Assembly (NCBI RefSeq): GCF_900089955.1
Contig: NZ_FLQX01000120.1
Location: 1-62,474 of the forward strand
Direction of reading: 5' to 3'
From: Candidatus Accumulibacter aalborgensis
GTDB taxonomy: Bacteria > Pseudomonadota > Gammaproteobacteria > Burkholderiales > Rhodocyclaceae
DNA: 62,474 nucleotides
Translations under genes and position numbers: made by a program
Shown: positions 1-62,474 of the stretch, piece after piece
Numbering within the stretch: the stretch's first letter is position 1
Layout of the letters: each line of letters starts with the position of its first letter
Notes under the pieces: generated by a model
The model's database searches: none
The model's input: the letters and a program-made list of their open reading frames with translations, nothing else
What the model was told of the DNA's origin: nothing

Positions 1-49
1 CCGCTACCGGCTGCCGCCTGATTGAGGGGCGGTGCCGGCGAGCGGGGGG

Positions 50-493
50 CTAAACGATTACGTCGAATGTGGTCAACACGTCAGCCATGGCCTTCTTGCA
101 GTCAGTTTGATTGGGTGCGTCTGCACGTAACGCGCTGAGCGCATGGTCAATGGACTTGTCGAGCGCGTGCCAATCATCCGCCGCACGGGGCTTCAAGCCT
201 GCCTCCGCCGAATCCCATGTAAGCTCCAAGTCCTTGATCCGTGCTTTGGCTGCTGGTAAGTCGCCCTTATCCACGATCGCGGCAACGTCTGCGGCAATGG
301 TCCGCAACGCAGATAGATCGCCCAGCTTGGATGGCGCATTGGCCTGCGTCGCAGAACTTCGTTGACCCGTGGTTGCAGGGGCTGTTCCAGCCGTACTCGC
401 ATCGGTAGGCTTGGAACATCCGGTGGCCAAGGCCAGCAGAGCGATGACCGACACAGCGGCAACTGGGCGGAGCAGCGAATGAAGATGGCGCAT
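50..493 (-). CDS. Small lipoprotein of unknown function
   Basis: A 147-residue protein with a lipoprotein signal peptide: basic start, hydrophobic stretch, and lipobox LATGC with the lipidated cysteine at residue 26. Residue +2 is Ser, not Asp, so by the usual Lol rule it would be sorted to the outer membrane. The mature part begins with a Thr/Ala/Ser-rich linker (about residues 27-55) followed by a helical, charged domain with two cysteine-free halves and one Cys near the C-terminus. I recognise no named family. The start is supported by AAGGAA a few bases upstream of the ATG. It lies 14 bp downstream of the COG4705-like membrane protein on the same strand and is probably co-transcribed with it and the PepSY gene. 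Role inferred only as an envelope protein. Confidence 0.75.
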
Positions 494-507
494 GATTTTT
501 CCTTGAG

Positions 508-1305
508 TTATTGGATAGGACTTATTTCGGAGGCTTGTATATTCCTACGGTTGCCAACGCTGAACTGCGCAACGGCGACCAGCATCACGATCACCGTCAG
601 GAATAGAGCACTGGTCCACATGGCACCCATTCCAAGGCCTCCATAGGTCTTGGCTTGTGTCAGCATGTCGCCGAGCGCGGCGCCGAAGGGGCGCGTCAGG
701 ATGTAGCCAATCCAGAAGGTCAGCACGGCGTTGCCGCCCATGCGCCATGCCGCATAGCTGATAGCGATCAGTGTGCCAAATGCCACCGCTCCCCATGTGA
801 AGCCAATTCCAAGTGCTTCCGTCGCCAAGTCACCTGATGCCGTACCCAACGCAAACGTGCAAAGGATGGCCGACCAGTAGAACCACTCTCTGCGGCGCGA
901 GACAATCTCATGGATGGACAAGCTACGTTCCACCCAAAACCAAACCGCAAAAATTCCGGCGAGCGCCACGGCAAATGCTGACGTACTGACATAGAGGCTC
1001 ACGCCCAGTCCATCGGTGAGCAGGTCAGTGATCTGGGTGCCGACCACGCTGACCAGTACGACCGTCAGCCAGTAAATCCATGGGATATAGCGTCGCGTGC
1101 GCAACTGCATGAACAAGGCAGCAGCCAACAGCGCGCCCATCACGGTACGAGTCATGCCTTGGCCGAAGCCTGCATTGACAGCCAGAAAGTCGGCTCCGGT
1201 TTCTCCAACCGTCGTGGACATGATCTTGATGACCCAGAACGAGAGCGTCACTTCGGGAACTTTGTTAAGCCAGCTTGATGCGCAAGGGGTTGTCTGCGTA
1301 TTCAT
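508..1305 (-). CDS. COG4705-type integral membrane protein
   Basis: About 265 residues with roughly seven or eight hydrophobic helices and a repeated internal pattern (a GAD/GDL/TD-type acidic motif ends successive helix pairs, for example [11 protein letters not shown] and [12 protein letters not shown]). This matches the uncharacterised membrane-anchored COG4705 family. The first ATG of the open frame would add 41 residues of unlikely sequence; I place the start at 1305 because GGAG lies eight bases upstream of that ATG. It sits between a PepSY protein and a lipoprotein on the same strand, a grouping I associate with envelope or metal-stress loci. The biochemical function is unknown. Confidence 0.75.
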
Positions 1306-1457
1306 TGAGTTATCTCCGGCCAAGGCGGGTTGTTCTTGACCCAAGTCCGACGTGCTCCGGTGCATTGAGTAGGAGAAAAATAGTGTGATTGTGCTCTTCC
1401 ATGAGGTCTCCGGGGCCGAATCACCCAACTGGGGCGACCCGGCCTTGTGGCGTGTAG

Positions 1458-1793
1458 TCAGTCTTGTTTGTCGTGGTCGTCATCGCGATCCGCTTTGTCT
1501 TCGGCGGACGAAATGACCGTGCCCTGGTCAGCATCGACCTTGATATCGAAGACCTTGGCCCCACTGACGACTTCCACGTCGTAGATCCAGCCGTGTTTCG
1601 AGTTTTCGTACTCGGCGCGTGACGCCTTGCCGTTGGCATGCTGTTCGGCCGTTGTGACGGCCTGAGCAAGCGGAATTTTGGCCTTGGTGATGGCCATGGC
1701 ATCGTTTTCCATGCCGCCTTGGGCGGCGTAGGCAACGGTGCCCGCGGTGGCGATGACGGCAGCCAGGACGTAGAGTTTGCTGTAGCGATTCAT
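1458..1793 (-). CDS. Periplasmic PepSY-domain protein
   Basis: A 111-residue secreted protein with a signal peptide (MNRYSKLYVLAAVIATAG, cleavage likely after AYA) and a single PepSY domain (about residues 38-95) containing the typical pattern of an AKIPLAQAV helix followed by WIYDVEVV and VFDIKVDADQGTVI strands. The tail is very acidic and ends in an Asp/Lys cluster. PepSY proteins are proposed to modulate peptidases or bind ligands in the periplasm; the specific role here is not known. The open frame extends 24 codons upstream, but the signal peptide fixes the start at 1793. It is the first gene of a probable three-gene envelope operon. An 11-bp-spaced ACTTAGC direct repeat lies 60-77 bp upstream and may be a response-regulator site. 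Confidence 0.8.
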   Translation of the reverse strand: MNRYSKLYVLAAVIATAGTVAYAAQGGMENDAMAITKAKIPLAQAVTTAEQHANGKASRAEYENSKHGWIYDVEVVSGAKVFDIKVDADQGTVISSAEDKADRDDDHDKQD

Positions 1794-1852
1794 AGTGATT
1801 TCCCAAAAAAGAAAACGCAGGTATTTGCGCAATGGAGAGACTACGGAAGGTG

Positions 1853-1870
1853 ACTTAGCTGGCACTTAGC
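1853..1870. promoter_or_regulatory. Direct repeat upstream of PepSY gene, candidate response-regulator site
   Basis: ACTTAGC occurs at 1853-1859 and again at 1864-1870, exactly 11 bp apart on the plus strand. Head-to-tail half sites one helical turn apart are the usual binding mode of OmpR-family regulators. The half site resembles the PmrA-type CTTAAG but is not identical. It precedes the minus-strand PepSY gene, so activation of that operon is plausible. Function is inferred. Confidence 0.35.
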
Positions 1871-2037
1871 CGCTCCAGAATAGCGTGTTTTATTGCGGCA
1901 TTATGGAGCAGCCGCCCCAATTCCCTGGCGGCCGTCCCGGCGCCGACGATTTGTTTTCGTCAGGCGCATTCTATGAGCCCATCCACGGATACGCTGGTAC
2001 GCATGACATACACCCGTGAGCCCGCGCGACAAGTCTG

Positions 2038-2395
2038 TATTTCCGGCTGAAAGCCGAAGCACGTACGCTGTCCCTGGTGGAGGTCCTGGGCATGAGCGAC
2101 GATGACGCTTTTACCCCGTTCCGGCGCGTGCGCTGGGGCGATGGGGACGAAGTGGTCTGCCCGCACTGCGGCACGGTGCACCGGCAGCACTCCCGGCCGA
2201 CGCGCGAGGTTTGGCGCTGTGCAGGCTGCCAGGAAGATTTCTAGGTCACGTCCGGAACGATTTTCGCCTTCCACAGGCTACCCCTGCACCTGCACCTGGC
2301 GGCGGTGATCCTGTTTGCCAACGCCGTGAAGGGTATGTCCGCGCTGCAGATGGGCCGTGAACCTGGGCGCGTCCCACAAAACCGCCTACGACCCC
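2038..2395 (+). pseudogene. Decayed IS1595-family transposase fragment
   Basis: Read on the plus strand from about 2038, the translation shows the N-terminal zinc-ribbon of IS1595-type transposases: a SLVEVLGMSDDDAF-like lead, CPHCG near 2160, a WRCAGC pair near 2215-2230, then VTSGTIFAF, LHLAAVILFANAVKG and SALQMG. An in-frame TAG at 2242-2244 interrupts it directly after the zinc ribbon, and the frame must shift near 2358 to continue into LGASHKTAYD. The DDE catalytic domain is absent. No terminal inverted repeats were recognised. The fragment abuts the 3' end of yedK and probably marks an old insertion followed by deletion. Confidence 0.7.
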
Positions 2396-3093
2396 GGGCC
2401 GCAAGTACGGGTCCATGCGGGTTGCACGAAAGTGGGTGAATCGCTGCGCGAAGAATTGACCGCGCGGCTTACCGGGTAGGCGATCATGTCGCCGGATTCT
2501 GCGGGGCGAAGCAAGGCGCGCAAGCCATCCGCGTCGGTATTGCTCGGGTCCAGCCAGGCAGCATAGTCGTTGGCGCCCACGATCACGGGCATCCGGTCGT
2601 GGATGGGCGCCATCAAGGCGTTGGCGGCGGTGGTGATGATGCAGCACGAGTGGATTTCGTCGCCCGCGGCCGATACCCATCGTTCGCTGAGGCCGGCAAA
2701 CGCGAACAGATTACGCTCATCCGGTGCACGAACGTAGTACGGCTGCTTTATGAGGCGACCGCCTTCCTGGACGGCTTTCCACTCGTAAAAACCGTTGGCA
2801 GGTACCAGGCATCTGCCGCGACGAAAGGCCGTGCGGAAAGCGGGCTTTTCGGCGACGGTTTCGCCACGAGCGTTGATCAACGTCGTTCCGGTGTTGACGT
2901 CCCTGGCCCACCGCGGAATCAGTCCCCAGCGACAAAGGAGGCCCACTCTGCTGCCGTCTGATCCTGGGCAAACGATCAATGCAGGCGTCGTCGGCGCAAT
3001 GTTATGGCGCGGCGTGAAGTCGAACTCTCCATCGAGATCGAACTGCTCGCGAATGCGGGACGCCGGGCCGTAGAGAGCATATCGACCGCACAT
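2386..3093 (-). CDS. yedK: SRAP-domain abasic-site processing protein (YedK/HMCES)
   Basis: A 235-residue SOS-response-associated peptidase. The family shields abasic sites in single-stranded DNA by forming a thiazolidine crosslink through Cys2 after removal of Met1. The landmarks are visible in order: MCGRY at the N-terminus (catalytic Cys2), LINARGET (active-site Asn), PANGFYEWK (Glu) and IHDRMPVI (His). The open frame extends 59 codons upstream, but Cys2 must follow the initiator Met, so the start is 3093. The normal C-terminus (VSRAVN...DSP, then about five residues) appears complete. The last roughly 12 residues read into the neighbouring IS1595 relic and may replace the original end. 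Confidence 0.9.
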   Translation of the reverse strand: MCGRYALYGPASRIREQFDLDGEFDFTPRHNIAPTTPALIVCPGSDGSRVGLLCRWGLIPRWARDVNTGTTLINARGETVAEKPAFRTAFRRGRCLVPANGFYEWKAVQEGGRLIKQPYYVRAPDERNLFAFAGLSERWVSAAGDEIHSCCIITTAANALMAPIHDRMPVIVGANDYAAWLDPSNTDADGLRALLRPAESGDMIAYPVSRAVNSSRSDSPTFVQPAWTRTCGPGS

Positions 3094-3325
3094 CTCAAGC
3101 TTGCTTCGCGACGGTTGCTTGCCGACGACGCCACCGGGCACGGATGATTTCGCGTGGCTTTTCGGACCGGGACTTGAAAGATGGCAGCAATAGTTGTCCA
3201 ATGAAGACCGTGACGGCATCCGACCGGATGCACAGGAGCCTGGAGCGGACAGAGACGAGACCAGAGTCACGCAGGTTCCAGGCAGGCAGAATCGGCAGCT
3301 TCAACAAGAAGACAGAAAGGTAGCT

Positions 3326-3763
3326 ATGGCACCGCAAATGCAGCGCCCGACGGGCGCTTTCGTTGGCGCCTCCTGGGCGGCCATGTTGGTCGGGGCGCTG
3401 GTCTACCTGGTTGGGCTGTGGAACGGATCGATGGAACTTAACGAGAAAGGATACTACTTCACGATACTGATGTACGGCCTGTTTTCGGCCGTTTCGCTAC
3501 AGAAGTCGGTTCGCGACCGCCTGGAGGGAATACCTGTCACGGGCATCTACTACGGCCTCTGTTGGCTGTCCTTGGGAATTGCCGTAGTCCTGCTCACCGT
3601 CGGTCTGTGGAATGCAACGCTGAGTCCGAGCGAGAAGGGTTTCTACGCCATGTCGTTCCTGCTGAGCCTCTTCGGCGCGGTCGCCGTACAGAAGAACATT
3701 CGTGACCTGGCGCTTTTCAAGGACGAGCCTCAGCCGCAGGAGGCCGGGCAAAATGGCGCCTGA
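3326..3763 (+). CDS. YiaA/YiaB-type inner membrane protein
   Basis: A 145-residue membrane protein with two repeats of the YiaAB two-helix unit. Each repeat has a hydrophobic helix ending in GLWN, then an E-K-G-(Y/F) turn, a second helix and a QK(S/N)(V/I)RD motif; both copies are visible ([16 protein letters not shown] and [16 protein letters not shown]). The function of this family is unknown. The start at 3326 is supported by GAAAGG just upstream; the longer open frame adds 44 polar residues without similarity. The gene is followed after 24 bp by a metallophosphoesterase on the same strand. Confidence 0.85.
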
Positions 3764-3787
3764 CCGCAACGCTGGAAGACGAAACAC

Positions 3788-4555
3788 ATGAAGCTGCATG
3801 TGCTTTCCGACCTGCACTTGAGCGTCGCTTCATTCGATGCGCCGAAAACGAATGCAGATGTCGTGATTCTTGCCGGGGATATCGCCCGACCCAAGGAAGC
3901 CATGGCTTGGGCAAGCTCGTTTACCCAGCCCGTTCTCTACGTGCCTGGCAATCACGAGTTCTACGGCGGCAGCATGGCCTCGACGGTCCATGAGTTGAAG
4001 CAGTTGGGCGCCCCGAGCAATATTCGCGTGCTCGACAACGACGCTGTAGTGATCGGTGGCGTACGTTTTCTCGGCACGACGCTGTGGACCGACTTCCTGC
4101 TATTTGGCGAAGGCGAGAAACGAGATCTGGCGATCCACGAAGCATTGGGCTTCATGCGTGATTTCGTCAGGATCCGAATGGACGACGTGTCGACAGCGAT
4201 GTTCACGCCCACCGATTCCGCAGTGCTTTTCAGCCGCCACGCGAGCTGGCTTGAAAGCAAGTTGGCCGAGCCTTTTCCAGGCCAAACCGTGGTCATCACG
4301 CACCATGCGCCGTCGCCTGGAAGCATTCATCCGAGATTTGCCGACTCACCCTTGAACGCTTGCTTCGTCTCCAATGGCGAACGACTGATCGACGGAAGAC
4401 GTGTTGCCCTGTGGATACATGGCCATACTCACGACAGCTTCGACTATGTCGTGAACGGCACGCGCGTGGTCTGCAATCCGCGCGGCTACGCCAGAAACGG
4501 AGTCAGCGAAAATCCCCGCTTCGATCCGAATCTGGTCCTCGAAGTTGATAGCTGA
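3788..4555 (+). CDS. Calcineurin-like metallophosphoesterase
   Basis: A 255-residue cytosolic metallophosphoesterase. All metal-binding motifs are present in order: SDLHLS (D-x-H) at residues 7-12, AGDI, PGNHEFYGG, the HHAP motif (about residue 180) and HGHTHDSFDY near the C-terminus. The substrate cannot be read from sequence; relatives hydrolyse phosphodiesters or phosphoproteins. It follows the YiaA-like gene by 24 bp and precedes the Pat-like acetyltransferase by 17 bp, so the three may be co-transcribed. GGAAG lies upstream of the ATG. Confidence 0.85.
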   Translation: MKLHVLSDLHLSVASFDAPKTNADVVILAGDIARPKEAMAWASSFTQPVLYVPGNHEFYGGSMASTVHELKQLGAPSNIRVLDNDAVVIGGVRFLGTTLWTDFLLFGEGEKRDLAIHEALGFMRDFVRIRMDDVSTAMFTPTDSAVLFSRHASWLESKLAEPFPGQTVVITHHAPSPGSIHPRFADSPLNACFVSNGERLIDGRRVALWIHGHTHDSFDYVVNGTRVVCNPRGYARNGVSENPRFDPNLVLEVDS

Positions 4556-4572
4556 CTTTCAGGAGGCGTCAA

Positions 4573-7035
4573 TTGGCCAGTAGCAGATCACCGCTCGCAG
4601 CACTGGCGACACCGAAGTCTATCGTCATCTTCGGAGCCAGCCCCGACCGTCGCAGCATGGGCGGGGTACTGACTGACAACCTGATTGGCGGCAGCTACAG
4701 CGGCGCTGTGCACCTGGTTAACCCCAAGTACCGGCAAGTCGGTAAGCAGACGTGCCACACCAATCTGGCCGCCGTTGGCTGTCAGGTCGATCTGGCGCTG
4801 ATCGCGACGCCGGCGGAGAGCGTCGGCGAAATCCTGGAACAGTGCGGCGCCGCTCGCGTCAAGGCAGCGGTGATCTACTCGGCGGGATTTTCGGAAACCG
4901 GCGAACGCGGTCAGCAGCGCGAAGCTGAATTGAAGGAGATTGCCGACCGCCACCACATCCGGCTGCTCGGACCACGCGCCGTAGGCTTCTTGCGGCCCCA
5001 TCTAGGCGTCAACGCAGTTCCTTTCCAGCGTGCTTTCGCAGCCGGCAATCTGGCTTTCGTTTCGCAGTCTGGCGCCGTGTGTACGGGAATCCTCGACTGG
5101 GTGTTCGCCGACGACTTTGCCTTGTCGGCCCTGTTCGCTCCCGGCAATGGCTGCGATCTCGATCTGCCCGAGTTCCTCGACTTCCTGGCCCGCGACGTCG
5201 AAACACAGAGCATTCTGTTATACCTCGAAGGCCCGCGCGACCGGCGTCGATTCATGAGCGCGCTGCGCGCCGCGGCGCGCATGAAGCCGGTGGTGGTCGT
5301 CAAGAGTGGCCGCCACCCGTTGTCGGCACGCGTCGCCGGAGCGCACATCGGCGTGGTGGTCGGCGACGACGAGGTCTTCGACGCGGCACTGCGGCGCGCT
5401 GGCGCACTGCGCGTGCGCTCGATCGGCGACCTGTTTTCGGCGGCACGCGCGCTGACTTCGCGGCAACGGCCGCGCGGCAATCGGCTGGCAGTGGTCACCA
5501 ACGGTGGCGGTCCGGCAGTCGCTGCCGCGGACGAGGCCGCCGAACGGGGGATCCACCTGGCCAGGCTGGGAGCCGATACTTGTGCCGCATTGGCGGTGCG
5601 GTTGCCGGCCTCGTGGTCGATGGACAATCCGGTCGATATCCTTTTCGACGCTGATCCGGAGCGTTTCCGCCTGGCGATCGAGCTGTGCAGTGCGGACGAC
5701 GGGATCGACGGCACCCTGGTCATCATTTCACCCAGCGCTTTTTTCGATCCGCCGGCGGTTGCGCAGGCCATTGTGCAACTGGCACTGACCGAGCCCAAAC
5801 CACTGCTCGCCTGCGTGATCGGCGAAGGCTCGGTGCGCGAAGCGCGGCAAGTACTGGCCGCAGCCGGTGTGCCAACGTTCCGCACACCGGAGAGCGCGGT
5901 GGCGGCGTTTGCCTTCATGGTGGACTTTGTCCGTCACCAGGAATTGCTGCTCGAGACACCGCCTGCACAGATGTCGCACCGTGCGGCCGATGTCACTACG
6001 GCGCGCGCAATCGTCGATCAGGCGCTCCGGCATGGACGGGTCGAACTCGATACAGCCGAGGGCGAACGCTTGCTTGCCGCGTTCCACATTCCGCTCGCCA
6101 GTGCAAGCCGGAAGCTCGGCGGCAAGCTGCGCGAAATACGCGTCGCACTAAAGAACGATCCCGGCTTCGGCCCGGTCATCATTGTCGGTGAAGGCGGCAG
6201 CGCAGCCGACATCGCCCACGCCGGTGCGGTAGTCCTGCCGCCGCTGAACCACCGCTTGATCATCGACCTGTTCCGGCAGCCCGCGGTGACGCGGCTGTTC
6301 GAAGCGCGTATGGCAAGTCCGGCGATCTCGCCGCCGCTGCTGAGCCAGGTGCTGCAGCGCGTATCAGAGCTGGCTTGCGAGATGCCGTGCATCGACAATC
6401 TGGAGATCAACCCGCTGTGCGGTGACGGCGGGCAGTTGTACGCCGAGAGCGTGCGTATCACGCTACGCCCTGCCGGAGTTGCCACCTGGCGCTACGGCCA
6501 CATGGCGATCTGTCCGTACCCGCTGGCGCTCGAATCCTCTTTCATCACTCGCGCCGGAACGTCGTACCGCATCCGACCGATTCTCCATGAGGACGCGACC
6601 GCGTTTCAAATGTTCATCCGTCGCCTGTCAAACCGCTCGCGCTACTGCCGCTTCTTCAGCGCGGCACAGGAACTGACGCCGCGAGAATTATCCATACGCA
6701 CGCAAATCGACTATGACCGCGAAATGCTGCTGATCGCGGTTCTGACGACCGCCGACGAGCAAGAAGAAATCGTCGCCGAAGCCGACTACAGCGTCTTGCC
6801 TGACGACAGCACCTGCGAATTCGGCGTCGCCGTCGCCGACTCGTTCGCCGGCCAGGGCATCGGCACGCGAATCCTGCAACAGTTGATGGAAGCTGCACGC
6901 CGGCGTGGCCTGACGCGCATCGTCGGCCAGGTGCTCAGCGACAACGACAACATGCAGGCGTTGATGGAGTCCCTGGGTTTCAGCGTCGGCATGACCGATG
7001 AGGCGCAACTGCTGGACGTCAGTCGTCGGCTCTAG
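4573..7035 (+). CDS. Pat-like acyl-CoA synthetase (NDP-forming)-GNAT fusion, ATP-grasp core deleted
   Basis: An 820-residue fusion of an NDP-forming acyl-CoA synthetase-like module and a C-terminal GNAT acetyltransferase (about residues 656-815, with the acetyl-CoA loop GQGIGT). This is the layout of protein lysine acetyltransferases Pat/PatZ. The CoA-binding domain (IVIFGASPDRRSMGG) and succinyl-CoA-ligase-like domains (VVTNGGGPAV; AHIG near the usual active-site His) are present. The ATP-grasp domain is cut short: IPLASA at residues 506-511 is joined almost directly to the GG-RE-DPGFGPV segment at 516-533, losing about 75 residues that normally hold the K and HK nucleotide-binding motifs. 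The frame is kept. The start is TTG, chosen because AGGAGG sits seven bases upstream. Acetyltransferase activity may persist; ligase activity is unlikely. Confidence 0.85.
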   Translation: MASSRSPLAALATPKSIVIFGASPDRRSMGGVLTDNLIGGSYSGAVHLVNPKYRQVGKQTCHTNLAAVGCQVDLALIATPAESVGEILEQCGAARVKAAVIYSAGFSETGERGQQREAELKEIADRHHIRLLGPRAVGFLRPHLGVNAVPFQRAFAAGNLAFVSQSGAVCTGILDWVFADDFALSALFAPGNGCDLDLPEFLDFLARDVETQSILLYLEGPRDRRRFMSALRAAARMKPVVVVKSGRHPLSARVAGAHIGVVVGDDEVFDAALRRAGALRVRSIGDLFSAARALTSRQRPRGNRLAVVTNGGGPAVAAADEAAERGIHLARLGADTCAALAVRLPASWSMDNPVDILFDADPERFRLAIELCSADDGIDGTLVIISPSAFFDPPAVAQAIVQLALTEPKPLLACVIGEGSVREARQVLAAAGVPTFRTPESAVAAFAFMVDFVRHQELLLETPPAQMSHRAADVTTARAIVDQALRHGRVELDTAEGERLLAAFHIPLASASRKLGGKLREIRVALKNDPGFGPVIIVGEGGSAADIAHAGAVVLPPLNHRLIIDLFRQPAVTRLFEARMASPAISPPLLSQVLQRVSELACEMPCIDNLEINPLCGDGGQLYAESVRITLRPAGVATWRYGHMAICPYPLALESSFITRAGTSYRIRPILHEDATAFQMFIRRLSNRSRYCRFFSAAQELTPRELSIRTQIDYDREMLLIAVLTTADEQEEIVAEADYSVLPDDSTCEFGVAVADSFAGQGIGTRILQQLMEAARRRGLTRIVGQVLSDNDNMQALMESLGFSVGMTDEAQLLDVSRRL

Positions 7036-7062
7036 CAGCCGGTATCGATTCCATGGCCTCCT

Positions 7063-7827
7063 TCACGTTTCGATCATGCGCGGCTGGTTCTCGCCCAGGC
7101 AGTCGATGCGATCGCTGAAAACGGCTGCCACGCCGCGCTGGAAGAGTGCTGCCGCGGTGAGTGGATCGTTGACCGTGTAGCAGAGCAGCGGGATGCCGGC
7201 TGCGCTCGCCGTACGCAGCAGGTCGTCGTCAACGCTGGTGGGAGCACAGTGCAGGCTCCATGCCGCAAGTTCCCTGACGCGTACCAGCCAATCGACCGGC
7301 GGACGCTGATGGAGGCAGCCGAGTGGCAATTCGGGTACCGCCGCCCGTGCTGCTGCCAGCGCCGTTTCGGAGAACGAGGAAACCAGCGGCAGTTCCCCAG
7401 TCGCCCATAGCCTGCGGACTTGCCGGGCGACCACTTCGCCGGTAAGCGCCTCGAAGCCCGCGGCCGGCTTCATTTCGACGTTAACCCGCAGGCCGAGTTG
7501 CCGACAGAGGCTCGCGGCCGACGCGAGCGTGGGCAGGAGTTCGCCGGCAAACGCCGGGTGCCGGCACACGCCTGCGTCGACAACGCGCAGCCGCGTGTCG
7601 GCGGACTCGCACACCCGGCCAAAGCCGTTGGTCGTGCGCTCGAGAGTCTCGTCGTGAATCAGCCATGGCGTTCCGTCGGCCGACAGCATGACGTCGAACT
7701 CGACGGCCCGCAAACCGAGCCGCGCCGCAATGCGCAGGCCGGCCAGCGTGTTCTCCGGTGCCAGCGCACCGCCGCAACGGTGCGCGAAGACGCGCGGCAA
7801 GGGCCAGCCGAGCCGCGGAGAAATCAC
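7063..7827 (-). CDS. ugpQ: Glycerophosphodiester phosphodiesterase
   Basis: A 254-residue cytosolic GDPD that hydrolyses glycerophosphodiesters to glycerol-3-phosphate and an alcohol. The TIM-barrel motifs are clear: AHRCGGALAPENT with the catalytic His, EFDVMLSADG with metal-binding Glu/Asp, and LIHDETLERTTNG. VNVEMKP and the C-terminal YTVNDP...DRIDC segment also fit UgpQ-type enzymes. The start is GTG at 7827, overlapping the ugpB stop codon by four bases (GTGA), so the pair is translationally coupled. The long upstream open frame is antisense-like sequence within ugpB. No ugpA, ugpE or ugpC follows. Confidence 0.88.
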   Translation of the reverse strand: MISPRLGWPLPRVFAHRCGGALAPENTLAGLRIAARLGLRAVEFDVMLSADGTPWLIHDETLERTTNGFGRVCESADTRLRVVDAGVCRHPAFAGELLPTLASAASLCRQLGLRVNVEMKPAAGFEALTGEVVARQVRRLWATGELPLVSSFSETALAAARAAVPELPLGCLHQRPPVDWLVRVRELAAWSLHCAPTSVDDDLLRTASAAGIPLLCYTVNDPLTAAALFQRGVAAVFSDRIDCLGENQPRMIET

Positions 7828-9083
7828 TTCACCAGATACGCCTTGAGCGCCGCCGGCATGACTGCGTTGCCGCGCTGAACGGCGTTGTCGAGCGCCAGTT
7901 TGGCCGGCGTCTTGCCTGACCAGGCAGCTTCCAGTTCCTCTTCGACGATGATCCGCACCGGCTCGATCTCCGAAACCCGCAACACGCGCAGGGCAGCCGG
8001 TCCCTGCAACTGGCCGGAAGCCACCGTCAGGGCGGCGACGTCGCTTTTCAGCAGCTTGCTGCCGGCCGCAGCACGGGCGGCAGCGGTCATCGGCAGGAAG
8101 CCTTCCGCGGCGCTGACCTCGACCTGCAGTTCGGGTTTCAGCAGGAAGCTGACAAAGCTCGCCACACCCTTGTACTCGGCGGGTTTCCTGCCCGCCCCGA
8201 CCCACAGCGAAGCTCCGGCAGCCAGTGTCTGCTGCGGTGCGCCCTGCACGTCGTCGTGATACGGCAGCGCCGACACGCCGGTCTCGACCTTGCGGCTTTC
8301 ATGCAGCGTCCCGAAGAGCGCCGACGAACTGGTCAGCATGCCGCAGTCGCCAGCGGCAAAACGCCTGTCTGCCTCATCGCGGCGACCAAAATAGGTGAAG
8401 AAGCGGGCCTTTGCCCAGGTCGTCATCATCGCGGTGTGCTTGACCTGGACCAGACTGTTGAAGTTCAGCTTGCCCTTCGCGTCGGTTACCTCGGCGCCGT
8501 TCCACGCACTGAGGTTGTCGATATGCACCCAGGCTGGCCACGAGGTCGTGTAGGGGCAGGTGCTGCCGGCATCGAACAGCTTGTCCGCCGCTTTCTGCGC
8601 TTCAGCCCAGGTCTTTGGCGGCTTCTCAGGGTCGAGACCAGCCTTGCGGAAGGCTTCCTTGTTGATGTAGAGAACCGGGGTGGACAAGGCCACTGGCAGG
8701 GCAAAGAGGTTGCCCTTGGCGTCACCCAGACCGACGCGCAGTTCAGGCGCCAGTTTGCCGCCATCGAAGGGCTCTTTGGCATCCTTCATCACCTCGTAGA
8801 GCGGTTTGAACTGCGTCCGCGAGACCATGAACTTGGCCTGCTCGTCGCGCGTCACCAAGTTGAGTGTTTTCGGTCCATCGCCCTGAACGCGGCGCACAAG
8901 TTTGACTTGATAGTCCTTCTGAGCCCCATTGAAACGCTCGACCAGCTTATCGAGCCGCTCGGCGCGCTCCTCGTCGAGTTGGTGCGACAGGTCGATTTCC
9001 GTTGGCGCGGCGATCGCGGTGACAGAAATGGGGGCGGCAAGAGCAAGCGCCATCGCGGCCGGAAGAATTTTGAGTAAGCGCAT
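7824..9083 (-). CDS. ugpB: Periplasmic solute-binding protein for glycerol-3-phosphate/diesters (UgpB-like)
   Basis: A 419-residue extracellular solute-binding protein with a signal peptide (MRLLKILPAAMALALAA, cleavage near AIAAP). The fold-typical segments are present: LVERFNGAQKDYQV, an LPVALSTPVLYINKEAFRKAG hinge region, CPYTTSWPAWVHI, and ASLWVGAGRKPAEYKGV near the C-terminus. This fits UgpB, the binding protein of the glycerol-3-phosphate ABC importer. The start at 9083 has AGAGGAT upstream and gives a clean signal peptide. The membrane and ATPase components are not adjacent; only ugpQ follows, with a GTGA overlap. A TATAAT at 9121-9126 (minus strand) is well placed as a -10 box. Confidence 0.85.
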   Translation of the reverse strand: MRLLKILPAAMALALAAPISVTAIAAPTEIDLSHQLDEERAERLDKLVERFNGAQKDYQVKLVRRVQGDGPKTLNLVTRDEQAKFMVSRTQFKPLYEVMKDAKEPFDGGKLAPELRVGLGDAKGNLFALPVALSTPVLYINKEAFRKAGLDPEKPPKTWAEAQKAADKLFDAGSTCPYTTSWPAWVHIDNLSAWNGAEVTDAKGKLNFNSLVQVKHTAMMTTWAKARFFTYFGRRDEADRRFAAGDCGMLTSSSALFGTLHESRKVETGVSALPYHDDVQGAPQQTLAAGASLWVGAGRKPAEYKGVASFVSFLLKPELQVEVSAAEGFLPMTAAARAAAGSKLLKSDVAALTVASGQLQGPAALRVLRVSEIEPVRIIVEEELEAAWSGKTPAKLALDNAVQRGNAVMPAALKAYLVK

Positions 9084-9120
9084 ACCGATCCTCTGAAGTG
9101 GGGAACAAAAAAAGAGCGCC

Positions 9121-9126
9121 ATTATA
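9121..9126 (-). promoter_or_regulatory. Candidate -10 box for ugpB
   Basis: Perfect TATAAT on the minus strand, 38 bp upstream of the ugpB start, implying a leader of about 30 nt. The -35 region (TCGGGA-like at 17 bp) is poor, so an activator may be needed. Confidence 0.4.
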
Positions 9127-9213
9127 GACTCAGCAGGCGCGAATCCCGACCGCCGCCAGGTCTGCTCGCTGCTGAGACGCTTTCCGGCCTCCGGGGTGGC
9201 GCCGACGAAAGTG

Positions 9214-9219
9214 TATAAT
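9214..9219 (+). promoter_or_regulatory. Candidate -10 box for arn operon
   Basis: Perfect TATAAT on the plus strand in the divergent region between ugpB and arnT. It would give a leader of about 105 nt before the GTG at 9333. No good -35 hexamer lies 16-18 bp upstream and no PmrA-like YTTAAK repeat was found in 9084-9332. Confidence 0.35.
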
Positions 9220-9332
9220 ACCGCCCGAATGCGTGGCGCAATGCGCGTCTTCCCTCCCCTTTCCTGGCAGCCGTTCTTCCCAAATGAGACTTCACCCCGA
9301 CGACAGCAGCGGCCTGTTCCCCATCGCCGCCG

Positions 9333-11045
9333 GTGGCCAAGGCCAGTCGCCTTTTGGCGACCGCTGTTGCGTCCATCGATAAGCCAGTGAGCGGGCAAGC
9401 AAGCGGCCAGGTGAGCGGCCGTCTGATGTGGCTCCTCTGGATCGCCCTTGCGGCAGTCTGGTTCGGCACCCTTGGCCAACGTGCCTTGTTACGTCCCGAC
9501 GAGGGACGTTATGCAGAGATCCCGCGCGAAATGATCGCCACCGGCGACTGGCTGACGCCGCGCCTCAATGACCTCAAGTATTTTGAAAAGCCCGCCCTGC
9601 AGTACTGGGCAACGGCCATCGGCTTCAAGATTTTCGGCGAGAGCGAGTGGACGGCCCGGCTCTGGCCGGCTCTGACCGGCTTCCTCAGCATCGTGCTGGC
9701 TGGATGGACCGGGCAGCGCTTGTGGGGACCGCCGGCAGGCCACCTGGCGGCCGCCATTCTGGCCAGTTCACTGCTTTTCGCGGTCATGGGCCACCTCCTT
9801 ACCCTGGATATGGGTCTGTCCTTTTTTCTGCAGGTAGCGTGGACCGGGTTCCTCTTTGCCCAGCAGGAGGACAGTCGCACCGGCCGGCGCTGGATGCTGG
9901 TCGCCTGGGCAGGACTGGCACTGGCGGTATTGTCCAAGGGCATCGTGGCCCTGGTCCTGATCGGCGCAGCCCTGGTCGGCTACACCGCGCTCAACCGGGA
10001 CCTGTCGCCGTGGAAGCGGCTCTCGCCGCTGGCTGGGCTGGCGCTCTTCCTGACCATTGCCGTACCCTGGTTCGCCGCGGTTTCCCTGGCCAATCCCGAA
10101 TTCCCGCATTTCTTTTTCGTTCACGAGCACGTCGAGCGCTTCCTCACCACGGCTCATCGCCGCGACGAGCCGAGTTGGTATTTCGTCGCTGTCTACGCGC
10201 TCGGTGCCCTGCCCTGGAGCCTGCTCCTGCTGCACGCCCTGGCCCGGGCCTGGGGTCAGCGCGGCCAGCCTGGTGCGGGTACCTTCAGCCCACAGCGCTT
10301 CCTGCTGCTCTGGATACTGGGCACTTTCGCCTTTTTCAGCGTCTCCGGTTCGAAAATGGCGCCCTATCTGCTACCCATCTTCCCGGCCCTGGCGTTGCTC
10401 GGCGGACGCCATATCGCCGAGCTGTCGCGACGCACCTGGCTGCTCCACCTGGGGCTGCTGGCCGTGCTGTCTTGCGCTGCCCTGGCTTCGGTCGACCGCG
10501 TGCAGGAGCTGGCCGGCGAAGGCTATTCGCTGGCCATGCTGCAGGGCCTCGCCACCTGGCTGGCCGGCGCTGCCGGCGTCTTCCTGGCCGGCGTCCTGGC
10601 CGCGGCGGTGCTGGTGTGGTCGTACCGCCCTGCCACTGCGGTCACCGTGCTGGCCGTCGCCGGGTTGCTGAGCACGATCATTGGCCTCCAGGGCCACGAC
10701 CAACTGGCGTCCTACAATTCAGCCAGGAGCCTGGCTGCCCAGGCACTGCCCCGGATGAAGCGCGGACTGCCCTTCTACAGCGTGCTCTCTTACGAGCAGA
10801 CGCTGCCCTTCTACCTCAAGCGCACGCTGACCCAGGTCGAGAACCAGAACGAGATGCGCTTCGGTCTCGAACAGGAGCCTGAAAAATGGATTCCTGCCGT
10901 CGAGGAGTTCAAACAGCGTTGGCACGACGATCGGCAGGCTTACGCCGTGATGAAGATCGACGCATTCGAGACCCTGGTCGCCGACGGTCTGCCGATGACC
11001 GAGATCGCTCGCGACCGGCGCTACGTCATTGTGGAAAAAAACTGA
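9333..11045 (+). CDS. arnT: ArnT-type glycosyltransferase (L-Ara4N transferase to lipid A)
   Basis: A 570-residue integral membrane GT-83/PMT-type glycosyltransferase with about a dozen transmembrane helices. The conserved periplasmic loop motif RPDEGRYAEIPREM follows the first helix, and the DLKYFEKPALQYW motif comes next, both typical of ArnT. ArnT moves 4-amino-4-deoxy-L-arabinose from undecaprenyl phosphate to lipid A at the periplasmic face, lowering negative charge and polymyxin binding. The start is a GTG at 9333; the first in-frame ATG is at 9426 just before helix 1, so the N-terminus is uncertain. It is the first gene of the arn operon here, whereas in E. coli arnT follows arnBCAD. 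Confidence 0.88.
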   Translation: MAKASRLLATAVASIDKPVSGQASGQVSGRLMWLLWIALAAVWFGTLGQRALLRPDEGRYAEIPREMIATGDWLTPRLNDLKYFEKPALQYWATAIGFKIFGESEWTARLWPALTGFLSIVLAGWTGQRLWGPPAGHLAAAILASSLLFAVMGHLLTLDMGLSFFLQVAWTGFLFAQQEDSRTGRRWMLVAWAGLALAVLSKGIVALVLIGAALVGYTALNRDLSPWKRLSPLAGLALFLTIAVPWFAAVSLANPEFPHFFFVHEHVERFLTTAHRRDEPSWYFVAVYALGALPWSLLLLHALARAWGQRGQPGAGTFSPQRFLLLWILGTFAFFSVSGSKMAPYLLPIFPALALLGGRHIAELSRRTWLLHLGLLAVLSCAALASVDRVQELAGEGYSLAMLQGLATWLAGAAGVFLAGVLAAAVLVWSYRPATAVTVLAVAGLLSTIIGLQGHDQLASYNSARSLAAQALPRMKRGLPFYSVLSYEQTLPFYLKRTLTQVENQNEMRFGLEQEPEKWIPAVEEFKQRWHDDRQAYAVMKIDAFETLVADGLPMTEIARDRRYVIVEKN

Positions 11046-11046
11046 C

Positions 11047-11418
11047 ATGAGTCCTATCGCGTTCACCCTGATCCTGACCGGCGTGCTGCTCAACGCCGCA
11101 GCCCAGTTGCTGCTCAAGGCTGGTACCAATGCCATCGGCCACTTCGACTTCCAGCTCGGCAACGTCATTCCGATCGGCATGAAGATCGCCGGCCAGCCCT
11201 TCATCATCGGCGGTATGGCCTGCTACGCGGTGAGCGTGCTGATCTGGATCATGGCGCTGTCGCGCGTGCCGGTGAGCATCGCCTACCCGATGCTGTCGAT
11301 CGGTTATGTGGTCAATGCCTTCGTCGCCTACTACTGGTTCGGTGAGCCACTGATGGTGCAGAAGATGGTCGGTATCGGCGTCATCATTGTCGGTCTGGTC
11401 CTGGTAGCCAACTCATGA
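11047..11418 (+). CDS. arnE: SMR-type flippase subunit (ArnE-like)
   Basis: A 123-residue protein with four transmembrane helices of the small multidrug resistance/EamA-like fold (LNAAAQLLLKAGTNAIG, then YAVSVLIWIMALSRVPVSIAYPMLSIGYV, then VGIGVIIVGLVLV). In enterobacteria ArnE and ArnF form a heterodimer that flips undecaprenyl-phosphate-Ara4N. Only one such gene is present here, so it may act as a homodimer, or its partner lies elsewhere. The ATG is one base after the arnT stop, and the gene overlaps arnB by four bases (ATGA). Confidence 0.8.
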   Translation: MSPIAFTLILTGVLLNAAAQLLLKAGTNAIGHFDFQLGNVIPIGMKIAGQPFIIGGMACYAVSVLIWIMALSRVPVSIAYPMLSIGYVVNAFVAYYWFGEPLMVQKMVGIGVIIVGLVLVANS

Positions 11419-12551
11419 GTCGGTCTTTGAACACCCTGTTGAGCGTTCCTTTCCTCCCCTTCACCCGGCCCTCGATCGACGAGGAAACCATCGCCTCGGT
11501 GGCCGAGGTGCTGCGCTCGGGCTGGATCACCAGTGGCCCCAAGGTGCAGGCCTTCGAAGCCGCCCTCGCCGAAATCTGCGGCGGGCGCACCGTGCGCGCC
11601 TTCAACTCCGGAACTGCCGCCCTGGAAGTCGCCCTTCGGCTGGCCGGCGTCGGTCCCGGCGACGAGGTGATCACCACGCCCCTGACCTGGGTAGCCACTG
11701 CCAATGTGATCCTTGAAGTGGGCGCCAGCCCCGTTCTGGTGGACATCGACCCGACGACGCGCAACATCGACCTGAAGCGCATCGAAGCCGCCATGACCTC
11801 ACGGACGAAAGCGCTGATCCCGGTAGACCTCGCCGGCCTGCCGGTCGACCGTGACCGGCTGTACGCCATCGCCGCCCTGGGCCGGCTGCGGGTGGTCGAA
11901 GATGCGGCACAGTCCTTCGGCGCCTCCTGGAACGGCCAGGCCATAGGCAGCAGCGGCGACTTCGTCGCCTTCAGCTTCCACGCCAACAAGAACCTGACCA
12001 CCAGCGAGGGCGGCGCGCTCGTGCTGCCGGCCGACATCGACGCGGGTCTCTGCGAACGCCTGCGCCTGCAGGGAGTGCAACGCTCTCCCGATGGCGGCAT
12101 GGACGTCGACGTCCTCGGCGGCAAGTTCAACCTCACCGACGTCGCTGCCGCGATTGGCCTGGGCCAGCTCAAGCGCCGACATGAGTTCGACGCGCGGCGC
12201 CGTGCCCTGGCCGCGCGCTACTTCGAGCGACTCGACCCGGATCTCGGGCTGGAACTGCCACCGGCGGACTTTAACCATTCCAACTGGCACATGTTCCAGC
12301 CGCTGTTGCCCGCCGGCAGCGACCGTGCTGCCTTTATCGCCGCCATGAAGGAATTGGGTATCGGCATCGGCGTCCATTACCCGGCGCTGCATCTGTTCAC
12401 CCTCTACCGCCGTCTGGGCTTCACTGCCGGTCAGTTCCCGCACGCCGAAGACGTAGGTGCGAGAACCGTGACCCTGCCGCTTTTTCCCGCCATGAGCGAT
12501 GCTGATGTGGATCGCGTCTGCACCGCGCTGACCAAAGTACTCAAGCATTGA
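11415..12551 (+). CDS. arnB: UDP-Ara4O aminotransferase (ArnB)
   Basis: A 378-residue PLP-dependent DegT/DnrJ/EryC1/StrS aminotransferase that converts UDP-4-keto-arabinose to UDP-L-Ara4N using glutamate. The PLP lysine is K192 in SFHANKNLTTSEGG, matching the ArnB K188 region. Also visible are AFNSGTAALEVAL (cofactor phosphate site), DLAGLPVD, EDAAQSFGA (PLP-ring Asp) and the C-terminal HYPALHLFTLYR and LPLFPAMSD motifs. The start overlaps the arnE-like gene by ATGA, so translation is coupled. Confidence 0.92.
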   Translation: MSRSLNTLLSVPFLPFTRPSIDEETIASVAEVLRSGWITSGPKVQAFEAALAEICGGRTVRAFNSGTAALEVALRLAGVGPGDEVITTPLTWVATANVILEVGASPVLVDIDPTTRNIDLKRIEAAMTSRTKALIPVDLAGLPVDRDRLYAIAALGRLRVVEDAAQSFGASWNGQAIGSSGDFVAFSFHANKNLTTSEGGALVLPADIDAGLCERLRLQGVQRSPDGGMDVDVLGGKFNLTDVAAAIGLGQLKRRHEFDARRRALAARYFERLDPDLGLELPPADFNHSNWHMFQPLLPAGSDRAAFIAAMKELGIGIGVHYPALHLFTLYRRLGFTAGQFPHAEDVGARTVTLPLFPAMSDADVDRVCTALTKVLKH

Positions 12552-12554
12552 GCC

Positions 12555-13493
12555 ATGAACACCCCTGAAATCACCGTCGTGATTCCCGTCTACAATGAGG
12601 AAGATGGCCTGCAGGTCCTCTTCGACCGCCTCTACCCGGCCCTCGACCAACTCGGCCCGTCCTACGAAATCATCTTCGTGAACGACGGCAGCCGCGATCG
12701 TTCGGCGGCCATTTTGCGCGAACAGTACCAGAGGCGTCCCGACGTCACCCGTGCCATCCTCCTCGCCGCCAACGCCGGCCAGCACATGGCGATCATGGCT
12801 GCCTTCGAGAACGCGCGCGGCCAGATCATCGTCACCCTCGACGCCGACCTGCAGAACCCTCCGGAGGAGATCGGCAAGCTGATCAGCAAGATGCGCGAAG
12901 GCTACGACTACGTCGGCAGCATCCGCCGCCAGCGGCGCGACAACCTGTTCCGCAACTGGGCCTCGAAGGCCATGAATCGCCTGCGCGAGCGTACCACCCG
13001 CATCAGGATCACCGACCAGGGCAACATGCTGCGGGCCTACTCGCGCAGCGTGGTCAACGCCATCAATTCCTGCCGGGAGGTCAGCACCTTCATCCCGGCG
13101 CTGGCCTATACTTTCGCCCGCAACCCGACTGAGGTGGTGGTGGAACACGAAGAGCGCGCCCTCGGCGAATCGAAATACTCTCTCTACAGCCTGATCCGCC
13201 TCAACTTCGACCTGATGACCGCTTTCTCGCTCGTCCCGCTGCAATGGTTCTCCATGCTTGGCATCGTCGTCTCCATGGGCTCGGCGGCGCTGTTCGTACT
13301 GCTGATCGTCCGCCGCATCCTGCTCGGCCCCGAGGCCGAGGGTCTGTTCACCCTCTTCGCGCTGGCCTTTTTCCTCATCGGCCTGGCCCTGTTCGGCATC
13401 GGTCTGCTCGGTGAATACGTCGGCCGGGTCTACCTGCAGGTGCGCCACCGCCCGCGCTACCTGATCGAAGCTGTCCTGGAGCAGCAAGAATGA
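12555..13493 (+). CDS. arnC: Undecaprenyl-phosphate Ara4FN transferase (ArnC)
   Basis: A 312-residue GT2-family transferase that attaches the formylated sugar to undecaprenyl phosphate. The GT-A domain shows VVIPVYNEEDGL near the N-terminus, IIFVNDGSRD, LDADLQNPPEEI (DxD metal site) and a Q-G-N-M-L-R-A-Y acceptor segment. Two C-terminal transmembrane helices (about residues 232-255 and 270-295) anchor it to the inner membrane. It lies three bases after arnB and overlaps the next gene by four bases. Confidence 0.92.
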   Translation: MNTPEITVVIPVYNEEDGLQVLFDRLYPALDQLGPSYEIIFVNDGSRDRSAAILREQYQRRPDVTRAILLAANAGQHMAIMAAFENARGQIIVTLDADLQNPPEEIGKLISKMREGYDYVGSIRRQRRDNLFRNWASKAMNRLRERTTRIRITDQGNMLRAYSRSVVNAINSCREVSTFIPALAYTFARNPTEVVVEHEERALGESKYSLYSLIRLNFDLMTAFSLVPLQWFSMLGIVVSMGSAALFVLLIVRRILLGPEAEGLFTLFALAFFLIGLALFGIGLLGEYVGRVYLQVRHRPRYLIEAVLEQQE

Positions 13494-14431
13494 GCGCCGC
13501 GCCGCGAGCGGTGGTCTTCGCCTACCACAACGTCGGTGCGCGCTGCCTGCGCGTGCTGCTGGCCCACGGCGTCGATGTCGCTCTGGTGGTGAGCCACGAG
13601 GACGAGCTCAACGAGAATATCTGGTTCGAGCGCGTGGCCGCGCTGGCGCACGCCTACGACATCGCCGTCGCGACGCCCGCGGACCCAGGTACAGCCGAAT
13701 TCATCGGCCAGTTGCAGGCCCTGCGTCCTGACTTCTTCTTCTCGTTCTATTATCGCCTGATGCTCAAGCCCGCACTTCTGGCCATCCCGACGCGCGGTGC
13801 CTACAATATGCACGGTTCGCTGCTACCCAGATACCGCGGCCGGGTGCCGGTCAACTGGGCGCTGATCCACGGCGAAAAGGAAACCGGAGCCACCCTGCAC
13901 CGTATGGTGGAGAAGCCGGATGCCGGCGAGATCGTCGCCCAGCAGGCGGTACCGATCCTGCCCGACGACACGGCCAGCGAAGTCTTCAACAAGGTGACCG
14001 TGGCCGCCGAGCTGGCGCTGGACGGGGTGCTGCCGGCGCTGTTGGCTGGCCGGGCAGCACACGTGATGCCTGATCTCGCGGCGGGGAGCTATTTCGGCGG
14101 ACGCAAGCCTGAGGACGGTCGCATCGACTGGACCCAGCCAGCGACCGTGGTGCACAATCTGATTCGGGCCGTCGCCCCGCCCTACCCTGGGGCGTTCTTC
14201 GACCTCGGCCGGCACCGCATCGTCATCACCCGCAGCCTTTCCCAGCCTGGCTGGAGCGGGCCAGCCGGACAGCCGCAACTCTACACCGACCAGGCCGAGC
14301 TATTTGCCCGTTGCGCGGACGGCGGGGTAGTCAAGATTCTGTCGCTTGAACTCGACGGCGAGGCGATTGCTGCCGCCGCCTTACCCGCCCGACTGGGCCA
14401 CAATCCTCTTCCTCTGGTCTTTCCCTCATGA
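13490..14431 (+). CDS. arnA: UDP-L-Ara4N formyltransferase (separate ArnA N-terminal domain)
   Basis: A 313-residue 10-formyltetrahydrofolate-dependent formyltransferase equivalent to the N-terminal half of E. coli ArnA. The catalytic set is visible: N106 and H108 in NMHGS and D144 in KPDAGEIV (E. coli N102, H104, D140). SLLPRYRGRVPVNWAL and a C-terminal OB-like domain follow. It N-formylates UDP-L-Ara4N before transfer to the lipid carrier. In enterobacteria this domain is fused to the dehydrogenase; here the two are separate genes joined by an ATGA overlap. Its 3' part has a diverged partial copy at 17425-17496. Confidence 0.9.
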   Translation: MSAAPRAVVFAYHNVGARCLRVLLAHGVDVALVVSHEDELNENIWFERVAALAHAYDIAVATPADPGTAEFIGQLQALRPDFFFSFYYRLMLKPALLAIPTRGAYNMHGSLLPRYRGRVPVNWALIHGEKETGATLHRMVEKPDAGEIVAQQAVPILPDDTASEVFNKVTVAAELALDGVLPALLAGRAAHVMPDLAAGSYFGGRKPEDGRIDWTQPATVVHNLIRAVAPPYPGAFFDLGRHRIVITRSLSQPGWSGPAGQPQLYTDQAELFARCADGGVVKILSLELDGEAIAAAALPARLGHNPLPLVFPS

Positions 14432-15471
14432 AAAAAATTCTTGTTCTCGGCGTCAACGGCTTTATCGGCCACCACCTCTCGCAACGCATCCTCGCCCATA
14501 CCGACTGGGACGTCTACGGAATGGACATCAACAGCGAGCGGGTCGCCGACCTGATGGACCATCCGCGCTTTCATTTCTTCGAGGGCGACATTACCATCAG
14601 CAAGGAGTGGATCGAGTATCACGTCAGGAAGTGCGACGTGATCCTGCCGCTGGTGGCCATCGCCACCCCGGCCACTTACGTCAAGGAACCCCTGCGGGTC
14701 TTCGAGCTGGACTTCGAGGCCAACCTGCCGATCATCCGTCAGGCCGTCAAGTACCGGAAACGGGTCATCTTTCCCTCCACTTCCGAGGTGTACGGGATGA
14801 GCCAGGACCCGGAATTCGACGCCGAGAACTCGCCGCTGATCTACGGCCCGATCAACAAGCCGCGCTGGATCTACGCTTGCGCCAAGCAGATGATGGACCG
14901 CGTGATCCACGCCTACGGGCAGCAGGAAGGTCTGCAATACACGCTGATCCGCCCCTTCAACTGGGTCGGCCCGGGCCTGGACTCGATCCATACGCCCAAG
15001 GAAGGCTCTTCCCGCGTCATCACCCAGTTCCTTGGCCATATCGTTCGCGGCGAACCGATCAAGCTGGTCGATGGCGGTGCCCAGAAGCGTTCCTTCACCT
15101 ATGTCTCCGACGGCATCGACGCCCTGATGAAGATCATCGAGAACAAGGACGGCGTCGCCAACGGCAAGATCTACAATATCGGCAACCCGAAGAACAACTA
15201 CTCGATCCGCGAACTGGCCACCCTGATGCTCGATCTGGCCAGGGAGTACCCGGAATACGCCGACTCGGCCGCCCGGGTGACGATCGTCGAGACCACCTCC
15301 GGCGAGTACTACGGCACCGGCTACCAGGACACCCAGCACCGGGTGCCCAAGATCGACAACACGATGAACGACCTCGACTGGGAGCCGAAGGTGCCGTTCG
15401 AGGACGCTCTGCGCGCGATTTTCGAGGCCTACCGGGGCGACGTCAGCGCAGCGCGCAATCTGGTGGACTGA
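14428..15471 (+). CDS. arnA: UDP-glucuronate oxidative decarboxylase (separate ArnA C-terminal domain)
   Basis: A 347-residue extended short-chain dehydrogenase equivalent to the C-terminal half of E. coli ArnA. It oxidises and decarboxylates UDP-glucuronic acid to UDP-4-keto-arabinose with NAD+. Visible are the NAD-binding VLGVNGFIGHHLSQ at the N-terminus, FPSTSEVYGM (catalytic Ser/Glu region) and the YxxxK motif in WIYACAKQMMDR (Y149, K153). It overlaps the formyltransferase gene by four bases. A 26-bp stretch at 14865-14890 recurs exactly in the arn mosaic at 17497-17522. Confidence 0.92.
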   Translation: MKKILVLGVNGFIGHHLSQRILAHTDWDVYGMDINSERVADLMDHPRFHFFEGDITISKEWIEYHVRKCDVILPLVAIATPATYVKEPLRVFELDFEANLPIIRQAVKYRKRVIFPSTSEVYGMSQDPEFDAENSPLIYGPINKPRWIYACAKQMMDRVIHAYGQQEGLQYTLIRPFNWVGPGLDSIHTPKEGSSRVITQFLGHIVRGEPIKLVDGGAQKRSFTYVSDGIDALMKIIENKDGVANGKIYNIGNPKNNYSIRELATLMLDLAREYPEYADSAARVTIVETTSGEYYGTGYQDTQHRVPKIDNTMNDLDWEPKVPFEDALRAIFEAYRGDVSAARNLVD

Positions 15472-15484
15472 GGCCTCGCGACTG

Positions 15485-16408
15485 ATGCGCCAACTGGTCC
15501 TCAAGGTCGACGTCGACACTTACCGCGGCACTCTGATCGGCGTGCCGCGCCTGGTGGATCTATTCCGCCGCCATGGCGCCGACGCGACATTCCTGTTCTC
15601 GCTGGGCCCCGACCACACCGGCCGCGCCATCAAGCGCGTCTTCCGCCCCGGTTTCCTGAGCAAAGTGTCGCGAACCTCGGTGCTTGCACACTACGGCTTG
15701 AAAACGCTGCTGTACGGCACCTTGTTACCAGGCCCGGACATCGGCCGCCGCTGCGCCGACGTCCTTCGCGGCGTCCGCGATGCCGGCTTCGAAACCGGCA
15801 TTCACTGCTGGGACCACATCGCCTGGCAGGACGGCGTGCGCGGCGCCGAAATGGCGTGGACCGAGCGCCAGGTGCTCCTGGCCGGCGAACGCTACGCCGA
15901 GATCTTCAAGACCGCCGCGACGGTCCATGGTGCCGCTGGCTGGCAGATGAACGCGCACGCTTTGCGCCTGACACAGCAACAGGGTTTCAGCCACTCCTCC
16001 GACTGCCGCGGCAGCCGACCCTTCATCCCGGTGTGGAACGCCGAAGTGGTGAACTGCCCGCAACTGCCCACTACCCTGCCAACCCTTGACGAACTCATCG
16101 GTGTCGATGGCGTCGACGAGGGCACGGTGCACGAAAGCCTGCTCGCCCTGACCCGGCAAGCGCCTGTCACCGGCCATGTATTCACCCTGCACGCCGAGCT
16201 GGAGGGAATCAAGCTGGCACCGGTACTGGAAAAGCTGCTCCTCGGATGGCGGCAGCAAGGTTATACCTTGGTCAGTTTGCGCGCGCTGCGCGCGCGCCTT
16301 AACCCGAACACGCTGCCGCGTCACGAAGTCCTCTGGGGCACCGTTCCCGGCCGCTCCGGCGAACTGCTGGTGCAGGGGCCGGAATTCCTGGTCGCTGTCG
16401 CCGATTGA
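15485..16408 (+). CDS. arnD: 4-deoxy-4-formamido-L-arabinose-phosphoundecaprenol deformylase (ArnD)
   Basis: A 307-residue polysaccharide-deacetylase-fold enzyme that removes the formyl group from undecaprenyl-phosphate-Ara4FN, making the sugar ready for flipping and ArnT. Metal and catalytic motifs are LKVDVDTYRG at the N-terminus and GIHCWDHIAWQD (metal-binding His pair). HGAAGWQMN and VFTLHAELEG complete the fold. It is the last gene of the operon, 13 bp after the dehydrogenase. A diverged piece of its 5' region is present at 17523-17583. I saw no clear terminator in the 104 bp before the convergent PEP-CTERM gene. Confidence 0.92.
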   Translation: MRQLVLKVDVDTYRGTLIGVPRLVDLFRRHGADATFLFSLGPDHTGRAIKRVFRPGFLSKVSRTSVLAHYGLKTLLYGTLLPGPDIGRRCADVLRGVRDAGFETGIHCWDHIAWQDGVRGAEMAWTERQVLLAGERYAEIFKTAATVHGAAGWQMNAHALRLTQQQGFSHSSDCRGSRPFIPVWNAEVVNCPQLPTTLPTLDELIGVDGVDEGTVHESLLALTRQAPVTGHVFTLHAELEGIKLAPVLEKLLLGWRQQGYTLVSLRALRARLNPNTLPRHEVLWGTVPGRSGELLVQGPEFLVAVAD

Positions 16409-16512
16409 AAGCGCGCTGCCCTGCTGCTGGTGTTCAGTTCGACAGCGCGAACCTGCCCATCAACGAAACAGAGGCCAGGGAGGCCGGGTTCCTGCGGGTG
16501 CGTTTGGCCCGA

Positions 16513-17196
16513 TCAGCTCTTGCGGCGACGCGAAAAGCCGAACGCCGCCAAGCCCAGACCCATCAACGCCAGCGACGCCGGCTCAGGAATGCCCGCCGGT
16601 CCGCCGACGCTGCCGATGGGGCGCCAGGCAAACGACTCATTGCCCACCGATGCGTAGTCGAAGCCTTCGGTATCCAGAACATGGCCCGTGTCACCGAACG
16701 TCGTTGGCACGCTGTCCACGTCGATCGTCACGGTCGGGAAGACGGTCGCGCAAATCGCGGGATCGGTCCCAAGTCCGAGGCAAGGATGGGCAGCGTCCGT
16801 AATGATGGCAACGTCGCTGGTGTCGAAGTCGTAGTAGAAGGTATTGGTCAGGATCAGCGCGTCGCCAACACCAATGCTCACCCCGGCCCCGAACATCCCC
16901 GCCCATATGTTGCCGAGGCTCGTCCCATTGATGACGACGCTCGTGGAATAGACCGTCATTGCGCTGCTACCGGTATTCCGAATCATGATCGCACCGGAGT
17001 CGTCACCTGGTCCTGTGATTCCGAAGAAAGTAATGCCTGCGTCACCGCTCCAGGGACTCGGAAAGAAGCCTACCCCGCGCAACCCGTCCGCATAGCCTAC
17101 GGATACGCTGTACGTCCCTGCATTCGCAGCCAGCGGTACGGTCAACGCCAGGCAGGCTGCAACCACCAACCGACAAGATTTCACTTTGTGCAACAT
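16513..17196 (-). CDS. Secreted PEP-CTERM protein of unknown function
   Basis: A 227-residue protein with a signal peptide (VVAACLALTVPLAANA) and a C-terminal PEP-CTERM sorting signal: IPEPASLALMGLGLAAFGF followed by SRRRKS. Such proteins are processed by exosortase and found at the surface or in extracellular polymer. The middle is a beta-rich domain with many Gly, Thr and Asp and two Cys (near C-L-G-L-G-T-D-P and A-I-C-A-T). No enzyme motif is recognised. The start has AAGGGG just upstream. Convergent to arnD. Confidence 0.85.
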   Translation of the reverse strand: MLHKVKSCRLVVAACLALTVPLAANAGTYSVSVGYADGLRGVGFFPSPWSGDAGITFFGITGPGDDSGAIMIRNTGSSAMTVYSTSVVINGTSLGNIWAGMFGAGVSIGVGDALILTNTFYYDFDTSDVAIITDAAHPCLGLGTDPAICATVFPTVTIDVDSVPTTFGDTGHVLDTEGFDYASVGNESFAWRPIGSVGGPAGIPEPASLALMGLGLAAFGFSRRRKS

Positions 17197-17424
17197 CGCA
17201 TTCCCCTTTCGAGAGATGGGTACAGAAAAGGCCCGTTCGCCGATGATCTGGAGATCTGAGTGCCAACCAAGGTGATCGTCATTCGCGGCCGCGGCAGCGT
17301 GGCCTGCGAACTGTGTGAAGCAAGTTACATGCCTATTGGTTGCGTTGTTAGCAGATCAATGACTTAGGAAAATTGATGGGCTGCATTGCTGGGTGAGTGT
17401 AAAGTTTTTCGACAGTCGTCCAGG

Positions 17425-17583
17425 CGGACAGCCGCAGATCTACACAGACGAGGCCGCGCCCTTTGCCCGTTGCGCCGACGGCCAAGTAGTCAAGATCTGG
17501 ATCTACGCTTGCGCCAAGCAGACGTGCCGCGCCTGGTGGCCCTGCTCCGCCGCCCTGGCGCCGACGCCGCCTTCCTGTTGTCG
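17425..17583 (+). pseudogene. Three-part fossil of a second arn copy (arnA-FT / arnA-DH / arnD)
   Basis: Three pieces of the nearby arn operon are joined in operon order. 17425-17496 aligns without gaps to 14266-14337 in the formyltransferase gene (61 of 72 bases identical by eye). 17497-17522 equals 14865-14890 in the dehydrogenase gene (26 of 26). 17523-17583 aligns to 15541-15601 in arnD (52 of 61). The first two pieces are in their original reading frame relative to each other; the arnD piece is out of frame. The roughly 15% divergence of the outer pieces shows they do not come from a recent copy of the local operon. It looks like a paralogous or imported arn cluster collapsed by large internal deletions. 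Confidence 0.8.
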
Positions 17584-17802
17584 GAAAATTTTACACAAGG
17601 AGGATGGTCGCTTGCCGAGAAAATATAGAGGTACTTATAAATCAATGTCGTGGCCAGTATAGTATGATTCTTGCTTACCGGACCAGCGGTTCCGGCAAGC
17701 GGTTTTGTACTCCGCCGGAGAGAAGTTGGGACGAGTGCGGCCGTCGAATGATGGCAGGCGGTGTGGTTCGATTGCTGTTATCAACATAGGGAGCAACAGG
17801 CG
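17584..17802. other. AT-rich intergenic region with imperfect hairpin
   Basis: This stretch is clearly more AT-rich than its surroundings. An imperfect inverted repeat at 17671-17702 (TTGCTTACCGGA paired with TCCGGCAAGCGG) is followed by GGTTTTG and could act as a weak terminator or simple hairpin. A short open frame at 17604-17789 has a good AAGGAGG in front but no recognisable product; I do not call it. Confidence 0.4.
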
Positions 17803-19014
17803 ATGAAAAGAAGTGCTTGGCGTCGTGACGCCGCTTCACTCGTGTCGCGCGCAGCGCGTTGTCTGCGTGGGTTTGGGCAAGGAAAATCCGCAGGGATGAC
17901 CTTGAGGCGTACACCGCTGAGTTGGCCCCTGGCCATCATCGCCGTGGCCGCAGCAACGAGTGCTGAAGCAAGTTACTCAAATTTGTTCCTTTTTGGCGAC
18001 AGTCTTTCCGACAGTGGCAACAACGCTGCCGTATTCGACTATGTTATCGGCCCGGCGGTCCCACCCCCCGATGGACCTCTGCCTCCGGGCACCCTGCGAA
18101 CGCCGGTGCCAACACCAGATAATTCGTTCATCCCAGCGTACCCCTACGCTTACCCCAGTCCCGCTCTTCCCCTCAGCGGCCGCTATTCGAACGGGAAAGT
18201 GTGGGCCGAGACTTTTGCACCGGCTTTCGGCCTCAGTGCAGTGGCCTCCGAGCTTGGTGGAACAAACTTCGCATTCGGTGGCGCACGCGTCGGGATCACA
18301 CCACCCAGCGGATTTCCGCCCAGCCTTTCTGCCCAGCTTGGCGGCTTTCTCGCAAAGACCGGAGGCGTGGCGCCAGCCAGCGCGCTCTACGTCATCGAGG
18401 GCGGCGGAAATGATGCGCGCGACATCATCGAGGCCGCAGCCAAGGCGCCAGCGGACGCTGCGGCGATCATCGAGGCGGGTGCCATCGCTTACGCGGCTGC
18501 CGTGGATGCAATGGTCGAGCAACTGGAGGCGGCCGGCGCGAGAGACATCGTCGTATGGAACACACCGAACGCGGGTACCGGGCCGGCGATCATCGCTGCC
18601 GGCGCCAAGAACCTGGGGACGCTCGTTGCGCAGACCATGAACGCCTTCCTGCTCGCCGCTCTTGCCGACGACATCTTCGACGGAGTGAAGATTTTTGATG
18701 CCTATGGCGTCAGCACCAGTATCAGCAACGATCCGGGTGCGTACGGCCTGGTGGACGCGGCGAACGCCTGCTCGGCGGCGGCCAATATCGCTGCGTGCGC
18801 AGCAAGCGGATACCAGTACTTCTTCTGGGACGGCATCCATCCGACTGCAGCAGGCCATCGGCTTCTTGCCAATGCGATGATTTCGCTGGTCCCCGAACCG
18901 GCTACCGTTGTCCTGCTGGCGCTCGGCCTGTTCGGCGTGGCGACCACACGCAGGCGCCAAACACCGTTTCACGCGGTCGCGCCGTCCAGGACAGCCTACT
19001 CGCTGACCAACTGA
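17803..19014 (+). CDS. Secreted SGNH/GDSL esterase with PEP-CTERM signal
   Basis: A 403-residue GDSL-type hydrolase. Block I is FLFGDSLSDSGNN with the catalytic Ser, block III is the IEGGGNDARD segment, and block V is WDGIHPTAAGHRL with the catalytic Asp/His pair. A signal-like hydrophobic helix (WPLAIIAVAAATSA) lies about 40-50 residues in, preceded by an unusually long basic lead. The C-terminus VPEPATVVLLALGLFGV followed by TTRRRQ is a PEP-CTERM signal, so it is probably surface-attached. GGGAG nine bases before the ATG at 17803 supports this start; an internal ATG at 17896 is an alternative that gives a shorter signal peptide. Likely substrates are esters of lipids or polysaccharides, unproven. 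Confidence 0.85.
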   Translation: MKRSAWRRDAASLVSRAARCLRGFGQGKSAGMTLRRTPLSWPLAIIAVAAATSAEASYSNLFLFGDSLSDSGNNAAVFDYVIGPAVPPPDGPLPPGTLRTPVPTPDNSFIPAYPYAYPSPALPLSGRYSNGKVWAETFAPAFGLSAVASELGGTNFAFGGARVGITPPSGFPPSLSAQLGGFLAKTGGVAPASALYVIEGGGNDARDIIEAAAKAPADAAAIIEAGAIAYAAAVDAMVEQLEAAGARDIVVWNTPNAGTGPAIIAAGAKNLGTLVAQTMNAFLLAALADDIFDGVKIFDAYGVSTSISNDPGAYGLVDAANACSAAANIAACAASGYQYFFWDGIHPTAAGHRLLANAMISLVPEPATVVLLALGLFGVATTRRRQTPFHAVAPSRTAYSLTN

Positions 19015-19321
19015 CGAAGCTGCGCTAACCAGGCGTCGAAACGATTCCTCTCCGTCGGCGCAAGCAAGATCTCCGGCCATGGTTCGAGCGACCCCGGTTG
19101 GTCGAGCGGGCAGCGAGGGCACACGGCAGGCCTCGGCGCGCTCCAGTGAGAGCAGACGCGTAGAATCCATGGCGTCGGCGAAGCTGAGCCACTGCTCGAT
19201 GGGCATGCTGTTCTTGGCGGACGTCGTGGCATACACTTTTCATGCCCTAGCGGGCGGCAACGTGAAGGGAGTAAAGTAACGCACGGTGAGCGGTTTTTCG
19301 ATGAGTCCTGGGAGGTCAACG
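19015..19321. other. Intergenic region without a recognised gene
   Basis: About 300 bp between the GDSL gene and panE. Two overlapping minus-strand open frames here have no recognisable domain, and neither has a good ribosome-binding site. I see no repeat or RNA gene. GGGAGG at its right edge serves panE. Confidence 0.4.
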
Positions 19322-20254
19322 ATGCGCATTCTTGTACTCGGAGCGGGTGGGATCGGTGGCTATTTTGGTGCCAGGATTCACGATGCGGGCGGCGACGTGA
19401 CCTTTCTGACGCGTCCGGCCAGGGCGGCGCAGTTGCGCACCAACGGGCTGAAGGTTTTCAGCCCCTGTGGCGATACGCAGATAAGTCCCAAAGTCGTGAC
19501 ACAGGGCGAACAGGGCGATCCCTTCGACGTCATCATGCTGTCGTGCAAGTCCTATGATCTGGACTCGGCGATGGCAGCCATCGCGCCGGCCATGAACCAG
19601 CAGAGCATTATCCTGCCTCTATTGAACGGCGTCCTGCACATAGATACGCTGGCTGCCCGCTTCGGCCCGGAGCGAGTGCTTGGTGGGGTGGCGTTCATCT
19701 CGGTCATGCTGGCGCCGACCGGCGAGATTCAACACCTCAACAAGCTGCACCGGCTGATCACTGGTTCTCGTACGCCACAGCCCTCGCAATGGCTGCAGCC
19801 GCTGGCGCAACTGCTCGCCTCGTCGGCGATCGACTTTGCGCTGACCGACGACATTGAACAGGCAATGTGGGACAAGATCGTTTTCTTGTCCACCCTGGCC
19901 GGCTCGACGTGCACCCTGCGCGCCAGTATTGGCGACATTCTGCAGACGGTGGCTGGCGAGGCGTTCATTACTGGCCTGTTGGCGGAATGTGCCGCGGTGG
20001 CGGCGGCCTTTGGTCATCCGGTGGCCGAAACGCAGTTGGCTGCCTATCGCAAGCCATTGACCGAAAAGGGGTCGGCGCTGATGGCGTCAATGCTGCGCGA
20101 CATCGAGCGCGGCGGTGCCACCGAGGCGGATCACATTCTCGGCGACATGGTTTGCCACGCGAACGCTGAGGGCATCAATGTACCACTTCTCGAGCTCGCC
20201 TATTCGCATCTGCAAGCCTACGACTTTCGCCGCAGGGCGTGGTCATCGAACTGA
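19322..20254 (+). CDS. panE: 2-dehydropantoate 2-reductase
   Basis: A 310-residue NADPH-dependent ketopantoate reductase of pantothenate/CoA synthesis. The N-terminal Rossmann motif is LGAGGIGGYFGARIHDAGG; FDVIMLSCKSYDLDSA and QSIILPLLNGV follow; the C-terminal helical domain has MWDKIVFLSTLAGSTC around the catalytic Lys. Several panE-like paralogues exist in many genomes, so a related ketoacid reductase is possible. The start is the ATG at 19322, with GGGAGG upstream; the longer frame adds 12 residues. Confidence 0.85.
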   Translation: MRILVLGAGGIGGYFGARIHDAGGDVTFLTRPARAAQLRTNGLKVFSPCGDTQISPKVVTQGEQGDPFDVIMLSCKSYDLDSAMAAIAPAMNQQSIILPLLNGVLHIDTLAARFGPERVLGGVAFISVMLAPTGEIQHLNKLHRLITGSRTPQPSQWLQPLAQLLASSAIDFALTDDIEQAMWDKIVFLSTLAGSTCTLRASIGDILQTVAGEAFITGLLAECAAVAAAFGHPVAETQLAAYRKPLTEKGSALMASMLRDIERGGATEADHILGDMVCHANAEGINVPLLELAYSHLQAYDFRRRAWSSN

Positions 20255-20324
20255 CGCCCGTCAAGGCCGTACCCCCATGGGGTGCTGTCGGCCGCGCGGC
20301 GGCCAACTCGCGGGGCGATAGTCG

Positions 20325-22643
20325 ATGATCGCCAGGCGATGGCTTCTCGCCCTTCTCTTGATGACGCTGGCACCGTTTGTCCAAGGACAGATTTCACTCC
20401 CCAAACAACTGACCGGAGTGGTCAAGCCGGAAGCCGTGGTGGCCACAGCGACCGCACCGGTCGCTGATGAGGCGCGCGCGCAGGCCGAGGCACAGCTCGC
20501 CGAGGCACGTCGCAAGCAGGAAGAAGGACTGCTGGAAAGTGGCGCCAGTTCGCTAGCCGATGGCGTGCCGGCCAGCGATCGCCAGCGTCTCCTCGGTCGT
20601 CTCGTCGTCGCCTACAGCGATCGCCTGCAAGTTCTCGACGAACTGGAAAAGCTGAAGCAGTCGCGGTCCGAGAGTTCGATTCAGCCGGCACTGACGGCCG
20701 ACTTCGCCGGCCCGCCGCCGTATTCTGCGCTGCGCGTTGATCTGCTGCGCGACCAGCAGGATGCAACTAGCGATCGTCTGCAGGCCCTGATTTTGGCCGA
20801 GCGCGCGCTGGAGTCACAGAAGGCGACTGTGCTCGACACGCAGCGGCGGGCCAGCGAGGGGGTCCGTCTGGCCGAGGACAAACTCGCTCGCGGCAAAGGC
20901 GAGCCAGAGCGTCTGAACCGGGATCTGGCAGCGCTGCGCGTGCAACTGGCCGGCGCGGAACTGACCACGATCGACCTCGGACTGGAAAAAGTTCGTCTGG
21001 AAATGAATGGCTTGCGGACGACCAACGACGAGCTGCAACGCTTGCTGGCCCGGGTCCTGCCAGAACAGCGTCTGAGCAAGGAAGACTTCGAGCAGCAACA
21101 AGCCCTGCTGCAAAACAGTCTGGCCAAGGTGTCGGCAGAAATCGATCGCCTAGTGGCTGACAACACGCGGCGTACGGTGGAGCGCGAACGACTGGCCAAG
21201 CTGGCCAGGTCGACCAAGCTGGCGTCGCCCGGCGGCAGCAGCAGCGCTGACCAGGCTCGGCGGCTGCAACTGCTAGACGACAGGCTGGAAACTGATCGTA
21301 TCGCCATGATGACCTTGACCTGGTTGCAGACGCTGCTTCAGGCTGCGGGCGACGCCTGGGCGCAGCGCTACGTTGCCTTCCATTCCGAAGATCCCAAGAC
21401 CCGCCAAACAGTGATCTTGGCGCTGAGCCGGACAAGGATGGAGCTGGAAAGTCGCAAGCAACTGGTGCATGAACTGCAGAAGGCAGGGCGAGTGTTGGTC
21501 AGGCAGCAGGAGTTGCGCGTCGACGCCGCTTCGCTCGATACCGATCTCTCCGCGCACGAAGCCGCCGTCCTGGAGGCGCTGAAGCAACGCCTGCAAGGAT
21601 TGCAGCGCGTGGACGTGGCCAGCACGCGGCTGGAGCGCCAACTCCAGCGCTGGCTCGACGATTTTGGCTTCGAGGGCAAGACCGCGAGCAGCGAAAACTG
21701 GCAGCTCGGCGCCCTGCAATTGGGCCAGACGCTGAAGCACGTCTGGGATTTCGAGATGTTTGCCGTAGAGGAAGCGACGGTCGTCGACGGCAAGACGGTC
21801 ACCGTCACCTACGGTGTTACGGTCGGCAAGAGCATCGGAGCGCTGCTTCTATTCGTCGTCGGTTACGGGCTGTTCTCGCTACTCTCACGGCGGCTGCAAA
21901 AGATCATGGTCAGCCGCTTCGGGGTCAACGAACAGATGGCCAGCGTGATTCGCCGCTGGGCGATGATCTCGCTGGCCGTGGTGCTGGTCATTTTCATTCT
22001 CAATCTGGCGCGCATTCCGCTGACCGTCTTCGCCTTCCTGGGCGGTGCGCTGGCCATCGGCATCGGCTTCGGCACCCAGACGATCATCAAGAACGTGATC
22101 AGCGGCATCATCATTCTCTTCGAACGCAAAATTCGCGTCGGTGACATCATCGCCCTGGGCGGAATGACCGGCCATGTCACCGCCGTCGACCTGCGGGCCT
22201 CGACGGTGCGGGGTTTCGACGGCGTCGAGGCGCTGGTGCCGAATTCCAGCTTTCTCGAAAACCAGGTCGTCAACTGGACCTATTCGAACCCGCGCATCCG
22301 GCGCGAAGTGAGGATCGGCATCGCCTACGGAGCACCCGTCCACCAGGCGGCCGAAATCATTGCTGGCTGCGCCAACGACCACGGAGAGATCCTGAAAGAC
22401 CCGCCGCCCGAGGTCTTCTTCGAGGACTTCGGCGACAGCTCCTTGCTCATGGTCTTGGTCTTCTGGGTTGAACTGGGGCCGAATCTGGTTTCGCGCCGCG
22501 TCGACAGCGATCTGCGCTACGCGATGGAGAAGCGCCTGGCAACGGCGGGGATTCCGATTCCGTTTCCGCAGCGCGACCTGCACTTTGACCCATCTCGACC
22601 TCTGGCCGTACGCCTCACGCGGGCTAAGGACGACGCGGCCTGA
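20325..22643 (+). CDS. MscS-family mechanosensitive channel with long periplasmic N-terminus
   Basis: A 772-residue protein. A signal peptide (LLALLLMTLAPFVQG) leads into about 450 residues of charged, Gln/Leu/Arg-rich helices, probably coiled coils in the periplasm. Then come three or more membrane helices and the MscS core: the pore helix (GGALAIGIGFGTQTIIKNV) and the beta domain with KIRVGDII, ALVPNSSFLENQVVNW. The size is between MscS (286) and MscK/MscM (about 1100), similar to YbdG/YjeP-like variants. It would release osmolytes on hypo-osmotic shock. It lies 70 bp after panE with a GC-rich hairpin (GGCCGC/GCGGCC) between them. Confidence 0.87.
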   Translation: MIARRWLLALLLMTLAPFVQGQISLPKQLTGVVKPEAVVATATAPVADEARAQAEAQLAEARRKQEEGLLESGASSLADGVPASDRQRLLGRLVVAYSDRLQVLDELEKLKQSRSESSIQPALTADFAGPPPYSALRVDLLRDQQDATSDRLQALILAERALESQKATVLDTQRRASEGVRLAEDKLARGKGEPERLNRDLAALRVQLAGAELTTIDLGLEKVRLEMNGLRTTNDELQRLLARVLPEQRLSKEDFEQQQALLQNSLAKVSAEIDRLVADNTRRTVERERLAKLARSTKLASPGGSSSADQARRLQLLDDRLETDRIAMMTLTWLQTLLQAAGDAWAQRYVAFHSEDPKTRQTVILALSRTRMELESRKQLVHELQKAGRVLVRQQELRVDAASLDTDLSAHEAAVLEALKQRLQGLQRVDVASTRLERQLQRWLDDFGFEGKTASSENWQLGALQLGQTLKHVWDFEMFAVEEATVVDGKTVTVTYGVTVGKSIGALLLFVVGYGLFSLLSRRLQKIMVSRFGVNEQMASVIRRWAMISLAVVLVIFILNLARIPLTVFAFLGGALAIGIGFGTQTIIKNVISGIIILFERKIRVGDIIALGGMTGHVTAVDLRASTVRGFDGVEALVPNSSFLENQVVNWTYSNPRIRREVRIGIAYGAPVHQAAEIIAGCANDHGEILKDPPPEVFFEDFGDSSLLMVLVFWVELGPNLVSRRVDSDLRYAMEKRLATAGIPIPFPQRDLHFDPSRPLAVRLTRAKDDAA

Positions 22644-22702
22644 AGGGCGTTACGAGCGACTCGCTACTCGGTAGGTGGATCGTTCGTCGTGGCCAAGCGG
22701 CT

Positions 22703-23233
22703 CTACCGCCGGGTTGCTCGATGCACGTAGAAGTGTATCGGCGAGGAGGTGATCAACGTCTGTCCCGAGCGGCCTACCACAGCCACTTCGAGTTGATGCT
22801 CAACCGTGTCCGCGGCAGCGTTGTGCCACTCCTTCGGGCTGATCGCGAACTGCAGTGACGAGCGGACAGTGGGCAGAACCGTGTTGTCCAGTCGGACGGC
22901 AAGCGCATCGCCGTGCCTGACGCGCAGCGCTGGTTCAATGGCCACCTGGACGGCAATGCGACCGGTATTCGAGTGAATGGTGCCGCCGTCTTGCGGCTGG
23001 ATGATGCTGAGCGCCGTATAGGCCACTGGCGCCGCCACCGGGGCGGGCTCCGTCGGCGGGGCGGGTGGAGATGACATGATGTTGAGCGGAGGCAAGGGCA
23101 CCTCGCGCGCTCCCTGGCTCGGCAGGTCCGAGAAGACGGGCCCCGCCTGGTCCCGAGATTGGTAGACCGCCTGCCCTGTGGCGGTCGTGGCGACCCACAT
23201 CGCCAGAAGCAAGAAGGGAATCGTTCTCATCAC
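22703..23233 (-). CDS. Secreted DUF4124-domain protein
   Basis: A 176-residue protein with a signal peptide (TIPFLLLAMWVATTATG) and the short DUF4124 motif (VYQSRDQAGPVFSDLPSQGA). A Pro/Ala-rich linker follows, then a beta-sandwich-like domain (LSIIQPQDGGTIHSNTGRI). The family is common in proteobacterial envelopes and has no assigned function. It is 28 bp downstream of the phospholipase D gene on the same strand and may be co-transcribed. Confidence 0.8.
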   Translation of the reverse strand: MMRTIPFLLLAMWVATTATGQAVYQSRDQAGPVFSDLPSQGAREVPLPPLNIMSSPPAPPTEPAPVAAPVAYTALSIIQPQDGGTIHSNTGRIAVQVAIEPALRVRHGDALAVRLDNTVLPTVRSSLQFAISPKEWHNAAADTVEHQLEVAVVGRSGQTLITSSPIHFYVHRATRR

Positions 23234-23261
23234 GCATTATCCCCCGCCAGCGAAGCAACGC

Positions 23262-24302
23262 TCAGCGCCCGTGATGGCCGTTATGACCACTATGCCCGTG
23301 ATTACCATGGTTCCCTTGGTGATCGTCCAGGGCCAGCATCTCGGCCACATCGGGTTCGTTCTTCTCGAGGTCCTTGAGCAGTCCTTCATCGGAGAGGTCG
23401 AGGGGATGCGAGTTTTCCCAGTCGTGGTGGGCCACCCCCTGCATGCGCTTGATCACCGCTTCGTCGCTGACTTCGATCGCCAGTTCGCGGCGCGTGTCGA
23501 AGCTGCCAGGAGCAAGGTTGATCGACCCGATGATCACCCGCTTGCTGTCGGCCAGCATCACCTTGGCATGAAGCTTGAGCCCGTGTAGCCGGTGCACCTT
23601 GGCACCGAGATCCTGCAGGATGCGCAGCCCCTCGACGCCTTCAACCAGCTTGCCCTTCTTGAGAAAATGAGCTGGGCGTGCCAGCACCTGCAGCTTGACG
23701 CCGCGGCGCGTAGCGCGCACCAGACGCTCGATGATCACTTCGTCCTGGTAGCGTTCGTTCTGGAGGAAAAGGGATTCCTGCGCGGCGTCGATGAAGCGCG
23801 CCACCCGATTGCGCCCGTTGATGTTGCACCAGATCAGATGTGAGTCCTCGCCCGGATCGAACTTCTCGCGATTCCAGTCGGCATCGAAGCACTGCACGAC
23901 CTCGTCGACCTCATGCCGGTGCGAGGTGACGACGGCGAAATCACGCGTTTCGGTGAGATTCTTCGTCTCCCAGTTGAGCGACTGGATGAAGGCCGTCTCG
24001 CCGTCCACGACCAGCGATTTCTCGTGCGTGATGTCGAAGGCCGGGTTGCTATCCAGCACTTCGACACCGGCGGCCTCGAGCGCCCCGCGGGTTGCCTGGT
24101 TCTCGGCCTCGCCGCTGCGCCGGGCCGGGTTGAGCATTACCCGCACCGTTACTCCTCGGCGTTGGGCGTCGATCACCGCCGCCAGCAGGCTGGGGTCCGA
24201 GAACAGAAAAATCTTGATGCGCAGCGATTGCTTCGCTGCGGCGATGGCATCGACGAAGGGCTGGCCGGTATCGTCAGGCAGGACAATGAGGGAACGGTGC
24301 AT
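23262..24302 (-). CDS. Phospholipase D-like protein with His/Gly-rich tail
   Basis: A 346-residue phosphatidyltransferase-type protein with two HKD motifs: HEKSLVVDGETAF (with downstream NWETKN) and HAKVMLADSKRVIIGS (with SINLAPGSFD). Two HKD motifs in one chain make a complete active site, as in cardiolipin synthases and phospholipases D; transmembrane helices are absent, so it is probably cytosolic or peripheral. The last 20 or so residues are an unusual repeat of His, Gly and Asn after an acidic stretch, resembling a metal-binding tail. Start at 24302 is supported by GGAG ten bases upstream; the longer frame adds 19 residues. Confidence 0.85.
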   Translation of the reverse strand: MHRSLIVLPDDTGQPFVDAIAAAKQSLRIKIFLFSDPSLLAAVIDAQRRGVTVRVMLNPARRSGEAENQATRGALEAAGVEVLDSNPAFDITHEKSLVVDGETAFIQSLNWETKNLTETRDFAVVTSHRHEVDEVVQCFDADWNREKFDPGEDSHLIWCNINGRNRVARFIDAAQESLFLQNERYQDEVIIERLVRATRRGVKLQVLARPAHFLKKGKLVEGVEGLRILQDLGAKVHRLHGLKLHAKVMLADSKRVIIGSINLAPGSFDTRRELAIEVSDEAVIKRMQGVAHHDWENSHPLDLSDEGLLKDLEKNEPDVAEMLALDDHQGNHGNHGHSGHNGHHGR

Positions 24303-24437
24303 GCGAAGGAACTCCGTGGCAAAGTGGAAAAGAGAGGCAGTTGGAAGTGGGCTGCGCACCGATCATCGTATCGTATCCGTGCGCCATGCGGGCGATGAAT
24401 TCGTCGGCGCTGGCCATGAGTCCCAGCAATCAGCTCC

Positions 24438-24881
24438 TCAGTGCCTGCTGTCCAGCGCCGGGAAGTCCGCTGCGTAACGCGCGATCCACTCTTGCGCCGC
24501 CGTTTCGCCATCCAGGGCCCGCCCTTCGTGGCGCAGCACTTCCTGACGATAGTGCTCGATCTGGCAGACTTGCTCGACCATGCGGGCGGCAAAGATGTCC
24601 TCTACTTGTGTGAAACGGATACCCACCTCGTAGTGCGAACCATGCCGACGGCACCAGACCACCGAACACGGGGCATGGAAGACCGGCGTCACCAGCGGAA
24701 TGGTCACCACGACACCGGCACCGATCGTCAGCGGGCGCTCGGAGCGACACGCCAGACCGCCAAGGCTGACGTCCTTCAGCCGCCGCGGCTCGCGCTGACG
24801 CACGTCTTCCGCCTCGATCTCGATCGGTATGTCGACCGGATGCCGCAGGAAAGACCTTCCGCCAGTCTGTGCAGATTCCAT
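24438..24881 (-). CDS. PilZ-domain protein (c-di-GMP effector candidate)
   Basis: A 147-residue protein with a PilZ domain: FLRHPVDIPIEIE near the N-terminus carries an R-x3-P variant of the RxxxR motif, and KDVSLGGLACRSERPL matches the D/NxSxxG motif. The C-terminal region (EDIFAARMVEQVCQIEHYRQ) is helical and resembles YcgR-family or Alg44-type tails without a known partner. Because the arginine motif is only partly conserved, cyclic di-GMP binding is likely but not certain. Start at 24881 is set by GGAGGGC directly upstream; an in-frame ATG at 24893 is an alternative. Confidence 0.8.
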   Translation of the reverse strand: MESAQTGGRSFLRHPVDIPIEIEAEDVRQREPRRLKDVSLGGLACRSERPLTIGAGVVVTIPLVTPVFHAPCSVVWCRRHGSHYEVGIRFTQVEDIFAARMVEQVCQIEHYRQEVLRHEGRALDGETAAQEWIARYAADFPALDSRH

Positions 24882-25320
24882 GTGCCCTCCCATTCTTGCC
24901 CCCGTAATCTTGATCCAACGAGACAGGATGATGCCATTGTCAATCACTCCGAGTGGCTGCTGAACGTCCTCGCCAGCATCGCGTTCCGCACGAAGACACC
25001 GGTTTCCTGACGCGATTCCGCTAGTCCGTCCGATGTGATCCGGGACAGCGCCTCACGCCTGCGGACTGTCGATCGGTCGACCTCGAAGTCTGGGCTACGC
25101 GGCACCGGCGGAGATCCCGGGGAAAAAAAAGAATGAGCCATGTCGAGCAATTATAGAACATCTGTGTCTTGCAGAACGCCATACTCCATGGGCCCTGTGC
25201 GATGGGGTGACGGCTTGTATGATAGCCCTGAAACTTCCTCTACCTGACCGAGTGGCACCCGTTCTCCGCACTCATCAGCAAGGATCTGATCATTTGCTAT
25301 TTGTTGCGCAAGGATTCGCC
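24882..25320. other. Intergenic region without a recognised gene
   Basis: About 440 bp between the divergent PilZ and hyi genes. A minus-strand open frame at 24944-25150 has no recognisable domain or ribosome-binding site. The right part is AT-richer and probably holds promoters for both genes, but I could not pick convincing -35/-10 pairs. Confidence 0.4.
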
Positions 25321-26109
25321 ATGTGTCGTTTCGCTGCCAATCTCACCATGATGTATACCGAACACGCTTTCACCGACCGTTTTGCGGCGGCGGCGAAGGA
25401 CGGCTTCAAAGCGGTGGAATTCCTGTTCCCGTATGAGTATGAAGCGTTCCACCTGCAGTCACTGCTCGCCGACAACGCACTGACCCAGGCGCTGTTCAAC
25501 GCTCCGCCAGGGGATTGGGGGGCCGGCGAGCGAGGCCTGACTTCCTTGCCTGGGCGTGAGGACGAGTTCAAGCGCTCGATCGACAGTGCTCTGGAATACG
25601 CCTGCGTGCTCGGCAACCGGAAACTGCACGTCATGGCCGGTCTTGTCGGGCCGGAGCAGGATCGAGCCCGGCACCGCGCCGTGTACCTCGAAAATCTGGC
25701 CTACGCGGCGCGTCTCGCCCTTGCCGACGGCATTACCATCGTCATCGAGCCGATCAACACCCGCGACATTCCCGGCTTCTTTCTCAACCGACAGGATGAA
25801 GCGCAAGCGATCTGTGCCGAGGTCGCCACCGACAACCTGCAGGTACAGTTTGATCTTTATCACTGCCAGATCGTCGAAGGAGATCTGGCGACGAAACTGA
25901 AGCGCGATATGGCCCGCCCGCATGCTGGTATTGGCCACATTCAGATTGCCGGGGTACCCGACCGGCACGAACCGGATGTCGGCGAGGTCAACTATCCTTA
26001 TCTGTTCGAGGTGATCGACAGGCTCGGTTATCAGGGCTGGGTGGGCTGCGAATATCGTCCGCGTGCCGGCACGTCGGAAGGATTGGCGTGGCTCAAGCCC
26101 TGGCTGTAG
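25321..26109 (+). CDS. hyi: Hydroxypyruvate isomerase
   Basis: A 262-residue xylose-isomerase-like TIM barrel of the Hyi/OtnI group, which interconverts hydroxypyruvate and tartronate semialdehyde. Visible are [18 protein letters not shown] at the N-terminus, [16 protein letters not shown] with a metal-binding Glu, QFDLYHCQI with Asp/His, [19 protein letters not shown], and [17 protein letters not shown] at the C-terminus. Length matches the family (about 258). Start at 25321 has AAGGAT upstream; the open frame extends 38 codons further without similarity. Not next to glyoxylate genes such as gcl or glxR in this window. Confidence 0.88.
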
Positions 26110-26187
26110 GTTGCCCGCCAGCGCAGCTTGCACGCCTCCTGATGGAAAAGTGGTTTTTTGCTTGCGAGCATGTTCGCCTGGCAGGAG

Positions 26188-27477
26188 TCAAGCCACTTTC
26201 CGCCGACGCTCGATGGCCAGACGAATCTCCGAGATGATCGCCGACACGCCGCTGATCCGTTCCGGCGGGATGTGCTCCTGCACGAAGCGGTCGAGCAGCC
26301 ATCCCGAGAGCGTATCGAGCTCGTCCTCCATCTCGTCGAGGCGGCCGAGGGGAACCGATTTTGCCTCGCGCAACATCGCCGGCAGGCGGGCGACCATTTT
26401 TTGTGTCTCCTCGGCACGATGTCGGCGCCAAAGCGTGCTTACCCCGAAAGCCATGGAGCCAAGAATACCGCCGATGATCGAAATATTGAAAAGCTGGGTC
26501 ATCGCCTGTTCAAAAAGGCTCTCCTGCGCACCGTCAAGGTAGGCTGCTGCACCTGGATGGACTGGCAGGACGCCTTTCTTGTCCGTATCCGGCGCTTCAA
26601 TCTCACCGGCGGTCGGCACCGTGGCGGCAAGCTTGGCCCGGGTCGCCAACAGCAGGCGCGTAATCTCCCCCGCGACATAGTTCAGCATCGAACTTCTCGC
26701 TACCAGACGAACCGTGACCCCTACCGTGGTCACCTCTTCGCCGGGAATGGCGGGCGCCACGACAAACGCGCCCTGCGGGATATCCACCTCCTCATAAACA
26801 GGATTTCGCGCGGCAATCGCTTTGGCTTCCTCCAGATCCAGGAACCTGGGCGGTTTCCTGGTCGCCTTGGCGATGGCTTTCACAGCCTCGGTAATCGCCC
26901 CTGGTCCGTCTGGCGCCATCGCAAAGACCGCCGCTACTCGCTTGTCCCGTAGCAGTGCACCGACCTCTGCCGCCGATGTCTTGACCATATTGCTCGGCTC
27001 GAGACCATAGAGTTCCATGACCGTCGTGAGGAGCGGATCTCCCTCTGAGGTACCCTCAAGAACGGCAATCCTCTTGCCCACCAGATCGTTCATTGCCTTG
27101 ACCGACGACTGGGCGGGAACCATGATCACCAGCGGAATCCGTCTGACGATGACGATCGTTCCGCCGCTCGCCGCGGCGGGGTCATCGCTTCTGACGATGG
27201 CGAGGTCGACGTCTCCGTTCTGGAGGGCCTCAGCGCTTTTCTGCAGGCTGACGGTCTCCTCCAGGGCCAGGCGCAGGCGGGGGCGTTCTTGCTCCATCTC
27301 GTGTTTGAATGCTTCCAGGAACTTCTGCCAGTCACTCCCGATGGGACCGGTCGCCACGCGGATCGTATAGCTGGCCGAGAACACCCAGGGGTACCAGGCC
27401 CAGGCGACCGCGGTCGCTCCGGCGGCGAGGAGCAGGAAGCCGGCAATTGCGATGGTTCTAACCATCCTGGGAGTCAA
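26188..27477 (-). CDS. TAXI-family TRAP solute receptor with C-terminal membrane anchor
   Basis: A 429-residue protein. After an N-terminal signal/anchor helix (IAIAGFLLLAAGATAVAWAW) comes the TAXI (TRAP-associated extracytoplasmic immunogenic) fold with VATGPIGSDWQKFLEAF, VDLAIVRSDD and LVGKRIAVLEGTSEGDPL. After about residue 320 there is a second membrane helix (IIGGILGSMAFGVSTLW) and a charged cytoplasmic tail of about 75 residues with coiled-coil character. No DctQ/DctM permease genes are adjacent, so a sensory or stand-alone role is possible. The start may be the TTG at 27477 or the ATG at 27465. It lies 40 bp downstream of the PatB-like gene on the same strand. Confidence 0.8.
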   Translation of the reverse strand: MTPRMVRTIAIAGFLLLAAGATAVAWAWYPWVFSASYTIRVATGPIGSDWQKFLEAFKHEMEQERPRLRLALEETVSLQKSAEALQNGDVDLAIVRSDDPAAASGGTIVIVRRIPLVIMVPAQSSVKAMNDLVGKRIAVLEGTSEGDPLLTTVMELYGLEPSNMVKTSAAEVGALLRDKRVAAVFAMAPDGPGAITEAVKAIAKATRKPPRFLDLEEAKAIAARNPVYEEVDIPQGAFVVAPAIPGEEVTTVGVTVRLVARSSMLNYVAGEITRLLLATRAKLAATVPTAGEIEAPDTDKKGVLPVHPGAAAYLDGAQESLFEQAMTQLFNISIIGGILGSMAFGVSTLWRRHRAEETQKMVARLPAMLREAKSVPLGRLDEMEDELDTLSGWLLDRFVQEHIPPERISGVSAIISEIRLAIERRRKVA

Positions 27478-27517
27478 TCTTCATTGGCATCGCTTGTTGA
27501 GTTCACGAGGCAGCCTC

Positions 27518-28846
27518 TCAGCGGCCGGCATCGAACCGGTATACGGCCTCCAGCATGCGCCGCAGGGCCTCGTCGAGGACGCTGGGGGTGGCGGCGAAAT
27601 TCAGGCGAACGAAACCGGGGGCGCCAAAATCCGCGCCGTCCGACAGGCCGACGCCGTGCTGCTCGAACCAGTGCGCCGCGTTGCCGACCTTGGCGGTCAA
27701 ACGGCGCCCGTCGATCCAGGTCAGGTAAGTGGCCTCGGGATGACTGTGCGGCAGGGACATTGCGTCGAGCGCCGCCGAAACCTGGTCCCGTTGGCTGCGC
27801 AGCCTGGCCAGCAGCGCCTGCCGCCACGGCTCCCCGTCGCGCAGAGCGGCCTGCAGCGCCGTGAAACCGAAGCAGCAGGGAGCGGGCACCAGGCGCTGCA
27901 TCACGGCGCGGAAGCGACGGCGCAAGGCGGCGTCCGGAATGATCGCCCAGGCGATTCCCAACCCGGCAAGGTTGAAGACTTTTCCTGGCCCATGCAGGGT
28001 GATGCTGCGCGCCAGATCAGCCGGTGAACGCTCGGCGAGGACGCGCGCGAAGGGCACATGCGGCGTGCTGCCGTCGAGGATGAGGTCGCAATGGACCTCA
28101 TCCGAACAAACGCAAAGATCGTGGTGAACACAGAAATCGGCCAGCGCATCGAGGTCGGCACGGGTGAACAAGCTGCCCACGGGATTATGCGGGTGACAGA
28201 GCAGCAACAGGCGCGTGTCCGGCAAGCAGGCCGCTTCGAGGCGAGCGAAGTCGATGTGGTAGCGCAGGTCGCCGCGCGCAAGGGCGGCTTCGTCGATGGT
28301 CAGGGGCACTTCCAGCGTGCGTCTCCCCTGCATCGGCGCTGCACTCAGAAAGGGAGGATAGACCGGAGAAAAGGTCAGCACCGACCCGCCTTCACCACAG
28401 CAGGCCTTGACCGCAAGATTGATCCCGAGCACCAGACCGGACAGCCAGACGATCCACTCGGGTTCGATCTGCCAGTCGTAGTGCTGCGCGTGGTGGGCAA
28501 TCAGATCACCCGCGAGATCGGCGGGTGGCGACGTGTAGCCGTAGTTGCCATGCTGCACATGCGCCATCACGGCCCGCTCTATCGCCGGCGCCACGGGGAA
28601 ATCCATGTCGGCGATCCATAACGGAATCACATCGCGGCCACGATACTTTTCCCACTTGGTCGCCGACCAGCGCAGGCGGTCAAGAGGGGTATCGAAGGTC
28701 GCCGCAAGGTTCTGATTCAACGCACTCAATTCAAGCCTAGCGAGAGAATGGAGCAGATCCCCGGACTCAGCCAATTCCTCATGACGCGCATCGCCCGAGG
28801 ACAAGAAATGCAAGGACACCTCCCACAGTATATTTGGCCGGGTCAA
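27518..28846 (-). CDS. PatB/MalY-type PLP-dependent C-S lyase
   Basis: A 442-residue fold-type I PLP enzyme of the MalY/PatB group (cystathionine beta-lyase or cysteine-S-conjugate lyase). Motifs include IPLWIADMDFPVAPAI at the start of the domain, GNYGYTSPP, CHPHNPVGSLFTRADL, CSDEVHCDLIL (cofactor Asp) and HGPGKVFNLAGLGIAW with the PLP lysine. The residue usually Ser before this Lys is Gly here. The C-terminal VGLSDGADFG...FVRLNFA matches the group. The first 40 residues of the open frame look non-homologous, so the true start may be nearer 28720, but no better start with a ribosome-binding site is visible. Confidence 0.82.
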   Translation of the reverse strand: MTRPNILWEVSLHFLSSGDARHEELAESGDLLHSLARLELSALNQNLAATFDTPLDRLRWSATKWEKYRGRDVIPLWIADMDFPVAPAIERAVMAHVQHGNYGYTSPPADLAGDLIAHHAQHYDWQIEPEWIVWLSGLVLGINLAVKACCGEGGSVLTFSPVYPPFLSAAPMQGRRTLEVPLTIDEAALARGDLRYHIDFARLEAACLPDTRLLLLCHPHNPVGSLFTRADLDALADFCVHHDLCVCSDEVHCDLILDGSTPHVPFARVLAERSPADLARSITLHGPGKVFNLAGLGIAWAIIPDAALRRRFRAVMQRLVPAPCCFGFTALQAALRDGEPWRQALLARLRSQRDQVSAALDAMSLPHSHPEATYLTWIDGRRLTAKVGNAAHWFEQHGVGLSDGADFGAPGFVRLNFAATPSVLDEALRRMLEAVYRFDAGR

Positions 28847-28913
28847 CCGCCGTCAATCCGCGATTTTGTGCCGGCGGCCCGGGGACGGTGGCGGCCGGTG
28901 CGCAGTGAGAGCC

Positions 28914-28956
28914 GATTGACAACGGATTGACAACGGATTCGTGGGCGCATTATCCT
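28914..28956 (+). promoter_or_regulatory. Promoter with tandem 11-bp repeat before two-component genes
   Basis: GATTGACAACG is repeated exactly and head to tail at 28914-28924 and 28925-28935. The second copy contains TTGACA (28927-28932), and TATCCT lies at 28951-28956, an 18-bp spacing that makes a good sigma-70 promoter 80 bp before the response-regulator ATG. Tandem half sites one helical turn apart suit autoregulation by an OmpR-type protein. Promoter assignment is inferred. Confidence 0.45.
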
Positions 28957-29035
28957 GCGTCAGGTCCCTGGTGTGCTCAGGAAACGGCTGCCGTGGCCTG
29001 ACCACCCGGTCGTTCCTTCTCGCCAACAAAATGCC

Positions 29036-29695
29036 ATGCGTGTGTTACTCGTCGAAGACGACCCGATGATCGGCAGGAGTGTTCAGCAGGCCTTGCGCCA
29101 GGATGGCTACACGGTCGACTGGGTGCGCGATGGTCAGGGCGCCGAACTGGCTCTGGCGAACACTCTCTACGAGATGCTCCTGCTCGACATTGGACTGCCC
29201 GGCAAGTCCGGCATCGACGTTCTCGCCAGCCTGCGACGGTCGGCCAACCGCATTCCGGTTCTCATCATTACGGCGCGCGATGCCATCGCTGATCGAATCA
29301 GGGGTCTCGATGCCGGCGCTGACGACTACGTGCTGAAGCCGTTCGACCTCGACGAACTGTCTGCCCGCATGCGGGCGGTACAGCGGCGTCATGCCGGCCG
29401 CGCCGACCCGGTCATCGAACATGGCGACTTGAGAATGAATCCGGCCACCCATGAGCTGACCCAGAACGGTCGCCCGGTGGTGCTCTCGGCGCGCGAGTTT
29501 GCGCTGCTGCAGGCCTTTCTCGAACATCCGGGTGTGCCGCTGTCGCGCGCCAGACTCGAGGAAATACTCTACGGCTGGGGTGGGGAGATCGAGAGCAACG
29601 CGGTCGAGGTCTACATCCATTCCTTGCGGCGAAAGCTTGGCGCCGAGCGTATCAAGAACATCCGCGGTGTCGGCTACCTGGTGCCCGTAGCGTGA
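29036..29695 (+). CDS. OmpR-family response regulator (PmrA/QseB-like)
   Basis: A 219-residue two-domain regulator. The receiver shows VEDDP at the start, phospho-acceptor D51 in LLLDIGLPGKSG, the switch Thr in LIITARD and Lys in YVLKPF. The C-terminal winged-helix DNA-binding domain has LSAREFALLQAFLEHPG and NAVEVYIHSLRRKLG. This matches the PmrA/QseB/BasR branch. The ATG at 29036 gives the canonical MRVLLVEDD start; the open frame is 21 codons longer. It is cotranscribed with the kinase, whose start overlaps its stop. A PmrA-like box follows the operon, before degP. Confidence 0.9.
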   Translation: MRVLLVEDDPMIGRSVQQALRQDGYTVDWVRDGQGAELALANTLYEMLLLDIGLPGKSGIDVLASLRRSANRIPVLIITARDAIADRIRGLDAGADDYVLKPFDLDELSARMRAVQRRHAGRADPVIEHGDLRMNPATHELTQNGRPVVLSAREFALLQAFLEHPGVPLSRARLEEILYGWGGEIESNAVEVYIHSLRRKLGAERIKNIRGVGYLVPVA

Positions 29696-31011
29696 TGAAA
29701 TCGATCCGGCGGCAGTTGCTGGTCGCTTTGTTGTCGGCGATGACCCTGACCACGCTGCTCGGTGCGCTGGCCACCTACAAGACGGCGCGCGACGAGGCGA
29801 CCGCGATGTTCGACTATCAGTTGCGCCAACTGGCGCTGTCGTTCCGCGATCAGCAGGTCCAGGATGTGCGCAGGCGGGAAGTGACCATCGACGAAGATGC
29901 GCAGGATTTCTCGATCCAGATCTGGCGGCCGGATGGAACGCGGATCTACCTCTCGCATCCGCGCAGGGAGCTCCCACACCAGGCACCTATCGGCTTTGCG
30001 ACGGTGAACACCGACCACGGCAAGTGGCGTGTATTCGGCTTGCAGCAGGGAGGTCAGACGATCCAGGTGGCGCAATTGGTGCAGGTCCGCGACCACTTGG
30101 CGCTGGCTGCCGCTTTGCGCACCGTGGCGCCCTTCCTCCTCATGCTGCCGATGCTCGGAGTACTGATCTGGGTGATGGTCGGCCGCGGGCTACGACCTCT
30201 GGCCGCAGTGGCGCGAGCGGTGACGACGCGCACAGCCGTGGCACTCGATCCACTGCCCGATAACCGCGTTCCTGCCGAGGTTGTGCCGCTGGTCCTGTCG
30301 CTGAACGACCTGCTGGCCCGACTCAAGCGCGCGCTCGATGCGCAGCGCGAATTTATTGCCGACGCCGCACACGAACTACGGACACCGCTGGCGGCGCTCA
30401 GCCTGCAACTCCAGCTCGCCGAACGTGCACCCGATGCCTTATCCCGTGCCGACGCTTTTGCCGAGCTGAAGCGCGGGGTCGAACGTGCCACGCACGCCGT
30501 GCAGCAACTCCTGACCCTGGCGCGCCAGGAACCGGGCGGCGGTGACCGGCCGACGATGCCGGTCAGGCTTGACGATCTGGTGGCCAGCGTCATCGTCGAC
30601 CATCAGCCACTCGCAGAAGCCAGGCGGATCGACCTCGGTATGGTGCCAACAGGTCAGCTTGCGGTCGTCGACGGTGACCAGGACGCGCTGCGCATCCTGC
30701 TTGCCAACCTGGTCAGCAATGCCGTTCGCTATACACCGCCGGGAGGAAAGATCGATGTCGCGATCGGCGAGGACAATGCAGCACCGTTCGTCGAAGTTTG
30801 CGATTCAGGCCCCGGAATTCCCCTCGAAGAGCGGGAACGCGTCTTCGACCGCTTCTATCGCCGAGCACAAAGCGACGAACCGGGCAGCGGACTCGGTCTG
30901 GCGATCGTCAAGACGATCGCCGAACGTCATCAGGCGCGTGTCCTGCTCGGCGACGCCGGCCTTGGCGGCCTGCGGGCTCGAGTCCAGTTCGGCCGTCCAC
31001 CTCGGCCTTGA
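29695..31011 (+). CDS. Sensor histidine kinase (PmrB/QseC-like)
   Basis: A 438-residue inner-membrane kinase. Two transmembrane helices (LLVALLSAMTLTTLLGAL near the N-terminus and LRTVAPFLLMLPMLGVLIWVMVG) flank a periplasmic sensor of about 110 residues. The HisKA domain has H226 in DAAHELRTPLAAL. The ATPase domain shows N-box NLVSNAVRYTPPGG, G1 DSGPGIPLEERERVFDRFYR and G2 GSGLGLAIVKTI. The periplasmic region lacks an obvious ExxE iron motif, so the signal is unknown. ATG at 29695 overlaps the regulator's TGA; a GTG one codon upstream is also possible. Confidence 0.9.
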   Translation: MKSIRRQLLVALLSAMTLTTLLGALATYKTARDEATAMFDYQLRQLALSFRDQQVQDVRRREVTIDEDAQDFSIQIWRPDGTRIYLSHPRRELPHQAPIGFATVNTDHGKWRVFGLQQGGQTIQVAQLVQVRDHLALAAALRTVAPFLLMLPMLGVLIWVMVGRGLRPLAAVARAVTTRTAVALDPLPDNRVPAEVVPLVLSLNDLLARLKRALDAQREFIADAAHELRTPLAALSLQLQLAERAPDALSRADAFAELKRGVERATHAVQQLLTLARQEPGGGDRPTMPVRLDDLVASVIVDHQPLAEARRIDLGMVPTGQLAVVDGDQDALRILLANLVSNAVRYTPPGGKIDVAIGEDNAAPFVEVCDSGPGIPLEERERVFDRFYRRAQSDEPGSGLGLAIVKTIAERHQARVLLGDAGLGGLRARVQFGRPPRP

Positions 31012-31022
31012 ATCGCTGGCTG

Positions 31023-31039
31023 TTTAAGTCAGGTTTAAG
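31023..31039 (+). promoter_or_regulatory. PmrA-box-like element upstream of degP
   Basis: TTTAAG at 31023-31028, five bases TCAGG, then TTTAAG at 31034-31039. This exactly fits the published PmrA/BasR box (YTTAAK, five bases, YTTAAK). It lies 12 bp after the kinase stop codon and 70 bp before the degP ATG. The adjacent PmrA-like regulator is the natural candidate to bind it. Binding is inferred, the match is seen. Confidence 0.6.
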
Positions 31040-31108
31040 TCACGGTTGTGTATCGTACTGCGCTGGGAAGTCAAGGGCTTCCGTTCTGGAACGAAAGAGG
31101 AGATAGTC

Positions 31109-32554
31109 ATGCCAGGAAACGCTTTCAAAAGCAGTCTGCTCGCCGTAGCCGCGGTCGCTGCTCTGGGTGTCGGCTACGCGAAGTTCGGCGGGTCAGCGAT
31201 CAGCCCTGCCGACGCGGTCGCCGCCGTCGCCGCGCCCGCTCTGGCCGCACCCACGGTCAGAGCACCAACCGTGCTGCCCGACTTCAGCGCCATCGTCGAG
31301 CGCGCCGGTCCGGCGGTGGTCAATATCAGCGTTAGCGGCCCATCGAAGACAGCGACGTCGATCGACCCGAACGACCCCCGCTTCGAATTCTTCCGTCACT
31401 TCGGGATACCGTCACCGCGCGACGGGGCACCGGCACACGGCATGGGGTCGGGCTTCATCGTCAGCGAAGACGGGCTGATCCTGACCAACGCCCATGTGGT
31501 CGACGGTGCCGACGAAGTCACCGTCAAGCTGACCGACAAGCGTGAATTCAAAGCCAAGGTAGTCGGGCTCGACAAGGTGACCGATGTCGCCGTCCTGCGC
31601 ATCCAGGCGACCAATCTGCCGGTCGTTCGCCTGGGCGACCCGTCGCGGGCACGCGTCGGTGAATGGGTCCTCGCCATCGGCTCGCCATTTGGCTTCGAGA
31701 ACAGCGTCACGGCGGGAATCGTCTCGGCCAAGTCGCGGTCGCTGGCCAGCGACAGCTACGTCCCTTTCATCCAGACCGATGTGGCGGTCAATCCCGGAAA
31801 TTCGGGTGGTCCCCTGCTCAACATGGACGGCGAGGCGATCGGTATCAACTCGCAAATCTACAGCCGCAGTGGTGGTTACCAGGGTGTCTCGTTCGCCATC
31901 CCGATCGACGTGGCGATCAACGTACAGGAGCAGTTGGTTCAGCACGGCAAGGTCAGCCACGGTCGCCTGGGAGTCACCATTCAGGAGGTCTCACAGTCGC
32001 TGGCCGCGTCGTTCGGACTAAAGGGCTCGGCTGGTGCACTGATCAGCTCGGTTGAAAAGGGCAGCCCGGCGGCGGCAGCCGGTCTCGAAGCGGGTGACAT
32101 CATCCTGAAGCTGAACGATACCGAGATCGGGCGCTCGTCCGACCTGCCGCCGATGATCGCTGCCATGAAGCCGGGAACGAAGGTCAAGCTGCAGATATGG
32201 CGCAAGGGAGCGAGTCAGGAAGTCGCGCTTTCGGTCGGCGAGATTCCAGCCGCCAGGCTCGCCTCAAGTCGCAGTGGCGAAGCCGACAAGTCTCGTCTCG
32301 GTCTCGCTCTGCGTTCGTTGACCCCGCAAGAGCGCGGACAAGCCGAGAATCCGGATGGTCTGCTGGTTGAAAGCGCCACCGGACCCGCGGCGCGGGCCGG
32401 CATCCAGCCTGGCGACATCATCGTCTCGCTCAATGGCCAGCCGGTGCGCGATGTGTCGCAACTGCGCGCCCTGCTCGATAAAGCCGGCAAGAGTGTGGCG
32501 CTGCTCATCGAGCGTGACAACGCGAGGATCTTCGTTCCGGTGGAACTCGGTTGA
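31109..32554 (+). CDS. degP: Do-family periplasmic serine protease (DegP/DegQ-like)
   Basis: A 481-residue trypsin-fold protease with two PDZ domains. A signal or anchor segment (SLLAVAAVAALGVGYA) is followed by the protease with catalytic triad H129 (TNAHVV), D159 (KVTDVAVL) and S232 (GNSGGPLL). PDZ1 (GRLGVTIQEVSQSLA) and PDZ2 (RLGLALRSLTPQE) follow. It degrades or refolds misfolded envelope proteins. GAGGAG sits in front of the ATG. A gene of this type directly after a two-component pair recalls mucD/degP envelope-stress modules. A PmrA-box-like repeat precedes it and a strong hairpin with T-run follows. Confidence 0.92.
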   Translation: MPGNAFKSSLLAVAAVAALGVGYAKFGGSAISPADAVAAVAAPALAAPTVRAPTVLPDFSAIVERAGPAVVNISVSGPSKTATSIDPNDPRFEFFRHFGIPSPRDGAPAHGMGSGFIVSEDGLILTNAHVVDGADEVTVKLTDKREFKAKVVGLDKVTDVAVLRIQATNLPVVRLGDPSRARVGEWVLAIGSPFGFENSVTAGIVSAKSRSLASDSYVPFIQTDVAVNPGNSGGPLLNMDGEAIGINSQIYSRSGGYQGVSFAIPIDVAINVQEQLVQHGKVSHGRLGVTIQEVSQSLAASFGLKGSAGALISSVEKGSPAAAAGLEAGDIILKLNDTEIGRSSDLPPMIAAMKPGTKVKLQIWRKGASQEVALSVGEIPAARLASSRSGEADKSRLGLALRSLTPQERGQAENPDGLLVESATGPAARAGIQPGDIIVSLNGQPVRDVSQLRALLDKAGKSVALLIERDNARIFVPVELG

Positions 32555-32565
32555 TCGCTGCTCGT

Positions 32566-32617
32566 CGCTCGCCGGTTCCAGTTCCGGCGAGCGCGGCGCC
32601 AGGCGCGGCCGCTTTTT
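32566..32617 (+). terminator. Probable terminator after degP
   Basis: A perfect 10-bp stem (CGCTCGCCGG at 32566-32575 with CCGGCGAGCG at 32584-32593, 8-nt loop) is followed by a second GC-rich inverted region and TTTTT at 32613-32617. The T-run directly follows the second hairpin. Confidence 0.6.
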
Positions 32618-32642
32618 CCCAGAAAATGATGGAGGCGCAGCA

Positions 32643-33143
32643 ATGATCGACGCCCTGTTCGACCTTCTTGGTGTTTTCTATCAAAGTGGAAGTCTGGAGC
32701 AGGCCGAGTGGATCGCGCGCAGCATCATGCAGGCGATCCCCGATGACATCGTCTCGCTGCAGTTTCTCGGTCTGCTCTATTATCGGACCCAGCGTCATCA
32801 CGAGGCCATGCAGGCGTTCAGCACCGCCGATGGCCAGCGACAGCTTTGTCGGCCTGCCGACCAGGACGATGACAGCCTGCAGGCGTCGGCACAGTGCCTG
32901 CGCGCGGCGAGCGGGCGAGGATCGACACTGGCTGGCGCGTGGTACGACCTGGGCGTGTTGCTGTTCCGCCTGGGCCATTGTCAGCCGGCGATAGACGCCT
33001 TGCAGGCGGCACTTTCCGCCCGGCCCGATTTTCCGCTCGCTCAGCGCGCGCTGGCGCGAGTTGCACAGCGTTGCCGCCGGGATGGCTTGCGTCCGACTGG
33101 ACCGGAGCACACGCAGCATCGGCTGCCCACTGATGCCCACTGA
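32643..33143 (+). CDS. Small TPR-repeat protein
   Basis: A 166-residue protein with tetratricopeptide-like helices: LLGVFYQSGSLEQAEWIARS, LQFLGLLYYRTQRHHEAMQAF and AWYDLGVLLFRLGHCQPAIDAL, the last followed by a typical PDFPLAQRALARV helix. No signal peptide or catalytic domain is visible, so it is probably a cytosolic scaffold. GGAGG precedes the ATG. The C-terminus ends in a 10-bp tandem repeat (ATGCCCACTG) that runs into the stop codon. It lies after the degP terminator and 126 bp before the flavoprotein. Confidence 0.75.
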   Translation: MIDALFDLLGVFYQSGSLEQAEWIARSIMQAIPDDIVSLQFLGLLYYRTQRHHEAMQAFSTADGQRQLCRPADQDDDSLQASAQCLRAASGRGSTLAGAWYDLGVLLFRLGHCQPAIDALQAALSARPDFPLAQRALARVAQRCRRDGLRPTGPEHTQHRLPTDAH

Positions 33144-33269
33144 TGCCCAGGGCAACTGAGTCAGGGTAAGCCGCGTCACGGTATCCTCAGGGGTGGCGTG
33201 GATATAAGGATGGAGACCCGGCGAGCGACATAGTGCTGTACGACTCACCCACGATTGGAAGCCCCGGCC

Positions 33270-35414
33270 ATGAATACTCGACGACTCCTGCTGATTGCTG
33301 CTCTGGCTGCTCTGCTGCTGGCTTTTTTCGGACTTGACCTCGGGCGCTTCCTGAGCCTCGACTATTTCAAGAGCCAGCAGGCAGCGATCGAGGCGTCGCG
33401 GGCCGCGCAACCGATCAGGGCGGCGCTGGTCTTCTTCGTCGTTTACGTGGCGGTGACTGGGCTTTCGCTCCCCGGTGCTGCCGTGATGACCCTCGTCGGG
33501 GGCGCGGTTTTCGGCCTCTTCTGGGGCCTGGCTCTGGTCTCTTTTGCCTCTTCCATCGGCGCCACGCTGGCCTTCCTGGCTTCGCGCTTCCTGCTGCGCG
33601 ACTGGGTTCAGAAGCGCTTTGGCGACCGCTTGCGGGCGATCAACACGGGCATCGAGAAGGAAGGTGGCTTCTATCTGTTCACCTTGCGTCTGGTGCCGGT
33701 TTTTCCCTTCTTCGTCATCAACCTGCTGATGGGCCTGACGCCGATCAGAACGCGAACCTTCTACTCGGTGAGCCAGATCGGCATGCTCGCCGGGACACTG
33801 GTCTATGTGAATGCCGGCACGCAGTTGGCGAAGGTCGCTTCGCTGGCCGGGATTCTCTCGCCGGGCCTGCTCGGATCCTTCGTTCTGCTCGGCATCTTTC
33901 CGCTGATCGCCAAGAAGGTTGTCGAGGGTCTGGCCGCCAGGAAGGTCTACTCGGGATGGCAGAAACCGGTGCGCTATGACCGCAACCTCCTTGTCATCGG
34001 CGCTGGCTCGGCTGGGCTGGTCACCGCTTACATTGCGGCGGCGGTCAAAGCCAGGGTGACGCTGATCGAAAAGCACAAGCTTGGCGGCGACTGCCTGAAT
34101 ACCGGCTGCGTGCCCTCGAAGGCGCTGATCCGCTCGGCCAAGCTCCTGTCACACATCCAGCGCGCGCCGGAATTCGGAATTCGCAGCGCGCACGCAGAGT
34201 TCGACTTTGCCGAAGTGATGGAACGTGTACAGCGGGTGATCAGGACCGTCGAACCGCACGATTCGGCCGAACGCTATACCGGACTGGGCGTCGAGGTGAT
34301 CGCAGGCAGCGCGAAGATTGTTTCCCCCTGGGAAGTGGAGATCGTCCGCAACGGCGGCGAGCGCGAGCGCCTCAGCGCGCGCAGCATCGTCATCGCCACC
34401 GGTGCCCGCCCCTTCGTGCCGCCGATCCCGGGAATCGACGAGGTCGGCTACTTGACCTCCGATACCGTCTGGGAGCTGCGCCAACTGCCACGCCGGCTGC
34501 TGGTTCTCGGCGGGGGCCCAATCGGTTGCGAGCTGACGCAGGCCTTCGCGCGTTGCGGCGCCAGCGTGACGCAGGTGCAGCACGGGTCCCGGATCATGGT
34601 TCGCGAGGACCCGGAAGTGTCGGAACTGGTCATGCAGCGTTTTCGTGCCGAAGGAATTGCCGTGCTCGTCAATCATGAGGCACGGGAGTTCGTCATCGAG
34701 GACGGGGAGAAACTGCTGATTGCCGAACATCAGGGCGAGAAGGTGCGAATTCCCTTCGACGCGCTACTGGTGGCCGTCGGCCGGGTGGGCAACATCGCCG
34801 GTTACGGCCTCGAAGAACTGGGCATCGCTGCGGGCCGCACGATAGAAACGAACGACTTCCTGCAGACGAAGTATCCGAACATCTACGCCGCCGGCGACGT
34901 CGCCGGGCCCTTCCAGTTCACGCACACCGCTGCGCATCAAGCCTGGTACGCGGCGGTCAACGCGCTCTTCGACCCCTTCCGGAAGTTCCGCGCCGATTAC
35001 TCGGTGATCCCCTGGTGCACCTTCGTCGAACCCGAGGTAGCACGCGTCGGCATCAACGAGATAGAGGCGCGCGAGCGCCAGATCGCGTACGAAGTGACGG
35101 TCTACGGCATCGACGATCTCGACCGGGCGATCGCCGACAGCGAAGCGCATGGGTTCATCAAGGTCCTGACCGTTCCGGGCAAGGACAAGATCCTCGGGGT
35201 CACCATCGTCGGCGAGCACGCCGGCGATCTGATTGCCGAATTCGTGCTGGCCATGCGGGCGGGTATCGGCCTGAACCGGATTCTTGGCACCATCCACATC
35301 TATCCGACACTCGCCGAAGCCAACAAGTACGTTGCCGGCAACTGGAAGAAAGCCCATGCGCCGCAGAAACTGCTCGCCTGGGTCGCCCGCTTCCACGCCT
35401 GGCGGCTCGGTTAG
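33270..35414 (+). CDS. TVP38/TMEM64 membrane domain fused to flavin disulfide oxidoreductase
   Basis: A 714-residue fusion. Residues 1-235 form a TVP38/SNARE-associated (DedA-related) membrane domain with four or five helices and the FPFFVINLLMGLTPI motif near residue 150. Residues 240-714 form a pyridine-nucleotide-disulfide oxidoreductase of the mercuric-reductase/lipoamide-dehydrogenase type: FAD motif VIGAGSAGLVTAYIAA, redox pair C275/C280 in GGDCLNTGCVPSK, NAD motif VLGGGPIGCELTQAF, IYAAGDVAGPFQFTH, and a dimerisation domain with TIHIYPTLAEA. No N-terminal HMA domain or C-terminal Cys pair of MerA is present. The electron acceptor is unknown; the membrane half suggests quinone or lipid-side substrates. 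Confidence 0.88.
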   Translation: MNTRRLLLIAALAALLLAFFGLDLGRFLSLDYFKSQQAAIEASRAAQPIRAALVFFVVYVAVTGLSLPGAAVMTLVGGAVFGLFWGLALVSFASSIGATLAFLASRFLLRDWVQKRFGDRLRAINTGIEKEGGFYLFTLRLVPVFPFFVINLLMGLTPIRTRTFYSVSQIGMLAGTLVYVNAGTQLAKVASLAGILSPGLLGSFVLLGIFPLIAKKVVEGLAARKVYSGWQKPVRYDRNLLVIGAGSAGLVTAYIAAAVKARVTLIEKHKLGGDCLNTGCVPSKALIRSAKLLSHIQRAPEFGIRSAHAEFDFAEVMERVQRVIRTVEPHDSAERYTGLGVEVIAGSAKIVSPWEVEIVRNGGERERLSARSIVIATGARPFVPPIPGIDEVGYLTSDTVWELRQLPRRLLVLGGGPIGCELTQAFARCGASVTQVQHGSRIMVREDPEVSELVMQRFRAEGIAVLVNHEAREFVIEDGEKLLIAEHQGEKVRIPFDALLVAVGRVGNIAGYGLEELGIAAGRTIETNDFLQTKYPNIYAAGDVAGPFQFTHTAAHQAWYAAVNALFDPFRKFRADYSVIPWCTFVEPEVARVGINEIEARERQIAYEVTVYGIDDLDRAIADSEAHGFIKVLTVPGKDKILGVTIVGEHAGDLIAEFVLAMRAGIGLNRILGTIHIYPTLAEANKYVAGNWKKAHAPQKLLAWVARFHAWRLG

Positions 35415-35467
35415 AAGCGAGTTCGACCGAAGGCGGCGGACAGGGAGGACGGGGATGCGGGGGATGC

Positions 35468-35494
35468 GGTGCAATGCGCTTCGCCTATTGCACC
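35468..35494. repeat. Short palindrome between convergent genes
   Basis: GGTGCAAT at 35468-35475 pairs perfectly with ATTGCACC at 35487-35494 around an 11-nt loop containing CTTCG. It sits between the converging flavoprotein and ATPase genes and could act as a bidirectional terminator. I recall similar GGTGCAAT-loop-ATTGCACC palindromes dispersed in other proteobacterial genomes, but could not check. Confidence 0.55.
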
Positions 35495-35520
35495 CTACGG
35501 GTCGACAGGGCTGATCGGAG

Positions 35521-37314
35521 TCAGCTATGCTCGATTGGCGGGGCGACCTTGAATACCTCCGCCAGCGTCGTCACACCGGCGGCGACTTTCATCGCCCCGG
35601 ATATTCGCAATGGTTTCATGCCTTCACGGAAAGAGAGATCGCGAATCTTGGCAATATCCTTGTGTTCGCTGATCGCCAGCTTGATGTCCGGAGAGAGCAT
35701 CAGAATCTCGTACAGGCCAACGCGTCCGAGGTAGCCGGTCATGCGGCAATCGAGACAGCCGACCGGGCGGTAGAACCGCGATGGACGATTGGCTTTCCAG
35801 GGGGCGACCAACTGATCCCACATCGTCTCTTCGAGCGGGCTGGCTTCGTGAACCTGCTTGCAGTTCGGACAGAGGATGCGCACCAGTCGCTGGGCCATGA
35901 CACCGAGCATGGTCGCACCGAGCAGATACGGTGGAACGCCGAGATCGAGCATCCGGGTGACCGCTGACGGGGCGTCGTTGGTATGCAGGGTCGACAGCAC
36001 CAAGTGGCCGGTGAGTGCCGCCTGAATCGCCACCTCAGCGGTTGCGAGGTCGCGGATTTCGCCGATCATGATGATGTCCGGATCCTGCCGCATCAGGGCG
36101 CGCACGCCTTGCGCAAAACCGAGGTCGATGACGTTCTGCACCTGCATCTGGTTGAACGCCGGCTCGACCATTTCGATCGGGTCTTCGATGGTACACACGT
36201 TGACCGCCGGTGTGGCCAGTTGCCGGAGCGTTGAATACAGCGTCGTCGTCTTCCCCGAACCCGTGGGGCCGGTGACCAGGATGATGCCGTTCGGCCGTTC
36301 CGACATCTCTTTCCAACGTGCCTGATCATCGTCGGTGAAGCCGAGATCGGCGAAACTGCGGACCAGCACTTCCGGGTCGAAGATGCGCATCACGAGCTTC
36401 TCGCCGAAAGCCGTGGGCAAGGTCGATAGGCGCATTTCGGCTTCCTGCCCGTCAGCCGTGCGGGTCTTTATTCGGCCGTCCTGTGGTCGACGCTTCTCGA
36501 CCAGGTCCATGCGGCCAAGAATCTTGACGCGGCTGACCATCGCCGCCATGACGCTCATCGGAATCTGGTACACCTGATGCAGCACGCCGTCGATCCGGAA
36601 ACGGACGATGCCGAGTTCACGCCGGGGTTCGATATGGATATCGCTGGCGCGTTGCTCGAAGGCGTACTGCCAGAGCCAGTCGACGATATTGACGATGTGC
36701 TGATCGTTGGCGTCGAACTGGCGATTGGTCCGGCCGAGTTCGACCAACTGCTCGAACGACGAGAGATTGCCGCTCGGACCACCGAGTTGAGCCGCTTTCT
36801 TGACCGAGCGCGCGAGATTGTAGAACTCGACCAGATAGCGCGCCACGTCGACCGGGTTGGCCATCACCCGTCGAATGTCCTTCTTGATGATCGGCCGCAT
36901 CTCCTTTTCCCAGTCTCGCAGAAAAGGCTGCGTGGTGGCGACGACGACCTCGCGCGCGGTGACCTGAACTGCCAGAATGCCAAAGCGTGTCGCGTAGGCA
37001 CTCGACATCACCTCGGTGACGGCGGTGAAGTCGACCTTCAGCGGATCGATGTGCTGATAGTCGAGGCCGACTCTGGCGGCCAGCCACTCGCCCAGATCGT
37101 CGAGCGTCAAGGGCCGATGCGGCTCGCGCCGCGACTTCCACTTCTGATCGGCGATGAGCGACAGGGGATGCGCCACCAGACGCTTGAGACGGCTCTCCTT
37201 CAGCAGGACCTCGGCGTCTGGCGCGCTGACCATTTCGTCGTCGACCAGCCAGCCGAGGACCTCGGCCAGGGTCAGGCGATGATCGTGAACGGTGTTCACC
37301 ACGGCTTCGGCCAT
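35521..37314 (-). CDS. GspE/PilB-family secretion or pilus ATPase
   Basis: A 597-residue hexameric ATPase of the type II secretion/type IV pilus class. An N-terminal MshEN-like region is followed by the core with ASDIHIEPRRE, RRPQDGRIK, Walker A TGPTGSGKTTTLYSTL, Asp box, Walker B DPDIIMIGEIRD and His box STLHTNDAPSAV. The CxxC pairs (LCPNCKQ and GCLDCRMTG) form the usual zinc subdomain. No other secretion or pilus gene is in the window, so it is an orphan whose partners are elsewhere. Start at 37314 has GGAAGA upstream. It follows malQ-treY by 29 bp and may be read from the same transcript. Bases 37116-37181 recur at 53066-53131. Confidence 0.88.
   Translation of the reverse strand: MAEAVVNTVHDHRLTLAEVLGWLVDDEMVSAPDAEVLLKESRLKRLVAHPLSLIADQKWKSRREPHRPLTLDDLGEWLAARVGLDYQHIDPLKVDFTAVTEVMSSAYATRFGILAVQVTAREVVVATTQPFLRDWEKEMRPIIKKDIRRVMANPVDVARYLVEFYNLARSVKKAAQLGGPSGNLSSFEQLVELGRTNRQFDANDQHIVNIVDWLWQYAFEQRASDIHIEPRRELGIVRFRIDGVLHQVYQIPMSVMAAMVSRVKILGRMDLVEKRRPQDGRIKTRTADGQEAEMRLSTLPTAFGEKLVMRIFDPEVLVRSFADLGFTDDDQARWKEMSERPNGIILVTGPTGSGKTTTLYSTLRQLATPAVNVCTIEDPIEMVEPAFNQMQVQNVIDLGFAQGVRALMRQDPDIIMIGEIRDLATAEVAIQAALTGHLVLSTLHTNDAPSAVTRMLDLGVPPYLLGATMLGVMAQRLVRILCPNCKQVHEASPLEETMWDQLVAPWKANRPSRFYRPVGCLDCRMTGYLGRVGLYEILMLSPDIKLAISEHKDIAKIRDLSFREGMKPLRISGAMKVAAGVTTLAEVFKVAPPIEHS
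37116..37181 (-). repeat. Source copy of 66-bp gspE-like fragment
   Basis: This part of the GspE/PilB-like gene (coding LVAHPLSLIADQKWKSRREP) recurs at 53066-53131 with 64 of 66 bases identical (differences at 53110 and 53124). Here it lies in the middle of a normal N-terminal domain, so this copy is taken as the source. Confidence 0.8.
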
Positions 37315-37343
37315 CTGCAGTCTTCCAGGAAGGGAATGGAGCA

Positions 37344-40300
37344 CTATACCGGACAAGGTCCGCTTGGCTCAATGCCGGCAGCCGGCTCTGTGGGCGGTGC
37401 ATCCTGGCCGGAGGGCGGTGCATCAGAGACCAGCAGAGCGACCGGGAAGAAGGCCAGAAGGGTTCCCACGGCCAGCCGACGGGCCGCCGGGTGAACTTCG
37501 CCGGTGAAACGATTGCGCCATGTATTGGCGGCCAGTTGCTCGGGCAACTCGAGCAAGGTGTCGGCCCAGACGTCCAGGCCCAAGGGCAGTACACAGCGGT
37601 TGCCGAGTAGACGTGCCGGCAAGCGTGGTACGAGCGTGATTACGGCGCGACGGCCGTGTCTTCGGGCATAGGCGCAAACGTGTACGGCGTGTGCCCCCCT
37701 CACCTTCAACGGCAGGTACTCGCCATACGCGAAGACGTTCGCCCAGTGTGCGCGCAGCGCGAGGCCCTGCCAAAGAGTGTACAGCTTGATGCGCCCGTCG
37801 GTCATGTCGCTGGTCAGCGGTAGCAGACGCTGCGGCCATTGCTCGGGAGGCGCGTCGACCATCGCCCGCAGTTCGACGAGAAACTGGCCGCGCTGTGCGT
37901 AGTCCACGGGGCGACGATTATCCGGGTCGACCAGGTTGAACTGCCACAACTCGCAGCCCTGGTAGATGTCGGGTACTCCCGGTGAGGTGATCTTGATCAG
38001 TACCTGGGCGAGCGCGTTGATCAGCCCATGGTGGATGATGGCTTGCACCAGGGGCACGAAATCGGCCAGGAACAGGTTCTTGCCACCCGGCGCCAGCAGT
38101 GCCCCTACAAAACTGCTGACCGCACCCTCGTAATCGGCATTGACCTGGATCCAGGAGCTATGCTCCTTGGCTTCACGCAGCGCCTTGATCATGTAGGCGT
38201 CGATGCGCTCCCGGAAGTCGTCGAGAGCCGCGTCATCAGGCGGCGTCAGCGGCCAGGTCCCGACGAGCGTCTGGTAGAGCATGTACTCGTCGTTGCTCGA
38301 CGGTGCGTCTACGCCGTCGAGCAGGCGCTTGCGTCCGCGATTCAGACGGCGCCAGCGCTTGAGCATCAGTTTCCACGCCGCCGGGATCTCGGAGAGGACA
38401 TTGATTCGCGCGCGCGTGTCCTCGGAGCGCTTGCTGTCGTGCGTCGAAGTCGCCAGCATGTTGTGCGGCCAGCGGAGGGCGCGGGCGCGCGTCGCGGCGT
38501 GAAAGGCGGCCACCGACATGCCGAAGCGCCGTGGTTCGCCGCCGACGTCGTTGAGCGAGATCAGGCGGTGGTAGCGATAGAACGCCGTGTCCTCGACGCC
38601 CTTGGCCATCACCGGCGACGAGACCTGCTGGAACTTCATGGCGAAAGCCTGAACGGGTTCACGAAACGACGCGCTGCGGCCACGCGCGAGATCTGTGGTC
38701 AGCACGCTCTCGACGAAATCGTAGATGCCAGTATCGGCGACCGGGCTGCGCTTCTTGGCCACCGCCACGGCCCAGGCGATGTGGCGGCGATCGTCGGCGG
38801 ATATCTCGCCGTCGGCAACATAGGTTCGATAGATCGGGAAACACGCCACGACTTCCACCAGCGCTTCGCGCAAGCCATTGAGGGTGAAGTCGCAGGTATC
38901 GCGGCTGGCGGCGGCAATACGCGCCAGGCGGTTGCCCAGAACCGTGAATTCGCTCGACAGCGAGGTGTGCATGATCAGCTTCTTGGCATCGTAGGCGAGT
39001 TCTTCGAAGTCGCTGGCGACACCGCTGAAGTCGCGATAGATGCGCGTCATTCGTCGCTCGGCCGAGCTGTCGACGAACAGGTTGTTGACCAGGTTGGCGA
39101 AGCGGTAGCCGGTTGCCCCGTGGATCGGCCAGTCGTCGGGCAAGCGCTCGTGGTCGGCGAGAATCTTTTCGATCACCAGATAGATCGGTAGCGGTTCGCC
39201 GGCAGCGGTCGGCCGGCCACCTACCGCCTGTTGAAGCATGCGGAAATACCCGCCCGGATCGTAAAGCCCATCGGGATGGTCGACGCGGAAGCCATCGATC
39301 TTGCCCTGGGCAACCAGATCGAGAATGAAACGGTGTGTGGCTTCGAACACCGCCGGGTCTTCCATGCGCAGTGCGGCCAGATCGTTGATGTCGAAAAAGC
39401 GCCGATAGTTGATCTCGTCGGAGGCGACGCGCCAATACGCCAGGCGGTAAGACTGGACCTGGATCAAGTCGTGCAACAGGTCGAAGCTGGCGGCTTCGCC
39501 CGGCCGGCCGTTGAACTCCACCAGATTCTCGGCGATATGATGAGCGATGTCGTCGCTGGCTGCCGTCAGCTCCGCGAGCTGACGTTTATGTACCTCCTTG
39601 TCCCGCTGACGTTCGGTCATGCGCGCTGGTTTGCCGGTGGTGCGGGCTGGCAGGTGGTCGAAAGCGGTAAGCAGGGTCTCCATTTCGCCGTAGCGATGGT
39701 GACCTTCACCGAGCACCGCCGCCAGGCGTTCTCGACGGTGGCCGAGGATGCGCGGATAGCTCGCCGGGTCTACCGGCAGCCGGTGCTCGTAGTAGAAGAT
39801 GCTGAACTCTCCGCGTACCGCGTCGTACTCCAGACGCAGTTCACCCCGTTTGAGGACCCGGCCGTAGTGATCGCCCAGCAGTGGCAGGAGCACCTTGCCC
39901 TTGAGCTCCGGGTTGAGCGGCTCCCAGTCGATGTCGAAGAACGCGCCCCAGGCCGACGCCGGCCCGTTCTCCAGCACGTCCAGCCACCAGGCATTGTCTG
40001 ACCCCATGACACCCATGTGGTTGGGGACGACATCGATCACCTGGCCCAGGCTGCTGGCCCTCAGCGCGGCGGCAAAATCCTCGTATTCTTGCGGCGTTCC
40101 GATTTCCGGATTCAACGCTGTGTGGTCGACGATGTCGTAGCCGTGCGTGCTGCCTGGGCGTGCTGTGAGGTAGGGCGAAGCGTAGCAATGACTCACTCCC
40201 AGGGCCGCGAGATAGGGTGCCAGCGCAGCGGCCTGCGCGAAGGTGAAGTCGCGGTTGAACTGCATACGGTAAGTGGCGCGCGGAATCACCGCGACACGCA

Positions 40301-42548
40301 GCGGCTGGGGTGGTTCTTCGCGCGCTACGACGGCGGTGCCGCGCTCCCGGATCAGGGCTTCACCGACGGCAGCAAAGCGGCCGTCGTTCGGCCAGTCCTC
40401 GAGGTCCAGCGGCAAGCGCCGCCGCCAGTTGGCATAGCGGTCGTCGCGGCTGCCCGGCAGGTTGGCCTGTTCGAGGACACCGAGGATGTCTTCGGGTTGA
40501 ACCACCAGCAACTGTGCCGGCGTCCGTGCCAGGAAGGCGTGCACGCCGACCACGAAGTCCTGCGTCATCTCGGGTACCGAAACCGGGTGGCCGCTGGCTC
40601 CCTCCGGAAGTAACTGCGCGTGCTTCAGCGCCATCAGGAAGCGGGCACGATCCTGGGCACGTTCCACGACCATCAGGTCGTACTGATCCTCCGAGCGAAA
40701 CAGTTGCAGCGCATGCCGCGCGTCGAGGTCGTGAGCTGACCAGAAGCCGCGCAAGGTCGGCAGGTCGTGAGTGCTCAGCGCAACCAGAGCCTGGCGCGGA
40801 TATTCGGCTGGTGGCTTGAAGTTGCCCTCTGCGTTGCGCTCGCAAAGGAAGGTCCGGTAGGCGAGCACACCGGCGGCGGCCAGGCGGGGCCGAAAACCGT
40901 CGGGAACGGTGCCCAGTTCTTCGCCGATGAGCATGCAGCGGTTGCGCTGGCTCTCCAGCGCGACGATGCCGAGCAGGTCTTCAAACGGGTAGCTGACGTA
41001 CGCGCCCTGGCTGGCCGGTAGGCCGGCCGGAACCCAGAACAGACGCATCAGCCCCATCACATGGTCGATTCGCAGCGCCCCGCAGTGGCGCATGTTGGCC
41101 CGCAGCACGGCGATGAACGGAGCGTAGGCGGCTTCCCGAAGGCGATACGGGAGCCAGGGCGGCAGCCCCCAGTCCTGGCCAGCCGGATTGAGCTCGTCGG
41201 GGGGCGCACCGATGTAGGCGCCGTCGGCAAGAACGTCCTGCCAGGACCAGGACTCCGATCCGCCAGGATTCACGCCCACGGCAAGATCCTGGTAGAGCCC
41301 AACACCGAGACCGCGACGGGACGCCTGCTGGCGGAGAACGGTGAGTTGCTCGTCGGCGAGCCACTGCAGCCAGGAAAAATACTCGACGGCCTCAGGCTGC
41401 TCGCTGGCGAAGGCAGCGACTGCTGGCGCCTGTGGTCGGCGGTATTCCTCGGGCCAGGCTGGCCAGCCCCAGACACTCGGGTCGTCTTGCCGGAAGTGTT
41501 CCTGCAAGGCCTCGAAGCGCGCGTGCCATTCGAGCGCCTGCCCCTGCTCGCTACGGAAACGGCGGAAGGCGCGGGCCCGGTGACTGTCATTGGCCAGGTG
41601 CTGATCGCGGAAGTGGCGGTAGAGCGTGGCCAGCACCTCGTGCTTGGCCGCCGACACCGCCTCGTAGTTCACCTGTTCGGCCGCCCGCAGGGGGCGGAGG
41701 CGGCTCTGGAAGCGCTCTGCGGCAACCAGGTTTCGCACTGCTGCGCACTCGGCGAACTCCGGAATCGCTTCCACGTCGACATACATGACGTTGACAAAGC
41801 AGCGGCTGGACGGGCTGTAGGGGCTGATCCGCATGGCGTCGTCCGGAAACAGCGCGTGCAGCGGACTGACCCCGATGACACCGCCGCCGGCTGCCGCCGA
41901 CAGATCGACCAGGGTGCGCAGGTCGCCGAAGTCGCCGATTCCCCAGTTACGCCGCGAGCGCAGCCCGTAAAGCTGGACCGTCGGACCCCAGACACGACCC
42001 TCGCCGAGCACGGCGTCGGGTTGGAAACACCTCGGTGGGACGACGATCAGCGTCATTGCCACCAGCGACATGCCGCTGCGCCCAGGCTGCTCGACCTCGA
42101 GACGGTAGTAGCCCGGCGTGCTCAGTGCGGGCAGGCGCAGCTCGCCACGTATGAATTCGCTACTGCCGAGGCGCGTTTCGCCCAGTCGCGTCAGTTCGGA
42201 CGGCTGGAATTCGCCGCTACTGGATGTCCCATCCTCCTGTGTCAGGATCCAGCGGTGCGGCTGGCTGCCGAGATCGGCAGCCAGCGAGACAGGGATGCCT
42301 GGCGTCGCGCCGGTGACCAAGACCTTGACCGGCGGCAGCGGTCGCCGCCACTCACTTTCCTCGATCGCCTGGAGCTGTGCCAGCGGGTCAGTTTCCGCAG
42401 GCAGGCGCATGGCGGCGAGCAGGGCGCGGAGAGTCGGCGCAGAGGTGGCATGTGATTTTCCCCAGGCGTCGTCGTAAGCGGTGGCGATCCCGTAATGGGC
42501 GGCGAGTCGAGCCAGCGCATCGAGGCTCTTGCCGGCAGCATGGGTCAT
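37344..42548 (-). CDS. treY: MalQ-TreY fusion: 4-alpha-glucanotransferase plus maltooligosyl trehalose synthase
   Basis: A 1734-residue two-enzyme fusion. Residues about 1-740 are a GH77 4-alpha-glucanotransferase: [31 protein letters not shown] (nucleophile Asp), EELGTVPDG (acid/base Glu) and [12 protein letters not shown]. From about residue 750 the GH13 maltooligosyl trehalose synthase begins ([15 protein letters not shown]) with [24 protein letters not shown] and LVIEKIL. MalQ disproportionates glucans; TreY turns the reducing end into a trehalose unit, the substrate of TreZ. Start at 42548 is supported by GGAGA upstream and the ATGA overlap with treZ. Last carbohydrate gene of the operon. 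Confidence 0.9.
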
Positions 42549-44380
42549 GTGCTGTCTCCTTCCTGCAAATGCCAGGCCACCGACCACGGCGGCAGCCGCC
42601 CCTTGGCCAGCGTGGCAGCGTCGAGGTTGGCCGTGGCGAAGATCGCGGTTCCGATTGGTGGTATCGCTTCGGTTGCCTCGTCGCCGAGATTGGCGAGCAG
42701 TGCCAGTCGGCTACCGTCGCCGAGCCGCCAGTCGATGGCCAGGGCGTGCGCCGACAACAGGCAAAGGTGCGGATCGCCGTTACCCATGCCCGTCAGGCGC
42801 GGCACGATCGACTGCCGGCGCAGGGTGAGCAATTGCCGGTGGAGTTCGAGCGTCGCGCGATGCGGCACGCGCTCGATGGCGCTCCAGTCGAGCACGCAGG
42901 CCTCGAAGCTCGCCGCGGCGTTTGGATCGGGGATGCTTTCGCGTACCGCTGGGTCGGCGAATCGCGCGAAGCGGGAGAACTCTCGCCGTCGGCCTTCGGT
43001 GACCGCTTGCGCCAACTCCGGGCCGAAGTCGCAGAAGAAGAGAAAAGGTTGGCTGGCGGCAAATTCCTCACCCATGAACAACAACGGCGGCTGCGGCGCC
43101 AGTAGCAGCAGCGCGGTTAGCGCTTCCATCGCCGCCGGCGAGGCGAGGTGGCACAGGCGCTCGCCGAAGGCACGGTTGCCGATCTGGTCGTGGTTCTGCA
43201 GGAAATTGATGAACGCCGCCGGCGGCAGGTGGCCGCTGGCGTAGCCGCGCGGTTCTCCGTGCGCGAACGCCGAGGCTTCGCCCTGATAGGCGAAGCCTTC
43301 GCTCAGACAGCGCCCGAGCAGTCTTGCCGGTTGGGCAGCGTAATCGGCATAGTAGCCGTCGGTCTCGCCGGTAGCCAGCACATGCAGGGTGTGGTGAAGG
43401 TCATCGTTCCATTGTGCGGTGGCCAGCGTGGGCCGGTTGCTGTCGTCGCGGCCCAGGTAGCGTGCCTGATTGCGCTCGTTTTCCAGCACCAGGTGTACGT
43501 GCCGCGCGCGTCCCGGACCCGAACGGATGGCGTCGGCGATTTCCTCGATGATCTCCGGCGAACTGTCGTCACAGATCGCATGGATGGCATCCAGGCGCAG
43601 GCCGTCGAGATGGAACTCGTTCAGCCAGTACAGGGCGTTGGCGACGAAGTAGTCACGTACCGTACGGCAGTTGCCCGCTTCAAAGTTGATTGCCGCGCCC
43701 CAGGGCGTGGCATGGCGCGGATTGAAAAAGTCCGGGGCGTACGCGTGCAGATAGTTGCCTTCGGGTCCGAAGTGGTTGTAGACCACATCGAGCAGAACTA
43801 TCAGCCCCCGCTTGTGTGCCGCGGCGATCAGCCGTTTGAAGTCCTCCGGCCGGCCGTAGGCGGCGTCCGGAGCGAACGGCAGAACTCCATCGTAACCCCA
43901 GTTGCAGCGCCCGGGAAAATCGGCTACGGGCATGATTTCGATGGCCGTAACGCCGAGCCGGACGAGGTAGTCGAGCCGCTCGATGGCGCCGGTGAAGTTC
44001 CCCGCCGGCGTGAAGCTGCCAAGGTGTATTTCGTACACCACCGCCGTTTCCCAGGGCCGGCCGCGCCAGTCGCCATCAGGCCAATCGAATGCCGTCGGCG
44101 CGATGACCTCGGAAGCGCCATGGACGTCATCCGGATTGAAGCGTGAGGCGGGGTCGGGAACGCGTAGCCCGTTTGGCAACCGATAGAGGTAGCGGCTGCC
44201 GGCGCGCGCTGACGGGACCATCAGTTCGAACCAACCCTCTGACGCGGCGACCATCGGCAGATCCTGTCCTCCGTCGAGTTGCAACCAGACGGCGTCTACG
44301 TCTGGCGCCCATAGACGAAATCGCACGCCTCCCGTGTCGACCGGCTCGGCGCCGAAGGGCATGCGCTGCCACCGCTTCAT
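42545..44380 (-). CDS. treZ: Maltooligosyl trehalose trehalohydrolase
   Basis: A 611-residue GH13 enzyme that releases trehalose from maltooligosyl trehalose made by TreY. An N-terminal CBM48/E-set domain ([20 protein letters not shown]) leads to the catalytic barrel with [31 protein letters not shown] (nucleophile Asp), [16 protein letters not shown] (acid Glu) and [16 protein letters not shown]. The length fits TreZ (about 560-610). It overlaps malQ-treY and glgX by four bases on each side, showing tight coupling. Confidence 0.93.
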
Positions 44381-46509
44381 GTCTGCTTGCCCTCGCTCAG
44401 TACCGCCAGCGACCGGCTCTCCAGAAACACCGTGTCGCCACCCTGGAAACGAGCGCCGGCCAGCAAGCCGCCCTCGACGTGAGTGTCAAGAACCCTGTGC
44501 CACTCGTCCCCCGGCCGCACTACCGGCAGACGGAAGTCGACGCCCTCGTGGTGGCCGTTGATCAGCAGCAGGAAATTGTCGTCGCGGATCGGGCGGCCCC
44601 GCCCGTCGTGGTCGTCCATTCCTTCGCCATCCAGATAAACGCCAAGACAACGCACGAAATCGTGGTCCCATTCGTCGTCGTCCATCTCCTTGCCGTCGGG
44701 CTTGAACCAATGCAGGTCCTTGACTTCCGACCCGCGGATCGCGCGACCCTGGAAGAACTTGCGGCGCCGGAAAACGGGATGCTCGCGGCGTAGCGCGATG
44801 ATGCGCTGTACGAAGGTCAGCAAATCGCGGTCGGCTGCCGAGAGATCCCAGTTTACCCAACTCATCTCGTTGTCCTGGCAATAGGCGTTGTTGTTGCCGT
44901 TCTGCGTGCGCCCCGTCTCATCGCCGGCCAGCAGCATCGGAACGCCCTGCGAGAAGAAGAGCGTGGCCAGCAGGTTGCGCTTCTGGCGCGCGCGCAGCTC
45001 GTTGATTTGCGCATCATCGGTCGGGCCTTCGGCGCCGCAATTCCAGGAGTTGTTATTGTCGGAACCGTCGCGGTTGTCTTCACCGTTGGCTTCGTTGTGC
45101 TTGTTGTTGTAGCTAACCAGGTCGTGCAGCGTGAAACCGTCGTGGGCAGTAATGAGGTTGATGCTGGCGTATGGCTTGCGGCCGCTGTGCTCGTAAAAAT
45201 CGCTGGAACCCGTCAGCCGGCGGGCAAAGTCGCCGATCAGGCCACCGTCGCCCTTCCAGTAAGCGCGCATGGTGTCACGGTAGCGGTCGTTCCATTCGGT
45301 CCAGCCGACGGGAAAGTTGCCCACCTGGTAACCGCCTTCACCAAGATCCCAGGGTTCGGCGATGAGCTTGACCTGCGACAGCACCGGATCCTGCAGCAGG
45401 ATGTCGAAGAAGGCGCCCAGTTTGCTCACTTCGTGGAGTTCGCGGGCCAGAGCCGAGGCCAGGTCGAAACGGAAGCCGTCGACGTGCATCTCCAGTACCC
45501 AGTAGCGCAGCGAGTCCATGATCAGTTGCAGCATCCGTGGCTGCTGCAGGTTCAGGGTGTTGCCGCAGCCCGTATAGTCCATGTAGTAGCGAGGATTGTC
45601 GCCGACCAGCCGGTAGTAGGTAGCGTTGTCGATGCCGCGAAGCGAGAGCGTTGGCCCGAGCTCGCTGCCTTCGGCGGTGTGATTGTAGACGACGTCGAGG
45701 ATGACCTCGATACCGTGCGAGTGAAAGACCTTGACCATCGTCTTGAATTCGCTGATCGAACCCGACGAACTGTAGCGGTGGTCCGGCGCGAAGAAACCGA
45801 TCGAGTTGTAGCCCCAGTAGTTGCTGAGCCCGTGCTCGACCAGGTGGCGGTCGATGACAAAGGCGTGGATCGGCAAGAGCTCGACCGAAGTGATTCCCAG
45901 GCGTTTGAGGTAGTCGATCACCGGCGCCGCGACCAGCCCGGCATAGGTGCCGCGCAAGGACGGCGGTACTTCCGGATGCTTCATCGTGAAGCCACGCACG
46001 TGCAGCTCATAGATGACCATGTCCGACCAGGGAATTCTCGGCGCTCGGTCGCCGCCCCAGGTGAAGGCCGGATCGATGACCCGGCATTTGGGCATTCCGC
46101 GGTGGTTGTCGCGGCTGTCGAAGGAGAGGTCCTGACGGGGGTCGCCGACGCGGTAGCCAAAGTGAGCGTCACTCCAGATCACCTGACCGACGATGTCCTT
46201 GGCGTAGGGTTCGATCAGCAGCTTGTGGGCGTTGAAGCGATGGCCACGCGCAGGGTCGTACGGGCCGTGCACACGATAGCCGTAGAGCAGGTCGGGGCGC
46301 GCCTCGGGCAGGTAGCAGTGCCAGATCAGATCGGTCTGTTCGCGCATTTCGATGCGCTGCACTTCGTGGCGTCCGCTGGCATCGAACAGGCAGAGTTCGA
46401 CGCGCTCGGCGTGTTCCGAGAAAAGTGCGAAGTTGACACCTTCGCCATCCCAGCTCGCGCCGCGTGGAGCAGGTGTGCCGGGCCAGATGGCGGTGAAGGG
46501 CAGATTCAT
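44377..46509 (-). CDS. glgX: Glycogen debranching enzyme (isoamylase type)
   Basis: A 710-residue GH13 debranching enzyme that cuts alpha-1,6 branches in glycogen or limit dextrins. N-terminal CBM48 (GVNFALFSEHAERVELCLFD) precedes the barrel with LDVVYNHTAEG, DGFRFDLASALARE (nucleophile), LIAEPWDLGEGGYQVGNFP (acid) and SYNNKHNEANGEDNRDG. GlgX provides linear chains for TreY and MalQ in the same operon. GGGGAA lies upstream of the ATG. The stop overlaps the treZ start. Confidence 0.94.
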   Translation of the reverse strand: MNLPFTAIWPGTPAPRGASWDGEGVNFALFSEHAERVELCLFDASGRHEVQRIEMREQTDLIWHCYLPEARPDLLYGYRVHGPYDPARGHRFNAHKLLIEPYAKDIVGQVIWSDAHFGYRVGDPRQDLSFDSRDNHRGMPKCRVIDPAFTWGGDRAPRIPWSDMVIYELHVRGFTMKHPEVPPSLRGTYAGLVAAPVIDYLKRLGITSVELLPIHAFVIDRHLVEHGLSNYWGYNSIGFFAPDHRYSSSGSISEFKTMVKVFHSHGIEVILDVVYNHTAEGSELGPTLSLRGIDNATYYRLVGDNPRYYMDYTGCGNTLNLQQPRMLQLIMDSLRYWVLEMHVDGFRFDLASALARELHEVSKLGAFFDILLQDPVLSQVKLIAEPWDLGEGGYQVGNFPVGWTEWNDRYRDTMRAYWKGDGGLIGDFARRLTGSSDFYEHSGRKPYASINLITAHDGFTLHDLVSYNNKHNEANGEDNRDGSDNNNSWNCGAEGPTDDAQINELRARQKRNLLATLFFSQGVPMLLAGDETGRTQNGNNNAYCQDNEMSWVNWDLSAADRDLLTFVQRIIALRREHPVFRRRKFFQGRAIRGSEVKDLHWFKPDGKEMDDDEWDHDFVRCLGVYLDGEGMDDHDGRGRPIRDDNFLLLINGHHEGVDFRLPVVRPGDEWHRVLDTHVEGGLLAGARFQGGDTVFLESRSLAVLSEGKQT

Positions 46510-46518
46510 GTCGTTCCC

Positions 46519-47742
46519 CTACGTAGCATAGCGGGTAACATCGGGTACGTATTGACGCTTGCCCAGCACCACCACACCGCCCTCGCTGACCACGTAGCGT
46601 TGGCGGTCTGCCGCGGCGTCGAAACCAACGCGCGTGTTCGGCGCGATCTCGTTGTAGCGGTCGACAATGGTGCGTCTCAGGCGTGCGCCCTTACGGATGA
46701 CTGCGTAGTCCATGACGATGCAGTCCTCGATCTCCACGTCCTCTTCGACGATCACCTCGCGTCGTAGAATCGAGTGGTCGATGCGCCCACCGTTGATCAG
46801 CGACCCGGCGCTGATCACGCTGTCCACGATCTCGCCCGCGATGATGCGTGGCGACGGCCCCTGGTAGGGACTGGAATTGATGAACCACTGTGGATTGAAG
46901 AGGTTGAAGCGCGGCTCGACGCCAAGCAGGTCGTAGTGGGCAGCATAGAAGGTGTCGATGGTGCCGACGTCGCGCCAATAGGCCTGCTCCTCGTAGTCGG
47001 CGACACCGGGAACGCGGTTGTCGGCAAAGTTGTAGGCAAACACGCGGTGAGTGCGAATCAGCCGCGGCAAGACGTGATGCCCGAAATCGTGTTCGCCGTT
47101 CTCGTTCGCTTCGCGCAAGGCGGTCAGCAGCACCTCGGTGTCGAACAGGTAGTTGCCCATGGAGGCGTAGGCGCGGCCCGGGTCGCCGGGCATTGGCGGG
47201 GGATTTTGCGGTTTTTCGAGGAAGCCGCGGATGCGACCTTGATCGTCGGCGTCAATAACGCCGAAGCCGGAGGCTTCGGCCAAGGGAACGGGAAGCGCAG
47301 CCACCGACGCGTCGGCTGAGTGCTGACGGTGGAAATCGATCATCTGCCGCACGTCCATGCGGTAGATGTGGTCCGCGCCAAAAACGGCAATCATGTCGGG
47401 TTTGTGGCGCTGAATGAGATTGATGTTCTGGAAAATGGCGTCGGATGTTCCCTGGAACCACTCCGGGCCCTCGCGCATCTGTGGGGGCACAATGGTGATG
47501 AACTGGCCGGCGACCCCGGGGGCTCGCGTCCAGGCCTTGTTGACGTGTTCGATCAGCGACTGCGACTTGTACTGCACCAGGATATAGATGGCTTGTATCC
47601 CGGAGTTGGTGAGACTGCTCAGCACAAAATCGGCGATCCGGTAGCGGCCGCCGAAGGGTACCGCAGGTTTCGACCGCTCTGCCGTCAGCGGATGCAGTCG
47701 CGAGCCCTGGCCACCGGCAAGGACCATAGCGAGAACTTTCAT
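46519..47742 (-). CDS. glgC: Glucose-1-phosphate adenylyltransferase
   Basis: A 407-residue ADP-glucose pyrophosphorylase. The N-terminal nucleotidyltransferase domain has MVLAGGQGSRLHPLTAERSKPA (pyrophosphate loop), FGADHIYRMDVRQM and GFGVIDADDQGRI; the C-terminal left-handed beta-helix shows DYAVIRKGARLR and IAPNTRVG. It makes ADP-glucose, the donor for glycogen synthase or for maltose-1-phosphate synthase. Neither glgA nor glgM is in the window. AGGAGG precedes the ATG. It lies 31 bp after treS-mak and nine bp before glgX. Confidence 0.94.
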   Translation of the reverse strand: MKVLAMVLAGGQGSRLHPLTAERSKPAVPFGGRYRIADFVLSSLTNSGIQAIYILVQYKSQSLIEHVNKAWTRAPGVAGQFITIVPPQMREGPEWFQGTSDAIFQNINLIQRHKPDMIAVFGADHIYRMDVRQMIDFHRQHSADASVAALPVPLAEASGFGVIDADDQGRIRGFLEKPQNPPPMPGDPGRAYASMGNYLFDTEVLLTALREANENGEHDFGHHVLPRLIRTHRVFAYNFADNRVPGVADYEEQAYWRDVGTIDTFYAAHYDLLGVEPRFNLFNPQWFINSSPYQGPSPRIIAGEIVDSVISAGSLINGGRIDHSILRREVIVEEDVEIEDCIVMDYAVIRKGARLRRTIVDRYNEIAPNTRVGFDAAADRQRYVVSEGGVVVLGKRQYVPDVTRYAT

Positions 47743-47773
47743 GTCTGGCCTCCTGTTGTTGTTTGCATCATGT

Positions 47774-50700
47774 TCAGGTCGCGTCCTGGCGACCCAAGGT
47801 TCTTAGCAGGCTGAATAGCGGGATCGACAGCCAGTCCGGCCGGTTGCCCATTTCGTAGCGCAACTCGTAGAGCACCTTGTCGATCAGGAAAAAGTCGATC
47901 AGCCGTTCCGCGGCGTCAGGCTCCGCAGGCCAGGCCGGACAACCTGGTATAGCCTTGCGGTACCCCGCGAGGAACGCTTCGCCCGCGCCGTTTTCCCAGT
48001 TCTCGACGAGAACGCCGACACGCTGGCGGTCGGCAGGACTTTCGGCGGTGGCGTGCCTGCACGCAACCGCCGCGGCATAGCTCAACGAACGCAGCATGCC
48101 GGCTACGTCACGCAGTGGCGAATGCTTGCGGCCGCGCTCGTCGAGCGAACGCGCTGGCTCGCCTTCGAAATCGGTGATCACGAAATCGTTGTCTACCCTC
48201 AGCACCTGGCCGAGGTGGTAATCGCCGTGATGACGCATCTTGAAGGCGGAAATTCCCGCCAGTGCCTGCGGCGAAATGCGGTCGAGCAGCGCTGGCCTAA
48301 GTGAGGAGATGCGGTTGCTGGCGATGCGCAAGTCGTCGGACAGGCTATCGCGGCGCCTTTCGAGTTCGTCGAGCGTCGCCACAGCCTCTGTCTGCAGCGC
48401 GCGCGCCCAACCGGCGAGATCCGCCGCTGTGATTGGCTCGGGTTCGAAAGCGGGGTCGCCGGTCGAGCGGCCGAACGCCTGATGCAGCTCCCCGGTGCGG
48501 CGGCCCAGCAACTGCATCAGGGTGAAGAAGTAGCTGTGGGGATTGGCGGCGAGAGCGTCGGAGCCAGCTTCGGGTTCGGCCAGGAAGCGCTCGAGGTAGT
48601 CCACGGCGAACGTCCAGCAGTCACCCTGATTTTCGACGTAGCCCTGGAGGAGCGCCAAGGTCATTACCTGTCCGTCGCCACGCCGGAAATAGATGGATCC
48701 GGCGAGCGGCGCGATGTGTTCGAATGGTGACTGCTCGGTCAGGAAGCGGCCCAGTTCGACTTCGGGGTTGCCTCCCGACTGGAGACGACGATAGCCTTTG
48801 AGGAACAACTGGTTGCCGAAGTACACCGCGGTATTGCTCTGCTCCACCGCCGGATGGCGCACCGGCGCCTCGATGCTGCCGGCGAGTCCGGCGAAGGCGG
48901 GGGTCGCGCGAAATTCGAGGCGGCCGCGGCCAAACGGAAGCGACAGGTTCTGGCCGATGCCGTCGACCAGGGCGCGGCAGAAGGCATCGTCACCGAAGGC
49001 TCCATAGAGGAGGCCGGTCCGGTCCTTTTGTCTCACTCGTGCCAGAGTCCATGCCGCCAGCGCTGTACGCTGTTCCTCGGCGGTTTCTTCGTCCCAACCA
49101 ATGGCCAGCGGCAGGAAGTAGAGTTGCGACGGCAGCCCGGCGCATTGCACCTCGACGACGGTGAGCAGCCAGCTACCCCTGGCGGTGTCCCACGCGGCCT
49201 GCTCCAGGAGCTTGACGCGATTGATCTGGTGGCCCTTGGCGGCGAACCAGCGTTTGGTCTCCAGATAGGGCACGAGCACCTTGCTCTGGAACTGTTCGCG
49301 AGTAGTCGCCGTGATCGCGCGGCGCACGGTGGTGGCGCTGGCCCGGCCTCCGGAAAAAGTGAGCCAACCCTCGGTGAGTACGAGCACCGGCAATTCCGGC
49401 CGTGCCAGGCGCTCCTCGTGCCAGAAGGGTACCTCGACGTTGGTCGCCAGGCGGAAGCAGTAGGTGCCGTGGCCAGCCAGGGTCAGCAGATAAGGCAGCT
49501 CGCCGATCGGCGGAAAGGCAGCGCGCCCGAGTAGTTCAACAGGTACCCGCGCCTTGAAGGCGGCCAGGTCGAGTTCAACGGGTTGGGCATTGCGCGACAG
49601 GTTCACGACGCAGAGCAAGGTCTCGTCCTCATACTCGCGGACGTAGGCGAGAATCTTGCGGTTGCCGGGTTCGAGAAACCTGATGCTGCCGCGGCCGAAG
49701 GCCTTGTAGCTCTTGCGCGCGGCGATCAGGCGCCTGGTCCAGTGCAGCAGCGACGACGGGTTGCGCGCCTGCGCTTCGACGTTGATCGCTTCGTAGCCGT
49801 AGATCGGGTCCATGTTGGGCGGCAGAAAGAGCCGCTGCGGGTCGGCTTTCGAAAAACCAGCGTTGCGGTCGGGGCTCCACTGCATCGGTGTGCGCACGCC
49901 GTTGCGGTCGCCGAGATAGATGTTGTCGCCCATGCCGATTTCGTCGCCGTAGTAGAGGACCGGCGACCCGGGCAGCGTCAGGATCAGGAAGGTTACCAGC
50001 TCGATCTTGTGGCGGTTGTTCTCCATCAGCGGAGCCAGGCGGCGGCGGATACCGACGTTCACCCGCATGCGCGGGTCGGCGGCGTACATCTGGTACATGT
50101 AGTCGCGTTCGCGCTGGGTGACCATTTCCAGCGTCAGTTCGTCGTGATTGCGCAGGAAGATCGCCCACTGGCAGGTATCGGGGATCTCCGGTGTCTGGTT
50201 CATTATCTCGATGATCGGATGGCGCTCCTCCTGCGCGACGGCCATGAAGATTCGCGGCATCACCGGGAAGTTGTACGCCATATGGCATTCGTCACCGTCG
50301 CCGAAGTACTCGCGCACGTCTTCAGGCCACTGGTTGGCCTCGGCCAGCAACATCCGATTCTGGTAGTGGGCGTCGATCACTGAACGCATCTGCTTGATCA
50401 CGTGGTGGGTCTCGGGCAGGTTCTCGTTGGCCGTTCCCTCGCGTACGCACAGGTAGGGGATGGCGTCCAGGCGCAGCCCATCGACGCCGAGGTCCAGCCA
50501 GAAGCGCATGATGCGGATCACGGCGCGTACTACCGCCGGATTGTTGTGGTTCAGGTCTGGCTGGTGCGAGAAGAAGCGATGCCAGTAGTAAGCGCCGGCG
50601 ACCTCGTCCCAGGCCCAGTTGGATTTCTCCGTATCGGTGAAGATGATCCGCGTTTCGGGAAACTTCTTGTCGGTGTCCGACCACAGGTAGAAGTCCCGTT

Positions 50701-51127
50701 TCGACGACCCGGCCGGTGCGCGGCGCGCCGCCTGAAACCAGGGATGCTGGTCGGAAGTATGGTTGATGACCAGTTCGGTGATCACCTTCAGTCCGCGCCT
50801 ATGCGCTTCTCGAATGAAGTTGCGAACGTCGGCGCGGGTACCATATTCGGGGTGGACGTTGTGATAGTCGGAAATGTCGTAGCCGTCGTCGCGGAACGGC
50901 GAGGGATAGAACGGCAGTAGCCACAGGGTGTTGACGCCGAGATCCTGCAAGTAGTCGAGCTTCTCGGTCAGTCCCCTGAAGTCGCCCATGCCGTCGCCGT
51001 TGCTATCGAAAAAGGCCTTGACGTGCAGCTCGTAGATGATCGCATCCTTGTACCAAAGCGGATCGCTTTGCCACTCGATGTCGGCCGACGGGGCGACTGT
51101 TGCGAAGCTGTTGTGGGTCTGCTGCAT
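47774..51127 (-). CDS. treS: Trehalose synthase-maltokinase fusion (TreS-Mak)
   Basis: A roughly 1117-residue fusion. Residues 1-560 are GH13 trehalose synthase interconverting trehalose and maltose: [49 protein letters not shown] (nucleophile), [12 protein letters not shown] (acid) and [12 protein letters not shown]. Residues about 700-1110 form maltokinase with an aminoglycoside-phosphotransferase-like site: [10 protein letters not shown] and [13 protein letters not shown]. It produces maltose-1-phosphate, the substrate of GlgE, which is not in this window. Start: GGAGG overlaps the ATG codons at 51139/51130/51127; spacing favours 51127. The upstream open frame is not protein-like. Confidence 0.92.
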
Positions 51128-51152
51128 CATGGCCTCCATGGAAAGAAAATAC

Positions 51153-51181
51153 TTGCCTAACAGTTTTCTGGCTAATAGTAT
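51153..51181 (+). promoter_or_regulatory. Candidate promoter of the MarR gene in divergent region
   Basis: TTGCCT (51153-51158), 17 bp, TAGTAT (51176-51181) on the plus strand, 40 bp before the MarR GTG. A weaker minus-strand TTGTCA-19-TACTAT pair overlaps it for treS. The overlapping divergent promoters in an AT-rich gap would let the MarR-type protein repress both; no clean palindrome was seen. Confidence 0.4.
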
Positions 51182-51220
51182 TGCACAAATGTATTTAACT
51201 GACAACGGGGAGCTCGCCCG

Positions 51221-51745
51221 GTGAACAACCAAACTACCAAGCTGGCCGATTCTCAGGTGATGACTGGCGATGATCGCACCCGCCGCGCCGAGGTAAGCGC
51301 GGAAAATTCTGAAGCTGCCGACGAGACCTTTGGCCAGATTCTGCAACTTGTGCGGGTGGTTCAAAAAGGCATGCAAAGCATTGACGACAGTCATGGCCTG
51401 AGTGGCGCGCAGCTATTGGCATTATGGCAAATTTCGGCGCAGCCTGGCGTGCGCGTTGCGGAGCTGGCCAAGGCACTACACGTCAAACCTTCTACCGCCA
51501 GCAACCTCCTGGACAAACTCGAAGTTCGTCAGTTGGTTCGCCGCGAAAGGCACGGCGAGGACACGCGCGTTGTCTGTTTGCATCTGACTCAGGCGGGCCG
51601 CAAGCAGATGATGGACATCCCGGGCCCGCTGCATGGCCGCTTGCGTGGCGCATTGGCCAGCATGCCCGCCCCGCTCTTGGCAAACTTGCGCGCGGGCTTG
51701 GCGTCTTTGCTTGATCTCGTGAGTGACCGACCAGAGACGCCATGA
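51221..51745 (+). CDS. MarR-family transcriptional regulator
   Basis: A 174-residue winged-helix regulator: [17 protein letters not shown], then the recognition helix region [22 protein letters not shown] and wing [20 protein letters not shown]. The N-terminal 40 residues are extra and polar. Start is GTG at 51221 with GGGGAG upstream. It is divergent from treS and the glycogen/trehalose operon with a gap of about 90 bp, so control of that operon is likely but unproven; the ligand is unknown. Confidence 0.85.
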
Positions 51746-51873
51746 CGAGGCGCAAGGCAAAGATTCACGAATCGTTTCTTGCCGGCTCGTCAGGTTGGCT
51801 TTGCCTTCGTCGGAACGGTCATTACTCGGCAGTCGTCAAATCGGGCTGCGACGTGGCCGAGGCGTGTTGAGTG

Positions 51874-53052
51874 TCAGCCCGCAGTTGATAACCTGTCCCA
51901 ACGTAGCCGACCAACGGTAGTCAGGCTCGATGAAATCAACACTACCAGCATGACGGCGCCATCAACGTAGGCAGGCAGACTCATCGCCTCCTTGGCGGGA
52001 AGAAAAAGCAGCACGGTGATCAGTCCGCGAGGGGCCAACCAGATGAGCCGATCGATCAGCTCAAGGCAGGCCAGCCGCAATATGACATAGCGACTGACAT
52101 AGATTACCAGCAGCACCACGCCAGCCGCCACCCAGGCTTCGATGGAAATCAAGGTCGACAGGTCGGTCCAGCAACCCAGCAGAATGAAGAAAAAGCCTCG
52201 CACGGCGAAGGTCAATTCCTTGGTAAGCAGCTTGAATTCGTCCAGGGTCGCTTCATAGCGGTCATCGAGCAGGTGCCTGAAAGGACGGAGCCGGGTGATC
52301 AGAGTCGGATTGTTGAGAGCGAGACCAAGCAGCACGATCATGATCAGGGGCGACAGGTGCAGTAGTTTTCCAGCCGCATAGAGACCGAACATCCCTGCCA
52401 GCAAGGGGATAAAGCGGATATGGCCGTCGATGCGCAACATGATCAAGGTCAGGCCGATGGCACACAGCACCGCCAGCACGAGAGAGATGATGCCACCGCC
52501 GGCCAGCGCAGTCAGGATGCCAATGGCCGAACCGTCGGAATGCAGCAGTGCGAAAAAAAACATGACGCCCAGGATGTCCGACACAGAGCTTTCGTAGAGT
52601 ACGAATTCGCGCCCGTGCTGCGGCAGAAAGCCGCTGCTGGGAATGGCGACGGCACTGCTGATCACGGCGAAGGGTACCGCCAGGATCGTGGCCTGGAATA
52701 TCGACAGCGGCAAGACAAAAGCAACAAGAGATGCAAACGCGGCAGTACAGACGACGAAACCTGCAGTGGCCATCACGAACGCACCAGCCGCGGCTCGCAG
52801 CCGCTCGCGGCGTAACTCGATGTCCAGCGCGCCCTCCAGAACGATGAGCACCAAGCCAACGGTACCGAGGACGGGGACCGCCTCGTCAATACCGGCAAGG
52901 GAGACATCGAGTGCCGCGAGCACCGGTTTGCCGATCAACCCGGTGGCGATCAGCACAACGACCGAGGGAACGCCTACGATACGACTCATCCGCTCCATGC
53001 CGAAGGCGAGCAGCAGGAATACGGAGGCAACGAAAATGGCTTGATAGGTCAT
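51874..53052 (-). CDS. Cation/proton antiporter (CPA family)
   Basis: A 392-residue membrane protein with 11-12 helices of the Na+/H+ exchanger fold. The N-terminus has LAFGMERMSRIVGVPSVVVLIATGLIGKP, and conserved core pieces are LGTVGLVLIVLEGALDIEL and FAVISSAVAIPSS. It lacks C-terminal TrkA domains. Ion specificity cannot be read. Start at 53052 is chosen by the membrane domain; only a weak GGAT lies upstream. The copied gspE-like fragment begins 14 bp before the ATG, so its original promoter may have been altered. Confidence 0.85.
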   Translation of the reverse strand: MTYQAIFVASVFLLLAFGMERMSRIVGVPSVVVLIATGLIGKPVLAALDVSLAGIDEAVPVLGTVGLVLIVLEGALDIELRRERLRAAAGAFVMATAGFVVCTAAFASLVAFVLPLSIFQATILAVPFAVISSAVAIPSSGFLPQHGREFVLYESSVSDILGVMFFFALLHSDGSAIGILTALAGGGIISLVLAVLCAIGLTLIMLRIDGHIRFIPLLAGMFGLYAAGKLLHLSPLIMIVLLGLALNNPTLITRLRPFRHLLDDRYEATLDEFKLLTKELTFAVRGFFFILLGCWTDLSTLISIEAWVAAGVVLLVIYVSRYVILRLACLELIDRLIWLAPRGLITVLLFLPAKEAMSLPAYVDGAVMLVVLISSSLTTVGRLRWDRLSTAG

Positions 53053-53399
53053 GAAATATCCGAATGATGCGGCTCGCGCCGCGACTTCCACTTCTGATCG
53101 GCGATGAGCAACAGGGGATGCGCGACCAGACACGACGATACCGAACGGCGGAAACACAAGAGGACAGAGAGAACCAAGATGATTGAGGAGGGTTCGGGAA
53201 CCCCGAAAACAGCGGATATGGGGAGCACGCTGGCCGTACCACCGAGATAGTCAAGCCCGCACATATTTTCCTCGACGACGATGACCACATGGTCTGGCTG
53301 TGGCAGCGCCCAAACTGATGCCGCGCTGGACGAGAGAGCCGCTCCTGCCAGAACGGCCCGCAAAAATACCTGAACCGAGGGTTTGCGCACGGCTTCCAT
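53049..53399 (-). pseudogene. Broken PEP-CTERM phosphoesterase-like gene with gspE-like tail
   Basis: An open frame of 116 residues with a strong AAGGAGA ribosome site. It contains a signal peptide (ending SAASVWA), the start of a phosphoesterase/acid-phosphatase-type domain (LPQPDHVVIVVEEN), then after about 20 residues a PEP-CTERM signal (VPEPSSIILVLSVLLCFRR). The catalytic domain is missing. After the sorting signal the frame runs into the copied gspE-like piece (LVAHPLLLIADQKWKSRREP) and stops at the antiporter start. I read this as a gene collapsed by internal deletion. It could still make a small secreted protein. Confidence 0.6.
53066..53131 (-). repeat. Copied 66-bp fragment of the gspE-like gene
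   Basis: 64 of 66 bases match 37116-37181 in the same strand orientation. The copy is in the original reading frame and fused in frame to the preceding PEP-CTERM remnant. No flanking inverted repeats or target duplication was recognised. Confidence 0.8.
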
Positions 53400-53524
53400 A
53401 TTTCTGTCTCCTTCCTGTTCATTCGCCTCTGAAGACACTACCTTATCTTGTCGCCTGACTTGGGTAAAGAACCTTGCCGTGAGAGCAGCCCTGGAGCTCG
53501 TTGGGGTTCGTTTCTCACCCCAGC

Positions 53525-54016
53525 CTACAGCCCAGTTGCCCGCCAGAGCGCGAGCTTCTTTTCGAAGGCCAGCGTGTAGGCCGGGCTGCTCGACGGCAGC
53601 ACCAGGGCCTCGTAGCCGTTCTGCGCAAACCAGGCGACGAACTTGCCGGCCGTCTGGCCATTGAAGCAGACGCGCGCGAGCTGCGGCGCTTCACTCCGCA
53701 GGCGGGAGAAATCATTGACCTGTGGCGCCTGAATCGCCGAGTCGAGCGCGCCCTGCCGCTGACACTGGCGATAGACATCCCACACGCCGATGCCATGGTG
53801 CAGCAGACAGCGCTGCTTTTCGGTGTAGTCGAGTTCAGCGAGGGGCTCACCGAGGAGTGCGCCGAGCAAGCGCCAGAACTGATTCTGGCGGTGCGCGTAG
53901 TACTGCTGCGCGGCGAGCGATGCCGGCGACGGGAAGCTGCCGAGAATCAGGGTGCTGACGCCGGCATCGAGAATCGGTGGCAGACCGAAAAGCAGCTCCG
54001 GCCTGCCACCGCTCAT
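53525..54016 (-). CDS. DNA-deoxyinosine (hypoxanthine) glycosylase
   Basis: A 163-residue member of the uracil-DNA-glycosylase superfamily of the deoxyinosine-glycosylase type, which starts repair of deaminated adenine. Motifs are LILGSFPSPASLAAQQYYAH (motif 1), NQFWRLLGALLG, HGIGVWDVYRQCQRQGALDSAI and VLPSSSPAY (motif 2). The ATG overlaps the htpG stop codon (TGATG), so translation is coupled to the heat-shock gene upstream. Confidence 0.87.
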   Translation of the reverse strand: MSGGRPELLFGLPPILDAGVSTLILGSFPSPASLAAQQYYAHRQNQFWRLLGALLGEPLAELDYTEKQRCLLHHGIGVWDVYRQCQRQGALDSAIQAPQVNDFSRLRSEAPQLARVCFNGQTAGKFVAWFAQNGYEALVLPSSSPAYTLAFEKKLALWRATGL

Positions 54017-55935
54017 CAGCGGCTACTGCCCAGCGACAGGGCCAGCATCAGGTCGTTGATCCGCTTGACGAAGCCTGCCGGATCATCGAGCGATCCACCT
54101 TCGGCCAGTGTTGCCTGTTCGAGCAGCAGGTTGGCCCAGTCGTCGAAGCGCGTTTCTTCATACTTCAGCCGCTGTACCGCCGGATGCTTGGGATTGATCT
54201 CGAGGATCGGCTTGTTGGCCGGTGCCTGCTGGCCGGCGGCCTTGAGGATTCGCTGCAGGTTGCCGCCGATGTCGTACTCGTCGGCGACGATGCACGAAGG
54301 CGAATCGGTCAGACGGTGCGTGACGCGAACGTCTTTGACCTTGTCACCCAGCGTCTTCTTGACCTTGTCGAGCAGATCCTTGTACTCGTCGGCGGCTTTT
54401 TCCGCCTCCTCCTTTTCGGCCGCATCCTCGAGCTTGCCGAGGTCGAGCCCGCCCTTGGCTACCGACTGCAGCGGCTTGCCGTCAAACTCGGTCAGATGAC
54501 CGGACACCCACTCGTCGACCCGGTCCGAGAGCAACAGCACTTCGATCCCCTTCTTGCGGAAGATTTCGAGGTGCGGGCTGTTCTTGGCAGAGGTGAAGGT
54601 TTCCGCGGTGACATAGTAGATCTTCTCCTGCCCTTCCTTCATCCGCGCCACGTAGTCAGCCAGCGAAACATTTTCCTCCGGCGTATCGGCATGCGTCGAG
54701 GCAAAACGCAGCAGCTTGGCGATCCGCTCCTTGTTGGCGAAGTCCTCGCCGGCGCCTTCCTTGAGCACACGGCCGAACTCCTTCCAGAAGGTCGCGTACT
54801 TTTCCTTGTCGGCGGCGTCGTCACTGTCGGCGAGGCCTTCGAGCATGCCGAGGACCTTCTTCACGCAGCCGCCACGAATCGTTTCGATATCGCGTGACTG
54901 CTGCAGGATTTCACGCGAGACGTTGAGCGGCAGGTCGCTGGAGTCGACCACGCCGCGCACGAAGCGCAGGTAGAGCGGCATCAGTTGCTCGGCATCGTCC
55001 ATGATGAAGACGCGGCGGACGTAGAGCTTGATGCCGTGGCGCGAAGTGCGCTCGAAGAGGTCGAACGGCGCTTTCGATGGAATGTAAAGCAGTTGCGTGT
55101 ATTCCTGCTTGCCTTCGACGCGGGCATGGATGTGCGCCAGCGGGTCCTCGAAATCATGCGCCACGTGCTTGTAGAACTCGTTGTACTGTTCGTCGGTGAT
55201 CTCCGATTTGGGGCGAGTCCACAGGGCCGACGCCTGGTTGACGGTCTCGTCTTCGTCGCTGACCACCTGTTCCTTCTTTTCCTCGCTCCATTCTTCCTTC
55301 TTCATCACGATCGGAAGCGTGATGTGGTCGGAGTACTTGCGAATCGTCTGACGGACCTTCCAGCTCGACAGGAACTCGTCCTCGCCGTCGCGCAGGTGCA
55401 GGATCACTTCGCTGCCGCGCTCGGCCCGGTCAACCATCTCGATGGTGAAGTCGCCCTCCCCGGCCGACTCCCAGCGGATCGCCTGGCTGGCTTCGAGGCC
55501 GGCTCGACGCGAGATCACGGTCACCTTGTCGGCGACGATGTACGACGAATAGAAGCCGACACCGAACTGGCCGATCAGGTGCGCGTCCTTGGCCTGATCG
55601 CCGGTCAGTGCCGAGAAGAACTCGCGGGTGCCCGACTTGGCGATTGTTCCGAGATGCTCGATCGCCTCGTCACGCGACAGGCCGATGCCGTTGTCGGTGA
55701 TCGAGAGCGTCCGTGCCTCCTTGTCGAAGGCGACGCGGATTTTCAGGTCGCCGTCGTCACCGTAGAGCGCGGTGTTGTTCAGCGCCTCGAAGCGCAGCCT
55801 GTCGCACGCGTCGGAAGCGTTGGAGATCAGCTCGCGCAGAAAAATCTCCTTGTTGCTGTACAGCGAGTGGATCATCAGGTTTAGCAGTTGTTTGACTTCT
55901 GCCTGAAAACCAAGTGTTTCCTTTTGGGCACCCAT
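54016..55935 (-). CDS. htpG: Chaperone HtpG (Hsp90)
   Basis: A 639-residue Hsp90 homologue. N-terminal GHKL ATPase motifs include [39 protein letters not shown] and [17 protein letters not shown]; the middle domain has [22 protein letters not shown] and [16 protein letters not shown]. Length matches E. coli HtpG (624). Start at 55935 has GGAG upstream. A textbook heat-shock promoter at 56012-56039 precedes it, and the glycosylase gene overlaps its end. Confidence 0.95.
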
Positions 55936-56011
55936 TGAGAACTCCGTGAAAAGCGTTGATGAAAAGGGAATCAAACCAGGCGATAGCGTGCGCAGCACAC
56001 AATGGGGTAGG

Positions 56012-56039
56012 AAATGGGGGCGGTCGATGGCATTTCAAG
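56012..56039 (-). promoter_or_regulatory. Sigma-32 type heat-shock promoter of htpG
   Basis: Minus strand: CTTGAAA (56033-56039), 13 bp, CCCCATTT (56012-56019). This equals the sigma-32 consensus in both boxes and spacing. Transcription would start near 56005, giving a leader of about 70 nt. The -35 box includes the stop codon of greB. Confidence 0.75.
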
Positions 56040-56583
56040 TCTCGATGCGCAGGTACTCGACGGCCAGCACCTCGACCTGACGCCAGCCGGCCGGACTCTG
56101 AAAACGCACCGTATCGCCCGGCCGTGACTTGAGCAGTGCCCGCGCCAGCGGCGAAACCCAACTGATGCGTGCGCGCGCAGAGTCGGTCTCGTCGACGCCG
56201 ACAATCTGATAGGTGCTTTCCGCCCCCTGCTCGTCGCAGAGGGTCACCGTCGCCCCGAAAAATACCTGTTCGCTGTCCTCACGCCGCGCCGGATCGACAA
56301 TCTCTGCCAGATCCAGGCGCCTGGTCAGGAAGCGGATTCTCCGGTCGATCTCGCGCAACCGGCGCTTGCCGTAAATGTAGTCGGCATTCTCGGAACGGTC
56401 GCCGTTCGATGCCGCCCACTGGACGACACCGACTACCTGCGGCCGCTCGACGCGCAGCAGGTGCTCGAGTTCCTCCTTGATCCGCGCGTGCCCGCCGGGC
56501 GTGATGTAGTTGCGGGTTCCCGGCGGCAGCCTGAAGGCGGGATCGAGAGCCCCATCGTGCTCATCGTCGTCATCACTCGCCAC
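56035..56583 (-). CDS. greB: Transcription elongation factor GreB
   Basis: About 182 residues. The N-terminal coiled-coil domain shows ITPGGHARIKEELEHLL, DRSENADYIYGKRRLREIDRRI with the acidic tip (basis of transcript cleavage), and the C-terminal FKBP-like domain ends in VSPLARALLKSRPGDTV. The Y-I-Y-G-K-R pattern marks GreB rather than GreA. The N-terminus has an acidic extra stretch (SDDDDEHDG). The start is uncertain: GTG at 56583 is chosen because the preceding gene ends at 56606 and no ATG lies between; an ATT overlapping that stop is possible. It helps backtracked RNA polymerase resume. Confidence 0.88.
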   Translation of the reverse strand: MASDDDDEHDGALDPAFRLPPGTRNYITPGGHARIKEELEHLLRVERPQVVGVVQWAASNGDRSENADYIYGKRRLREIDRRIRFLTRRLDLAEIVDPARREDSEQVFFGATVTLCDEQGAESTYQIVGVDETDSARARISWVSPLARALLKSRPGDTVRFQSPAGWRQVEVLAVEYLRIET

Positions 56584-56605
56584 TTCGCTGGGGATGCCTT
56601 TCTCG

Positions 56606-56926
56606 TCAATAGCCGATATTGAACGCCGCCACGTCAATGCGTACCGTATCGCGCCCCAGCGCCAACGCCGTGTAGCGGGCAAAGCGTATCGCCCAATCCT
56701 TCCCCTCGATGAAGCGCTGCTCACCGCCGTAGCGGGCGACATTGAGAATCTTGTCGATAATCAGCACCTTGCCCATCGGGTTGCTGGGTTCGCACTCGAG
56801 GTCCGCGAACTCTTTCTCGAACCAGCGACGCGCTTCCTCGGGAGAGCCTGCAGCAAGTTCGGCGGGGGAAAACTTGAAGTCATACTGCCTGTCCCGCGCA
56901 AACGCGACAATTATGTGATAAACCAT
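56606..56926 (-). CDS. Conserved hypothetical protein
   Basis: A 106-residue cytosolic alpha/beta protein without recognised domain. It begins MVYHIIVAFARDRQYDFKF and contains a W-F-E-K-E-F segment and an IRFARYTALALGRDTVRID C-terminus. AGGAGG is close before the ATG. It is directly upstream of greB on the same strand with a 22-bp gap. Codon use is like its neighbours, supporting a real gene. Confidence 0.65.
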   Translation of the reverse strand: MVYHIIVAFARDRQYDFKFSPAELAAGSPEEARRWFEKEFADLECEPSNPMGKVLIIDKILNVARYGGEQRFIEGKDWAIRFARYTALALGRDTVRIDVAAFNIGY

Positions 56927-57285
56927 CTGCCTCCTTCCGGCGGTGTCTCAAGGTTACCAAGACTATAATTCCACCCTCTATTCTATTCGCAAAAGCGCCT
57001 CATGCCGCAAGTCCCGCACGCGCGCGCGCCGAGTTTATCGCCGGCGCCCGTGCCTTCGCTCCGATGAGCATGAGCATCATTCCTTTCGCCGCCGTTGTTT
57101 TTTGTCGGTGGCGCGCCTACCATATCTCCAGACCTGCCGCGCACCACCGCTGCCGTACTCGCGGCCCTCATCGCCTGGCCGACGCGCAGCGCCTTGTTGA
57201 CCGTCGTTCTTGCCATGCTTGCCTGGTGGGGGCCGCAAGCCCTGCTCGGCTAACCGAATCACGAACCTGGGGATAAACGCCGACC
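56927..57285. other. Intergenic region, mostly unexplained
   Basis: About 360 bp between divergent genes. It contains a CG-alternating tract near 57018-57033. A plus-strand open frame ending at 57252 encodes a hydrophobic stretch (AAVLAALIAWPTRSALLTVV) but has no good start or ribosome site, so I do not call it. Promoters for both flanking genes are expected here. Confidence 0.35.
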
Positions 57286-57495
57286 ATGCTCACCGAAGAA
57301 CAGATGATTGAAACCCGCGCCACCCTTAATGAACTGCATATCGAGCATCGCGACCTCGATCTGGTGATCGATCACCTGCTGCTCAGCCAGCCGCCCGACG
57401 AACTCCTCATCCGGCGGCTGAAAAAACGCAAGCTGCTGCTCAAGGACCGCATCACGCACCTTGAGCAGATGTTGACGCCGGACGTTCTCGCCTGA
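57286..57495 (+). CDS. Small YdcH/DUF465-type protein
   Basis: A 69-residue all-helical protein: NELHIEHRDLDLVIDHLL helix, a short turn with QPPDELLIRRLKKRKLLLKDRI helix. This is the DUF465/YdcH pattern of small helical-hairpin proteins, function unknown. GGGGATAA precedes the ATG. It lies 37 bp upstream of the alpha/beta hydrolase on the same strand. Confidence 0.8.
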   Translation: MLTEEQMIETRATLNELHIEHRDLDLVIDHLLLSQPPDELLIRRLKKRKLLLKDRITHLEQMLTPDVLA

Positions 57496-57532
57496 CCACG
57501 GCCACTGGCGCCGACCGGCCGCGGAACAGGGC

Positions 57533-58369
57533 ATGGAATTGATCGTTGCCGGGCACCGCTGCCGCATTGCCACCGGTGGCCAGCCCTTCGACCCCAGCCG
57601 TTCGCCGTGGCCGCCATGGCTCCTGATCCACGGTGCTGCCAATGACCGCGATGCCTGGCACGCGGTCGCCGGCGGTCTGGCTGCCGCTGGTTGCGCAGTA
57701 CTGGCCCCTGACCTGCCCGGCCACGGCTTGTCGACCAGCCCCGCTGTGCAGCGCATCGAGTCCCTGGCCGATTGGTTGCCAGCGCTGCTCGACGCCGCCG
57801 GTGTCGAGCGAGCCATCCTGGTGGGCCACTCGATGGGCTCGCTGGTCGCCCTCGAGTGCGCCGCGCGTCACCCGCAACGCGTCAGCCGCCTGGCGCTGCT
57901 TGGATCGTCAGCGCCGATGCCGGTCGCCGACAGCTTGCTCAGTCGCGCCGCAACGCATCCCGACAGCGTCCAGCGAATGATCACCGAGTACTCGCTGACC
58001 GCCCGCTTTCAGCTTACCGGCGGGGGCGGCGGTCACGGCATCTGGGGACCCGGCGTCACCCTGGCGATCATGCGCCGCAGCCCGCCCGGCGTGCTGGCGA
58101 TCGACCTGGCCATTTGCAATAGCTACCAGCGCGGCCTCGAAGCCGCAGCTCAGGTCGACTGTCCGACGCTGCTGCTCGTCGGCCGCAGCGACCGGATGAC
58201 CCCGCGCCGCAACCTGCAGCCGCTGCAATCGGCCTTGCGCCGGGTCCGGCGCGCCGAGATCGCCGATTGCGGACATGCGATGATGAGCGAGCAGCCGAAG
58301 GCGGTCGTCGCCGAGTTGCTGGAGTTCGTCGCCACCCCGGTCGCGCCTGCCGCCACGGTCACTGCGTAG
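57533..58369 (+). CDS. Alpha/beta-fold hydrolase
   Basis: A 278-residue hydrolase. LLIHGAANDRDAWHAVAGGL holds the HG oxyanion motif, APDLPGHGLS follows, the nucleophile elbow is VGHSMGS, and LLLVGRSDRMTPRRN plus DCGHAMMSEQP carry the acid and His. No signal peptide. The substrate is not predictable; ester or C-C hydrolases are common here. Its 3' end overlaps the end of the convergent EamA gene by 11 bp. Confidence 0.85.
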   Translation: MELIVAGHRCRIATGGQPFDPSRSPWPPWLLIHGAANDRDAWHAVAGGLAAAGCAVLAPDLPGHGLSTSPAVQRIESLADWLPALLDAAGVERAILVGHSMGSLVALECAARHPQRVSRLALLGSSAPMPVADSLLSRAATHPDSVQRMITEYSLTARFQLTGGGGGHGIWGPGVTLAIMRRSPPGVLAIDLAICNSYQRGLEAAAQVDCPTLLLVGRSDRMTPRRNLQPLQSALRRVRRAEIADCGHAMMSEQPKAVVAELLEFVATPVAPAATVTA

Positions 58370-59240
58370 CCTCGCCGGAACGCGCCAGAACGATAACCGC
58401 GGTGAGGATGATCGCGCCACCGGCGATCTGCCAGCCGCCGATAGCCTCACCGAGAAAAATCGCGGCCAGAACGACGGTCACCACCGGTTCGAGCGTCGAC
58501 AGCGTCGCCGCATCGGCGGCTCCCAGTCGCGCCATGCCGGCAAAGAAGGTGATGATCGCCACGACGGTCGACAACAACGCGATGCCGCCGACCGCCGCCC
58601 AGGCCAGAGGCGAATCCGGGAAAGCCGGCCCACGCCAGAGCACGATCAAGCCATAGACGGTCGCTGCCGAGAGCATGATTACCGTCGCCGATGGCATTGC
58701 CCCGGCCACCGGCGCCACCCGCTCGCCGACCAGGATGTAGACCGAGTAGATGAGCGCCGCAGCGACACCGAAGAGAATGCCGAGCACGCTGCCCTCGAGG
58801 CTGCCGCCAACCGCCAGACCCGTCCCGAACAAGGCAGCCGCTACCGACAGCAGGCGCAGCAGCGTCAAGCGCCGCCGCGCGAGGATTGCCGTGAGCACGG
58901 TGACGATCGCCGGGTAGAGGTACAGCAGCAGCGCTGTCAGCCCGGCAGTCGCATACTGGAGCGCCGCAAAATAGCAGAACGACTCGCCGAGATAGCCAAT
59001 GCCGCCCATCGCCACCAGCGCCAGCAGGTTGCTGCCGCGCGGCCACGGCATCGCCCGTGCGGTCATCACCACCGCCATCAGCAAGCCGGCCAGGGCAAAA
59101 CGCAGGAACAGCATGCTCGGCAGATCGACACCCTCGGCGTAGGCCAGCTTGGCAAAGATCGGCATCGCCCCGAAGCCCGTCGCCGAAGCGACGATGCAGA
59201 CGAAGCCGATGAGGCGCGTACGAGGGGATGAAGCAGTCAT
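58359..59240 (-). CDS. EamA/DMT-family transporter
   Basis: A 293-residue inner-membrane protein with ten helices in two EamA repeats. Repeat 1 runs from GFVCIVASATGFGAMPIFAKL to ALLLYLYPAIVTVLTAIL; repeat 2 contains AALIYSVYILVGERVAP and TLEPVVTVVLAAIFLGEAI. Members export amino acids, drugs or metabolites; the substrate is unknown. The start at 59240 is at the first helix, preceded by GAGGGC; the 100-residue upstream extension of the frame is antisense to the AI-2E relic. Confidence 0.87.
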   Translation of the reverse strand: MTASSPRTRLIGFVCIVASATGFGAMPIFAKLAYAEGVDLPSMLFLRFALAGLLMAVVMTARAMPWPRGSNLLALVAMGGIGYLGESFCYFAALQYATAGLTALLLYLYPAIVTVLTAILARRRLTLLRLLSVAAALFGTGLAVGGSLEGSVLGILFGVAAALIYSVYILVGERVAPVAGAMPSATVIMLSAATVYGLIVLWRGPAFPDSPLAWAAVGGIALLSTVVAIITFFAGMARLGAADAATLSTLEPVVTVVLAAIFLGEAIGGWQIAGGAIILTAVIVLARSGEATQ

Positions 59241-59322
59241 CGCGGCGAGGCCCTCGCAGACGGTGCCGCTACAGGGACTGAGGTTGGCATGAGGGGCGTC
59301 AGGGTACCACGGCTGCTGCCTG

Positions 59323-59508
59323 GTGAAAGCGGACACCGTCCGGATTTTCTGGACGCTCCACCAGATGCTGGCTGGCCAGATCGGCGGCAAGCAGGGGCTC
59401 GGGTCGACGCTGATCGTGCTGCTCGCCGTCGCGTTGATCGTCACGCCGACGATCATGCTCGGCAGCCAGTTCGGCGATTCGGTCCATGAGCTGATCAACC
59501 TGGAAACC
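59323..59508 (+). pseudogene. N-terminal fragment of an AI-2E/PerM-type transporter
   Basis: The translation shows one membrane segment of an AI-2E-family permease: LAGQIGGKQGLGSTLIVLLA followed by VTPTIMLGSQFGDSVHELI. The rest of the usual 350-residue protein is missing; the frame runs into a dispersed repeat at about 59510. Recognition is by motif memory only. Confidence 0.5.
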
Positions 59509-59527
59509 TCTATTGATGACACGAGAG

Positions 59528-59632
59528 TCCCTCGACACACCCGCTGCGCGGGCTGCTCAGGGCGAACGGAAGCTCACCCGTTGGGTGAACTGAACAAATC
59601 CCGTGCGTGCTGAGCCTGTCGAAGCATGAACT
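59528..59632. repeat. Dispersed REP-like sequence
   Basis: Contains a small hairpin (TCACCC-GTT-GGGTGA near 59575) and the motif GTGCTGAGCCTGTCGAAGCA at about 59605-59624, with half-matching arms (CGTGCTGAG / GAAGCATGA). I recall this TGAGCCTGTCGAA motif as a common intergenic repeat in many proteobacteria. It separates the AI-2E relic from the PIN-domain relic. Confidence 0.5.
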
Positions 59633-59659
59633 GAATTTTCCTCCGCGAACCGAGGTTTT

Positions 59660-59853
59660 CAGGATCAGGGGACAGCGCCCGGCTGAGCACGAGCGGCTGA
59701 GTGCTGAGGCGCAGAGATTCGAGCATCGAGACCCGACAAACGGGCCGTCTGTGAGCCACTCTGCTCATGCCAATAGTGACCGGCAGCAAGGTGATGCGTG
59801 TGCTTGCCATCGAAAAGGGCGAGCCGCACGTTGACATCGGGCAGTTCAATCAT
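59660..59853 (-). pseudogene. Frameshifted VapC-like PIN-domain toxin relic
   Basis: From 59853 the frame gives MIELPDVNVRLALFDGKHTH and HLAAGHYWHEQSGSQTA, the start of a PIN-domain ribonuclease toxin with the first catalytic Asp in PDVNV. One base too many then shifts the frame, after which CRVSMLESLRLSTQPLVLSR and ALSPD continue the family pattern. The C-terminal half with the remaining acidic residues is missing, cut at the REP-like repeat. Confidence 0.6.
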
Positions 59854-59976
59854 TCGAGCGTGTTTGGCTGATCAACAGCGCTACGATATTGCGCGATGTC
59901 TTCTTCCAGGATGGAATGGAGTTGTTCATTGGTCAGCGCTGGCGGGAGGTGTTGGCTGTTCCGCATCAGCCGCGCG
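59850..59976 (-). pseudogene. Probable antitoxin 3' fragment
   Basis: A frame ending RNSQHLPPALTNEQLHSILE and EDIAQYRSAVDQPNTLE stops with TGA overlapping the toxin ATG by four bases (ATGA), the usual arrangement of a toxin-antitoxin pair. Its upstream part is replaced by transposase-like sequence. The family could not be named. Confidence 0.35.
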
Positions 59977-60080
59977 TCCGCGTGGGCCTGCCCGAAGTGG
60001 TCAAAGTCGATGTTGCGCAGCAGCCGAAACAGGGTGTCGGCGTGTGGCAGGGTATCGATCTCCGGGAACAGCAGGTGGAG
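59977..60080 (-). pseudogene. Possible transposase fragment
   Basis: Minus-strand translation HLLFPEIDTLPHADTLFRLL followed by RNIDFDHFGQAHAD resembles the N-terminal region of a transposase family I recall from related genomes. It is about 35 residues long and fused in frame to the antitoxin-like fragment. Low certainty. Confidence 0.3.
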
Positions 60081-60460
60081 ACCCTGCCCTCGCGAAGGCG
60101 GGGGTTGGCCATGAACTGGGGACGGGATATTTCACGGTTGGTCTCGCGCCGAGGGGAGGGCTGAAAGACGAACATCAGCAGGCCGTAAAGCCGCAGTGCA
60201 CGGGAAGCTCCTCAGCGATCTCCACGGCGCTGAACACGCGACCGCAGCGGACCCATTCCCACTTACTCGCTGCAACCACCGCGACACCTCCGGCTGAAAC
60301 GTCGATCAATGACGCTCCACCTGGCCTGCCAGAAGTCCCCCCTGCTGTTTAACCTCCTTGTGCGAAACCTTTTGTTCCGACTCACCCCCAGGCCTTGAAA
60401 ATACACGGCTGGCGCACTCATGCGTCAGGGCTGTAGGTCGCCAGTCGATCGCCGGTGTCG
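60081..60460. other. Intergenic region without a recognised gene
   Basis: About 380 bp with short open frames in several phases but none with a ribosome site or known motif. It probably contains further decayed sequence linked to the relics on its left. Confidence 0.35.
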
Positions 60461-61312
60461 TCAATAACCGTTGGCAGTGGCCGTCGTCAACCAGTCAGCC
60501 AAAGTGCCCATCAAGGTGACGTCGTTGCTGATCGCTGGCACCAGGTAGTAGACATTGCCGTCCTTGGTGCCAACGTAGGCGTTGCTCTTGGCGTAGTAGC
60601 GGTAGAGGTAGCCGCCGGCCGTCAGCGTGGCGGGGCTGGCGGGCTGCACGTACTGTGGGTAGGCGGCTTCGAGGTAGTTGAGCACGCGGTCGGTATCGCT
60701 GGCAGCGGTCGTCGGCAACTCTCTGGCCGTATTCACCATGGCCAGGTTTTCTCTGACCAGCGGCCCGGAAACGGGCAAGCTGACCACTGGCAAGGTGTCA
60801 AAGGCACCGCCGGCATTGATGATCTGCAGCGCGGCAATGCCATCCACCACGCCCAAGCTTGGCAGTGTGACCTTGCCGAACACAGTGAAGCCGCCGTTCT
60901 GCTTGTCCAGATTCGCCGAGTTGTTGCCCAGGTTGACGAACCATTCGCTGGTCGCACTGTTGGCGTTGCCGCCAAGCTTGGCCATCGCCACTGTGCCGCG
61001 CAGGTTCGAACGTGTGGCACTGAACTCGTTTTGCACCGCCGCCCCTTTGACGACGGGGGTCAGCGGTGGAAAGGTGTAGCCGCCACCTTGCAAGACAAAG
61101 CCCGAAGCCAGGCGATGAAAGAAGCTGTTGTTATAGGCGCCGCTGTGCACGTAGCTCAGGAAGTTGGCCACTGTCAATGGTGTGGCTTCGTCATACAGAT
61201 GGATGTCGATCGGACCTTTGACGGTGTCGATCCGCACCATCGTTGCCAGTGCCCAGCCCGGCGCAGCCAACAGAGCGGCTATCAAGATGCAGTATTTCCA
61301 ACCCAAACTCAT
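60461..61312 (-). CDS. Secreted cyclophilin-type peptidyl-prolyl isomerase with extra C-terminal domain
   Basis: A 283-residue protein. After a signal peptide (YCILIAALLAAPGWALA) comes a cyclophilin domain (about residues 25-190): VRIDTVKGPIDIHLYDE, YNNSFFHRLASGFVLQGGGY (catalytic Arg replaced in context by HR), SATSEWFVNLGNNSA and FTVFGKV. It speeds proline isomerisation during folding of exported proteins. The last 80 residues form a separate small domain (VLNYLEAAYPQYVQP, YLYRYYAKSNAYVGTKDGNV) that I have seen attached to other secreted proteins. Start at 61312 is set by the signal peptide; the ribosome site is weak. Confidence 0.85.
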   Translation of the reverse strand: MSLGWKYCILIAALLAAPGWALATMVRIDTVKGPIDIHLYDEATPLTVANFLSYVHSGAYNNSFFHRLASGFVLQGGGYTFPPLTPVVKGAAVQNEFSATRSNLRGTVAMAKLGGNANSATSEWFVNLGNNSANLDKQNGGFTVFGKVTLPSLGVVDGIAALQIINAGGAFDTLPVVSLPVSGPLVRENLAMVNTARELPTTAASDTDRVLNYLEAAYPQYVQPASPATLTAGGYLYRYYAKSNAYVGTKDGNVYYLVPAISNDVTLMGTLADWLTTATANGY

Positions 61313-61814
61313 TGCAGTCAAAGCATTCTCCGCAATCGACAAGGTACCCACGACGGGCGGGAGGGCATCTTTCCCGAAGCGCCTCGACACTCGCTTCAGC
61401 AGAGCACCCACTTGCCGCCATTGATCGAACGACAGAAATGCAATGATGGCAACCTGAGTATATGGCCGCCATTTGGCAGCGTCAATCTTTCGACCTGGGA
61501 CGGATCAGCGGAGAAGATCGGCGGCAGGCGGTCAGCGCGAACGAGGCAGCGAGGGGGGCGGCTTGGTCCACAATGGTTCCCAACAGGCATTTGGCGTGAG
61601 TTTGCACCGACTCAGTCTCATGGCGTAAGACTGCCTTCGCCTCGGAGAAGAGAAATCGCCATCCGGGCGATGGTTGCCCACACGCTAAGTCCCTTACAAT
61701 CACGGTCTGCAGTACGTAGATACGCAGCAGGTATCGATCGGTCGTGCCGAGGCGCCGGGGCTTGGAACCCGGCTGTTCTGCTCTGGCCGGCGTGGCCGCT
61801 CCTGGCCAAAAGCG
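61313..61814. other. Region between cyclophilin gene and palindromes
   Basis: About 500 bp. Open frames on both strands (for example 61482-61703 minus) show no recognised motif and have unlike composition. No RNA gene was identified. It is presumably the distal flank of the CRISPR array plus the cyclophilin promoter. Confidence 0.35.
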
Positions 61815-61839
61815 CGTTGGGGTGAGGCACGAACCCCAA
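61815..61839. repeat. Palindrome GTTGGGGT / ACCCCAAC
   Basis: A perfect 8-bp stem (61815-61822 with 61832-61839) and a 9-nt loop. It has the same geometry as the palindrome at 61875-61899, and its start is 60 bp from that one. Confidence 0.55.
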
Positions 61840-61874
61840 CATTTCAGGGCAGCCGATTGCCCGGCGAAGGCGGC

Positions 61875-61899
61875 GTTGGGCTTCCTTCGTCAGCCCAAC
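61875..61899. repeat. Palindrome GTTGGGCT / AGCCCAAC
   Basis: A perfect 8-bp stem (61875-61882 with 61892-61899) and a 9-nt loop containing CTTCG. Differs from the palindrome at 61815 by compensating base changes, so the structure rather than the sequence is kept. It lies 34 bp before the first CRISPR repeat. Confidence 0.55.
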
Positions 61900-61933
61900 G
61901 GGCTTCGGCTCCGCGCACCCGCACCTTGACCCG

Positions 61934-62474
61934 GTTTCAATCCGCGCCCCTCGTTGCCGAGGGGCGATGCGCCTTGGGCGGAGTTGGCGTAGCCCGTGGT
62001 GTTGTTTCAATCCGCGCCCCTCGTTGCCGAGGGGCGATGCCTCCGTTGCGCATCGGGCTGATGTCAAATGGATGGATGTTTCAATCCGCGCCCCTCGTTG
62101 CCGAGGGGCGATGCTTCGCACGACGCTGGATAGGTCTGGCGAAAGCTGTTTCAATCCGCGCCCCTCGTTGCCGAGGGGCGATGCCGCGCTCTCCGGCGGC
62201 GACGGCGGGGAATGTGATGGTGTTTCAATCCGCGCCCCTCGTTGCCGAGGGGCGATGCCCGGCGGCGGATGCTGTGATGCAGATTGTCTACCAGTTTCAA
62301 TCCGCGCCCCTCGTTGCCGAGGGGCGATGCCCGATCATCAGCGCAGCAGCGCAGCCCCGCTGGGACCGTTTCAATCCGCGCCCCTCGTTGCCGAGGGGCG
62401 ATGCGAACGCCGAACCATCGTGCAACGTCGCTGATCTGGTTTCAATCCGCGCCCCTCGTTGCCGAGGGGCGATG
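61934..62474. CRISPR. CRISPR array, eight repeats seen, continues past window
   Basis: Eight copies of an identical 37-bp repeat start at 61934, 62004, 62078, 62148, 62222, 62294, 62368 and 62439; the last is cut by one base at the window edge. Spacers are 33, 37, 33, 37, 35, 37 and 34 bp, all different. The repeat begins GTTTCAATCC, ends GGCGATGC, and has a 9-bp stem (CGCCCCTCG with CGAGGGGCG, loop TTGC). Read on the minus strand it ends ATTGAAAC, the usual 3' handle of type I and III crRNA repeats, so transcription is probably leftward, with the leader to the right and the oldest spacers at 61971 onward. No cas gene is in the window. The 37-bp length suits I-B, I-G or III-type systems; the subtype cannot be decided. 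Confidence 0.95.

Follow-up and report, generated by a model that had tools for sequence, protein, structure and literature searches.

We found that the 164 bases at 17420-17583 of the window (the whole stretch of 62,474 nt that was analysed) form a mosaic of three abutting pieces of the arn-type operon of the same window, all on the same strand and collinear with it, with no gaps within or between them in BLASTN. We consider it probable that this mosaic is what erosion has left of a partial duplication, on the same strand, of the local operon; the duplication would have arisen as PEP-CTERM gene DNA was inserted and would then have been reduced by deletions down to the promoters of two divergent PEP-CTERM genes. 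The features on which this reading is built are listed in Table 1.

Table 1. Features of the arn operon, the mosaic and the flanking PEP-CTERM genes (window positions).
Feature	Positions	Strand	Basis and remarks
Intact arn-type operon (arnT, arnE/F-like, arnB, arnC, formyltransferase, dehydrogenase, arnD)	9333..16408	+	source of the pieces; NCBIfam matches, seven genes
PEP-CTERM protein gene (left)	16513..17196	-	TIGR02595 27.7 bits, cutoff 16
Sigma-54-like -24/-12 element (motif 2), left gene	17318..17334	-	AGGCATGTAACTTGC, score 18 of 19; 63 nt from left motif 1
Putative PrsR-type activator site (motif 1), left PEP-CTERM gene	17398..17414	-	minus-strand TGTCG-N6-TTTACA; motif as described in PMC1569441
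Mosaic piece A	17420..17496	+	arnA-type formyltransferase gene, 3' part; source 14261-14337, BLASTN 65/77
Mosaic piece B	17497..17522	+	arnA-type dehydrogenase/UDP-pentose synthase gene; source 14865-14890, BLASTN 26/26
Mosaic piece C	17523..17583	+	arnD, 5' part; source 15541-15601, BLASTN 52/61
Putative PrsR-type activator site (motif 1), right PEP-CTERM gene	17579..17595	+	motif match; first 5 bases shared with the end of piece C
Candidate sigma-54 element, right gene	17659..17675	+	TAGTATGATTCTTGC, score 14 of 19; 63-64 nt from right motif 1
GDSL-type esterase/lipase-like gene with PEP-CTERM (right)	17803..19014	+	NF045906 E 8.3e-21, below curated cutoff; TIGR02595 28.1 bits, cutoff 16

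An earlier note on this DNA had reported three arn matches in operon order, about 1.2 kb of missing intervening sequence and a location between two PEP-CTERM genes. All of this was recovered, with piece A slightly longer than noted, with 527 + 650 = 1177 bp of source sequence absent from the mosaic, and with both neighbouring genes above the TIGR02595 cutoff. When the whole window was compared with itself, pieces A, B and C gave E-values of 4.9e-17, 1.2e-5 and 3.8e-12, respectively, and at E 1e-3 they were the sole matches touching the intergenic region. The mosaic scores 86 bits against the operon and a chance match is excluded, because the best control reached 33.7 bits both in 500 shuffles and in 3000 random windows of the same genome; the alignment to arn genes that the earlier note had proposed as a check is thus significant. 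The mosaic keeps 164 of at least 1341 bp and piece C is out of frame with respect to A and B, hence we considered it a pseudogene relic, precisely a sequence in which genes are still recognisable and which cannot encode their products.

Regarding the source operon, just two of its seven genes score above the curated cutoff of their best model, namely the formyltransferase (NF005414) and the dehydrogenase (NF008872); the curated NCBIfam cutoffs were presumably set on other taxa. Two further repeats were observed elsewhere in the window: a tandem array with units of about 72 bp at 61931-62474, reaching the contig end, and a 66-bp direct repeat (97%) at 37116-37181 and 53066-53131, 16 kb apart, with one copy in a called gene and the other outside.

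The earlier note took the mosaic for the fossil of an arn duplicate shortened by two deletions inside it, and we prefer this part of its reading as well. The duplicated segment would have spanned at least 14261-15601 of the local operon, and two internal and two end deletions would have taken away the rest. The mechanism of these deletions is not visible, because the junctions between the arn pieces, as they stand, have 0 bp of microhomology, so that the junction inspection suggested in the earlier note returned nothing. A different origin, which we regard as unlikely, is a one-step templated insertion: a repair polymerase jumping forward along the operon as its template would have copied three short stretches of it, and the resulting DNA would have been joined in between the two activator sites. 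In its favour, the pieces are short (77, 26 and 61 bp), gapless and flush between these sites, and no trace of the rest of the arn duplicate was found within the window (BLASTN, self-comparison). However, all three pieces share operon order and strand, for which deletion accounts without coincidence, and a second relic of this genome, from secF (see below), contains an exact deletion between 8-bp repeats, even if template switching could also give that.

As for the source of the duplicate, the earlier note attributed the mosaic to a different arn copy, either a paralogue or an imported cluster, and expected a single foreign operon to resemble all three parts more closely than the local operon does. 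We searched 61 genomes (the genome under study, 27 other members of the genus and 33 further genomes) and scored the best 13 first-look candidates of each genome. Within this scope, none of the 60 other genomes gave a match beating the local operon for any piece: the best foreign match was 81% for piece C (85% locally) and 96% for piece B (100% locally), and for piece A there was no foreign match at E 1e-4. The attribution to a separate copy is therefore not supported, and in the 61 genomes, so searched, and the aligned orthologues nothing matches better than the local operon. Over the 77 bases of piece A, the fossil shares 65 with the local gene, whereas the counts for eight orthologues of the genus are 48-57 against the local gene and 40-55 against the fossil; therefore, the split of the fossil from the local operon seems to be later than the divergence of those species. 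The perfect match of piece B is not odd in this respect, because nine relatives also keep 20-25 of its 26 bases.

Polarising the differences with eight orthologues assigned 9 changes to the fossil branch (7 at codon positions 1 and 2, 2 at position 3) and 4 to the local branch (1 at positions 1 and 2, 3 at position 3), with 8 ambiguous. The direction of this contrast is that of neutral decay of the fossil, and the contrast is not significant (Fisher p 0.22). An arn region with the site still empty is not available, because no examined relative retains the arn neighbourhood: none of the four genes after arnD was found in the arn regions of nine relatives, three of which end 0.5 kb or less past arnD.

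The polarised comparison bears on the possibility that the mosaic is what is left of an arn cluster imported, together with the PEP-CTERM genes, from a close unsampled species. At the third codon positions 14317, 15586 and 15589 and at the first codon position 15563 the fossil has the base that is common among relatives and the local gene does not, and the search covered one genome per species. On the other hand, no sampled relative is nearer to the fossil than the local operon is, both among the best 13 candidates per genome and among the aligned orthologues, and we consider such an import quite improbable.

The mosaic fits flush between two putative regulatory elements. Inverted 17-mers, TGTAAARTTTTYCGACA, bracket it, the left one ending 5 bases before piece A and the right one overlapping the final 5 bases of piece C; these brackets are absent from the earlier note. 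According to the promoter description in Haft et al. (2006, PMC1569441), PEP-CTERM promoters carry a motif 1 of 17 nt ending in TTTACA at a mean distance of 62.8 nt from a sigma-54 motif 2, and PMC9850573 reports an experimentally demonstrated RpoN-dependent PEP-CTERM gene from elsewhere. The left arm has all the components of a PrsR/RpoN PEP-CTERM promoter, namely motif 1, a -24/-12 element within 32-92 nt and a PEP-CTERM gene. In the right arm motif 1, spacing and the PEP-CTERM gene agree with such a promoter, with a degraded -24 GG in the candidate sigma-54 element, whose score of 14 is at background (mean 14.5). Judged by sequence, the inverted 17-mers are PEP-CTERM motif 1 elements and not transposon ends. 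Because they match the published motif, the mosaic would be the entire spacer separating two divergent PEP-CTERM control regions, both predicted to be under PrsR/RpoN control.

The genome-wide distribution of the motif agrees with this assignment. The core TGTCG-N6-TTTACA has 23 matches in the 4.7-Mb genome, against 0 for the reversed control, and is found in 28/28 genomes of the genus, in which the control has few matches. Seventeen of the 23 sites are solitary, two pairs have the same orientation, and the single inverted pair of the whole genome is that of the window. We considered for promoter analysis the 22 sites of the 23 that have flanks. A PEP-CTERM-like ORF follows 17 of them by a simple regular expression (two site pairs share a gene), which missed the right-hand gene of the window, a gene that does reach TIGR02595. 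The sigma-54 score was at or above the 95th percentile of the background at 16/22 sites, and the right-hand site of the window is among the remaining six.

The brackets could also be taken for the terminal inverted repeats of a small mobile element (a MITE or a Pack-type element) that captured arn fragments, as their almost exact fit around the mosaic would suggest, but this is highly improbable and largely refuted, since the motif is mostly a solitary promoter element whose sole inverted pair is that of the window, and PEP-CTERM-like genes follow the sites with the spacing of sigma-54 promoters. Inspection by eye showed no evident target-site duplication next to 17398 and 17595.

Gene fragments as the filler between divergent PEP-CTERM promoters were also considered as a rule. 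They are not the rule, because two more divergent pairs of activator sites, found in another genome of the genus (G008) among the matches listed for the genus genomes, have spacers of 351 and 312 bp with no local match better than E 0.14.

Coming back to the partial duplication of the local operon, it would most likely have arisen as PEP-CTERM gene DNA entered downstream of arnD, either as a tandem duplication or through Campbell-type integration with one crossover. Selection would then have retained both divergent promoters, so erosion would have halted at their activator sites, and the present role of the mosaic would be that of spacer DNA at most. By itself, the arn scrap is an ordinary genomic fossil. 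Its position is what makes it informative, in that the extent of erosion appears to have been set by selection acting on a divergent pair of sigma-54 activator sites.

The description of such compact chimeras as unusual, in the earlier note, is too strong, given the other gene-fragment copies in the same genome. In 1.10 Mb of its 4.7 Mb we counted 18 direct copies of gene fragments in non-gene sequence, the arn pieces included, and one inverted copy. Downstream of their source lie 17/18 of the direct copies, or 16/17 when counted by source gene (sign test 0.0003). It has to be considered that 12/18 copies come from 409 kb chosen non-randomly (UAS-centred motif-1 stretches and the window) and that the remaining 690 kb contributed 6, with three of them at one repeat-rich locus (L176), and that the gene caller behind all these counts was home-made and crude, having once picked a wrong-strand ORF over arnB/arnC. 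In comparison sets that are small, other members of the genus had 6 copies in 521 kb, 4 of them downstream, and there were 0 copies in 420 kb from four genomes of other families and 0 in 50 kb of E. coli. Separately, a 46-bp copy (83%) of the 3' end of arnD was observed 6 kb downstream of arnD in another member of the genus (G010; L131 3036-3081 and 9032-9077).

A second locus with gene scraps beside PEP-CTERM-like genes lies on contig C35 of the same genome (L145 3900-4187 and 6855-6978), in which four fragments of the secDF neighbourhood (two from secF, one from secD and one from just downstream of secF) flank two genes with PEP-CTERM-like tails. These genes are weak members of the class, one with 15.3 bits against the TIGR02595 cutoff of 16 and the other matching PEP-CTERM subfamily models only, below their cutoffs; neither has a Pfam PEP-CTERM match. 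Two motif-1 sites (L145 4845 and 4965) lie upstream of the first. The two pieces of secF meet at an exact deletion whose ends are 8-bp repeats, the two copies of TGCCGATG. Their source lineage is less clear than that of the arn pieces, because the secF genes of relatives match about equally well (up to 90% vs 88% for the own gene in the first piece, 89% vs 92% in the second).

Same-strand copies also border inserted genes at other loci of the genome. On contig C94 (L140 8443-9810) macB is separated from a gamma-carbonic-anhydrase-like gene (NF050158 E 1.8e-48, below cutoff) by a toxin-antitoxin pair, whose antitoxin is of the Phd/YefM type and whose toxin is of the ParE family (both Pfam, above gathering). 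A 46-bp element from the 3' end of macB occurs on either side of the pair, and the duplicated flanking elements of the locus measure 46 and 53 bp. We considered the 15 loci obtained from 26 other genomes with a match (in G004 the flanks are on different contigs): in 15/15 the insert had no match and the carbonic-anhydrase gene directly adjoins the end of macB. In 12/15 the alignments of these two genes overlap, and the overlap contains the 46-bp element as a single copy; in 3 (L267, L268 and L269) there is no overlap. Because the two genes adjoin in relatives without the insert, the same-strand copy at macB marks an insertion.

At acnB (aconitase B by Pfam; contig C13, L137 2427-3487) a second toxin-antitoxin pair, nucleotidyltransferase/HepT by Pfam (above gathering), is bordered on one side by the gene and on the other by a 71-bp copy (97%) of its 3' end. 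Both flanks were matched in 8 genomes and are close in G012 only, about 158 bp apart vs about 1434 here, and the copy possibly marks an insertion as well. A third copy, 80 bp (96%) from the leuA 3' region, lies 836 bp downstream of it on contig C35 (L138 16777-17692). In the stretch between the two leuA copies (about 17001-17181) lies a repeat of about 180 bp that recurs in many genomes of the genus, by which the search for an empty site was confounded.

By analogy with macB and acnB, the arn mosaic would mark an insertion of PEP-CTERM DNA beside arnD. A broader proposal, which we put forward tentatively and hold to be rather doubtful, is that of a genus-wide process in which accessory genes (PEP-CTERM, toxin-antitoxin) enter beside core genes and leave, beyond the insert, a same-strand copy of the adjacent core segment, from 46 bp to more than 1.3 kb long. 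The mosaics at arn and secDF, as well as the repeats at macB and acnB, would then be its footprints at different ages. Taken together, the mosaic, the downstream same-strand copies and the uninterrupted macB site of relatives offer a way to map and date the settling of accessory genes, precisely surface-protein and toxin-antitoxin genes beside core operons in this genus.

In a literature search that was not exhaustive, no title found described a pattern like that of the arn mosaic. Relics of bacterial pseudogenes can arise by duplication followed by deletion, and the mosaic resembles them in its collinear, same-strand and diverged fragments near an intact source, as the secF relic does in its short-repeat deletion. 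It differs from them in consisting of three pieces only, packed in 164 bp, with a regulatory site marking its limit exactly on each side. Accessory modules are also known to insert beside core genes with duplication of a flank, by Campbell-type or homology-facilitated integration. The macB and acnB pairs, bordered by a direct copy of the core gene 3' end, are similar to these; for arn, however, no empty site is available. Finally, the PrsR/RpoN PEP-CTERM promoters, as described in PMC1569441, share with the window the 17-nt motif ending in TTTACA, the distance of about 63 nt to the sigma-54 motif and the PEP-CTERM gene downstream, whereas here two predicted ones stand back to back, with a degraded -24 on the right and with scraps of genes as their spacer.
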